A stretch of 40,326 nucleotides of DNA from an uncultured Nocardioidaceae bacterium. GTDB taxonomy: Bacteria > Actinomycetota > Actinomycetes > Propionibacteriales > Nocardioidaceae. A program made the translations under genes and the position numbers. Location of the stretch: NCBI GenBank assembly GCA_902805855.1, contig CADCUJ010000036.1, positions 1 to 40,326 on the forward strand, given 5' to 3'. This document shows, in pieces, positions 1 through 40,326 of the stretch (position 1 is the stretch's first letter; each line of letters begins with the position of its first letter). The notes below the pieces were generated by a model. That model had not been told where the DNA came from, did no database searches, and saw only the letters and a list, made by a program, of their open reading frames with translations.

Positions 1-1620
1 GCCCGTACCGACCCCACCGACGTCGCTCGCGTCGAGGACCGTACCTTCATCTGCTCGGTCGAGGAGAAGGACGCCGGACCCACCAACAACTGGATGGACC
101 CCGGCGAGATGAAGGCCACCATGGCCGACCTCTACAGCGGCTGCATGAGGGGCCGCACCATGTACGTGATCCCCTTCGTGATGGGTCACCTCGAGGCCGA
201 GCGACCGATGTGCGGTGTGGAGATCACCGACTCGGCGTACGTCGTCGTCTCGATGCGGGTGATGGCGCGGATGGGTGCCGACGTGCTGCGCAAGATGGAG
301 GAGATCGACGCCGAGTTCGTCCCCTGCCTGCATTCGGTCGGCATGCCTCTCGAGCCCGGGCAGCGCGACGTTGCCTGGCCCTGTAGCGACACCAAGTACA
401 TCTCGCACTTCCCGGAGGAGCGGGCCATCTGGTCCTACGGGTCCGGGTACGGCGGAAACTCCCTGCTCGGGAAGAAGTGCTACGCGCTCCGGATCGCCAG
501 CGTCGTCGCCCGCGACGACGGCTGGCTCGCCGAGCACATGCTCATCCTCAAGATGACGAGCCCCGAGGGCGTGACCAAGTACGTCGCCGCCGCGTTCCCC
601 AGCGCCTGCGGAAAGACCAACCTCGCCATGCTCACCCCGACGATCCCGGGCTGGAAGGTCGAGACGCTCGGCGACGACATCGCCTGGATGCGGGTCGGCG
701 ACGACGGCCGGCTGTACGCGATCAACCCGGAGTTCGGCTTCTTCGGGGTCGCCCCGGGCACCAACGAGAAGACCAATCCCAACGCGATCCGGACACTGGA
801 GCGCGGAAACTCGGTGTTCACCAACGTCGCGCTCACCGATGACGGTGACGTGTGGTGGGAGGGCATGGAGAACCGTCCCGACCATGCCACGTCCTGGAAG
901 GGTGAGGACTGGACCCCCGAGGACGGCGCGAACGGCGACCTCAGCTCCCACCCGAACAGCCGGTACTGCACACCGATCAAGCAGTGCCCCATCCTGGCCC
1001 CGGAGTACGACGACCCGAACGGTGTGCCGATCGACGCGATCCTGTTCGGGGGCCGGCGGAAGACGACCATCCCGCTCGTCACCGAAGCACGCGACTGGAC
1101 CCATGGCACCTTCATGGGGGCGACCCTGTCCTCTGAGACCACGGCCGCCGCGACCGGGGCGGTCGGCGTGGTGCGCCGGGACCCGATGGCGATGCTGCCG
1201 TTCATCGGCTACAACGCCGGGGACTACCTCAACCACTGGATCACGGTCGGCAAGGTGAACGACGCCGCGAAGCTCCCGAAGATCTACTACGTCAACTGGT
1301 TCCGCCGCGACACCGACGGAGACTTCCTGTGGCCCGGCTTCGGCGAGAACAGCCGCGTCCTGAAGTGGGTCGTCGAGCGCATCGACGGGCAGGCCGCTGC
1401 CGAGGAGACCCCGATCGGCTACGTCCCGACGCCCGACGCCTTGGACACCGAGGGCCTGGAGATGACCGACGAGGAGCTGTCGGCCGCGCTCGCGGTGGAT
1501 GTCGAGGAGTGGCAGGCGGAGATCCCGCAGATCACCGAGTGGTTCGAGAAGTTCGGGCAGAGCCTGCCCACGGTGTTGTGGACCGAGCTCGACGCGCTGA
1601 AGGCTCGTCTGGGCAGCTAG
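1..1620 (+). CDS. pckG: Phosphoenolpyruvate carboxykinase (GTP), 5' truncated by window edge
   Basis: Cytosolic gluconeogenic enzyme converting oxaloacetate + GTP to phosphoenolpyruvate + GDP + CO2. The frame is open from base 1, giving about 539 codons. The family is usually around 600 residues, so roughly the first 70 are outside the window. The diagnostic kinase-1a/P-loop with the active-site cysteine, FPSACGKTN, is encoded at 595-621. Further downstream are [11 protein letters not shown] and the aromatic [12 protein letters not shown] region of the GTP-dependent family; ATP-dependent PckA lacks this combination. It ends with TAG at 1620. The next gene is a separate unit with its own ribosome binding site. 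Identity is secure; only the N-terminus is unseen. Confidence 0.97.
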
Positions 1621-1623
1621 CCT

Positions 1624-1638
1624 CCCCGCTCACCGGGG
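1624..1638 (+). terminator. Weak hairpin after pckG
   Basis: A 5-bp GC stem (CCCCG / CGGGG) with a 5-nt loop begins just after the pckG stop, and a TTTT run follows about 15 nt downstream. It is a short stem, so this is only a plausible terminator. Confidence 0.35.
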
Positions 1639-1730
1639 TCCTTCGGTCACCGTGTTTTGTCGATCCGGGAGACGCCACGGCTCCTCGGGCATACTCTGGA
1701 AGGTAAAGAGCCAGTGGGGAGGCACTTTCT

Positions 1731-2825
1731 TTGGCGAACAGTTTCGGTCCGGAGCAGCGGCGGCTGCTCGACACCGTGGCCGCCGAGCTCTACGGACAGA
1801 TCGCCGACCTCGGCTGGGTCGCCGAGTCCGACCCGCTGCTCAGTGGTGCCGACGAGGCGAAGACCGCGCGCGACCTGCTGGTCGACATGGGCCTGCTCGC
1901 CCACGACCAGGAGCAGGCCCGGTTCTACCCGGTGGACCCTGCCTACGTCCAAGCCCAGGTGGTCGTGCCTCTCGGCACCCGGGGCACCGAGCTGCTCGCG
2001 GAGTCCGCGCGCTGGGCCGACACCTTCTCCTCCCTGGCACGCACCTACCGACAGTCCTCCCAGCTGAAGGGGCAGCCGCTGGTAGAGCTGGACGGCCCGG
2101 CCAGGATCAACACCTTCATCCAGGCCGCGCTCGCGGACTGCCGCGAGGAGCTGTTGACCGCTCAGCCGCACGGACGTCGCCCGCAGAAGGTCCTCAAGGA
2201 GGCCGTCGACCGCGACCTGCACACGCTCGGGCGGGGGATCGAGATGCGCACCTTGTACCAGCACGCCGCCCGGCACAGCCCGGCCACCCGGGAGTACGTC
2301 ACCCAGGTCATCGCCGGCGGGGCCGAGGTGCGCACCCTGGACGAGTTCTTCCGCAGGCTCATCGTGATCGACCGTCGCCTGGCCATCGTGCCGAGTGAGA
2401 ACGGCGACCAGCGGGCCCTGGCCATCTACGAGAAGTCGCTGGTCGCCTACCTCGTCGACATCTTCGAGCGCTCCTGGGAGCGAGGCCTCCCGTTCACCGA
2501 CAACGAGTCGCAGACGCACCGCGACATCGCCGCCGACACCAGGCGGATGTCGATCCGGATGCTGGTCGAGGGTCACAGTGACCCCGCCAGCGCCAAGCGC
2601 CTCGGGGTCAGCACCCGCACCTACGCCGCGTACATCGCCGCCCTCAAGGAGGAGTACGGCGTGGACACCCGCTTCCAGCTCGGCTACGCGATGGGCCGAG
2701 AGCGGCCGGCGGGCGAGAATGCGGGACAGAGCCCCGGAGAAGGCGCCGGAGAAAGTCCCGAGGGCGCCGGGGCGTCCCAGCGTCCCGCGACCGGGAACGG
2801 CCGACCGGCCACGGCCGAAGGCTGA
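1731..2825 (+). CDS. Two-HTH transcriptional regulator (TrmB-like N-terminus, LuxR-like C-terminus)
   Basis: 364-aa cytoplasmic DNA-binding regulator. Residues about 5-70 look like a winged helix of the TrmB type. Residues about 120-250 form a middle domain of the kind often called phospholipase D-like in actinobacterial LuxR-family regulators, including TLYQHAARHSPATREYV and a DRRLAIVP stretch. Residues about 272-325 are a LuxR/sigma-like HTH (SAKRLGVSTRTYAAYIAAL). Residues 326-364 are a low-complexity Gly/Pro/Glu/Ala tail. The start is TTG at 1731, preceded by GGGGAGG 5-6 nt upstream; CATACT at 1690-1695 could be the -10. It converges on the secreted-peptide gene at 3031-3195, which makes the peptide a candidate ligand or target. 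The middle domain could bind a small ligand or peptide; this is inference. The DNA target is unknown. Confidence 0.85.
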   Translation: MANSFGPEQRRLLDTVAAELYGQIADLGWVAESDPLLSGADEAKTARDLLVDMGLLAHDQEQARFYPVDPAYVQAQVVVPLGTRGTELLAESARWADTFSSLARTYRQSSQLKGQPLVELDGPARINTFIQAALADCREELLTAQPHGRRPQKVLKEAVDRDLHTLGRGIEMRTLYQHAARHSPATREYVTQVIAGGAEVRTLDEFFRRLIVIDRRLAIVPSENGDQRALAIYEKSLVAYLVDIFERSWERGLPFTDNESQTHRDIAADTRRMSIRMLVEGHSDPASAKRLGVSTRTYAAYIAALKEEYGVDTRFQLGYAMGRERPAGENAGQSPGEGAGESPEGAGASQRPATGNGRPATAEG

Positions 2826-2852
2826 GCCCGGCACAGGCTGCCCCGAATTGAT

Positions 2853-2891
2853 GCGAGGGCAGTCATGTCTGGGGAAACATGCTGCCCTCGC
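2853..2891. terminator. Long hairpin between convergent regulator and peptide genes
   Basis: Perfect 10-bp arms GCGAGGGCAG (2853-2862) and CTGCCCTCGC (2882-2891) enclose a second 5-bp stem CATGT/ACATG around an 8-nt loop, with a single bulged T. It lies 27 nt after the regulator stop and about 140 nt past the peptide stop on the other strand. A bidirectional terminator is most likely. There is no T-tract, which is common in high-GC actinobacteria. A protein-binding palindrome is the alternative. Confidence 0.65.
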
Positions 2892-3030
2892 AGGGGATGA
2901 GACGGGCCGGGGGATGGCACTGAGGTCGAACGGCCGGGGGGAGGCGTTCGCCTCGTCTCACGCTATCTAGTTGGTTGTCTTACCGGACTCAGCTGGCCGC
3001 TTGCCTCTGGGCTGCCGGCCGGCTGGCTGG

Positions 3031-3195
3031 TCAGCCCCAGCCGGTGTCCTTCTTCTGGGCCGAGGGGCTGTCGTCACGGACCTTGCCCCAGCCGGTGTCC
3101 CTGGCCTCGGCAGGAGCCGACAGTGACCCGAGCACCATCACGGTCGCCGCGATCGTCCCGGCGAATGCCTTGACTGCAAATCGTGTCTTGTTCAT
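3031..3195 (-). CDS. Small secreted peptide precursor with two DTGWG repeats
   Basis: 54-aa precursor. Residues 1-31 form a Sec signal peptide: the MNKTRF basic n-region, a hydrophobic core ending VMVLGSLSA, and an AEA signal-peptidase I site at 29-31. The predicted mature peptide is 23 residues: Arg, then DTGWG (33-37), a charged spacer KVRDDSPSAQKK, then DTGWG again at the very C-terminus (50-54). The two copies are encoded by an exact 16-nt direct repeat. The ATG at 3195 follows AGAGGGG at a good distance, which decides this start; an in-frame upstream extension to 3303 has no ribosome binding site. It converges on the two-HTH regulator gene. I do not recognise a named family. A signalling role is inferred from size, export signal, repeats and neighbour. 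Confidence 0.8.
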   Translation of the reverse strand: MNKTRFAVKAFAGTIAATVMVLGSLSAPAEARDTGWGKVRDDSPSAQKKDTGWG

Positions 3196-3325
3196 CAGTA
3201 CCCCTCTTTGGTGATCACTGGTGGCCCCACTTGGCTTGATTCCCTGGTTGGCTGGCGGGCGAACCTCGGATCGCCTGTCACCAGTGTCAGCCATGAGGCA
3301 CATGACTTACCAGCACATTGCACCC

Positions 3326-3362
3326 TCACGATTTTGCACTGCACTTTCCTGCAAAATCGTGA
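3326..3362. promoter_or_regulatory. 13+13 bp inverted repeat, operator-like
   Basis: TCACGATTTTGCA (3326-3338) and TGCAAAATCGTGA (3350-3362) are perfect inverted copies separated by 11 nt. The arms are AT-rich in a very GC-rich genome. The repeat sits 131-167 nt upstream of the peptide ATG. Half-site centres are 24 bp apart, a little over two helical turns, which suits a dimeric regulator. The neighbouring two-HTH protein is the obvious candidate; that pairing is inference. Confidence 0.6.
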
Positions 3363-3650
3363 TTCTTCGGACAACCGGCTGAACATCTGCCATTCTGCGC
3401 TCCGCCACCTCGAACCCAGCAAACTGAGCGTGAAACCAGGCTCAGAGGCGTTCCGCCAGGAGCAGGCTGCACATCATTGCGTACTTGTGCAACGAGGGCA
3501 AGCACCTTCGGCGTTCGTGTCCGCCACCGCGCGATCGACGCTACCGTGAACCGCAACGCCATGAACCGCGTCGCAACATCACCGGCCTCGGGCGAAGGCA
3601 GTTCGGTCCTTCGTACGGCTCGGTGCCACGACCTTGGAGGGAGAGGCCGT

Positions 3651-3679
3651 GGCCGGGCCGACGAAGTGCCGGCCCGGCC
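3651..3679 (-). terminator. GC-rich hairpin downstream of tRNA-Ser(GCU)
   Basis: Perfect 10-bp arms GGCCGGGCCG (3651-3660) and CGGCCCGGCC (3670-3679) around a 9-nt loop, starting 15 nt after the tRNA 3' end on the minus strand. The position fits a terminator of the tRNA transcript. Confidence 0.6.
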
Positions 3680-3693
3680 GCTGACGGAGTCGG

Positions 3694-3783
3694 CGGAGGT
3701 GGCGGGATTTGAACCCGCGAGAGGGGTTTGCCCTCAACCCGCTTAGCAGGCGGGCGCCATAAACCGGACTAGGCGACACCTCC
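3694..3783 (-). tRNA. tRNA-Ser(GCU)
   Basis: Cloverleaf on the minus strand. The acceptor GGAGGTG pairs with CACCTCC, with discriminator G at 3694. The anticodon stem CCCGC/GCGGG carries anticodon GCT (3745-3747) and reads AGC/AGU. The long class II variable arm is typical of serine tRNAs, and the T-arm GTTCAAAT is present. CCA is not encoded. A TAGCGT -10-like hexamer lies at 3798-3803, 14 nt upstream. Confidence 0.97.
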
Positions 3784-3945
3784 CGACAGCGGGTGACACG
3801 CTACCGGCCCGCTGGAGGACCGAGCGAATCGAGTCCCCGTCGGGCAGGCTCGCACGTCATCGGGTCTCCGGCTGGCTCTTGTCACCGACGTGGGAAACGC
3901 CCAGACTCAGAAGCCCACCCCAGCACGCGCCTGTCGGAGGTGGCC

Positions 3946-4308
3946 GTGACCGGTCTGGAACACGCCATCGTCGGTTTGCGGCAAGCCCTCGGCGTCCCCC
4001 GCCGCGACGACCACTGGCGCCGCCTGGTGCACCGCCGTATCGCCGCCGTCGCCGACGCCCTGCGTCTCGAATACTCGCTGCCCGGCGACGACTCATGGCT
4101 TGCTCCGCGTGAGCTGCTGCTGCTCCGCGAGCGGGAGCGTCTGACCCGCAGGGTCACCGCCTTGGGGCGGGCGATTCTGGAGTCCACGGACCGGGAGCCG
4201 GTACGTCGCCAGTTCGATCGGCTGCTACGTGACCTCGAGCACCATCGGCAGCGGCTGAACGACCTCGCCTACGACACCGTGGCACTCGAGCTCGGTGGCT
4301 CTGACTAG
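3946..4308 (+). CDS. Hypothetical helical protein between two tRNA-Ser genes
   Basis: 120-aa protein rich in Arg, Leu and Glu, with strongly helical or coiled-coil-like character. Examples are HWRRLVHRRIAAVADAL near residues 25-40 and PRELLLLRERERLTRRV near 55-70. It has no membrane segment or signal peptide. The GTG at 3946 is chosen because CGGAGG lies 5 nt upstream; the frame stays open to 3793, but that extension has poor coding character. It lies on the opposite strand to both flanking tRNA genes. I do not recognise a family, and function is unknown. Confidence 0.7.
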   Translation: MTGLEHAIVGLRQALGVPRRDDHWRRLVHRRIAAVADALRLEYSLPGDDSWLAPRELLLLRERERLTRRVTALGRAILESTDREPVRRQFDRLLRDLEHHRQRLNDLAYDTVALELGGSD

Positions 4309-4364
4309 CGCATCGGCTGCGCTGACCGAACCGCCTCCTGCACCTCGACCATCTGCGACATGAG

Positions 4365-4453
4365 CAGAGGGGGCGGGATTCGAACCCGCGGCTGACATCT
4401 CTGCCAGCGACCGCTTTCAAGGCGGTTCCGATCGGCCACTCCGGCACCCCTCC
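4365..4453 (-). tRNA. tRNA-Ser(UGA)
   Basis: Minus-strand class II tRNA. The acceptor GGAGGGG pairs with CCCCTCT (terminal G·U), with discriminator G at 4365. The anticodon stem ACCGC/GCGGT carries anticodon TGA, followed by a long variable arm and a T-loop GTTCGAAT. CCA is not encoded. TAGACT at 4466-4471 is a plausible -10. It is the second serine tRNA in 800 bp. Confidence 0.96.
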
Positions 4454-4509
4454 TTGCAGCCGCTGAGTCTAACCGCGCGGTCGTGCAGGGACACCGGGCC
4501 ACCCGAACC

Positions 4510-4743
4510 TCACAGGGTGACGGTCACCAAGATGTCGCCCTCCTGCACGACGTCACCGGCGCTGACCCGCACCGCGGACACCGTGCCGGCCGCCTCGGTG
4601 AGGACCGGAATCTCCATCTTCATCGACTCCAGCAGGACGACCGCGTCGCCCTCACGCACCCGGTCACCGGGGGAGACGGCCACCCGCATCACGTTGGCGA
4701 CCATCTCGGCGACGATGTCGAAGGTCTGCTGAGGTCGGGCCAT
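4510..4743 (-). CDS. Free-standing biotin/lipoyl carrier protein (BCCP-like)
   Basis: 77-aa single-domain biotinyl/lipoyl attachment protein. The motif LLESMKMEIPV places the modified lysine at residue 42, flanked by the usual paired beta-hammerhead halves (PGDRVREGDAVV and AGDVVQEGDILV). The ESMKM context favours biotin over lipoate. No carboxylase gene adjoins it; the upstream neighbours on this strand are a membrane protein and a nitrilase. A TAGCCT hexamer ends 7 nt before the ATG, so it may have its own leaderless promoter. It could serve an acyl-CoA carboxylase encoded elsewhere; the partner is unknown. Confidence 0.9.
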   Translation of the reverse strand: MARPQQTFDIVAEMVANVMRVAVSPGDRVREGDAVVLLESMKMEIPVLTEAAGTVSAVRVSAGDVVQEGDILVTVTL

Positions 4744-4788
4744 GCGGCGGAGGCTACACGCGTCGCCCCGGCAGGGGACCTGCCCGGC

Positions 4789-5787
4789 TCACAGCAAGGC
4801 CTGGGCCCTGCCCGGCTCGCAGTGGCCGGTGACCTGCCGCCGTCGGGTCCTACGGCGTCCGATGCCACCGGAGAAGAACCGGTCGATGCCGATCAGGATG
4901 AGACCCAGCCCCAGCCCCACCGCGATGCTGAAAGTCAGTGCCACTGCGGTCTCGGCGGGCGACCGGGTCGGGTGCAGCAGCGAGGCGGCCACTTCGGCCA
5001 GGCCCGGCGCGGCAAAGGCGCACGCCCACCAGCCATCGCGGAACCGGGAGCGGGTGAACACACCCCAGGCGAGGGCAGGCACGCCGACAAAGGCAACGAG
5101 GGGGACCGGCGCCACTCCTGGGATGCCGGGCAGCTCGGCGACGGCGAGCTCGACGTTGCTCAACAGCTCCGCCGGCCCCCAGCGGGCCAGCGCCTCCGCA
5201 TAGCCGACCGCCAGCACGACGGCCACCACGCCGGTGACCAGCATCACCTCCCCGCGTCGCGTCAAGGCGTGCCTTCCGTGGGCCAGCCGCTGCGCCAGGA
5301 GCAAGGCGACCGCCAGGGAGAGTCCGATCGAGAGGTACCGGACCCGCTCGAAGGACACCTCTGGGTGGTAGCCCACCACCGCACACGCTCCCACGGCGGC
5401 GATGGCCGAAGCGAGCGCACATTCCCGCAGCAGCCCGGGCAGTCGGCCTGCAGGGATGGTCACCAGCAATCCGAGCACACCGCTCAACACAGCGGTCGTC
5501 ACGGCTGCGCCGGCGACCAGCACCGGCGACCCGGACAGGACCGCGGCGCAGGCAAGCACCAGCGCGAGCAGACCGCTGAGCCCGACCCGACCCCCCGTCC
5601 GCGCAGCCACTGCGACAGCGCCGCAGGCGGTCAGCAACACGGCACCGCCGGCTCCGAGCCGGCCCGGCAGCGCGAGGGCGGTACCGCCGATGGGCAGTGA
5701 GAACGTCCGGGGCGAGGCCAGCAGCACGACGGCGAGCCCCGCCGCAGCGACGAGCAGCCAGCCGACCCGAGCCAAGCGACCACTCAT
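4789..5787 (-). CDS. Polytopic membrane protein of unknown function
   Basis: 332 aa, with about nine or ten hydrophobic segments from residue 8 onward (VGWLLVAAAGLAVVLLA, then alternating Ala/Val/Leu/Gly helices). The C-terminus is short and Arg-rich. No catalytic or transporter motif is visible. It starts at ATG 5787, 22 nt after the nitrilase stop, so the two are probably co-transcribed; the carrier protein lies 45 nt beyond its stop. I do not recognise a family. Confidence 0.8.
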   Translation of the reverse strand: MSGRLARVGWLLVAAAGLAVVLLASPRTFSLPIGGTALALPGRLGAGGAVLLTACGAVAVAARTGGRVGLSGLLALVLACAAVLSGSPVLVAGAAVTTAVLSGVLGLLVTIPAGRLPGLLRECALASAIAAVGACAVVGYHPEVSFERVRYLSIGLSLAVALLLAQRLAHGRHALTRRGEVMLVTGVVAVVLAVGYAEALARWGPAELLSNVELAVAELPGIPGVAPVPLVAFVGVPALAWGVFTRSRFRDGWWACAFAAPGLAEVAASLLHPTRSPAETAVALTFSIAVGLGLGLILIGIDRFFSGGIGRRRTRRRQVTGHCEPGRAQALL

Positions 5788-5809
5788 GTCCGGAGCCGCG
5801 GACTCGGGG

Positions 5810-6616
5810 TCACTGCCGGATGCGCCGGTTGGCCAGGGACGGGTTCTCGTCCCGCGTTCGGTCCAGCAGTCGTCTCTCGACGGCGGCCTGCACCACCTGT
5901 TCGCCGTCCTCGAGCCCCGCCAGGACCTCGCCGGTCGGCGAGACGATCATCGAGTGCCCGCAGTACCTCGGGCCGGGCTGGGCGGCCGCGGCGACGAACA
6001 CCGTGTTCTCGATCGCGCGCGCCTTCAGCAGGGTCCGCCAGTGGTCGACCTTGCCCGGTCCGGCCACCCAGGCTGAAGGTACGAGGAGCACCTCGGCACC
6101 CCGGTCCACGAGCCAGCGTGCCAGCTCCGGGAAGCGCAGGTCGTAGCAGGTCATCAGGCCGAGCCGGAAGCCGTGCAGCTCCACGACGACCGGCTCCATC
6201 TCGCCGGCGAGAAGTCGTGCGGACTCCTGGTAACCGAACGAGTCGTAGAGATGGATCTTGCGGTACTTGGCGCGGAGCCCGGACCGGTCGACCACCGCCA
6301 ACGTGTTGTACGGACGGGCAGCATCCTCGCTGCGCTCGAACATGCCCGCCACGATCAAGACGCCGTGCCGGTCCGCGAGCTCGCACAGCCGCTGCACGAA
6401 CGGGCCGTCCATGTCCTCGGCGACCGCCGAGATGTCCGAGCCGGGGTCGCCGAAGTCTCTGGCGAAGGCCTCCGGGAACACCAGCACGTCGACCGGTTCG
6501 CCGGCGCCGCCCGCGACCGTGTCCGCGACACCGAGGAGGCCGCGGTTCTCCTCCGGGTCGAGGGTGGAGGCACGCTGGACCAGCGCGACCTGGAGATGCT
6601 GGTCAGTCGAGGACAC
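5810..6616 (-). CDS. Nitrilase-superfamily carbon-nitrogen hydrolase
   Basis: 268-aa cytoplasmic amidase. The Glu-Lys-Cys catalytic triad is visible: Glu in VLVFPEAF, Lys in KYRKIHLYD, and Cys in LMTCYDLRFPE. The CYDLRFPE and KIHLYD wording resembles the Nit1/Nit2-like and omega-amidase branch that hydrolyses deaminated glutathione or dicarboxylic amides; the exact substrate is not settled. The GTG at 6616 is preferred because CAGGCT lies exactly 6 nt upstream and the family N-terminus (LQVALVQ) follows closely. The frame stays open to 6730, but that extension overlaps mobA. It is divergent from mobA. Confidence 0.9.
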   Translation of the reverse strand: MSSTDQHLQVALVQRASTLDPEENRGLLGVADTVAGGAGEPVDVLVFPEAFARDFGDPGSDISAVAEDMDGPFVQRLCELADRHGVLIVAGMFERSEDAARPYNTLAVVDRSGLRAKYRKIHLYDSFGYQESARLLAGEMEPVVVELHGFRLGLMTCYDLRFPELARWLVDRGAEVLLVPSAWVAGPGKVDHWRTLLKARAIENTVFVAAAAQPGPRYCGHSMIVSPTGEVLAGLEDGEQVVQAAVERRLLDRTRDENPSLANRRIRQ

Positions 6617-6690
6617 GGGACCAGCCTGCCACTCGTCGCCGGACCAGGCGGCACGCACCGGTTCCCAGGCCCGGTTGCCAGACTGGGACG

Positions 6691-7299
6691 GTGAGCGGTT
6701 TCCCGCGCCATCGGCACCCGGCTTCGACACCCTACGGTTCGGGGCGGCTGTCGGCCGTAGTGCTGGCGGGCGGCTCTGGCGTCCGCCTGGGTGGTGCCGA
6801 CAAGGCGTCGATCGAGGTCGGCGGCATCACGCTGCTGGAGCGGGCGATCAGCGCGACGGTCTCGGCCGAGGAGGTGGTGGTCGTCGGCCGGCAGGTCCGC
6901 ACGTCGCGTCCGGTCACGTGGACCCGTGAGGATCCGGCTGGCGGAGGCCCCGCTGCCGGCGTCCTGTCCGGGCTGGACGCACTGCTGAGGACCCCGGAGC
7001 TGGTCTGCGTCCTGGCGGTGGACATGCCTCGGGTGACGCCCTCGACGGTGTCCCGCCTGCTCGACGCGCTCGGCGAGGACGTCGACGCATCGGTGCTGGT
7101 CGACGAGGGTGGCCGCCGACAGCCGCTGGCCGGTGTCTACCGCTTCGCTGCCCTGACGGCGGCACGTCCGGACCGACGCGAGGACGAGCACGGACTCGCG
7201 ATGCAGGCGCTGATCGGGTCGATGACCGTGGCCGAAGTCGCGGCAGTGGGCAACGAGGCCCGGGACGTCGACACCTGGCGGGACCTGCGAGACCTGTGA
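6691..7299 (+). CDS. mobA: Molybdenum cofactor guanylyltransferase-like nucleotidyltransferase
   Basis: 202-aa NTP-transferase of the MobA family, which attaches GMP from GTP to molybdopterin. The signature VVLAGGSGVRLGGADKA lies at about residues 22-38. GPAAGVLSGLDAL and the metal-binding VLAVDMPRVTPS follow. The GTG at 6691 has CAGACT exactly 6 nt upstream, suggesting a leaderless mRNA. The following DUF6457 gene is a known partner or fusion domain of actinobacterial MobA proteins, which supports the assignment. It starts about 75 bp from the divergent nitrilase. Confidence 0.88.
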   Translation: MSGFPRHRHPASTPYGSGRLSAVVLAGGSGVRLGGADKASIEVGGITLLERAISATVSAEEVVVVGRQVRTSRPVTWTREDPAGGGPAAGVLSGLDALLRTPELVCVLAVDMPRVTPSTVSRLLDALGEDVDASVLVDEGGRRQPLAGVYRFAALTAARPDRREDEHGLAMQALIGSMTVAEVAAVGNEARDVDTWRDLRDL

Positions 7300-7420
7300 G
7301 GTGGGCGGCAGCGGTCGTGCGGGCGCGACTGCATCGCCTGGAGACCGGCTGGAAACCGCGGCGATCCGCCGTCCACTCTTGCGAAGCCGAGCGTTTCGGA
7401 TAACGCTGGAGAGCGTGACC

Positions 7421-7702
7421 TTGCACGACTGGATCGATGAGCTCTGCGACGCCCTCGAGCTCGATGCCGAGGTGGACGAGGCGCTGGTCCTCGACCTCGC
7501 GCGGGCGGTGGCGCACTCGGTCGAGCGGCCGGCTGCACCGGTGACCACCTTCCTGGTCGGCTACGCGGCGGGTCTGCGCGGCGGTGACGTCGAGGACGTG
7601 GAGGCGCTCGCCGGCCGAGCGCAGGTGCTCGCGGAGAAGTGGAGCGGGGAGGACGTCAGCGCTGACGACTTCCGAGAAGAGGATCTCGTCGGCACCGAGT
7701 GA
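7421..7702 (+). CDS. DUF6457 family protein
   Basis: 93-aa helical protein (LHDWIDELCDALELDAEVDEALVLDLARAVAHSVERPAAPVT...). The pattern LDLARxVAHxVxRPAAPVTTFLVGYAAG is typical of DUF6457, a domain usually found next to or fused with MobA in actinobacteria. TTG 7421 is chosen because GGAGAG lies 7 nt upstream; GTG 7415 is in frame but too close to that site. The stop overlaps the next start as TGATG. The molecular function is unknown; a role in molybdenum cofactor maturation is inferred from linkage. Confidence 0.8.
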   Translation: MHDWIDELCDALELDAEVDEALVLDLARAVAHSVERPAAPVTTFLVGYAAGLRGGDVEDVEALAGRAQVLAEKWSGEDVSADDFREEDLVGTE

Positions 7703-8688
7703 TGCGTGCCGTCATCGCGTCCGACCCAGGTGAAGCCGACGTCCTCACGATCGTCGACCGGGCAGACCCGACGCCGGGTGAAGGCGAGGTCGTCATCGAC
7801 GTCGTCGCTTCGGCGGTGAACCGGGCCGACATCCTGCAGCGGCAGGGCAGCTACCCGCCGCCTCCTGGTGCCTCGGACGTCCTCGGCCTCGAATGCTCCG
7901 GAGTGGTCAGCGCCGTAGGACCCTCGGTTTCGCAGTGGTCCGTCGGTGCCGAGGTGTGCGCCCTGCTGAGCGCCGGTGGGTACGCCGACAAGGTACTCGT
8001 CCCCGCAGGGCAGGTGATGCCTGTGCCCGCGAGCGTCGGACTGCGCGATGCCGGCGCGCTCCCAGAGGCCGCCTGCACGGTGTGGTCGAACCTCTTCATG
8101 GTGGCCGGGCTGCAGCCCGACGAGACGTTGCTCGTGCACGGAGGCTCCGGCGGGATCGGGACCATGGCGGTCCAGCTCGCCTCCGCCTTGGGCGCCCGCG
8201 TGCTCGCGACGGCGGGATCGGCGGACAAGCTCTCCCTGTGCCGCGAGCTCGGCGCAGACGTTGCGATCGACTACCGCGAGCAGGACTTCGTGGCGGAGGT
8301 GAAGTCGGTGACCGGCGGCCGGGGTGCGGACGTCATCTTGGACAACATGGGCGCCTCCTACCTCGACCGCAACATCTCAGCGCTGGCCACCGAGGGCCGC
8401 CTGGTGGTCATCGGCATGCAGGGTGGGGTCAAGGGCGAGCTGAACATCGGCAAGCTCCTGGCGAAGCGGGGCGCAGTGATCGCCACATCACTGCGGGCAC
8501 GCCCGGTCGAGCAGAAGTCGGCGATCTGCTCCGCCGTGGTCGAGCACGTGTGGCCACTGATCGCAGACGGCGCCGTGTCGCCCGTCGTACACAGCGCGGT
8601 GCCGCTGGAACAGGTGGCGCAGGCGCACCGGGTGATGGAGGCAGGAAGCCACGTCGGGAAGATCGTGCTGATCGCCGCCAAGACCTGA
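7702..8688 (+). CDS. NAD(P)H-quinone oxidoreductase, PIG3-type (zinc-less MDR family)
   Basis: 328-aa medium-chain dehydrogenase/reductase. The N-terminal GroES-like domain has NRADILQRQGSYPPPPGASDVLGLECSGVV, which resembles TP53I3/PIG3 quinone reductases. The Rossmann fold GGSGGIGTMAVQLA, around residue 150, is an AxxGxxG-type NADPH site. No structural or catalytic zinc cysteines are seen. The ATG at 7702 overlaps the previous stop (TGATG), implying translational coupling with the DUF6457 gene. The frame also offers GTG 7699. Confidence 0.92.
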   Translation: MRAVIASDPGEADVLTIVDRADPTPGEGEVVIDVVASAVNRADILQRQGSYPPPPGASDVLGLECSGVVSAVGPSVSQWSVGAEVCALLSAGGYADKVLVPAGQVMPVPASVGLRDAGALPEAACTVWSNLFMVAGLQPDETLLVHGGSGGIGTMAVQLASALGARVLATAGSADKLSLCRELGADVAIDYREQDFVAEVKSVTGGRGADVILDNMGASYLDRNISALATEGRLVVIGMQGGVKGELNIGKLLAKRGAVIATSLRARPVEQKSAICSAVVEHVWPLIADGAVSPVVHSAVPLEQVAQAHRVMEAGSHVGKIVLIAAKT

Positions 8689-8746
8689 GGGCGAAGCGGT
8701 GACTGGTCGACGGGTAGTGGTGCCGGCGGGTCAGTAGGGTGGGGGG

Positions 8747-9382
8747 ATGACCGAGCAGAACCAGCCGGAACCCGGAAACAGCAGCGACCCCCGGGTCGTC
8801 GTGGTCGGCCCCGACGGCCTGGCGATGTCTGGGTCGCCGGCCGGCTCGTCGAGCTCCGCGGACGGCGACGGCGAGGCCGACGCCGAGAGGGCGGTCACCG
8901 ACCTCGTCGAGCAGCCGGCCAAGGTGATGCGGATCGGCAGCATGATCCGGCAGCTGCTCGAGGAGGTGAAGTCGGCTCCGCTCGACGAGGCGAGCCGGGC
9001 GCGCCTGAAGGACATCCACAAGTCCTCGATCAAGGAGCTGGAGGCCGGCTTGGCCCCGGAGCTGATCGACGAGCTCGAGCGGCTCTCGCTCCCGTTCACC
9101 GAAGAGACTCCCTCGGAGGCTGAGCTCCGGATCGCGCAGGCACAGCTGGTCGGCTGGCTCGAGGGCCTCTTCCACGGAATCCAGACCGCCATCTACGCCC
9201 AGCAGGTGGCCGCCCGAGCCCAGCTGGAGCAGATGCGCCGCGCGCTGCCCCCGGGGATGGTGCCGGACGAGGCGATCCAGGCGGCCCAGCAGGCCGCGCA
9301 GCAGGCGGCCGAGCAGGCCGGACAGGCTGGTCGGCAGGGAAGCCGCGACGACCAGGGTGGTCGTGGCGGGATGTACCTCTGA
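8747..9382 (+). CDS. bpa: Bacterial proteasome activator Bpa/PafE
   Basis: 211-aa ATP-independent activator of the 20S proteasome (DUF2587 family), which forms a dodecameric ring that feeds unfolded substrates to the core. The helical core spans about residues 55-175 (RIGSMIRQLLEEVKSAPLDEASRARLKDIH and onward). An Ala/Gln-rich linker leads to a C-terminal GGMYL. This is an HbYX-like docking tail; the mycobacterial protein ends GQYL. The N-terminal 50 residues are acidic and low complexity. ATG 8747 has TAGGGT exactly 6 nt upstream, suggesting a leaderless mRNA. Proteasome subunit genes are not in the window. Confidence 0.93.
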   Translation: MTEQNQPEPGNSSDPRVVVVGPDGLAMSGSPAGSSSSADGDGEADAERAVTDLVEQPAKVMRIGSMIRQLLEEVKSAPLDEASRARLKDIHKSSIKELEAGLAPELIDELERLSLPFTEETPSEAELRIAQAQLVGWLEGLFHGIQTAIYAQQVAARAQLEQMRRALPPGMVPDEAIQAAQQAAQQAAEQAGQAGRQGSRDDQGGRGGMYL

Positions 9383-9398
9383 GTCAGCCGGTGAGGCG

Positions 9399-9414
9399 GG
9401 TCGCTGTCGCGACC
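9399..9414. terminator. Small hairpin between convergent bpa and sdhB
   Basis: A GGTCGC/GCGACC stem with a 4-nt TGTC loop lies in the 46-nt gap between the two convergent stops. It is short but well placed to end both transcripts. Confidence 0.5.
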
Positions 9415-9428
9415 AGGCGCAGGTCGGG

Positions 9429-10193
9429 CTAGACCTCTTCGCGGTCGGTACGCCGGCGGATCTTGCTGCCCAGCCAGACCAGCGGGTCGTACTTGCGGTC
9501 GGCCACCCTCTCCTTCATCGGGATGATCGCGTTGTCGGTGATCTTGATGTTCTCCGGGCAGACCTCGGAACAGCACTTGGTGATGTTGCACATCCCGAGT
9601 CCGGCCGCTTCCTGGGACAGCTTGCGCCGGTCGTTCGTGTCGAGCGGGTGCATGTCGAGCTCGGCGTAGCGCAGGAACAACCGCGGCCCTGCGAAGGCGG
9701 GCTTGTTCTCCTCGTGGTCGCGGACGACGTGGCAGGTGTTCTGGCACAAGAAGCACTCGATGCACTTGCGGAACTCCTGGCCGCGTTCGACGTCGGCCTG
9801 CTGCATCCGCCGCTTGCCGTCCGCGTCGCGGGGAGTCGGCGCGAAGGCGGGCACCTGCTTGGCCTTCTCGTAGTTGAAGGACACGTCGGTGACCAGGTCC
9901 CGGATCACCGGGAAGGACCGCATGGGCGTCACGGTGATGGTCTCGGCCTCGTCGAAGTCGGCCAGCCTGGTCATGCACATCAGTCGGGGGCGGCCGTTGA
10001 CCTCCGCGCTGCAAGAGCCGCACTTGCCCGCCTTGCAGTTCCAGCGGACAGCCAGGTCGCCGGTCTGCGTCGCCTGCAGCCGGTGGATGGCGTCGAGGAC
10101 CACCTCGCCTTCCTCGACCTCCACGGTGTAGTCGCCGAGTTCGCCGCCGGAGGAGTCCCCGCGCCATACGCGCAGGTTGAGGTCGTAGCCCAT
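9429..10193 (-). CDS. sdhB: Succinate dehydrogenase iron-sulfur subunit
   Basis: 254-aa electron-transfer subunit carrying three Fe-S clusters. The plant-type [2Fe-2S] cysteines are C53, C58, C61 and C73 (NCKAGKCGSC...C). The ferredoxin-like part has CIECFLCQNTC (C144, C147, C150, C154) and CNITKCCSEVCP (C202, C207, C208, C212), giving [4Fe-4S] and [3Fe-4S] ligands. It is the last gene of sdhC-sdhA-sdhB, 58 nt after sdhA. The RHxCxECFLC style and gene order resemble mycobacterial Sdh1. Confidence 0.96.
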   Translation of the reverse strand: MGYDLNLRVWRGDSSGGELGDYTVEVEEGEVVLDAIHRLQATQTGDLAVRWNCKAGKCGSCSAEVNGRPRLMCMTRLADFDEAETITVTPMRSFPVIRDLVTDVSFNYEKAKQVPAFAPTPRDADGKRRMQQADVERGQEFRKCIECFLCQNTCHVVRDHEENKPAFAGPRLFLRYAELDMHPLDTNDRRKLSQEAAGLGMCNITKCCSEVCPENIKITDNAIIPMKERVADRKYDPLVWLGSKIRRRTDREEV

Positions 10194-10251
10194 CAGGTCC
10201 TTCCTGTCCGCTGGTGTCCAGCACGTTGCGGCCGGCCGAAGTGTGCTCTGC

Positions 10252-12135
10252 TCATGAGCGATCCTCGAACAGTGGCTTCAGCTCGTCGGGCATCTCCGGC
10301 AGCGGCTGCCGCTTCAGCTCGATGGAGCCGGCCGAGTCGTTCCAGGTCAGGGCGAGGTTACGCGCGCCCCACGCGGGGTCCGGTCCCGGGTAGTCGTCGC
10401 GGGTGTGGCCGCCGCGGGACTCCTCGCGCTCCAGCGCCGCCTTCGCGATGCACTCGGACACGAGCAGCATGTTCGGGATGTCCAGGGCCAGGTGCCAGCC
10501 GGGGTTGTACTGACGATGCCCCTCGACGGTGAGGTACTTCGCGCGCTCCTTGAGCTTGTCGATCTCAGCGAGCGACTCGGTGAGCTCCTCACCGGTGCGG
10601 ATGATCCCGACCAGCCGCTGCATCAGGTCCTGCAGGTCCTTCTGGATCGTGTAGGGGTTCTCGATCGCGCCCTCCACCGAGAACGGCGCCACAGCGTGGT
10701 CGGCCGCGGCCCGCACGTCGTCGTCGACCAGGGCCGGCTTGCTGTCCGCGGTCCGGAAGGCGTGGTAAGCCGCACTGTGACCGGCTCGGCGTCCGAACAC
10801 CAGCAGGTCCGACAACGAGTTGCCACCCAGCCGGTTCGAGCCGTGCATCCCGCCGGCGACCTCGCCGGCCGCGAAGAGTCCCGTTACCGACGACTGCTCG
10901 GTGTCCGCGTTGACCTCGACGCCACCCATCACGTAGTGGCAGGTCGGTCCGACCTCCATCGGGTCGGTGGTGATGTCGACGTCGGCCAGCTCCTTGAACT
11001 GGTGGTACATCGAGGGCAGCCGGCGACGGATGAACTCGGCGTCCCGGCGGGAGGCGATGTCGAGGAACACCCCGCCGTGCGGTGATCCGCGGCCCGCCTT
11101 GATCTCGGAGTTGATGGCCCGAGCCACCTCGTCGCGAGGCAGCAGCTCGGGCGGGCGCCGGTTGTTCTTCTTGTCGGCGTACCAGCCCTCGGCCTCCTCG
11201 ACGCTGTCGGCGGTCTCCGCCTTGAAGTACTCCGGGATGTAGTCGAACATGAACCGGTTGCCCTCGGAGTTCTTCAGCGCACCACCGTCGCCACGCACCG
11301 ACTCGGTGACCAGGATGCCCTTCACCGAAGGCGGCCACACCATCCCGGTGGGGTGGAACTGCACGAACTCCATGTTGATCAGGGATGCGCCGGCCCGCAG
11401 CGCCAGAGCGTGCCCGTCACCGGTGTACTCCCAGGAGTTCGAGGTGACCTGGTAGGACTTGCCGATCCCGCCGGTCGCGAGCACCACCGACGGGGCTTTG
11501 AAGACCACGAACCTGCCGGTCTCGCGCCAGTAGCCGAACGCGCCGGAGACCCGCGAGCCGCCGCGCCCCGACTCGGTGAAGACCTCGGTGACCGTGCACT
11601 CCATGAAGACGTCGATGTCGAGCGCGACCGCCCGCTGCTGCAGTGTCCGGATCATCTCCAGACCGGTGCGGTCCCCGACGTGCGCCAGACGTGCGTAGCG
11701 ATGGCCGCCGAAGTCACGCTGGGAGATCAGCCCGTCCTCGGTGCGGTCGAACAGCGCCCCCCACTCCTCGAGCTCGATCACCCGCTCGGGTGACTCCTGC
11801 GCATGCAGCTGCGCCATCCGCCAGTTGTTGAGCATCTTCCCTCCGCGCATCGTGTCGCGGAAGTGCACCTCCCAGTTGTCGTCCGGGTAGGCGTTGCCCA
11901 TCGCCGCCGCGATGCCGCCCTCGGCCATCACGGTGTGCGCCTTGCCGAGCAGGGACTTGCACACGATGGCGACCCGGGCACCCGCATCCTTCGCGGCGAT
12001 CGCCGCGCGGAGGCCGGCGCCGCCCGCGCCGATCACCACGACGTCGTACTCGTGGGCCTCGAAGCCGTGGCCGCCCTGCTCTGCCGAGGGGTCCATCCGG
12101 TTGCCGGTCATCGGGTGCCGTAGTGATTGAGCCAT
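10252..12135 (-). CDS. sdhA: Succinate dehydrogenase flavoprotein subunit
   Basis: 627-aa catalytic subunit oxidising succinate to fumarate. The FAD-binding VVVIGAGGAGLRAAIAA lies at about residues 31-47. HTVMAEGGIAAAMGN contains the histidine region for covalent FAD. HPTGMV, GSNRLGGNSLSDLLVFG and the active-site Arg/His neighbourhood follow in the usual order. ATG 12135 follows the sdhC stop by only 3 nt, so the genes are tightly coupled; an internal ATG at codon 14 is possible. Length and the ENPYTIQKDLQ region match the Sdh1-type enzyme of actinobacteria. Confidence 0.97.
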   Translation of the reverse strand: MAQSLRHPMTGNRMDPSAEQGGHGFEAHEYDVVVIGAGGAGLRAAIAAKDAGARVAIVCKSLLGKAHTVMAEGGIAAAMGNAYPDDNWEVHFRDTMRGGKMLNNWRMAQLHAQESPERVIELEEWGALFDRTEDGLISQRDFGGHRYARLAHVGDRTGLEMIRTLQQRAVALDIDVFMECTVTEVFTESGRGGSRVSGAFGYWRETGRFVVFKAPSVVLATGGIGKSYQVTSNSWEYTGDGHALALRAGASLINMEFVQFHPTGMVWPPSVKGILVTESVRGDGGALKNSEGNRFMFDYIPEYFKAETADSVEEAEGWYADKKNNRRPPELLPRDEVARAINSEIKAGRGSPHGGVFLDIASRRDAEFIRRRLPSMYHQFKELADVDITTDPMEVGPTCHYVMGGVEVNADTEQSSVTGLFAAGEVAGGMHGSNRLGGNSLSDLLVFGRRAGHSAAYHAFRTADSKPALVDDDVRAAADHAVAPFSVEGAIENPYTIQKDLQDLMQRLVGIIRTGEELTESLAEIDKLKERAKYLTVEGHRQYNPGWHLALDIPNMLLVSECIAKAALEREESRGGHTRDDYPGPDPAWGARNLALTWNDSAGSIELKRQPLPEMPDELKPLFEDRS

Positions 12136-12138
12136 GCC

Positions 12139-12927
12139 CTAGAAGAACCTCAGATCCGTGATCGTTCCGGTGGCGAGGAGATAGACGTAGAAGTCGACGA
12201 GCGCAACGGAGAACAGCGAGACCCACGCGTAGCGGGCGTGCTTGGCGTTCAGCCGCGACACGAAGGTCCAGGCGCGGTACCGGACCGGGTGCTTGGAGAA
12301 GTGCCGGAGCCGGCCGCCGACCGCGTGCCGGCACGAGTGGCACGAGAGCGTGTAGAGCCAGATGTAGACCACGTTGATCAGCATCAGCAAGGTGCCCAGT
12401 CCCGCGTGGCCCCACTCCTTGTCCTCGTCGCGGAAGGCGAGCACGAGGTCGAAGGTGAGAACCGCGGCGACGAGCACCGCGGCGTACCAGAAGTAGCGGT
12501 GCAGGTTCTGCAGGATCAGCGGCAGCCGGGTCTCACCGGTGTACTTGGCGTGCGGCTCGGCGACCGCGCAGGCAGGCGGCGAGAGCCAGAACGCCCGGTA
12601 GTAGGCCTTGCGGTAGTAGTAGCAGGTCATCCGGAAGCCGAGCGGGAAGATCAAGATGATCAGCGCCGGGGACAGCTGCCACCAGCTGAACGGCTGGCCG
12701 AAGTCCGAGGACCCCTCCACGCAGTTGGTGGTCAGACAGGGCGAGTAGAACGGCGAGAGGTACGGCGAGGAGTAGTAGAACTCGCCCGCGAAGGCTCGCC
12801 ACGACGCGTAGACGACGAACGCCGAGAACACCACGAACGTGGTGAGCGGCGCCAGCCACCAGTTGTCCTGGCGCTGGGTCCTACCCGATACCTCGGCGCG
12901 TCCGTGACTGCTCACGCCTGTCGACAT
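12139..12927 (-). CDS. sdhC: Succinate dehydrogenase membrane anchor, Sdh1 type
   Basis: 262-aa inner-membrane subunit with about five hydrophobic segments, near residues 27-42, 86-99, 146-164, 178-195 and 233-252. It is far longer than classical SdhC or SdhD and replaces both, as in mycobacterial Sdh1. It holds C196-H197-x-C199-x-H201 at the end of a membrane helix, a 2Cys/2His set like the membrane Rieske-type cluster I recall for mycobacterial Sdh1. A C64/C69 pair lies in an extracytoplasmic loop. AAGGAGAG lies 6 nt before ATG 12927. It is the first gene of the sdh operon. Confidence 0.93.
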   Translation of the reverse strand: MSTGVSSHGRAEVSGRTQRQDNWWLAPLTTFVVFSAFVVYASWRAFAGEFYYSSPYLSPFYSPCLTTNCVEGSSDFGQPFSWWQLSPALIILIFPLGFRMTCYYYRKAYYRAFWLSPPACAVAEPHAKYTGETRLPLILQNLHRYFWYAAVLVAAVLTFDLVLAFRDEDKEWGHAGLGTLLMLINVVYIWLYTLSCHSCRHAVGGRLRHFSKHPVRYRAWTFVSRLNAKHARYAWVSLFSVALVDFYVYLLATGTITDLRFF

Positions 12928-13050
12928 GCAGTGCTCTCCTTAGCGAACGACGTCACCGCGCGTGCTGTGCCACGATGCGTCCTGAGCAGCCATGTTTCGC
13001 GACCCTTCGTGACCTCGGCCCGACGGGCAAAGTCTGTCATAGGCTCCAAA

Positions 13051-13066
13051 GGCGGTCGGGACCGCC
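13051..13066 (-). terminator. Hairpin after the serS-HAD operon
   Basis: GGCGGTC (13051-13057) and GACCGCC (13060-13066) form an almost continuous palindrome. On the minus strand it is followed by CTTTGG. It lies 28 nt beyond the HAD phosphatase stop and ahead of the sdhC promoter region. The rest of 12928-13093 holds only the sdh leader and promoter. Confidence 0.55.
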
Positions 13067-13093
13067 ATCTGCTCGATCGGACCCCGTGGGTGC

Positions 13094-13948
13094 TCAGAAC
13101 CAGCGGGCGATCTCCGTGGCGCATCCGTCGTCCTCGACCGTCCCGGTCACGGCGTCCGCCACCTCCTGCACCACCGCCGGCGCCTGGCCCATCGCCACCC
13201 CACGGCCGGCCCACTCGAGCATCTCGATGTCGTTGCGTCCGTCCCCGATCGCGAGCACGTCTGCGGCTGCCACGCCGAGGATGCCGGCGATCTCCTCCAG
13301 GCCACTGGCCTTGCTGACGCCCTCGGGTGCGATGTCGAGCCACGCGGTCCAGCCGATGAAGTAGTTCGTGCCATGCAGACCGAGACGCTTTGCGAGTGTG
13401 ACGAAGTCCTCCGACGTGGAGTCCGGGTCACGGATGATGACCCGGCTCACCTCCTGGGCGAAGATCTCCTCGATCGGCGTCACGATCATCTCCCCGTCGA
13501 GCTCGCCCTCGGGGAAGTGCCGGTTCACCCGGTAGCCGACACCGTGCTCCTCCACCGCGACAGCGGCTTCCGGCACGTGCTCGAGGACGGTCCGCACGGC
13601 TTCCCGGGCATCGAAGGTCACCTCGGTCAACACCTTCATCGGTGGGTAGGAGAGGGTGACCGCACCGTTGGAGGCGACGACCAGCGCTGGGTCGGTGGCC
13701 TCGCGCGGGAGGTTCAGGTGGTCCAGCACCTGACTCATGCTCAACGGCGAGCGCCCACTCGCAAGCACGACGTGGCATCCCGCGTCGACGGCGCGGTCGA
13801 CCGCCTCGCGCACGGCCGGGGTGACCTGGTCGGCGCTGAACCCGGTGCCCGGCATCGGGATCAGCAGGGTCCCGTCGATGTCCAGAGCCAGCAGCTTCGG
13901 GGTCCACCCCCCGGTGGGTGACGTCGGCTGACCCGGTTCCTCAGCCAC
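13094..13948 (-). CDS. HAD-superfamily hydrolase, Cof type
   Basis: 284-aa phosphatase of the Cof/YbiV-like class, acting on unknown small phosphorylated metabolites. HAD motif I is [11 protein letters not shown] (about residues 19-29). Motif II is [11 protein letters not shown]. The late motif [14 protein letters not shown] supplies the Mg-binding aspartates. The substrate-capping C2 domain lies between. It overlaps the end of serS by 8 nt and is the second gene of that operon. The substrate cannot be told from sequence. Confidence 0.9.
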
Positions 13949-15209
13949 CGATGGGCTCCAGGACCTCGCGGCCCTGCAGGTAGGGCTGGAGCGCGGAAGG
14001 TACCCGCACCGAGCCGTCCTCCTGCTGGTGCGTCTCGAGGATCGCGACGATCGGTCGGGTGATCGAGACCAGGGTCCCGTTCAGCGTTGCCAACGTCCGG
14101 GTCCCGTTCGCGAACCTGCCCCGGATGTCGAGTCGCCTGGCCTGGAAGTCGGTGCAGTTGGAGGTCGAGGTCAGCTCGCGGTACCTGCGCTGGGTCGGGA
14201 TCCACGCCTCGCAGTCGAACTTCCGCTCAGCAGAGAGGCCGAGGTCACCGGCTGCGACGTCCACCACCCGATAAGCCAGCTCCAGCTTCGCGAGAAACTC
14301 CTTCTCCCAGGCAAGCAGGCGCTGGTGCTCGTCGTAGGACTCCTCGATGCTCGTGTAGGAGAACATCTCCACCTTGTCGAACCAGTGCACCCGGAAGATG
14401 CCGCGAGTGTCCTTGCCGTGCGAGCCTGCCTCCTTGCGGTAGCAGGGGCTGAACGCGACGTAGCGCAGCGGCAAGGAGTCGGCGTCGAGAATCTCGTCGC
14501 TGTGGTACGCCGCCAGCGGCACCTCCGAGGTCCCCACCAGGTAGAGGTCCTGACCCTCGATCCGGTACACGTCGTCGGCCGCCTGCCCCAAGAAGCCCGT
14601 GCCCTCCATCGCTCGAGGCTTCACCAGGGCCGGCGGGATCATCGGGGTGAAGCCAGCCGACCGGGCCTGGTCCATCGCCATGTTGACCAACGCGAGCTCG
14701 AGGTCGGCGCCCACGCCGGTCAGGTAGTAGAACCGTGAGCCGGACACCTTCGCACCCCGCTCGACGTCGACGGCGCCGAGGATCCGGCCGAGCTCGACGT
14801 GGTCACGGGGCTCGAAGTCGAACTCCCGGGGGGTGCCGACCTCCTCGAGCACGACGAAGTCGTCCTCCCCACCCTCCGGCGCCTCGTCGGCGGCGACGTT
14901 GGGAATCGACAGGACGAGCTCGCGGTAGGCCTGCTCCGCCTCGCTCTGCGCCGCCTCCGCTCGTCTCACCTCGCCGGCCAGCGGCTTGGTCCGCTCGAGA
15001 AGCGCCTGCTTGTCCTCGCCGGAGGCGCCGGCGACCTGCTTGCCGAGCTGCTTCTGTTCCGAGCGGAGTCGTTCGAACTCCGCGATCGCGGCGCGTCGCC
15101 GTCCGTCCGCTGCAAGGGCCTGGTCCACGACCGAGCTGGACAGGCCCCGCTTGGCCTGTCCCTTGCGGACACGGTCGGGGTCGTCGCGGAGTAGGCGGGG
15201 ATCGATCAC
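13941..15209 (-). CDS. serS: Seryl-tRNA synthetase
   Basis: 422-aa class II aminoacyl-tRNA synthetase. The N-terminal tRNA-binding coiled coil (about residues 27-100) is followed by the catalytic domain, with TSEVPL, the motif 2 region [12 protein letters not shown], and motif 3 near [16 protein letters not shown] 15209 gives the usual actinobacterial start [22 protein letters not shown] -10 hexamer lies exactly 6 nt upstream, implying a leaderless mRNA; TTG 15215 is the alternative. It charges serine tRNAs, two of which lie 10 kb away in this window. Confidence 0.97.
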
Positions 15210-15326
15210 CCGCAAAGGATATCCACCGAGCAGCCGGCTTCCCCGGCTGACGACCGCGGTGACCTGCGACGACCCCGCGGACCTGCCGGGCCTTCGTGGG
15301 CCGGGAGGTCGTCATACTTGACCATC

Positions 15327-16925
15327 GTGTCCGCCTCCGCCAGCGCCAGTGCCAGAGCCGGCGTCCGGAACCGGCTGCTGTTGGGGGCGGCGCTGTGCCT
15401 GGCCGTACTGGTCACCTTGTCGGTGATGGTCGCGGTCGAGTGGGCCCCGCTGCACGACGTGGACGCCGCGATCGGTGCCAGGCCGCGGAGCCTGACCCTG
15501 CAGCACTCCTGGCTGCTGCACCTGATGCAGCTCGTCCAGCTGCTGTTCGCCACCATCTCGATGAACGTCTACGCCATCCTCGTGGTTGCCGCTCTGCTGG
15601 CCCGCAAGCACCAACGCGCGGCGTTCTGGACAGCCGGCGTCATGACAGGCGCATCGCTGTCGACGTTCCTGCTCAAGCAGTACTTCCGGCGAGAGCGGCC
15701 GATCCTGCGGGACCCGGTCGAACAGCTCGAGACCTTCGCCTTCCCCTCCGGACACGCCACCAGCATCGCCGCCGGTATGGGTGTGGCCACGGTGCTGACC
15801 CTGATGCTGGTCCGCCGCCGTGGCCTGCGACGGGGGCTGGTGGCCGGATACGTGCTGCTCGCGCTGGTCGTCGGGGCGAACCGGGTCTTCCTCGGAGTGC
15901 ACAACACCTCGGACGTGGTGGCCGGGTACTCGGTGGGCCTGCTGTGGCTGCTCGTCGGCCTGGTGGTCTACCACCCGGCGCCGCGGTCCACAGTCGTGGA
16001 GACGCTGGCCGGTCCGGTCCCACAGAGCAAGCGGCTGGCCGTCGTGCTCAACCCGGCGAAGGTGGAGGACGCTGCGGCGTTCCGGACGCTCGTGCACACC
16101 ATGGCCGCCGAGTCGGGCTGGAGCGAGCCCGAGTGGCACGAGACGCGCGTCGAGGACACCGGGAAGTCGATGGCCGAGGCGGCGGCGATCGGCGGAGCCG
16201 ACCTGGTGCTGGTCTGCGGCGGCGACGGGACGGTGCGCACGGTGTGCGCCGAGCTGGCCGGGACCGGCATCCCGGTCGGGGTGGTGCCTGCGGGCACCGG
16301 GAACCTGCTCGCCCGCAACCTCGGTATCCCGTTGTTCCTACAGGCCGCGATCGACGTCGCGTTGAACGGGCAGGACCGGGCCATCGACCTGGTGGCGGTC
16401 GCAGGAGACGGTATCGCCGAGGACGAGCACTTCATGGTGATGGGCGGGATGGGCTTCGACGCCGCGATTATGGAGGGCGCGAACGAGCAGATCAAGGCCA
16501 AGGTGGGATGGCTGGCGTACGTGGTCTCCGCCTTCCGCAACCTGATGTTCCCCGCCGTGCGCCTGGAGATCTCCATCGACGACGGTCCGTACACCCGTCA
16601 CCGGGCGCGCACCGTCGTGGTCGGGAACGTCGGTTACCTGCAGGCCGGGATCCCACTGCTCCCCGACGCCGCGATCGACGACGGTGAGCTCGACGTCGTG
16701 CTCGTCTCACCGGGCAAGTTCTTGTCCTGGGTCCCGCTGGTGGTCCGGGTGGTGAGCAAGAACAAGCGCACCGACGCAGCCCTCAACCGGATGACCGGCC
16801 GCAAGGTCTCCATCCGCGCCGCGAGCGAGACGCCCCGCCAGCTCGACGGGGACCCTATCGGCGCGGGCAGGGAGCTGCGCGCGGAGTGCATCCACGGCAA
16901 GCTCCTCGTCCGGGTTCCCCGCTGA
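15327..16925 (+). CDS. PAP2 phosphatase - diacylglycerol kinase fusion
   Basis: 532-aa two-domain protein. The N-terminal half has about six membrane helices and the three PAP2 signatures: KQYFRRERP near residue 117, PSGH near 140, and NRVFLGVHNTSDVVAG near 185-200. The C-terminal half is a soluble DAG/sphingosine-kinase-like domain with VLNPAKVED, the nucleotide loop GGDGTV near 298, and PAGTGNLLARNLGIP. It should dephosphorylate a lipid phosphate on one side of the membrane and phosphorylate a lipid on the other; substrates are unknown. GTG 15327 is chosen because CATACT lies 8 nt upstream; TTG 15318 overlaps that hexamer but has GGGAGG upstream. Confidence 0.9.
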   Translation: MSASASASARAGVRNRLLLGAALCLAVLVTLSVMVAVEWAPLHDVDAAIGARPRSLTLQHSWLLHLMQLVQLLFATISMNVYAILVVAALLARKHQRAAFWTAGVMTGASLSTFLLKQYFRRERPILRDPVEQLETFAFPSGHATSIAAGMGVATVLTLMLVRRRGLRRGLVAGYVLLALVVGANRVFLGVHNTSDVVAGYSVGLLWLLVGLVVYHPAPRSTVVETLAGPVPQSKRLAVVLNPAKVEDAAAFRTLVHTMAAESGWSEPEWHETRVEDTGKSMAEAAAIGGADLVLVCGGDGTVRTVCAELAGTGIPVGVVPAGTGNLLARNLGIPLFLQAAIDVALNGQDRAIDLVAVAGDGIAEDEHFMVMGGMGFDAAIMEGANEQIKAKVGWLAYVVSAFRNLMFPAVRLEISIDDGPYTRHRARTVVVGNVGYLQAGIPLLPDAAIDDGELDVVLVSPGKFLSWVPLVVRVVSKNKRTDAALNRMTGRKVSIRAASETPRQLDGDPIGAGRELRAECIHGKLLVRVPR

Positions 16926-16946
16926 GCTGGCGGCTACGGTGGCGGC

Positions 16947-18065
16947 ATGCAGCTGGTGAGGTCCTTCACCTCCTCGGCGCTGCGCCCCTACGAGCGCGGC
17001 GCCGAGTTCGGCTCCCACCACACCGACGAGATCGCCCGTAACGTCGCTGCCTACCGCAGGCTCTTCGCGGCACGGGCCACCGGGCGGTTCGACGTGGAGG
17101 AGTGGGCACGACACGCCTGGCATGCCATCGGTAGCCAGGCTCCCTGGGCGGTCGAGGAGATCACGGGCATAGCCCACGGTGCCGGGGTCCCGGTGCACGA
17201 GATCGCCGCGCTGAACGCACGCACCGAGCTGCTGGCGATCGCCAACCCCACCGGCGTCCTCGAGTGCTCGACCGTCGTGTCCCTGCCTCCGGATGGTTCC
17301 CCCGTCGCATGCCAGACCTGGGACTGGTACCAGGCGATGGCCGACGGCTGGCTCGTGTGGACCATCCCGCTGCCCGATGGAGGAGAGATCACCACGCTGA
17401 CCGAGCACGGCGTGCTCGGCAAGATCGGGGTCGGCGCTGGTGGGGTCGGGGTGCTGTTCAACAAGCTGCACCATGTTGCCGACGCTGGCGGCACTGGCGG
17501 CGCTGGCGGCGCTGCCGAGCAGCTGGGCTACCCGTTGCATCTGCTGTGCCGCCGGATCCTGGAGACGGCTGCGGACACCGCTGCCGCCGTCGAGATGGCG
17601 AGACGGGTTCGCGTCTCGGCGTCGTCGGCGGTGACGGTCGTGGACACCGCTGGGCGAGCAGTGTCCTTGGAGCTGTTCCCGGGCGGGACCGGGATCGCCG
17701 AGCCGATCGACGGGCTCCTGGTGCGCACCAACCACTTCATCGCCGCCGAAGGCCGCGCGGGCTGTCTCGCCCACACGATCGGGGAAGGCAGCGAGATCCG
17801 GCGGCGCACGCTGCTTTCCGAGCTGGCCGGGTCACCGCCTGGGTCGAGCGGACCGGTCCTCGAAGCGATGCACGACCACGCCGACGTCGGCGGCGTCTGC
17901 GCCCATCCGGACCCCGCACTCGAGCCAGTCCTGCAGCACGCCACCTTGGCGACGGTGGTGATCGACGTCGAGAGCCGCTCGCTGCGCGTCACGCCCTGGG
18001 GGCCCTGCGCGCGACACGAAGCAGCTACCACGGCCGCCGACGTCAGGACGTCCGGGCGAACTTGA
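16947..18065 (+). CDS. C45-family peptidase / acyl-CoA:6-APA acyltransferase-like Ntn hydrolase
   Basis: 372-aa protein of the AAT/C45 family of self-processing Ntn hydrolases. The likely nucleophile is C107 in VLECSTVV, and cleavage before it would create the active N-terminus. The downstream motifs CQTWDWY, GKIGVGAGGVGVLFNKLHH and VDAxG...GYPLHLLCRRIL fit the family. A Gly/Ala-rich insertion near residues 180-190 is encoded by a 9-bp tandem repeat. TACGGT lies 6 nt before ATG 16947, suggesting a leaderless mRNA. The 3' end overlaps the convergent DUF4446 gene by 23 nt. The natural substrate is unknown. Confidence 0.87.
   Translation: MQLVRSFTSSALRPYERGAEFGSHHTDEIARNVAAYRRLFAARATGRFDVEEWARHAWHAIGSQAPWAVEEITGIAHGAGVPVHEIAALNARTELLAIANPTGVLECSTVVSLPPDGSPVACQTWDWYQAMADGWLVWTIPLPDGGEITTLTEHGVLGKIGVGAGGVGVLFNKLHHVADAGGTGGAGGAAEQLGYPLHLLCRRILETAADTAAAVEMARRVRVSASSAVTVVDTAGRAVSLELFPGGTGIAEPIDGLLVRTNHFIAAEGRAGCLAHTIGEGSEIRRRTLLSELAGSPPGSSGPVLEAMHDHADVGGVCAHPDPALEPVLQHATLATVVIDVESRSLRVTPWGPCARHEAATTAADVRTSGRT
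17485..17511 (+). repeat. Three 9-bp tandem repeats inside the C45 peptidase gene
   Basis: Units CTGGCGGCA, CTGGCGGCG and CTGGCGGCG encode a GGTGGAGGA-like flexible insertion between HHVADA and LGYPLHLL. Such in-frame minisatellites can vary in copy number. Confidence 0.75.
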
Positions 18066-18474
18066 TCGCTTCCTCCTCCTCGGGGGACAACGCCTGGTCG
18101 CACGTCCACGCGGAGATGTTCTTCGCATACGTGCGCGCGTCGCTTCGCCCGTGGATCGAGGTGAGCACCACGCCGCTGCCGCCGTCGTCGAGCAGTGCCA
18201 TCGACCAGGAGAGGTGTCCTCCCATGTCACCGAACGCGTCGTAGCGCACCACCGCAAGGTGCCGCAGAGCATCGGAGACCTCCACCCGCAGCGCCTGCAC
18301 CTCGTTGCGCAGTCCGCCCAGGTCGGCCGGGACCTGCCCTGCCCGTCGCCTGGCCGAGGTACGGCGAGCGTGCCCCGGCGCGCTCCGCCGCAGCGCGACC
18401 ACAGCGGTTCCCAGCGCCAAGCACGCCAGTGCCACCCCCGCCACCGCGAGGATGATCAGCAGGTCTTCGTCCAT
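18043..18474 (-). CDS. DUF4446 family membrane-anchored protein
   Basis: 143 aa. One N-terminal transmembrane helix (residues about 5-28, LLIILAVAGVALACLALGTAVVAL) is followed by a basic linker. A conserved cytoplasmic domain then carries LRHLAVVRYDAFGDMGGHLSWSMALLDDGGSGVVLTSIHGR, the hallmark of DUF4446. The acidic EEEEAIKFA tail ends the protein. ATG 18474 has TAGGCT 7 nt upstream. It overlaps the convergent C45 peptidase gene. The molecular role is not known. Confidence 0.9.
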   Translation of the reverse strand: MDEDLLIILAVAGVALACLALGTAVVALRRSAPGHARRTSARRRAGQVPADLGGLRNEVQALRVEVSDALRHLAVVRYDAFGDMGGHLSWSMALLDDGGSGVVLTSIHGRSDARTYAKNISAWTCDQALSPEEEEAIKFARTS

Positions 18475-18496
18475 CGCGGCGAGCCTAATCGCGCGG

Positions 18497-19447
18497 TCAG
18501 TGACCGCCGCGCAGGCGCGCGAGCCATGCCGCTGCGTCGTCGAACTCCCGGTCGGAGGTCCCCGGCCGGATCGTCGGCGCGATTCCGTCGTGCCGCTCGT
18601 ACGAGCCGAGGAACCGGACGTCGGCGCACACCCGGCGCAGCCCGGTCAACGCCTCCCCCATCCGTGCGTCCTCGACATGTCCCTCGCAGTCGATGGAGAA
18701 GCAGTAGTTGCCCAGCGAGGCGCCGGTCGGCCGCGACTCGATCCGGGTCAGGTTCACCCCGCGCATCGTCAGCTGCTCGAGGATCTCCAGGAGTGCTCCT
18801 GGATGGTCGTCGCGCATGAAGGCGACCAGCGAGGTCTTGTCGCGTCCGGTGGCCGGGCCGGGGACTCCTGGCCTCGAGACGAGCACGAACCGGGTGATCG
18901 CGTCGTAGGTGTCGCCGATGCCCTCGGCCAGCACGGCCAGCCGGTAGTGCTCGGCGGCCAGCGGCGCCGAGATCGCCGCGTCCCAGGTGGCGTCCGGACG
19001 GGTCAGCATGAACGCGGCCTGGGCCGTAGAGCTCGTGTGCACCACCTCGGCGTGCGGCAGATGCAGTGCCAGCCAACGCCGGGTCTGCGCCGCCGCGTGC
19101 GGATGAGTCGCCACCCGCCTCACCTCGTCGGACTGCACCCCGGGACGGGCGAGCAGGGAGAACGCGATGGGGACCGTCATCTCCCGGGTGATCATCAGCG
19201 GGTCGCCGGTCGCGAGCTCGTCCAGGGTGACCGGCACGGAACCCTCCACGGACGACTCGATCGGGACCACGGCTCCGTCCGCCTCACCGCTGCGGACCGC
19301 ATCGAGTGCGATCGTGACCGTGGCACAGGGCTGCAGCTCGGCCTTCGTCGCTGCCGGCAGCGAGCGCAGCGCCTGCTCGGTGAACGTCCCTTCCGGACCC
19401 AGGTAGGCGAAGCGAGCGGGAGGGACACCGGGAGGTGGTGGCGGCAT
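18497..19447 (-). CDS. pheA: Prephenate dehydratase
   Basis: 316-aa enzyme making phenylpyruvate from prephenate, the committed step to phenylalanine. The catalytic domain begins FAYLGPEGTFTEQAL (about residue 12) and includes IESSVEGSV and the DTYDAITRFVLV (TRF) motif. A C-terminal ACT domain from about residue 205 contains LTRIESRP, which binds phenylalanine for feedback control. It is a monofunctional enzyme without a chorismate mutase domain. ATG 19447 has TACGGT exactly 6 nt upstream, which settles the start against longer readings that run into larB. It is divergent from larB. Confidence 0.94.
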   Translation of the reverse strand: MPPPPPGVPPARFAYLGPEGTFTEQALRSLPAATKAELQPCATVTIALDAVRSGEADGAVVPIESSVEGSVPVTLDELATGDPLMITREMTVPIAFSLLARPGVQSDEVRRVATHPHAAAQTRRWLALHLPHAEVVHTSSTAQAAFMLTRPDATWDAAISAPLAAEHYRLAVLAEGIGDTYDAITRFVLVSRPGVPGPATGRDKTSLVAFMRDDHPGALLEILEQLTMRGVNLTRIESRPTGASLGNYCFSIDCEGHVEDARMGEALTGLRRVCADVRFLGSYERHDGIAPTIRPGTSDREFDDAAAWLARLRGGH

Positions 19448-19502
19448 CCACCAACCGTAGGCGAGGCCAGGGGGCACCTGCGCGCCAGATAGATTCGGCG
19501 CC

Positions 19503-20219
19503 ATGAACGACCAGCCCGCTGCCGTCGACCTGGGTTTCGCCCGGCTCGACATCGAGCGGGCCGCGCGCACCGGCGACCCGGAGGTCGTCTACGGCGCCGG
19601 CAAGACGCCGGCCCAGGTGGTCGAGATCCTCCGCACGCTGCACGATGCGCATCCCGGACGGGCGGTGCTGGCTACCCGGCTCAGCGACGCCGCCATCGAA
19701 GCGGTAGCCGCGCAGCTCCCCCAGGCGCAGATCGACGGGGTCGCCCGGGCTGCCACGCTCGGCCAGCTACCGAGCCCTTCGGGCATGGTCACCGTGGTCT
19801 CGGCGGGCACCTCGGACGGTCCGGTCGCCGCCGAGGCGGCGCTGACGGCTCGGGTCTACGGAGCCGGCACCAAGCAGATCACCGATGTGGGCGTGGCGGG
19901 TCTGCATCGGGTCCTCGCTGCTCGCGCCGAGCTCACCATGGCTGACTGCCTGGTCGTCGTCGCCGGGATGGAGGGCGCGTTGCCCAGCGTGGTCGGTGGC
20001 TTGAGCGGCGTCCCGCTCGTCGCGGTGCCGACCAGCGTGGGCTACGGCGCATCGTTCGGCGGACTCGCGGCACTGCTGGGCATGCTCAACTCCTGCGCAC
20101 CCGGCGTGACCGTGGTGAACATCGACAACGGGTACGGCGCCGGGGTCTTCGCGGCCAGGGTCGCGCGCAACGCGAAACCGGCGAGCGCTCAGCCCAGCCC
20201 CGACGGCCCGCAGCCGTGA
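19503..20219 (+). CDS. larB: Nickel-pincer cofactor biosynthesis protein LarB
   Basis: 238-aa carboxylase/hydrolase that carboxylates the pyridinium ring of nicotinic acid adenine dinucleotide and cleaves the phosphoanhydride, the first step of nickel-pincer nucleotide synthesis. AIR-carboxylase (PurE)-like motifs are present: VVSAGTSDGPVAAEAA near residue 100, and VAGMEGALPSVVGGLSGVPLVAVPTSVGYG near 160-190. ATG 19503 follows TAGATT by 7 nt. Its stop overlaps the larC start (GTGA). Confidence 0.93.
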   Translation: MNDQPAAVDLGFARLDIERAARTGDPEVVYGAGKTPAQVVEILRTLHDAHPGRAVLATRLSDAAIEAVAAQLPQAQIDGVARAATLGQLPSPSGMVTVVSAGTSDGPVAAEAALTARVYGAGTKQITDVGVAGLHRVLAARAELTMADCLVVVAGMEGALPSVVGGLSGVPLVAVPTSVGYGASFGGLAALLGMLNSCAPGVTVVNIDNGYGAGVFAARVARNAKPASAQPSPDGPQP

Positions 20220-21454
20220 TCGGCTGGGTAGACGCCAGCTCGGGCGCCAGCGGGGACATGCTCCTGGGGGCGCTCCTCGAGGTGGGCGTCCCACTCGAGG
20301 TCATCGCCGGAGCGGTCGGAAAGGTTGCCCCGGAAACGGTCACCTTGAAGCCGCAGCGGGTGCACCGCAACGGTCTGGTCGGCACCCACTGTCGCGTCGA
20401 GACCGCGTCGTCCACGTCGCGCCGGACCTGGGCGGACATCGCCCGACTGCTGGCCGACGCTGACCTCGCTGCCGGCGTTCGACGCCGGGCGCACTCGACG
20501 TTCGAGCGGCTCGCCACCGCAGAGTCGACCGTGCACGGCATCGCGGTCACGGAAGTGCACTTTCACGAGGTGGGCGCGCTGGACGCGATCGCGGACGTTG
20601 TGGGTGTCTGCGCGGGACTCGAGCACCTGGCTCTCGACGAGCTCGTCGTCTCACCGGTGGCAGTCGGCTCTGGGACGACCACCGGCGCCCACGGCACCAT
20701 GCCGGTTCCCCCTCCCGCTGTCGCAGAGCTCCTCCGGGGACGACCGTCGTACGCCGGAGCGGTCGCGATGGAGATGTGCACTCCGACCGGAGCCGCGCTG
20801 CTGACCAGCAACGCCTCGGCGTTCGGCGCCCAGCCCGCGATGTCCGTGCACCGCATCGGTGCCGGCGCCGGCAGCAAGGATCCCGTGGGACAGGCGAACC
20901 TGCTGCGGATGATGGTGGGCGAGGCGGCCGCCGCGCCGCCGTCGCCCAACGTGGTGGTCGAGACCAACGTCGACGACCTGGACCCGCGGTTGTGGCCCTC
21001 GGTGATCGAGGCGCTGCTGCGCGCCGGCGCCTCGGATGCCTGGCTGACACCGATCCTGATGAAGAAGGGGCGGCCCGCCCACACTCTGTCCGCGCTCGTG
21101 GTGGAGTCGAAGTCCGCACAGGTGCGCGCCGAGATCTTCCGGCAGACCTCGACGATCGGACTCCGGCAGGTGGCTGTTGGCAAGCAGGCGTTGGAGCGCC
21201 GGACGCGGACCGTCTCCGTCGGTGGCCACACCGTCCGGGTCAAGCTCGCCACCCACCGCGGTGTGGTCGTGAACGCCCAGCCCGAGTACGAGGACCTCGC
21301 GGCGGTCGCCGCGCAGACCGGTCGACCGATCCGCGACGTGCTCGCCGAGGCAGCAGCCGCGAGCCGCGACCTCGATCCCGGTCCGGGCCCCGACCTCGAT
21401 CCTGACCCGGAGCCCGACCGAGATCCCGGCCGAGATCCCGACCGAGATCTCTGA
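20216..21454 (+). CDS. larC: Nickel-pincer cofactor nickel-insertion protein LarC
   Basis: 412-aa CTP-dependent nickel cyclometallase that inserts Ni into the pincer nucleotide. It opens with IGWVDASSGASGDMLLGALLEVGV, and TNVDDLDPRLWPSVIEALLRAGASDAWLTPILMKKGR and IGLRQV follow. In some lactobacilli the gene is split by a programmed frameshift; here it is one frame. GTG 20216 overlaps the larB stop by 4 nt. The last 30 residues are a repetitive Asp/Pro/Arg/Gly tail not expected in the family. LarA and LarE homologues are absent from the window. Confidence 0.92.
   Translation: MIGWVDASSGASGDMLLGALLEVGVPLEVIAGAVGKVAPETVTLKPQRVHRNGLVGTHCRVETASSTSRRTWADIARLLADADLAAGVRRRAHSTFERLATAESTVHGIAVTEVHFHEVGALDAIADVVGVCAGLEHLALDELVVSPVAVGSGTTTGAHGTMPVPPPAVAELLRGRPSYAGAVAMEMCTPTGAALLTSNASAFGAQPAMSVHRIGAGAGSKDPVGQANLLRMMVGEAAAAPPSPNVVVETNVDDLDPRLWPSVIEALLRAGASDAWLTPILMKKGRPAHTLSALVVESKSAQVRAEIFRQTSTIGLRQVAVGKQALERRTRTVSVGGHTVRVKLATHRGVVVNAQPEYEDLAAVAAQTGRPIRDVLAEAAAASRDLDPGPGPDLDPDPEPDRDPGRDPDRDL
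21419..21454 (+). repeat. Three 12-bp tandem repeats ending larC
   Basis: CGAGATCCCGGC, CGAGATCCCGAC and CGAGATCTCTGA run to the stop codon. A more degenerate Asp-Pro-rich repeat precedes them. They encode the RDPGRDPDRDL-type tail. Confidence 0.8.
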
Positions 21455-21467
21455 GGCGACCACAGCC

Positions 21468-22073
21468 GTGCTGGACCTGGCCGTCGTCGCGCTCACCTTC
21501 GGACCGATCTTCGTCGTGGAGCTGCCGGACAAGACGTTCATCGCGGCCCTGGTCCTGTCCACCCGGTACCGACCGCTGCTGGTCTGGGTCGGGGTCGGCC
21601 TCGCCTTCGCCCTGCAGACCCTGATCGCGGTCACCGCGGGAAGCTTCGTCGGCCTGCTCCCGACCCCGGCGGTGCAGGCGGCCACCGCACTCGTGTTCGT
21701 GACCGGAGCGGTGATTCTCTTCCGCGCCGCTGCCGATGCCGACGAGGGTGAGAAGCAGCGGGAGGACGAGTACACGGCTCGAGCCGGTGACCCGCGCAGC
21801 GGGTGGCGGGCGGTGGGGTCGTCGTTCCTGGTGCTCTTCGCCGCCGAGTGGGGCGACCTGTCGCAGCTGATGACGGTGAGCCGGTCGGCGGAGTTCGGCG
21901 AGCCGCTGAGCGTCTTTGTCGGCGCATGGGGCGCGCTGCTCGCCGTCTCCGGGCTGGCCGTGCTCGTGGGGCGTTTGCTGTTGTCGAGGATCCGACTCTC
22001 GCTGCTGCACTACGTCGGCTCAGCCGTGTGCGTCGTACTGGCGGCGTACACCGTCCATCAGTTGCTCAGCTGA
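21468..22073 (+). CDS. TMEM165/GDT1 (UPF0016) family cation transporter
   Basis: 201-aa inner-membrane protein with six hydrophobic segments in two halves. Each half has the family signature E-x-x-D-[K/L]-[T/S]: VELPDKT (E18-D21) and AEWGDLSQ (E127-D130). A charged cytoplasmic loop ([22 protein letters not shown]) separates them. Relatives export Mn2+ or Ca2+ in exchange for protons. GTG 21468 lies 13 nt after larC, so it is probably in the lar operon. A metal link to nickel-pincer enzymes is possible but unproven. Confidence 0.88.
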
Positions 22074-22101
22074 CGATGACTCTTCGATATCGTGTCGGGC
22101 T

Positions 22102-23367
22102 ATGACGACCATGGGAGGTAGGGAGCCGGTCCCTGCCGAGGGTCCGCCGACGACCGGCGGCCTCGGTGCCGACAGCGAGGTGGGCCGGCTGCGCACGGTG
22201 ATGCTGCACCGACCCGGCCCGGAGCTTCAGCGACTGACCCCGCGCAACAACGACAGGCTGCTCTTCGACGGTGTTCCGTGGGTGGCGCGGGCGCAGGACG
22301 AGCACGACGCCTTCGCCCAGTCACTGCGCGACCGCGATATCGAGGTGCTCTATCTGACTGACCTCCTGAGCGAGACGCTCGCCAGCGCCGAGGCTCGTGA
22401 GCACGCGATCGCCGCCGCCATGTCGAGCCTGCACATCGGGGACACCTTGCGCGGTTACCTCGACCGTGCCCTGCACGACCAGTCTCCGGACGACCTGTGC
22501 ACGGTGCTGACCGCCGGTGTGCGCAACGACGAGGTCCGCGGCGGCCACGGCCTGGTGACGAGCCTGCTCGCGCACGACGACTTCTTGATCGACCCGCTGC
22601 CGAACCTGCTGTTCACCCGCGACTCCAGCGTCTGGATCCGGGACCGGGTGGGGATCACCTCGCTGGCAATGCCCGCCCGGGAGCGGGAGACCCAGCTGAC
22701 CGAGCTGATCTACACCCGGCATCCGCGGTTCGTGGACGTCCGGACACTGCACGGCTGGCAGCGCGAGCACGTCGAGGGCGGTGACGTGCTGCTGATGGCG
22801 CCCGGTGTGATCGCCGTCGGGGTGGGCGAGCGGACCACACCCGCCGGAGCTGAACGGCTCGCGCGACAGGTGTTCGGGGCTGGACTCGCCCACACCGTCC
22901 TTGCGGTCCCGATCGCCCAGGAGCGGGCCACCATGCACCTGGACACCGTGTGCACGATGGTCGACGTCGACAAGATCGTGATGTACCCGAACGTCGCGGA
23001 CTCGCTGGAGGCCTACGCCGTGACCTGCGGAGACCGTGATGGCCGCGAGGACGAGGAGCTCGTCCTCGAGGTCGCCGAGGCGGAGCCCTTCCTGGTGGCC
23101 GCCGCAAAGGCGATGAGCATGGACACCCTGCACCAGATCGACACCGGCCTGGACCCGGTGACCGCTGAGCGCGAGCAGTGGGACGACGGCAACAACACGC
23201 TGGCGATCGCCCCGAGAGTCGCGGTCGCCTACGAGCGCAACATCGAGACCAACACGCGCCTGGAGGAAGCCGGCATCGAGGTGATCGCCATCGCCGGGTC
23301 CGAGCTGGGGTCCGGCCGTGGCGGCCCGCGCTGCATGTCGTGTCCGATCACCCGCGACAGCATCTGA
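22102..23367 (+). CDS. arcA: Arginine deiminase
   Basis: 421-aa enzyme hydrolysing L-arginine to citrulline and ammonia. The guanidino-modifying fold shows [18 protein letters not shown] at about residue 25, [29 protein letters not shown], and the C-terminal catalytic Cys411 in [13 protein letters not shown] 22102 has TATCGT 8 nt upstream, suggesting a leaderless mRNA. About 20 extra residues precede the usual start. No ornithine carbamoyltransferase, carbamate kinase or antiporter gene adjoins it, so it is not a standard arc operon. Confidence 0.95.
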
Positions 23368-23375
23368 CGACAAGA

Positions 23376-23413
23376 CCCGGCCGTTGCTGACGGGGGATGC
23401 AACAACGACCGGG
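23376..23413 (+). terminator. Hairpin after arcA
   Basis: CCCGGCCGTTG (23376-23386) and CAACGACCGGG (23403-23413) pair at 10 of 11 positions, 9 nt after the arcA stop. There is no T-tract. The rest of 23414-23537 holds only the second hairpin. Confidence 0.65.
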
Positions 23414-23475
23414 CGCAACCAATCTACTTCTGGGCCATGCGGCGATCAACTCAGCGTGCGCTATGACCGATTCAC

Positions 23476-23498
23476 CCGAGCCCGATGATCGGGCTCGG
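23476..23498. terminator. Near-perfect palindrome between convergent arcA and DUF5926 genes
   Basis: CCGAGCCCGAT and ATCGGGCTCGG are perfect inverted copies around one central G. As RNA this gives an 8-bp stem with a 7-nt loop on either strand, suited to bidirectional termination. Confidence 0.65.
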
Positions 23499-23537
23499 TC
23501 TAGTCAGCCGGAGCACCCGGATAAGGCGGCGTGCTGG

Positions 23538-24494
23538 TCAACGGATGGTGAGCTGCCGGTTGGTCAGCCCGGACCGTGCGGAACGCTGCGGCGCGGTCAG
23601 CGGGCTCTCGTCCGCGAGCGCTGCCTCCAGCTCCTTGGCGAAGCTGGCTGCGGGCTCCTCGAGCACCTCGGCACCAGTGCCCAGCGGCAGGTCCCAGACC
23701 GGTGCCAGGACGCCGTGCGTGCGGAACATGCCGACCAGCCGGGAACCCTCGGCGACCGAGTCCTTGCCCGCGGCATGCAGCCGAGCAAGCGCGGACAGCA
23801 GCCGCTCCTCGCCGTGTGGCATCACCCAGCGCAGATGCTCCTTGGTGCCGACGTCGGTCCAGTACGCCGCCTCGACCGAGGACAGCCGCCGGGTCGCGTT
23901 GGCGGCCGCGTTCGCGTTCTCCAGCGCGGCGCCCATCGACCCGCCTGGGTCGTCCTGGTCGGCGACCCAGAAGTCGAATCCCTCGTGCACGGTGACCTCC
24001 AACGGCCCGTCGGCGACGAGGTCCTGCAGCCGAGGCCCCTCCCCAGGTGGGTCGGTGAGGCCGATGGCGGATCCCGGCTCGGCGGCCAACGCCTGCTCGA
24101 GCACGGCTGCCAGATCGCGGCTCGGGTCGCCGAAGCTGTGCTGCACCTGCAGCGCGAGCCAGACCGTGCCGTCCTCGCGGACCAGCGCCGGTGTCGCCAT
24201 CGGGAGGAGGGTGCACAGCACGACCTCCCGATCGCTCACCCCGTCGGCGACGTGCAGCGGTGCGGTGGCGGCAGGGACCAGCTCGCGCATCGCAATCACG
24301 TCGCACTCGCTGGTGAGCCCCTCGAAGGGACGGGTGACGTAGGTTGCCGCCGGACCGTGCGGGCTGCCGTGGCATGCCTTGTAGCGACGACCCGACCCGC
24401 ACGGACACGGCTGCCTGGGACCCGGCTGACCGACAGCCCCGCCCGAGTGTTCCGCATGCTCGTTGCGAGCCTTGACGCGTGAGCGCTTCGCCAT
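23538..24494 (-). CDS. DUF5926 family protein with N-terminal SEC-C zinc motif
   Basis: 318-aa cytoplasmic protein. The basic N-terminus (MAKRSRVKARNEHAEHSGG) is followed at about residues 28-42 by PCPCGSGRRYKACHG, a SEC-C type zinc-binding motif known from SecA C-termini. The remainder matches the actinobacterial DUF5926 architecture (YVTRPFEGLTSECDVIAMRELVPAATAPL). No enzymatic motif is visible. ATG 24494 has TAGCCT 7 nt upstream. Function is unknown; the zinc motif suggests nucleic-acid, ribosome or SecB-type contacts. Confidence 0.87.
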   Translation of the reverse strand: MAKRSRVKARNEHAEHSGGAVGQPGPRQPCPCGSGRRYKACHGSPHGPAATYVTRPFEGLTSECDVIAMRELVPAATAPLHVADGVSDREVVLCTLLPMATPALVREDGTVWLALQVQHSFGDPSRDLAAVLEQALAAEPGSAIGLTDPPGEGPRLQDLVADGPLEVTVHEGFDFWVADQDDPGGSMGAALENANAAANATRRLSSVEAAYWTDVGTKEHLRWVMPHGEERLLSALARLHAAGKDSVAEGSRLVGMFRTHGVLAPVWDLPLGTGAEVLEEPAASFAKELEAALADESPLTAPQRSARSGLTNRQLTIR

Positions 24495-24521
24495 GCCGGG
24501 AAGGCTACTTGAGTGCGGTCC

Positions 24522-25016
24522 TCAGGCGACCGAGAGGCAGGCGTGCACGGTAGCCGCCGACCCGGTCTGCTCGGCCCACCACCGCTGAGCCACGGAATCG
24601 ATGATCGCCAGACCCCGGCCGGCGAGCGCGGTGCGCGACGCAGCGAGGGCGCGGGGCGTCGTCGGAGCGCCACCGTCGGTCACCGACACGATGAACTCCT
24701 GACCTCGGGTGCACCACGTCACCAGGATCGTGCCGTCGGGGAGCGGCTGCGCGTGCCTGATGCTGTTGGCGATCAGCTCGGAGAGCACCAGGCGAGCGTC
24801 CTCGATGCCCTCGGCGGAGCGACCTTGCTCGGCCAACCAGCTCTGCAGTCGCTCCCGGGTCGACGACACGGACGAGGCTGCGAACGGTATGCGGATCTTG
24901 ACGGGTGCCTGCTGTCCCGTCTTGGCGGGTGTGGTCACCTTGGCTCCTCGACTTCCCGCTGCCCTCTTTGCCTCCTTGTCACCATGCTTCCCAGCGCTCG
25001 CTAGGACAAAACTCAC
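24522..25016 (-). CDS. Anti-sigma/RsbW-like ATP-binding protein (HATPase_c)
   Basis: 164-aa GHKL-fold ATPase of the serine-kinase anti-sigma type. The N-box ELIANSIRHA places the Mg-binding Asn at about residue 84. The G1 box is VTDGG (114-117), followed by GRGLAIID. The first 40 residues are a basic low-complexity leader. GTG 25016 overlaps the upstream phosphodiesterase stop by 4 nt (GTGA), so it is translationally coupled. Such proteins phosphorylate anti-anti-sigma factors or bind sigma factors; the partner is not in the window. Confidence 0.85.
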   Translation of the reverse strand: MSFVLASAGKHGDKEAKRAAGSRGAKVTTPAKTGQQAPVKIRIPFAASSVSSTRERLQSWLAEQGRSAEGIEDARLVLSELIANSIRHAQPLPDGTILVTWCTRGQEFIVSVTDGGAPTTPRALAASRTALAGRGLAIIDSVAQRWWAEQTGSAATVHACLSVA

Positions 25017-25828
25017 AGGTCGCCTGTTCTGGAAAGGTGGGCCAGCACGTCGCGCGGCCGGTCGGTGATCACCGCCTCGACGCCCAGCCGCACGCACAGC
25101 TCCAGGTCCTCGGCCGTGTTGACCGTCCAGACGTGCAGCCGCGTCCCGCGACGACGCAGCCGTCTCCCGAACCGGGGGTTGCGCCGCAGCAGGTCTATCC
25201 CGGGTCCGACGACCCAGTCCGCAGCGGCAAGGCCGCGGGCCAGCTGCCACGCGTACAGCCGGTCGACGAGCAGGACGACCTCGACCTCGGGCGCGAGCCT
25301 GCGGACCCGGTGCAGCGCCACCGTCGAGAAGCTCATCACCCGCGCCGGTGAGTCGCTGCCCAGCCACCCGAAGTCACCGAGCAGCCCGACGAGGTTCCGC
25401 TCGACCAGGCCGGCGTACCTGGTGGGGTGCTTAGTCTCGATCGCCACGTCGATCGGACGGCCGTAGTCTCGCACCATCTCGAGCAGCCGGCGAAGGGTCA
25501 GTACCTTCCTGGTCTCCTCGTCGATCTCCGGAGCCTCGTCGTCGAAGTCTGCCCACGGCTTCTTCCAGGACGCGAAGTCGAGCTCGTTGAGCTGCGCGAG
25601 CTCCATCGTGGAGACCGGGCCACGAGCGTTCGCCACCCGGTCGACGCGACGGTCGTGCACGCACACCAGGTGTCCGTCGGCCGTGAGCCGTACGTCGGCT
25701 TCGAGGCCCTGGGCTCCCTCGTCCAGGGCGGCCACGTACGCCGCGAGCGTGTGCTCGGCCTCGACGTGGCTCGATCCCCGGTGTGCCACGACCTGCGGCC
25801 GCGTGAGCGCAGTGACTTCCTCCCTCAC
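25013..25828 (-). CDS. Glycerophosphodiester phosphodiesterase family protein
   Basis: 271-aa GDPD TIM-barrel hydrolase releasing glycerol-3-phosphate from phospholipid head-group diesters. The catalytic VVAHRGSSHVEAEHTLAAY (two His) lies near residues 13-31. Acidic metal ligands are in LEADVRLTADGHLVCVHD. The late VWTVNTAEDLELCVRLGVEAVITDRP is typical. There is no signal peptide, so it acts in the cytoplasm. GTG 25828 is preferred because CAGGCT is 7 nt upstream and it gives the usual short N-terminus; ATG 25861 is the alternative. Confidence 0.9.
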   Translation of the reverse strand: MREEVTALTRPQVVAHRGSSHVEAEHTLAAYVAALDEGAQGLEADVRLTADGHLVCVHDRRVDRVANARGPVSTMELAQLNELDFASWKKPWADFDDEAPEIDEETRKVLTLRRLLEMVRDYGRPIDVAIETKHPTRYAGLVERNLVGLLGDFGWLGSDSPARVMSFSTVALHRVRRLAPEVEVVLLVDRLYAWQLARGLAAADWVVGPGIDLLRRNPRFGRRLRRRGTRLHVWTVNTAEDLELCVRLGVEAVITDRPRDVLAHLSRTGDL

Positions 25829-25875
25829 AGGCTCAAGCCTGCCCACCCTTCGCGACGTCATGCATCGCGCCCGGG

Positions 25876-26130
25876 TCAGCCTGCGGCGCGAGCCTCCGGG
25901 GCGTACACCGCCCCGGCGCCGTCACCGGCCAGGCCACGGCTCAGGGCGTAGATCAACTGGGGTACCTCGTCGATGGCCAGCCGGAAGGACGCCGCACAGG
26001 TCCGGTCGCGCCACAACGACAGCACGACCATCCCGCCCTCCGGGTGCCAGGAGATTCGCAGCGCACGCGAGTCACCGCGGGTGTCGAGGAAGACCTCTCC
26101 CGATGCAGGCAGCCGGAACTCGCGGGTCAC
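25876..26130 (-). CDS. Small hypothetical protein
   Basis: 84 aa, predicted mostly beta-strand (VFLDTRGDSRALRISWHPEGGMVVLSLWRDRTCAASFRL) followed by a helix (IDEVPQLIYALSRGLAG). It has no signal peptide or membrane segment. GTG 26130 has GATGAT exactly 6 nt upstream. It is the first of a minus-strand run leading to the GDPD and ATPase genes and is divergent from the DNA glycosylase. I do not recognise the family. Confidence 0.75.
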   Translation of the reverse strand: MTREFRLPASGEVFLDTRGDSRALRISWHPEGGMVVLSLWRDRTCAASFRLAIDEVPQLIYALSRGLAGDGAGAVYAPEARAAG

Positions 26131-26212
26131 GCCCTCATCATCGCCCGAATCGGCGCTGTTGTCAGTAGCGCAAGGACCCGTGGGGATACGCGCGGGTCTT
26201 TATGCTGGAGGC

Positions 26213-27079
26213 GTGCCCGAACTGCCCGAGGTCGAGGCGCTGGCGCTGGACCTGCGCGGACGTCTGCGCGATCGCGCGATCGTGCGCGTGGACATCGCGG
26301 CCTTCAGCGCGCTCAAGACCTTCGACCCGCCGCTGTCGGCCCTGTCCGGCACAGTCGTCGACGACGTCGTCCGGCACGGAAAGTTCCTCGACGTCTCGGC
26401 GTCCGGGGTGCATCTGGTCCTCCACCTGTCCCGGGGCGGCTGGGTGCGGTGGCGAGAGGAGCTGCCGAAGCTGCCGCCCAAGCCGAGCAACAAGTCCCCG
26501 CTGGCGGCCCGAGTGGTGCTCGACGACGGCTCAGGTCTCGACATCACCGAGGCCGGCACCCAGAAGCGGCTTGCCATCTACGTTGTGCGCGACCCCGCCG
26601 ACGTACCCGGGATCGTGCGACTCGGACCGGACCCACTCTCCGACGAGTTCACCCCCACGCTGCTGCGGCAGATCCTCGACGATGCCGGCCGCGCGCAGAT
26701 CAAGGGCGTCCTGCGACACCAGGGCACGATCGCGGGCATCGGCAACGCCTACTCCGACGAGCTCCTGCACGCTGCGCGGATGTCGCCCTTCAAGCCGGCG
26801 TCCTCGATCGACGACGACGAGCTCGAGGTGCTCTACGACGCCATCCGCAACGTGCTCGGGGAGGCCGTCGACCGCTCCCGTGGACTGGCCGCGGCCGACC
26901 TGAAGGGTGAGAAGAAGAGCCACCTCGCGGTACACGGGCGCAAGGGCCAGCCCTGCCCCGTCTGTGGGGACACGGTGCGTGAGGTCTCGTTCGCCGACTC
27001 TTCGCTGCAGTACTGCCCGACCTGCCAGACCGGCGGCAAGCTGCTCGCCGACCGCCGGATGTCGAAGCTGCTCAAGTAG
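26213..27079 (+). CDS. Fpg/Nei family DNA glycosylase/AP lyase
   Basis: 288-aa base-excision repair enzyme. After the initiator comes PELPEVEALA, giving the catalytic N-terminal Pro and Glu3. The helix-two-turn-helix region has QGTIAGIGNAYSDELLHAA. The C-terminal zinc finger is CPVCGDTVREVSFADSSLQYCPTCQ (two CxxC pairs). Residues KSHLAVHGRKGQPCP resemble actinobacterial Nei2/Fpg2 rather than housekeeping MutM, so the lesion preference is uncertain. GTG 26213 has TATGCT exactly 6 nt upstream, suggesting a leaderless mRNA. Confidence 0.93.
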   Translation: MPELPEVEALALDLRGRLRDRAIVRVDIAAFSALKTFDPPLSALSGTVVDDVVRHGKFLDVSASGVHLVLHLSRGGWVRWREELPKLPPKPSNKSPLAARVVLDDGSGLDITEAGTQKRLAIYVVRDPADVPGIVRLGPDPLSDEFTPTLLRQILDDAGRAQIKGVLRHQGTIAGIGNAYSDELLHAARMSPFKPASSIDDDELEVLYDAIRNVLGEAVDRSRGLAAADLKGEKKSHLAVHGRKGQPCPVCGDTVREVSFADSSLQYCPTCQTGGKLLADRRMSKLLK

Positions 27080-27107
27080 CCGGGCTTGGACCTCCTACCC
27101 TGATCAC

Positions 27108-27455
27108 ATGTCGCAGATGAGGCGCAGCGTTCCCACAGTCGAGGTAGCCGACGTCCCGGAGCCGCTGCCTCACGGCCTGCACGTGCTCGACGTCCGGGAG
27201 CCGGTCGAGTGGGAGCACGGGCACATCGAGGGCGCGCAGCACATCCCGCTGCGAGACCTGCCCGCCAGGCTGGCCGAGGTGCCCGACGCGCAGACGCTCG
27301 TCGTGTGCCGCGTGGGCGCTCGCTCGGCGCAGGCGACGGCCCTCCTGCAGGCCCAGGGGCGGGACGCGGTGAACCTGGGCGGCGGCATGGTCGACTGGTC
27401 GGCCGCCGGCCGATCGTTGGTCAGCGAGACCTCATCGCCCCCGAGGGTCGTCTGA
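27108..27455 (+). CDS. Rhodanese-like domain protein
   Basis: 115-aa single-domain sulfurtransferase. Family landmarks are LHVLDVREPVEWEHGHIEGAQHIPL and the active-site loop VVCRVGARS, with the persulfide-forming Cys near residue 66. NLGGGMVDW completes the fold. ATG 27108 follows TACCCT by 6 nt, so it has its own leaderless start although it lies 28 nt after the glycosylase. It overlaps the convergent aat by 24 nt. The sulfur acceptor is unknown. Confidence 0.92.
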   Translation: MSQMRRSVPTVEVADVPEPLPHGLHVLDVREPVEWEHGHIEGAQHIPLRDLPARLAEVPDAQTLVVCRVGARSAQATALLQAQGRDAVNLGGGMVDWSAAGRSLVSETSSPPRVV

Positions 27456-28163
27456 GCCGAGGGGAGCGCGCTGGAAGGCGGCCGGCAGGGGAAGGGCGAG
27501 CGCGCCGCGGAGCATGGCGGTGTACGACGAGCGGGACACCTCGACCACGCCGAGCGACGCCAGGTGCGGCGTCCTCCACTGCACGTCGAGCAGCCGATCA
27601 CCGGCGTGCTCGTCGCGCAGCAGGTCCACCAGGCCCAGCAGCGCCACCTTCGACGCGTCCCGGACGTGATGGAACATCGACTCTCCGGCGAACAGGCCAC
27701 CCACCGCCACGCCGTACAAGCCACCGACCAGCCGCCCGCTCTGCCACGTCTCCACCGAGTGCACCCAGCCGAGCCGGTGGAGCCGGGAGTAGGCCTCAGC
27801 CATCCGGGCGTCGATCCATCCGGACTCACGCGCCGGGTCCGCACACGCCGCGATCACCGCAGGGAAGGCCGTGTCGACGCGCACCTCCATGCGTCGCGCG
27901 GACTGCCGCAGCGACCTCGACACCCGGAGCGCGTCCAGGGGCAGCACCCCTCGTCGCTGCGGGGCCCACCACAGCAGAGGGTCGTCGGGTCCTCCCATCG
28001 GCATCGGGAAGAGGCCACGGCGGTACGCCGCGAGGATCGTGCCCGGCTCCAGGTCCGCACCCATGCTCACCAGGTCGTCATCCTCGGCCCTCGTCGGGTC
28101 GGGGAAGGCCCAGTCCGTCTGGGGAGGCTCGACGGGCCAGGAGGAGGATGCGGCGGCCGGCAC
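27432..28163 (-). CDS. aat: Leucyl/phenylalanyl-tRNA-protein transferase
   Basis: 243-aa enzyme that adds Leu or Phe from aminoacyl-tRNA to N-terminal Arg or Lys of proteins, creating N-degrons for ClpS-ClpAP/ClpCP. Family motifs are present in order: FPDPTRAEDDDLVSMGADLEPGTILAAYRRGLFPM, LLWWAPQRRGVLPL, GWIDARMAEAYSRLHRLGWVHSVE, and GGLYGVAVGGLFAGESMFH. GTG 28163 is preferred for TTGAAT lying 6 nt upstream; TTG 28175 overlaps that hexamer. The 3' end overlaps the rhodanese gene. Confidence 0.93.
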   Translation of the reverse strand: MPAAASSSWPVEPPQTDWAFPDPTRAEDDDLVSMGADLEPGTILAAYRRGLFPMPMGGPDDPLLWWAPQRRGVLPLDALRVSRSLRQSARRMEVRVDTAFPAVIAACADPARESGWIDARMAEAYSRLHRLGWVHSVETWQSGRLVGGLYGVAVGGLFAGESMFHHVRDASKVALLGLVDLLRDEHAGDRLLDVQWRTPHLASLGVVEVSRSSYTAMLRGALALPLPAAFQRAPLGSDDPRGR

Positions 28164-28267
28164 CTGACCATTCAATACCAGCGGCTGACGTCACCAGCCG
28201 GTGTCGGCTCGCCGGCTCGGACGGCCACGTAGGCTGGCCGAACCAGTCCAACCAGCAGGAGGAACGC

Positions 28268-28948
28268 GTGGGCATCGGCGGGTCGATCGGCAAGAGGGTC
28301 GCGCCCAACGTGCACAAGCTCGCGCCGGAGCTGACGGCGAACTTCGTCCAGGAGGCGTTCCACCGGGCAGTGCACGGAACCGGCCCGTTGCCCGGTGCGG
28401 CAGCCGCCGCCGACAAGCAGCTCGCCGAGCAGCGGGGTGACGTCGACGCGGCGATCCACGAGCTGATCGAGAACCACGTGCGGTACGCCGGTGCGCAGGG
28501 CTTCCTCACCAACCTCGGCGGGCTGGTCACGGCGGCCTTCACCATCCCCGCCAACATCACCGGGCTGGCAGTGCTGCAGTGTCGCCTGGTGGCGGGCATC
28601 GCGCACCTGCGCGGCTACGACCTCGATGACCCGCGGGTGCGCAACGCGATCCTGGCCTGCATCCTCGGGAAGGACACCGTCACCACCCTGGTCAGGCGGA
28701 AGAAGATCCCGGCTCCGCCGATGGCACTCGCCACGGCCCCGACGCACGACCCGCACCTGGACAAGGTGATGGCTGCGGAGGTCACCTCCGAGCTGCTCAC
28801 CAAGATCGCCGGCAAGCGGGTGGCCACCACCGTCGGGCGCCGAGTGCCGGTTGTCGGTGGCCTCGTCGGCGCGGGCGCGGATGCCTTCGCCACCTGGCAG
28901 ATCGGCAGGTACGCCGACGGTGAGCTGCTTCCCCGCCGGCTGCCCTGA
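28268..28948 (+). CDS. EcsC family protein
   Basis: 226-aa protein. The EcsC core is visible as HVRYAGAQGFLTNLGGLVTAAFTIPANITGLAVLQCRLVAGIAHLRGYD (about residues 75-125), with an Ala/Gly-rich amphipathic second half ending VPVVGGLVGAGADAFATWQIG. GTG 28268 has a strong AGGAGGA site 5-6 nt upstream. TAGGCT at about 28232 would be the -10, making this one of the few clearly leadered genes here. EcsC proteins are linked to membrane or transport functions, but the role is undefined. Confidence 0.87.
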   Translation: MGIGGSIGKRVAPNVHKLAPELTANFVQEAFHRAVHGTGPLPGAAAAADKQLAEQRGDVDAAIHELIENHVRYAGAQGFLTNLGGLVTAAFTIPANITGLAVLQCRLVAGIAHLRGYDLDDPRVRNAILACILGKDTVTTLVRRKKIPAPPMALATAPTHDPHLDKVMAAEVTSELLTKIAGKRVATTVGRRVPVVGGLVGAGADAFATWQIGRYADGELLPRRLP

Positions 28949-28951
28949 ACA

Positions 28952-28975
28952 GGCCGGGTGCGCGGCAGTCCGGCC
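28952..28975. terminator. Short hairpin between convergent EcsC and sulfotransferase genes
   Basis: GGCCGG (28952-28957) and CCGGCC (28970-28975) flank a 12-nt loop in the 35-nt gap between the two stops. Weak. Confidence 0.4.
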
Positions 28976-28983
28976 CGCGGAGG

Positions 28984-30090
28984 CTAGGAGCGACGCAGGC
29001 GTCGGGCAACGCGGCTGACCCGGTGCGTCAGCTGGTGCTCGGCCGGAGTACGGCGAGCAGCCTCTTCGGTCATCGCGGCGAGGCCCACCAGGGCGGCCTT
29101 GGCAAGCTGGCGGTTGCCGGGACGATCCGGGTTGACCCACTTGGTCCGGCCGGTCGGCGATTCCGGCAGCGGCGTGGGATAGAGCTCGTCGAGATCTCCC
29201 ACCACGTCGATCCCCGCGCCCTCGACCCAGTCGACCCACTCGTCGACGACACCGCAGGCCCACGGGTACAGCCGCGGCGGGAGGGTGGCCTTGCGCCGGT
29301 CGACCCGGTTGGCCAGGTTCCGCTGGACCAGCATCTCCTTGACCAGCACCCGGTGGTCCTCCCGGCTGACGTCGCTGCCCCGGAGCCGCTTGTTGAGCCG
29401 CCGGACCAGGGCGGTCTCGGCGACCCCCATCGACGGGTTCACCCGGGTGCTGTCCTGGCGGGCCCAGTCCGGCTTGATCCCGACCACGCCGCAGAAGCGC
29501 TCCCAGAGGAGTCCGGAGGGCGCGTCGGGCTTCGGGACGGTGATCAGGTGCACGCGATCGGGGGTGAGTCCGGCGCTCCACCGAGACAGCACGCCCGGCA
29601 GGCTCTGTGACTTCCAGAAGTTCACGTCCGGCCGTTGCTGAAGCTCAAGAAGGTACTTCCGGAAGCTCCAGCGGCGACCCTGCTTGATGGACTCCTGCCA
29701 CACAGCGGGGACCTGACGCGCGAGGTCTCGTGCCGAGTAGACGACGTGCACCTCGCAGTCGCCGAGGTCCCTCATCGCCCGTTCGACCTGCTCCGACGAG
29801 GCGGCGGCGAGGATCTCGTGGCTGACCAGGACGGTGCCGTCGAGGCGACGTACCCGCTTCATCAGGGCGTCCCAGTGTCCTTGGGAGTGGCCCGGCGCGC
29901 CGCCCCAGTCCATCCCCATCAGGTCCAGGGCCGCCTTGAAGTGCGAGGCACTTGCCTGCAGGCCCAGCGGCCCGGTCGGAAAGTGGATGTCGTGCTGTCG
30001 CAGGGCGTGACCGTTGAGGTCGAGCCGGTCCTGGAGATAGGTGGTGCCGGTCTTCGGAGCTCCGATGTGGATGTAGACGACCCGGCTCAT
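28984..30090 (-). CDS. Sulfotransferase-family protein
   Basis: 368-aa protein opening with VVYIHIGAPKTGTTYLQDRLD. This is the 5'-phosphosulfate loop of PAPS-dependent sulfotransferases, at about residues 3-20. The 3'-phosphate region may be VHVVYSARDLARQVPAVWQES near residue 120. The acceptor half is Arg/Trp-rich and ends in a basic tail. ATG 30090 is chosen because CACAAT lies 6 nt upstream; GTG 30108 is in frame. It lies downstream of the HMG-CoA lyase by 48 nt, but the own-promoter signal suggests independence. The acceptor could be a sugar or lipid; unknown. Confidence 0.8.
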   Translation of the reverse strand: MSRVVYIHIGAPKTGTTYLQDRLDLNGHALRQHDIHFPTGPLGLQASASHFKAALDLMGMDWGGAPGHSQGHWDALMKRVRRLDGTVLVSHEILAAASSEQVERAMRDLGDCEVHVVYSARDLARQVPAVWQESIKQGRRWSFRKYLLELQQRPDVNFWKSQSLPGVLSRWSAGLTPDRVHLITVPKPDAPSGLLWERFCGVVGIKPDWARQDSTRVNPSMGVAETALVRRLNKRLRGSDVSREDHRVLVKEMLVQRNLANRVDRRKATLPPRLYPWACGVVDEWVDWVEGAGIDVVGDLDELYPTPLPESPTGRTKWVNPDRPGNRQLAKAALVGLAAMTEEAARRTPAEHQLTHRVSRVARRLRRS

Positions 30091-30138
30091 GCCGCGATTG
30101 TGCCTCACCAGCAGAGGGTACGGACCCAGTCCCCTGCG

Positions 30139-31074
30139 TCAGCCGCTCAGCGCGCCGACCACCCGGGAGGGACTCGGCCGACCCAGCACAGAGGCCATCC
30201 AGGTGCTGACCGCGACGAGCTGCGCGAGGTCCACCCCGGTCTCGATCCCCATCCCGTGGAGCATCCACACCAGGTCCTCGGTCGGCAGGTTGCCGGTGGC
30301 GCTCTCGGCGTAGGGGCAGCCACCGAGTCCGCCGGCCGAGGCGTCGATCGTGGTGACCCCCGCGTGCAGCGCGGCGGTCGTGTTCGACAGCGCCTGTCCG
30401 TAGGTGTCGTGGAAGTGCACGGCCAGAGTGTCCGGATGCACTCCAGCCGCCATGAAGGCTTCCAGGAGTGCGGTGACATGGCCGGCGGTGCCCACACCGA
30501 TCGTGTCCCCGAGGGACAGCTGCGAGGCGCCGAGCTCGATCAGGCGCTTGCCGACGGTGACCACCTGCTCGATGGGTACGTCTCCCTCCCAGGGGTCTCC
30601 GAAGCACATGGAGATGTAGGCCCGGACCTGCATCCCTGCCGCGCGGGCGCGGGTGGCGACCGGCTCGAACATCGTGAACTGCTCCTCGAGGCTGCGGTTC
30701 AGGTTGCGTCGAGCGAAGGTCTCGGTCGCGCTGCCGAAGATCGCGATGTGCTCGATCCCCTTCTCCCGGGCGCGATCCAGACCGCGCTCGTTGGGAACCA
30801 GTACCGGCATCCTCCGGGCGTCGAACCCGCCTGCGTCGCTCAGCAGGTCGATCAGCTGCTCGGCGTCCGCGAGCTGGGGAACCCACGTGGGGTGCACGAA
30901 GCTGGTCGTCTCGACGATGGGCAGGCCGGCCGCGACGAGGCGGCGCACGAACTCCGCCTTGGTCTCGAGCGGGACGACGGTCTGCTCGTTCTGCAGGCCG
31001 TCGCGGGGGCCGACCTCGTAGATCGTCACCCGTTGGGGCAAGGCGTCGGCACGGACGACTTGTGGTTTACGCAT
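30139..31074 (-). CDS. mvaB: Hydroxymethylglutaryl-CoA lyase
   Basis: 311-aa TIM-barrel lyase splitting HMG-CoA into acetoacetate and acetyl-CoA, the last step of leucine degradation. It begins VTIYEVGPRDGLQNEQ, with the catalytic Arg and metal-binding Asp. VETTSFVHPTWVPQLADAEQ, SLGDTIGVG, the metal-binding HFHDTYG and the catalytic-cysteine loop GLGGCPYAESATGNLPTED follow. It overlaps the carboxylase alpha-subunit gene by 8 nt, making it the third gene of the operon. Confidence 0.95.
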   Translation of the reverse strand: MRKPQVVRADALPQRVTIYEVGPRDGLQNEQTVVPLETKAEFVRRLVAAGLPIVETTSFVHPTWVPQLADAEQLIDLLSDAGGFDARRMPVLVPNERGLDRAREKGIEHIAIFGSATETFARRNLNRSLEEQFTMFEPVATRARAAGMQVRAYISMCFGDPWEGDVPIEQVVTVGKRLIELGASQLSLGDTIGVGTAGHVTALLEAFMAAGVHPDTLAVHFHDTYGQALSNTTAALHAGVTTIDASAGGLGGCPYAESATGNLPTEDLVWMLHGMGIETGVDLAQLVAVSTWMASVLGRPSPSRVVGALSG

Positions 31075-33043
31075 CAGTGGCCTCCACGACGAACAACGTC
31101 GCTCCCAGCGCCACTTGTTCCCCCGCCCGGGCGCCGACGGTCGCGACGGTGCCGGTGATCGGAGCCTTCAGGGTCAGCTCCATCTTCATCGCCTCCAGAA
31201 CTCCGAGCACCTGGCCGCCCTCGACGCTGTCACCCGCTTCGACGGCGACGTCGAGGACCGTGCCGGGCATGGGCGCCGCCACGGTCCCGTCGGACTCGGC
31301 GAGCGTGCTCCCGGGAGCGAACGCGTCGGGCCGCTCGAAGCAGAAGGTGTTGCCTGCGTGCGCCACCTCGACTCGGTGCGGGCCGACCTGCACCGTGGCC
31401 TCGTGCACCAGGTCGTCGACCTCGAGCCGCACGACGCCCCGTTCGGACGCGATGGGATGGACCGTCCACGTGTCCTCGCCTGAGGTCACGGTGCCGTCCG
31501 GACTGACCCGGAACAGCAGCGGGCTACCGTCGACGACCAGCTGCACCGGCACGGTCGCAGGTGGCCCGCTCAACCGCCAGCCGTCGGCTGTACCGAAGGG
31601 GTGCCCATCGCCTGGCGAGGACGCGCCCTCCGGTTGGTTCGCGAGCACCCACGCCGCCAGCAGGCCGGCGACCCGCAGGCCAGCTGGCCGGATCGCGTCG
31701 GGATTGCGGTCCAGCCATCCGGTGTCGATCTCGCAGTCGCGGAACGCGTCCGAGGCGGCGAGGCCGCGCAGGAAGCCGAGGTTCGTGGTCAGGCCCAGGA
31801 CCGCGGTGTCGTCGAGGGCCGTGACGAGCGCCTGGCGGGCGGCATCGCGGGTCGCTCCGTGAACGATGATCTTGCCCAGCATGGGGTCGTAGGCCGTGCT
31901 CACCTCCCCACCCGACTCCAGACCGGCGTCCACGCGTGCCCGAGGCGACCACCGCACGAGCTGCGCCACCCCGGCTTGCGGCAAGAAACCACCGAACGCG
32001 TCCTCTGCATAGACCCGCGCTTCGATCGCGTGGCCCTCGAGCCGAACGTCCTCCTGGGTGAACGGGAGCCTCTCCCCGGCAGCTATCCGCAGCTGCAGCT
32101 GCACCAGGTCGAGCGGGGTGTCACGGACGCGGACCGCCAGCTCGGTGACCGGGTGCTCGACCTGGAGCCGGGTGTTCATCTCCAGGAAGAACACCTCCTC
32201 GCCGGCGACGAGGAACTCGACCGTCCCCGCGTTCGTGTAGCCGACCTCGCGCGCCAACGCCACGGCCGAGTCGGTCAGCCGGCGCCGCACGTCCTCGGAG
32301 ACCGTCGGCGCCGGCGCCTCTTCGATCACCTTCTGGTGTCTGCGCTGGGTGGAGCAGTCGCGCTCGAACAGGTGCACCACATCGCCGTGCTGGTCGGCGA
32401 GGACCTGCACCTCGACGTGGCGGCCGCGCTCGACGTACCGCTCGACCAGCATGGTGTCGTCGCCGAACGCGCTGCGCGCCTCTCGCTGTGCGGCGGCGAT
32501 GGCGCCGTCCAGCTCACCGGGCTCGCGGACGATCCGCATTCCCTTGCCTCCACCGCCCGCAGCGGCCTTGACCAGCAGCGGGAACCTCACCGCGCCATCG
32601 GCTGATGAGACCTCGGCGAGTCCTGAGCGGTCTGTCAGCTGCACGGAGGGGACGACGGGGACGCCGGCGGCGAGAGCGATCTCGCGGGCGGTGTCCTTGC
32701 GGCCCATCAGCTCCATGACCCGTGCGCTGGGGCCGACGAACGTGATCTCGGCCTCGGCGACGGACTGGGCGAAGGCGGCACGTTCGGACAGGAAGCCGTA
32801 GCCGGGATGGATGGCGTCCGCGCCGGTCTTGCGCGCGGCCGCCAGGATCGCCTCTATCGAGAGGTAGGACTCGATCGCCGGCGTCGGTCCGATCCGGACA
32901 GCCACGTCGGCCGCCCGGACGTGAGGTGACTCCCGGTCCGCGTCGGAGTAGACCGCGACTGTGCGCAGCCCCATCGCCTGCGCGGCCCGGATCACCCGGA
33001 GCGCGATCTCGCCCCGATTGGCCACCAGGACTGTGGAGATCAT
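31067..33043 (-). CDS. Acyl-CoA carboxylase alpha subunit, probably methylcrotonyl-CoA carboxylase
   Basis: 658-aa biotin carboxylase with a fused biotin carrier domain. VLVANRGEIALRVIRAA starts the N-domain. The ATP-grasp region has AAAGGGGKGMRIV and FLEMNTRLQVEHPVTE. The C-terminal carrier has LGVLEAMKMEL with the biotinylated Lys620. ATG 33043 lies 4 nt after the beta-subunit stop. Pairing with a methylcrotonyl-type beta subunit and HMG-CoA lyase points to 3-methylcrotonyl-CoA carboxylation in leucine breakdown. Broad acyl-CoA carboxylase activity is the alternative. Confidence 0.92.
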   Translation of the reverse strand: MISTVLVANRGEIALRVIRAAQAMGLRTVAVYSDADRESPHVRAADVAVRIGPTPAIESYLSIEAILAAARKTGADAIHPGYGFLSERAAFAQSVAEAEITFVGPSARVMELMGRKDTAREIALAAGVPVVPSVQLTDRSGLAEVSSADGAVRFPLLVKAAAGGGGKGMRIVREPGELDGAIAAAQREARSAFGDDTMLVERYVERGRHVEVQVLADQHGDVVHLFERDCSTQRRHQKVIEEAPAPTVSEDVRRRLTDSAVALAREVGYTNAGTVEFLVAGEEVFFLEMNTRLQVEHPVTELAVRVRDTPLDLVQLQLRIAAGERLPFTQEDVRLEGHAIEARVYAEDAFGGFLPQAGVAQLVRWSPRARVDAGLESGGEVSTAYDPMLGKIIVHGATRDAARQALVTALDDTAVLGLTTNLGFLRGLAASDAFRDCEIDTGWLDRNPDAIRPAGLRVAGLLAAWVLANQPEGASSPGDGHPFGTADGWRLSGPPATVPVQLVVDGSPLLFRVSPDGTVTSGEDTWTVHPIASERGVVRLEVDDLVHEATVQVGPHRVEVAHAGNTFCFERPDAFAPGSTLAESDGTVAAPMPGTVLDVAVEAGDSVEGGQVLGVLEAMKMELTLKAPITGTVATVGARAGEQVALGATLFVVEATDA

Positions 33044-33047
33044 CTGC

Positions 33048-34601
33048 TCACATCCGGAAGATGCCGTAGGAGGGCTCGGGAATCGGGGCGTTCGCGGAGG
33101 CAGCAAGTCCCATGCCCAGCACCCGGCGGGTGTCCAGCGGATCGACCACCCCGTCGTCCCAGAGGCGCGCGGTCGAGTAGTACGGCGAGCCCTGGTGCTC
33201 GTACTGCTCCCGGATCGGTGCCTTGAAGCGCTCCTCCTCCTCAGCCGACCACTCACCACCCTTGGCCTCGATGCCGTCTCGGCGCACCGTTGCCAGCACC
33301 GATGCGGCCTGCTCGCCCCCCATCACCGAGATCCTGGCGTTCGGCCAGGTCCACAGGAAGCGAGGGTCGTACGCGCGCCCGCACATGCCGTAGTTCCCGG
33401 CGCCGTACGAGCCGCCGATCACGACGGTGAGCTTGGGCACGACGGAGCAGGCGACCGCAGTGACCAGCTTGGCGCCGTCGCGGGCGATGCCGCCGGTCTC
33501 GTACTCGCGCCCGACCATGAACCCGGTGATGTTCTGCAAGAACACCAAGGGGATCCGCCGCTGGTTGCACAGCTCGATGAAGTGGGCACCCTTGCGGGCG
33601 CTCTCGGAGAACAAGATGCCGTTGTTGGCCACGATCCCGACCGGGTATCCCCAGATCCGGGCGAACCCGCACACCAGCGTCTCCCCGTACAGAGCCTTGA
33701 ACTCGTGGAAGCGGCTTGCGTCGACGATCCGGGTGATCACCTCGCGTACGTCGTAGGGGATCCGCGCGTCCGTGGGCACGACGTCGTAAAGGCCGCTGGG
33801 ATCCTCGAGCGGGTCCTCGACCTCGCCGGGCGCGATGACGGTCGTCGGGGCAGGCAGCGTGTCCACGATCGAGCGGACGATGGCGAGCGCATGCGCGTCG
33901 TCGGTGGCGAGGTGGTCCACGACCCCGCTCTGGCGCGCGTGCACGTCTCCGCCACCGAGATCCTCCGCGCTCACCACCTCGCCGGTGGCCGCCTTCACCA
34001 GGGGCGGGCCGCCGAGGAAGATGGTGCCCTGGTCCTTCACGATCACCGTCTCGTCAGACATCGCCGGCACGTAGGCGCCGCCAGCGGTGCACGAGCCCAT
34101 CACGGCCGCGACCTGCGGGATGCCCGCCGCGGAGAGGTTGGCCTGGTTGAAGAAGATCCGGCCGAAGTGCTCCTTGTCGGGGAACACCTCGTCCTGCATC
34201 GGCAGGAAGGCACCGCCGGAGTCGACGAGGTACAGGCAGGGCAACCGGTTGGCGCGTGCGACCTCTTGCGCACGCAGGTGCTTCTTCACCGTGATCGGGT
34301 AGTACGTCCCACCCTTGACGGTGGCGTCGTTCGCGACGACCACGCACTCGCGCCCGCTGACCCTGCCCACCCCGGTGATGATCCCCGCGCTGGGCACGGC
34401 GTCGTCGTACATGGCGCCGGCCGCCAGCGGGCTCAGCTCGAGGAAGGGGCTGCCCGGGTCGAGGAGCTGGTCCACCCGGTCACGGGGGAGCATCTTGCCG
34501 CGAGCAAGGTGTCTGTGCCGGGCTGACTCCGACCCGCCTCTCCGCGCCAGCTCGAGGCGAGTGCGCAGGTCATCGACCAGGGCCGCCATCTCACCGGACA
34601 C
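33048..34601 (-). CDS. Methylcrotonyl-CoA carboxylase beta (carboxyltransferase) subunit
   Basis: 517-aa crotonase-fold carboxyltransferase moving CO2 from biotin to the acyl-CoA. The N-half has [16 protein letters not shown] and [21 protein letters not shown]. The C-half has [38 protein letters not shown] and [27 protein letters not shown], the pattern of methylcrotonyl rather than propionyl enzymes. GTG 34601 follows AAGGAGG by 6 nt. It is the first gene of the operon; a TAACAT -10 at 34649-34654 overlaps a palindromic operator. Confidence 0.93.
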
Positions 34602-34650
34602 CGAGAGCCTCCTTGTCGTCGCCCGTCGACGACTTCCGACATCAAAGGAT

Positions 34651-34666
34651 GTTAGCGATCGTTAAC
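34651..34666. promoter_or_regulatory. 16-bp operator palindrome in the carboxylase operon promoter
   Basis: GTTAGCGATCGTTAAC is a palindrome with one mismatched pair. It overlaps the likely -10 (TAACAT on the minus strand, 34649-34654), with a possible -35 TGGACC at 34673-34678. A copy differing by one base lies upstream of the TetR gene at 36762-36777. The shared site suggests repression by that TetR. Confidence 0.75.
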
Positions 34667-34686
34667 CTGTGCGGTCCAGCGACGGC

Positions 34687-35931
34687 TCATGCGTACCTGC
34701 CCCGTGCCAGCCCGATCAGCCGATCGAGCACCCGCGCGCCGTCCGCGCCGAGGCCGTTGTGCTCGAGCTCGTTGGTGAGCCAGGGACGCATCGTCGGCAC
34801 CAGCCGAGCGGTCTCCTCGGAGAACGTTCGGACGACGTAGGGGTCCTCGGCGTAGATCACCGCGGCCGCGGGGGTCTCGCAACGCGAGAGCGCTTCCGCG
34901 TCGTACAGCGTCGGCCACTCGTGCTCGGCGAGCAGCTGCGCCGCCTCGGACAGCGGAGCGAGGAGGCTGTCGTCCTCGACGGTCCAGGGGAAGATGTGCT
35001 CACCGGTGAGCAGCGTGGGATCCTCGCGGAAGTCCTCGGGCATCGTGCGCTGCGCGGACCAGCGGGTTGCGCACCCGTCGGCATAGCTCGCTTCGTGGAT
35101 CACTGCATAGAGCGGGTTGCGGCTGCGAAACGGCGTCGACGCGTCGAGGTCGGCAAGGAAGGCTGGGGACGCCGGGTCGCGCTCGAGCAGGTAGTGCAAC
35201 CGGGCCGCCCCGTCGCTCATCCCCAACAGGTTGCCGAGGTGACGGACCCGACGCGCGGTGACCACGTCACCGACGGGCAGCACCACCTCGCCGGCGTCAC
35301 AGCGCTCGAACAGCGCGCGCACCCGGTCCCGGTCCTGTGGGTAGGTCTCGTAGTAGCGGCGGTTCCGCTCCCGCATCACCGAGTAGGTCGCGGAGTACAC
35401 CTCGTCGACGTGTCGCCCCACTGGAGGAAGGCCGCCGGTGAAGAACGCCTCCCGCAGCCCGGCCGGGGCGGCGCTGAGATAGTGCAGCGCGCAGAATCCG
35501 CCGAACGACTGGCCCAGCACGCTCCACGCTCCGGAGCCGAGCTGGTCGCGCACCGCCTCGCAGTCGGCGACGATCGCGTCCGCGCGGAACAGCGCGAGCC
35601 GGTCGGCCTGCTCACGGGGGCTCATGCCCGGCAGCGTCCCGATCGGGGTGGACCGGCCGGTGCCGCGTTGGTCCAGCATGAGGACGCGGTAGTCGGCGAG
35701 CGCTCGGTCAAGCCAAGCCGGGCTGGTCGGCAGTCGGGTCGGTCGCGAGGCCTCCTGGCCGGGTCCGCCTTGCAGGAAGACGAGGAACGGTCGGTCCCTG
35801 CCGTCGGGGTCGGCTACTTCTCGGCCGAAGACCGTGATCTGCTCACCGTCGGGATCCGCGTGGTCGAGGGGGACGCTGAACTCGTGCTCGGTGAGCACCA
35901 GACCCGGCGCCTTCACGGTGACCGAGCGCAT
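34687..35931 (-). CDS. Alpha/beta hydrolase, S33 proline iminopeptidase-like
   Basis: 414-aa cytoplasmic hydrolase. The oxyanion-hole motif LVFLQGGPGQEA lies near residue 50. MLDQRGTGRSTP and the nucleophile elbow VLGQSFGGFCALHYLS (Ser near residue 145) are standard for S33 prolyl aminopeptidases. A cap domain occupies about 190-300. The late His lies near NELEHNGLG. ATG 35931 overlaps the stop of a small upstream ORF (TGATG), so translation is probably coupled. No signal peptide. The substrate may be N-terminal proline peptides or esters. Confidence 0.9.
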   Translation of the reverse strand: MRSVTVKAPGLVLTEHEFSVPLDHADPDGEQITVFGREVADPDGRDRPFLVFLQGGPGQEASRPTRLPTSPAWLDRALADYRVLMLDQRGTGRSTPIGTLPGMSPREQADRLALFRADAIVADCEAVRDQLGSGAWSVLGQSFGGFCALHYLSAAPAGLREAFFTGGLPPVGRHVDEVYSATYSVMRERNRRYYETYPQDRDRVRALFERCDAGEVVLPVGDVVTARRVRHLGNLLGMSDGAARLHYLLERDPASPAFLADLDASTPFRSRNPLYAVIHEASYADGCATRWSAQRTMPEDFREDPTLLTGEHIFPWTVEDDSLLAPLSEAAQLLAEHEWPTLYDAEALSRCETPAAAVIYAEDPYVVRTFSEETARLVPTMRPWLTNELEHNGLGADGARVLDRLIGLARGRYA

Positions 35932-36023
35932 CAGCCGACCTGCTGCCGGGCGCCGGCTGTCCGCACCGCGCAGTACTCGTGCAGCAGCCGGTCGAGGACG
36001 CCGCTTCGGTTCGAGGAGGGCAT
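35931..36023 (-). CDS. 30-aa small ORF translationally coupled to the S33 hydrolase
   Basis: Encodes 30 residues beginning MPSSNRSGVLDRLLHEYC and ending ARQQVG. Support comes from three signals. A TACGTT -10 lies exactly 6 nt before ATG 36023, the spacing used by many genes here. The stop overlaps the hydrolase ATG as TGATG. About 27 of 29 third positions are G or C. It may be a coupled leader peptide, as the only way for ribosomes on a leaderless mRNA to reach the hydrolase start, or a functional small protein. No match is recognised. Confidence 0.55.
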   Translation of the reverse strand: MPSSNRSGVLDRLLHEYCAVRTAGARQQVG

Positions 36024-36055
36024 GGGCCGAACGTAGCACCGGCTATGTTGGGCAG

Positions 36056-36766
36056 GTGGCGCTGGCGAGATACCAGGACCTGTGCATCGACGCCGTGGAC
36101 CCGGATCGGATGGGGCGGTTCTGGTCCTCGGCCTTGGGACTTCGTCTCGACGAGAGTTCCGGCGTGCCCTACCGGCTCACCGGGCCGAGCGAGCGGAGCA
36201 CCGTGTGGATCAACCCCGTCCCGGAGTCGAAGACGGTCAAGCATCGCGTGCACATCGACGTCAACGCCTCCTCGGTCGAGGAGCTCAGATCGCTCGGAGC
36301 GCTGGTGGTGGACGACGAGTCGTTCCCGTGGACGGTGATGAGCGACCCGGAGGGCGGCGAGTTCTGCGTGTTCGTGCGGAAGGGCGAGATCAGCCAGCGG
36401 CTCTATGAGCTGGTGGTCGACTCCACGGCTCCAGACACCATCGCCAAGTGGTGGGCGGAGGTGCTCGGTGCCCGCCTCGTCCATGACGAGCGCGGCTTCT
36501 CCTACGTCGACCAGATCCCCGGTGCCCCGCTCGACTCCATCAGCTTCGTCCCGGTGCCCGAGCCGAAGACGGTGAAGAACCGGGTCCACTTCGACGTGAC
36601 CACGGCGAACCTTGCGGCCCTGGTCGCCGCCGGAGCGAAGGTGCTGCGCAGCAAGGACGACGACATCGACTGGACGGTCCTCGCGGACCCGGAGGGCAAC
36701 GAGTTCTGCGCCTTCGATGCTGACGACACCGGCGATGCCGCTGCCGATGCCGCGGCAGCAGGTTAG
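36056..36766 (+). CDS. VOC/glyoxalase-like protein with two tandem domains
   Basis: 236-aa protein made of two related vicinal-oxygen-chelate domains (about residues 1-115 and 120-225). Each contains a matching segment: VPESKTVKHRVHIDV and VPEPKTVKNRVHFDV. Each ends DPEGxEFC, giving the typical metal-site His/Glu positions. It fits the Glyoxalase_6 group of unknown substrate. GTG 36056 has TATGTT exactly 6 nt upstream. Its stop codon lies inside the TetR operator. It is divergent from the small ORF and hydrolase. Confidence 0.88.
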   Translation: MALARYQDLCIDAVDPDRMGRFWSSALGLRLDESSGVPYRLTGPSERSTVWINPVPESKTVKHRVHIDVNASSVEELRSLGALVVDDESFPWTVMSDPEGGEFCVFVRKGEISQRLYELVVDSTAPDTIAKWWAEVLGARLVHDERGFSYVDQIPGAPLDSISFVPVPEPKTVKNRVHFDVTTANLAALVAAGAKVLRSKDDDIDWTVLADPEGNEFCAFDADDTGDAAADAAAAG

Positions 36767-36777
36767 CGGTCGTTAAC
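36762..36777. promoter_or_regulatory. 16-bp operator palindrome upstream of the TetR gene
   Basis: GTTAGCGGTCGTTAAC, identical at 15 of 16 positions to the site in the carboxylase promoter. It overlaps the VOC stop codon and the candidate -35 TTAACC (36773-36778). An 18-nt spacer leads to -10 TAGCCT (36797-36802). This placement would let the regulator repress its own transcription. Confidence 0.75.
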
Positions 36778-36808
36778 CGTCCGGCCCGGCTTGGCCTAGC
36801 CTGGGGTG

Positions 36809-37375
36809 GTGCCTTCGCGCCGCGAGCAGATCCTGGCCGTGGCGGCCGAGCTGTTCGCCGCCCGCGGGTTCCACGGCGTATCCGTCACCGACCTGGGGGC
36901 AGCATGCGGCATGTCCGGCCCGGCGTTGTACCGGCACTTCGACTCGAAGGACGCCATGCTCGCCGAGATGCTGGTCTCGATCAGCCAGGAGCTGCTCACG
37001 GTCGGGCGGCGACGGGCCGCCGCTGCGGGCAGCCCCGCCGAGGCGGTTCGGGAGCTGGTCGACTGGCACATCGACTTCGCCCTGGCGAACCCCGCGCTGA
37101 TCGTGGTGCAGGACCGCGACTGGGCATCGCTGCCCGACGAAGCACGCGAGCGGGTGCGTTCCCTGCAGCGCAGGTACGTCGAGCTCTGGGTCGCCCAGCT
37201 GCGCCGGTGTGATGAGGGGGTGGCACCGCGACAGGCACGCGCCATGGCGCACGCGATCTTCGGGCTGCTCAACTCCACTCCGCACAGCGCCAGGCTCCCC
37301 GAGCCGGAGATGCGCGAGGTCCTGCGCCGGATGGCGCTCGATGCCCTCGGCGTCACCGGGCCAGTCCTGCGATAG
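36809..37375 (+). CDS. TetR/AcrR family transcriptional repressor
   Basis: 188-aa one-component regulator. The N-terminal HTH spans about residues 4-50 (REQILAVAAELFAARGFHGVSVTDLGAACGMSGPALYRHFDSKDAML). The C-terminal ligand domain includes LVDWHIDFALANPALIVVQDRDW. GTG 36809 is chosen because TAGCCT lies exactly 6 nt upstream; GTG 36806 is the alternative. Its own promoter and the methylcrotonyl-CoA carboxylase operon share a 16-bp palindrome. TetR repressors such as mycobacterial BkaR control similar branched-chain genes, so an acyl-CoA ligand is likely by inference. Confidence 0.93.
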   Translation: MPSRREQILAVAAELFAARGFHGVSVTDLGAACGMSGPALYRHFDSKDAMLAEMLVSISQELLTVGRRRAAAAGSPAEAVRELVDWHIDFALANPALIVVQDRDWASLPDEARERVRSLQRRYVELWVAQLRRCDEGVAPRQARAMAHAIFGLLNSTPHSARLPEPEMREVLRRMALDALGVTGPVLR

Positions 37376-37414
37376 CAACCGGAGCCGATGACCGGCCCTG
37401 GCCAACCGAGCGCG

Positions 37415-39367
37415 TCACCAGATGCGGACGCGTTCCTCGGGATCCAGCCACAGGCCGTCACCGGGCACGGTCTCGAAGGCGTCGTGGAACTCGTCGAGGT
37501 TCCGCACGATGTTCGCGCGGAACTCCGGAGGCGAGTGCGGGTCGATCGCGAGGTACTGCTGCTCCTGCTCGCGGCGCCGCTTGGTGCGCCACACGTAGCT
37601 CCAGTTCAAGAACACCCGTTGTGAACCCGACATCTCGTCGACGACTGGAGGGTCCTCGCCGTCGAGGCCGATCAGGTACGCCTTGTGCGCGATGGTCAGC
37701 CCGCCCAGGTCCCCGATGTTCTCGCCGACAGTCAGTGCGCCGTTGACGCGCTCGCCGGGCAGGTTGCGGGGGGAGAGCCCGTCGTACTGCTTGATCAACG
37801 CCTCGGACCGCTCCGAGAAGCGCGAGCGGTCCTCAGCGGTCCACCACTCGTTGAGGTTGCCGGCGCCGTCGTACTGTGACCCCTGGTCGTCGAAGCCGTG
37901 CCCGATCTCGTGGCCGATCACCGCCCCGATCCCGCCGTAGTTCTCCGCGGCGTCCGCGTCCGGGGCGAAGAACGGCTTCTGCAGGATGCCGGCCGGGAAG
38001 CAGATCTCGTTGGTGCCGGGGTTGTAGTAGGCGTTGACCGTCTGCGGGAGCATGAACCACTCGTCCCGGTCGACCGGAGAACCGATCTTCCGGAGCTGGC
38101 GGTCGGTCTCGAACGCCGCGGCGGCGGTGACGTTCGCGTACAGGTCGTCGGGCACGATCTCCAGCGCCGAGTAGTCCCGGAACTTCTCGGGGTAGCCGAT
38201 CTTCGGGTTGAAGGTCTTCAGCTTCTCGAAGGCGCGCTGCTTGGTGTCCTCGCCCATCCAGTCAAGCTTGTCGATGTTGCGCCGGTAGGCCTCGATCAGG
38301 TTCGCGACCAGGTCGTCCATCAGCGCCTTGGACGTGGGCGGGAAGTGCGCGGCGACGTAGAGCTCCCCGACCGCCTCACCGATCGCCCCTTCGACGAGGG
38401 CGACCCCACGCTTCCACCTGGCTCGTAGCTGCGGGGTCCCGCTGAGGGTCTTGCCGTAGAAGTCGAAGTTCTCGGCCACGAACGCGGAGGACAGGTATGG
38501 TGCGGCCGCTCGGACGACCCGGATCGCCAGCCACGCCCGCCAGTGCTCCACGGGCACCTCCTCGAGCGCCTGCGAGAGATGGGTGAGGTAGCTGGGCTGT
38601 CGCACGATCGTCTCGGCGAAAGTCTGCTCGTCGGCGCCGAGGCCGTTGCCGTAGGCCGTCCAGTCGAACGCCGGCGCGGCCTGCTCGAGCTCGGTGCGGC
38701 TCATCAGGTTGTAGGTCCGGATGACGTCACGGGTCTCCGCGCGCTCCCAGTGGCCCTTGGCGAGCCGGGTCTCGACGTCCATCACCCGCTGGGCGTCGCC
38801 GCCGGGGTCGGCGACCTCGGCGAGGGCGAACATCCGCTCGAGGTGCCGCAGGTAGGCCGTCCGGATCTCGGCGAACTTGTCCTCGCGGTAGTACGACTCG
38901 TCCGGCAGACCGAGACCACCCTGCGTGATGTTGACGATGTAACGGTCGGAGTTGCGGTCGTCGCTGTTGACGAAGGAGCCGAACAGGCCGCTTCCGCCGG
39001 CACGCTCCACCTCTCCCAGCAGCTCGAACAGCCGTCCGGTCTCCTCGAGCGAGTACGTCGACCTGAGCGCCGACGCGATCGGGGCTGCCCCCAGCTCCTC
39101 GACCCGGTCCTCGTCCATGAAACTGGTGTAGAGGTCACCGATCTTGCGCTGGTTCGCGTCCTCGCGGTCGCCAGAGGCGCAGGCCTCGATGATCTCGCGG
39201 ACCTGCTGTTCGGCGACGTCCGCGAGCATCACGAACGGTCCCCAGCTGGAGCGGTCCTCGGGGATCTGCGCCGTCTCGAGCCAGCGTCCGTTCACATGGC
39301 CGAACAGGTCATCCTGCGGCCGGATTGCAGGGTCCATCCCGGATTTGGCGTCATCGAGGATCGTCAC
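37415..39367 (-). CDS. M13 family zinc metallopeptidase (neprilysin/PepO/Zmp1-like)
   Basis: 650-aa oligopeptidase. The zinc site HEIGH is at residues 486-490 in VIGHEIGHGFDDQGSQYD. The third ligand is E549 in ENIGDLGG, with D553. Upstream NAYYNPGTNEICFPAGILQ is the conserved substrate-binding NAYY region. It has no signal peptide or N-terminal membrane anchor, unlike eukaryotic neprilysin but like mycobacterial Zmp1. GTG 39367 has TAGGCT 7 nt upstream. It is divergent from the GNAT gene with a 35-nt shared promoter gap. Confidence 0.95.
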   Translation of the reverse strand: MTILDDAKSGMDPAIRPQDDLFGHVNGRWLETAQIPEDRSSWGPFVMLADVAEQQVREIIEACASGDREDANQRKIGDLYTSFMDEDRVEELGAAPIASALRSTYSLEETGRLFELLGEVERAGGSGLFGSFVNSDDRNSDRYIVNITQGGLGLPDESYYREDKFAEIRTAYLRHLERMFALAEVADPGGDAQRVMDVETRLAKGHWERAETRDVIRTYNLMSRTELEQAAPAFDWTAYGNGLGADEQTFAETIVRQPSYLTHLSQALEEVPVEHWRAWLAIRVVRAAAPYLSSAFVAENFDFYGKTLSGTPQLRARWKRGVALVEGAIGEAVGELYVAAHFPPTSKALMDDLVANLIEAYRRNIDKLDWMGEDTKQRAFEKLKTFNPKIGYPEKFRDYSALEIVPDDLYANVTAAAAFETDRQLRKIGSPVDRDEWFMLPQTVNAYYNPGTNEICFPAGILQKPFFAPDADAAENYGGIGAVIGHEIGHGFDDQGSQYDGAGNLNEWWTAEDRSRFSERSEALIKQYDGLSPRNLPGERVNGALTVGENIGDLGGLTIAHKAYLIGLDGEDPPVVDEMSGSQRVFLNWSYVWRTKRRREQEQQYLAIDPHSPPEFRANIVRNLDEFHDAFETVPGDGLWLDPEERVRIW

Positions 39368-39402
39368 GCGCGCAAGCCTAGACGGTGAGGCAGGATGGGC
39401 AG

Positions 39403-39699
39403 ATGAGCGAACAGCCGAACGTGACCATCCAGAACAACCGCGAGAAGAGTCGCTACGAGGCGATCGACGAGTCCGGCGCGGTCGCCGGGTTCATCGACTA
39501 CGAGATGACCGAGGGCATGATCATCTACACCCATGCCGAGGTCGACGACGCCTTCGAAGGTCAAGGGGTCGCCTCGAACCTGACGCGCGAGGCCCTGGAG
39601 GGCGCTCGGTCCTCGGGCATGCAGGTCAGGCCGGCATGCCCCTTCGTCGCCGACTACCTGGACTCACACCCCGAGTACCAGGACCTGCTGACCCGCTGA
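39403..39699 (+). CDS. Small GNAT N-acetyltransferase (YjdJ-like)
   Basis: 98-aa minimal GCN5-like acetyltransferase. The acetyl-CoA site lies at about residues 46-60 (VDDAFEGQGVASNLTREAL, a Q/RxxGxA variant). The C-terminal RPACPFVADYLDSHPEYQDLL is characteristic of the YjdJ/GTLF3B group. ATG 39403 has CAGGAT 6 nt upstream. The acetyl acceptor is unknown. Confidence 0.9.
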   Translation: MSEQPNVTIQNNREKSRYEAIDESGAVAGFIDYEMTEGMIIYTHAEVDDAFEGQGVASNLTREALEGARSSGMQVRPACPFVADYLDSHPEYQDLLTR

Positions 39700-39721
39700 C
39701 GCAGCTGACGCAGCTGACGCA
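39695..39721 (+). repeat. Three exact 9-bp tandem repeats at the GNAT stop codon
   Basis: GCTGACGCA occurs three times in a row, beginning in the final codons of the GNAT gene so that the first copy supplies its TGA. A partial fourth unit merges with the following hairpin. Confidence 0.8.
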
Positions 39722-39726
39722 CCGAC

Positions 39727-39746
39727 GCGCTGACGCGGGTCAGCGC
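39727..39746. terminator. Hairpin between convergent GNAT and M15 genes
   Basis: GCGCTGAC (39727-39734) and GTCAGCGC (39739-39746) form a perfect 8-bp stem with a 4-nt GCGG loop. The right arm includes the stop codon of the M15 peptidase gene. Confidence 0.6.
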
Positions 39747-40326
39747 ACCAGCCGGGCGAGCTCGAAGTGCATGGGATCGGTGTAGCTCCAGTCCCCGCCC
39801 CAGGCGAAGCCCCATTTCTTGAAGATCGCGACGACGGTCCGGTCGATCTCACCGACGGTGCCTCGCTGGTTCCCGGGCACGTTGAGGTCCACCGCGATGC
39901 CCCAGCTGTGCAGCGAGAGCCGGTTCGAGGGGTCCCGTGCGATGAACCGCGGCACGTAGCAGCCGGCGTACTCCTGTGGGTCGACCTCGTCCGCGAGGCC
40001 GCGGTCGACGACCTCCTGGAGCGCTCCGCGCAGCTGCGGCAGCATCACCCGGTGACAGTTCACCGCGCCCAGGATCGGCACCCGCTCCGTGGTGATGTTG
40101 GCCGAGACCCAGCTCTGCTCCGGCTGGATCGACCCGTCGGCGAAGTAGTGGTAGCTGAAGCTGCCGACGGCGGCGGCCAGCGAACCTCCCGTCTCCTGAG
40201 GAGCTGGGATGTCCTGCTGCTTCGCGATCCGCTCGACCTCGCGGACCAGCCGCTCGATCTCCTCGATGTCGGCCTCCTGGTCCGAAAGCGGGATCACCGG
40301 GCCGGTGTCGTCCTTGCGGCCAGGGG
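39740..40326 (-). CDS. M15-type D-alanyl-D-alanine carboxypeptidase-like protein, 5' truncated
   Basis: At least 195 residues; the frame runs off the right edge (PGRKDDTGPV upstream of the first in-window GTG at 40297), so the N-terminus is missing. The metal-binding motifs of the M15 (VanY/Peptidase_M15_4) family are visible: SLHSWGIAVDLN (H...D) and DPMHFEL (final His). Relatives trim peptidoglycan stem peptides outside the cytoplasm. A signal peptide or anchor would be in the missing part. An acidic helix (DIEEIERLVREVERIAKQQ) precedes the catalytic domain. Confidence 0.82.
   Translation of the reverse strand, partial: PGRKDDTGPVIPLSDQEADIEEIERLVREVERIAKQQDIPAPQETGGSLAAAVGSFSYHYFADGSIQPEQSWVSANITTERVPILGAVNCHRVMLPQLRGALQEVVDRGLADEVDPQEYAGCYVPRFIARDPSNRLSLHSWGIAVDLNVPGNQRGTVGEIDRTVVAIFKKWGFAWGGDWSYTDPMHFELARLVR

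Follow-up and report, generated by a model that had tools for sequence, protein, structure and literature searches.

Peptide signalling through cytoplasmic receptors has been described as a feature of Firmicutes (PMC10075063), where the RRNPP systems, such as NprR/NprX and PlcR/PapR, are defined by a TPR receptor of 250–500 aa and an adjacent propeptide gene (PMC10075063). Signalling in actinobacteria is described as mostly based on small molecules made by enzymes (PMC4748050), among them the gamma-butyrolactones of Streptomyces; the receptors of these compounds are of the ArpA type. In a further family of regulators, represented by TrmB and TrmBL2 of Archaea, an N-terminal winged helix is followed by a PLD-like domain.

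The locus described here belongs to an uncultured Nocardioidaceae bacterium with a genome of 2.64 Mb (G000) and lies in a window of 40,326 nucleotides, which is the whole stretch of DNA that was analysed. It encodes a regulator and, convergently, a small peptide with an export signal recognized by a heuristic. The conserved pairing of the two genes is shown, as are the operator before the peptide gene, the regulon marked by this operator and the tracking of the regulator's presence by the operator box. A first-pass annotation, made from the sequence alone, had proposed that these parts form a peptide-sensing circuit. The proposal is supported, and its sensing step remains an inference, as there is neither a binding experiment nor a complex prediction and expression is inferred.

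Regulator, peptide gene and operator box

Table 1. Coordinates, strand and basis of the features discussed (window positions unless a locus is named).
Feature	Position	Strand	Basis
Regulator gene	1731..2825	+	ORF of 364 aa, TTG start; orthologue alignment; fold/profile matches
N-terminal winged helix, residues ~7-67	1749..1931	+	Secondary structure of model; TrmBL2 match, residues 21-253
PLD-like domain, TrmB-type, residues ~114-257	2070..2501	+	VIA; ligand role proposed, inferred
C-terminal LuxR-type HTH, residues ~258-324	2502..2702	+	DosR/DevR match E=0.006; sub-threshold HTH_23
Peptide gene, 54 aa, convergent with regulator	3031..3195	-	ORF and RBS; partner kept at 98/105 orthologous loci
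Sec-type signal peptide, residues 1-31, AEA (29-31) before predicted cut	3103..3195	-	Sequence, hydropathy heuristic
Predicted mature peptide, 23 aa	3034..3102	-	Sequence; DxxW kept across family
DTGWG, residues 33-37	3085-3099	-	
DTGWG, residues 50-54	3034-3048	-	
Ribosome binding site of peptide gene, AAAGAGGGG, purine-rich	3201..3209	-	Sequence; precedes ATG
Operator box TGCAGGAAAGTGCAGTGCA, TGCA-N6-TGCA-N-TGCA	3335..3353	-	Conserved before family peptide genes; G000 match
Palindrome with perfect 13-bp arms, contains box	3326..3362	.	Shuffle test
Small RNA (examples; others found)	L298:1289-1438; L301:1583-1734; L308:1795-1951	-; +; -	

The regulator comprises a TrmB-like winged helix, a long helix, a PLD-like domain and a LuxR-type HTH, and its orthologues share the position of the TTG start in the alignment. 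Pfam returned only sub-threshold matches (HTH_23 and PLDc_2), and an NCBIfam search found no family for either the regulator or the peptide. A structure model built with 29 relatives (mean pLDDT 83) had archaeal TrmBL2 as its top Foldseek match (E=3e-14), with TrmB and PLD-family proteins also among the matches. VIA related the PLD-like domain to TrmBL2 (Z 17.2) and to the sugar-binding part of TrmB (2f5t; Z 15.9); its list was dominated by PLD-domain matches and carries little information on the other domains. In a profile search, which relies only on sequence, residues 21–253 matched TrmBL2 (E=1.6e-6) and residues 266–317 matched, weakly, the LuxR-type HTH of DosR/DevR (E=0.006). The TrmBL2 and DosR matches therefore identify the regulator as TrmB-like in its winged helix and PLD-like domain and as carrying an additional C-terminal HTH of the LuxR/DosR type, a prediction that rests on the model and, for the HTH, on a weak match. 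The domain order that characterizes the TrmB family is present, and this fold places the regulator in a ligand-sensing family; a ligand of its own is inferred by analogy. The first-pass architecture of an N-terminal winged helix, a central domain and a C-terminal LuxR-like HTH thus held and has been refined, and the central domain, suggested as a possible ligand domain, proved to have a PLD-like fold of TrmB type, its ligand role remaining inferred. The gene upstream of the regulator, at window 94–1620, is phosphoenolpyruvate carboxykinase-like, and traces of such a gene are found beside several orthologues, so the regulator locus is syntenic.

The precursor encoded by the peptide gene consists of a signal part, MNKTRFAVKAFAGTIAATVMVLGSLSAPAEA, and a predicted mature part, RDTGWGKVRDDSPSAQKKDTGWG; a basic N-terminus is followed by a hydrophobic stretch, AEA and the 23-residue mature part, in which DTGWG occurs twice. 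The signal peptide was called by eye and with a hydropathy heuristic, without a dedicated predictor, and on this basis, together with the AxA found across the family, the small Sec-exported propeptide typical of RRNPP systems is present. The earlier claims regarding the positions of the regulator, peptide gene and palindrome, the peptide gene's own ribosome binding site, the AEA site, the length of the mature part and its two DTGWG copies (one of them C-terminal) all held, the Sec signal only by eye and heuristic.

The palindrome noted upstream of the peptide gene as operator-like was confirmed in its location, and shuffling the 400-nt sequence 300 times gave arms of at most 10 bp, versus the 13 observed. 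The part conserved across the family is the box core TGCAGGAAAGTGCAGTGCA, for which a regulon can now be described, and not the long arms. TGCA words cluster at -140 to -70 before Nocardioidaceae peptide genes; 75 of the 98 genes have an exact box somewhere from -190 to -40, compared with 0/98 in a control region (-400 to -250). The upstream region of the regulator itself shows no enrichment of the box, and 14 of the 98 peptide genes lack one even within 3 mismatches. In a Nocardioides clade with peptides of the DTGWGW/DSGWGW type the box has apparently been lost from the peptide promoters (L083, L084, L086, L088, L095); several genomes of this clade still keep exact boxes before the small RNA described below. 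Palindromes of the form GGCCCC...GGGGCC, at about -160 to -200 of peptide genes, were discounted, probably being ends of the upstream tRNA gene.

Conservation of the regulator–peptide pair

The orthologues of the regulator (45–64% identity) form a distinct set, and among the 107 distinct members from Nocardioidaceae 105 had 450 nt or more of 3' flank and were assessed. At 98 of these loci a short ORF of 39–93 aa (median 48) with a Sec signal and a D-x-x-W motif lies convergently just 3' of the regulator, at a median distance of 148 nt beyond its stop. The motif appears under relaxed criteria at two further loci (L118 and L127), and in G242 and G281 the peptide and box are found ~2 kb from the regulator; depending on the criteria, the pair is kept at 98 to 102 of the 105 loci. 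No peptide was found within ~6 kb in three regulator-positive genomes. An orthologue occurs in nearly every sampled genome of genus g7, which we take to be Nocardioides by its named members, and is missing from all sampled genomes of the sister genus g20, which we take to be possibly Aeromicrobium.

Apart from the signal and the tetrad, the precursors show no conservation. Among the 98 of Nocardioidaceae, the tetrad begins 0–2 residues past AxA in 80; its second position is T in 63, S in 23 and I, Y, F or L in 12, its third is S in 44, G in 28, T in 23, A in 2 and Q in 1, and the W is directly followed by glycine in 72. Between two and four copies are present in 19 precursors. As a secreted ORF with a ribosome binding site follows only 1.8–2.7% of random positions in loci of this kind, the pair occurs much more often than chance would give.

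Searching the whole class recovered the regulator family in Streptomyces as well (g74, which we take to be this genus by comparison with the named loci L050–L053), often as clusters of tandem paralogues. Here the peptide gene is divergent from the regulator, both in four relatives with 37–38% identity and in most cluster leaders, and the precursors hold up to 10 tetrads each (DSTW 5–10 times, DSGW 5–7, DPGW 3–5, DPVW four and DTGW three times per precursor, with DIAW and DVGW repeats also occurring). Tetrads are usually identical inside one precursor and different between species, which fits specific signals, as in pheromone precursors. An operator-like site, CAGGAACATGATGC, occurs once per genome in 26 of 28 Streptomyces genomes and is followed by a D-x-x-W ORF at 25 of the 26 loci. 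This site resembles the Nocardioides half-site TGCAGGAACATG; the full Nocardioides box was rejected as the Streptomyces operator, since the two are not the same site. Occurrence of the pair in Nocardioidaceae and, with another gene order, in Streptomyces indicates that the link survives rearrangement. Conserved linkage of this regulator family with D-x-x-W peptides in relatives, the check attached to the original proposal, was thus obtained (98–102/105 Nocardioidaceae and 25/26 Streptomyces loci).

At the Streptomyces loci L233–L246 several tandem regulator paralogues have one common D-x-x-W peptide gene. In another family of the same order as Nocardioidaceae, exported ORFs beside distant relatives of the regulator carry other repeats, namely GGFQW twice (L152:1159-1347, minus strand) and NSLG 12 times (L032:1014-1343, plus strand), and it is possible that the pairing principle is wider than D-x-x-W.

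Box-linked genes and a structured small RNA

The box was found at 92 sites in 40 regulator-positive Nocardioides genomes, and in 20 regulator-free genomes at 5 sites, all of a different, TGCAACGAGTTGCA type. Co-occurrence strongly suggests that the regulator binds the box, an inference made without binding data. A TGCAACGAGTTGCA element with a third TGCA recurs in regulator-free g20 genomes (L165, L303, L304, L305 and L306, at ~1501–1519), where some other regulator probably binds it.

Outside the peptide locus, 13 of 39 sites are followed at 40–320 nt by the start of a secreted ORF that has a ribosome binding site, compared with 1.8% of random positions and 0/9 sites in orthologue-free genomes; in an earlier set, 22 of 41 sites had a secreted ORF, with the peptide gene accounting for ten of them, versus 2.7% at random. 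Twenty-four box-linked proteins, picked for their position and mostly for a signal sequence, were scanned, and 18 match extracellular peptidase families: thermolysin M4 (8), immune inhibitor A M6 (3), M43 (3), M10/M12-like (2), subtilase S8 (1) and M36 (1), the last counted although just under the cut-off. Other box-linked proteins include M23 and NlpC/P60 wall hydrolases and a GmrSD_C-type nuclease. The box-linked secreted protein of L227 resembled a sedolisin on inspection but matched nothing in Pfam and was left uncounted. The window's own genome contains five exact box matches, one of which is its own peptide promoter; another, at L213:951-969, separates the divergently placed gene of a small secreted protein, whose family is unknown, from that of a LysM-NlpC/P60 protein, and no exoprotease target was identified in this genome.

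The second class of box targets is non-coding and consists of a conserved RNA of ~150 nt that follows the box in Nocardioides; it has an inner hairpin and a long outer stem, and many copies also carry a T-run. In 13 of its 29 consensus pairs both sides change with pairing kept, and no credible match was found in Rfam. Under stricter filters, a covariance model finds the RNA in 15/15 regulator-positive Nocardioides genomes tested, and finds none in the regulator-negative G031, in 14 g20 genomes or in other regulator-positive genera, the window's genome included. The RNAs found by structure have a box with 0–3 mismatches from perfect (chance median 5), mostly at a fixed distance. In all likelihood this is a new, structured small RNA; its role as a box-controlled target is inferred from the position of the box.

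Proposed circuit, alternatives and known systems

The reading we favour, with moderate confidence, is a two-gene peptide-signal circuit that controls exoproteases in the manner of NprR/NprX with an unrelated receptor; binding, processing, import and expression are without direct evidence. The small gene would make a precursor exported via Sec, from which signal peptidase, and probably extracellular proteases too, would release one or more peptides with Asp-x-x-Trp at their centre. After uptake into the cell, these would be bound by the regulator through its PLD-like (TrmB-type) domain, and the DNA-binding ends of the regulator would act on the TGCA-N6-TGCA-N-TGCA boxes of the peptide gene itself (feedback), of several secreted peptidases and, in Nocardioides, also of the structured small RNA. 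Exoprotease output would thereby be set by population density or by the local proteolytic state. It is inferred that the regulator binds the box and that the peptide is processed, re-imported and serves as its ligand; the direction of control, activating or repressing, is likewise a matter of inference.

The known ligands of TrmB are sugars, which counts against a peptide ligand. Regulators whose peptides carry D[TS][GS]W have D at residue 162, and those whose peptides have T at position 3 or a hydrophobic residue at position 2 have E or A there; this residue was chosen post hoc, about three of three independent pairs agree and the sign test is not significant, so that residue–tetrad co-variation under tree control is suggestive, not significant. 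A bolder reading, for which the arguments seem to us evenly balanced, would be that of a ribosomal pheromone family new to Actinobacteria (species-specific, with repeated Asp-x-x-Trp) that has its own receptor class (TrmB/PLD-like plus LuxR-type HTH) and controls exoproteases and a new small RNA. Such a family would include Streptomyces and perhaps also, with further tetrads like GFQW, Propionibacteriaceae.

Short ORFs are common in G+C-rich DNA, and an unrelated or non-coding one might stand beside the regulator by chance; this explanation is all but excluded, as the pair occurs at at least 93% of loci versus secreted ORFs at 1.8–2.7% of random positions, and we count it as refuted by the pairing in Nocardioidaceae and in Streptomyces. 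A more serious, though unlikely, alternative is that the peptide is an output: the regulator would sense a sugar or metabolite and switch on a secretome package (proteases, nuclease, wall hydrolases and DxxW peptide), the peptide working outside the cell, for instance as a protease inhibitor or a wall-binding or antagonistic peptide. The operator common to the peptide and the secreted peptidases speaks for it, and relatives of TrmB do sense sugars. Against it, the peptide adjoins the regulator and not the proteases, in two bacterial orders with different gene orientation; the Streptomyces operator has a single site per genome, which precedes the peptide gene alone, and no secretome package is apparent there; and the mature part is often barely more than one tetrad, which is small for an effector.

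Less likely still is self-sensing, in which the exported peptide would gauge the cell's own secretion or extracellular proteolysis through the return of fragments made by exoproteases, a cell-autonomous process without a population signal. Exoproteases are the main protein-coding targets and the Streptomyces repeats are split by linkers that proteases could cut, both in its favour, but species-specific tetrads are more natural for a signal that needs distinction; the present data do not strictly separate the two readings.

If the peptide-signal circuit is correct, peptide signalling occurs in a bacterial group not known for it. The pair is present in almost every Nocardioides and also in Streptomyces, and is tied by a common operator to secreted proteases and the small RNA; short synthetic peptides would allow the question to be tested directly, and a means of influencing exoenzyme output would be gained in a group of industrial importance. 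No publication on the regulator–DxxW peptide pair was found in the open-licence literature searched, which is weak evidence, as preprints and most subscription papers fell outside the search.

Among known systems, RRNPP (PMC10075063) shares with this locus a Sec-exported precursor encoded next to a cytoplasmic DNA-binding regulator of 250–500 aa, a definition met here in size and adjacency (364 aa; propeptide gene adjacent at 98/105 loci). In both, the peptide gene is under its own operator and secreted proteases are among the targets, as is known for NprR. The differences are that the receptor here is TrmB/PLD-like with a LuxR-type HTH and not a TPR protein, that the system belongs to Actinobacteria, has a repeated D-x-x-W tetrad and a small RNA among its targets, and that its ligand binding is inferred. 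Since model and profile show no TPR receptor, the system is not a member of RRNPP despite its proposed NprR/NprX-like working. The TrmB family shares the winged helix and PLD-like domain, whereas the regulator has an extra C-terminal LuxR-type HTH and an exported-peptide partner, and no sugar-metabolism context was seen. The gamma-butyrolactone systems of Streptomyces (PMC4748050) likewise act through a cytoplasmic regulator that governs secondary or secreted functions, and the genera overlap; their signal is made by enzymes, whereas here it would be a ribosomal, exported peptide.
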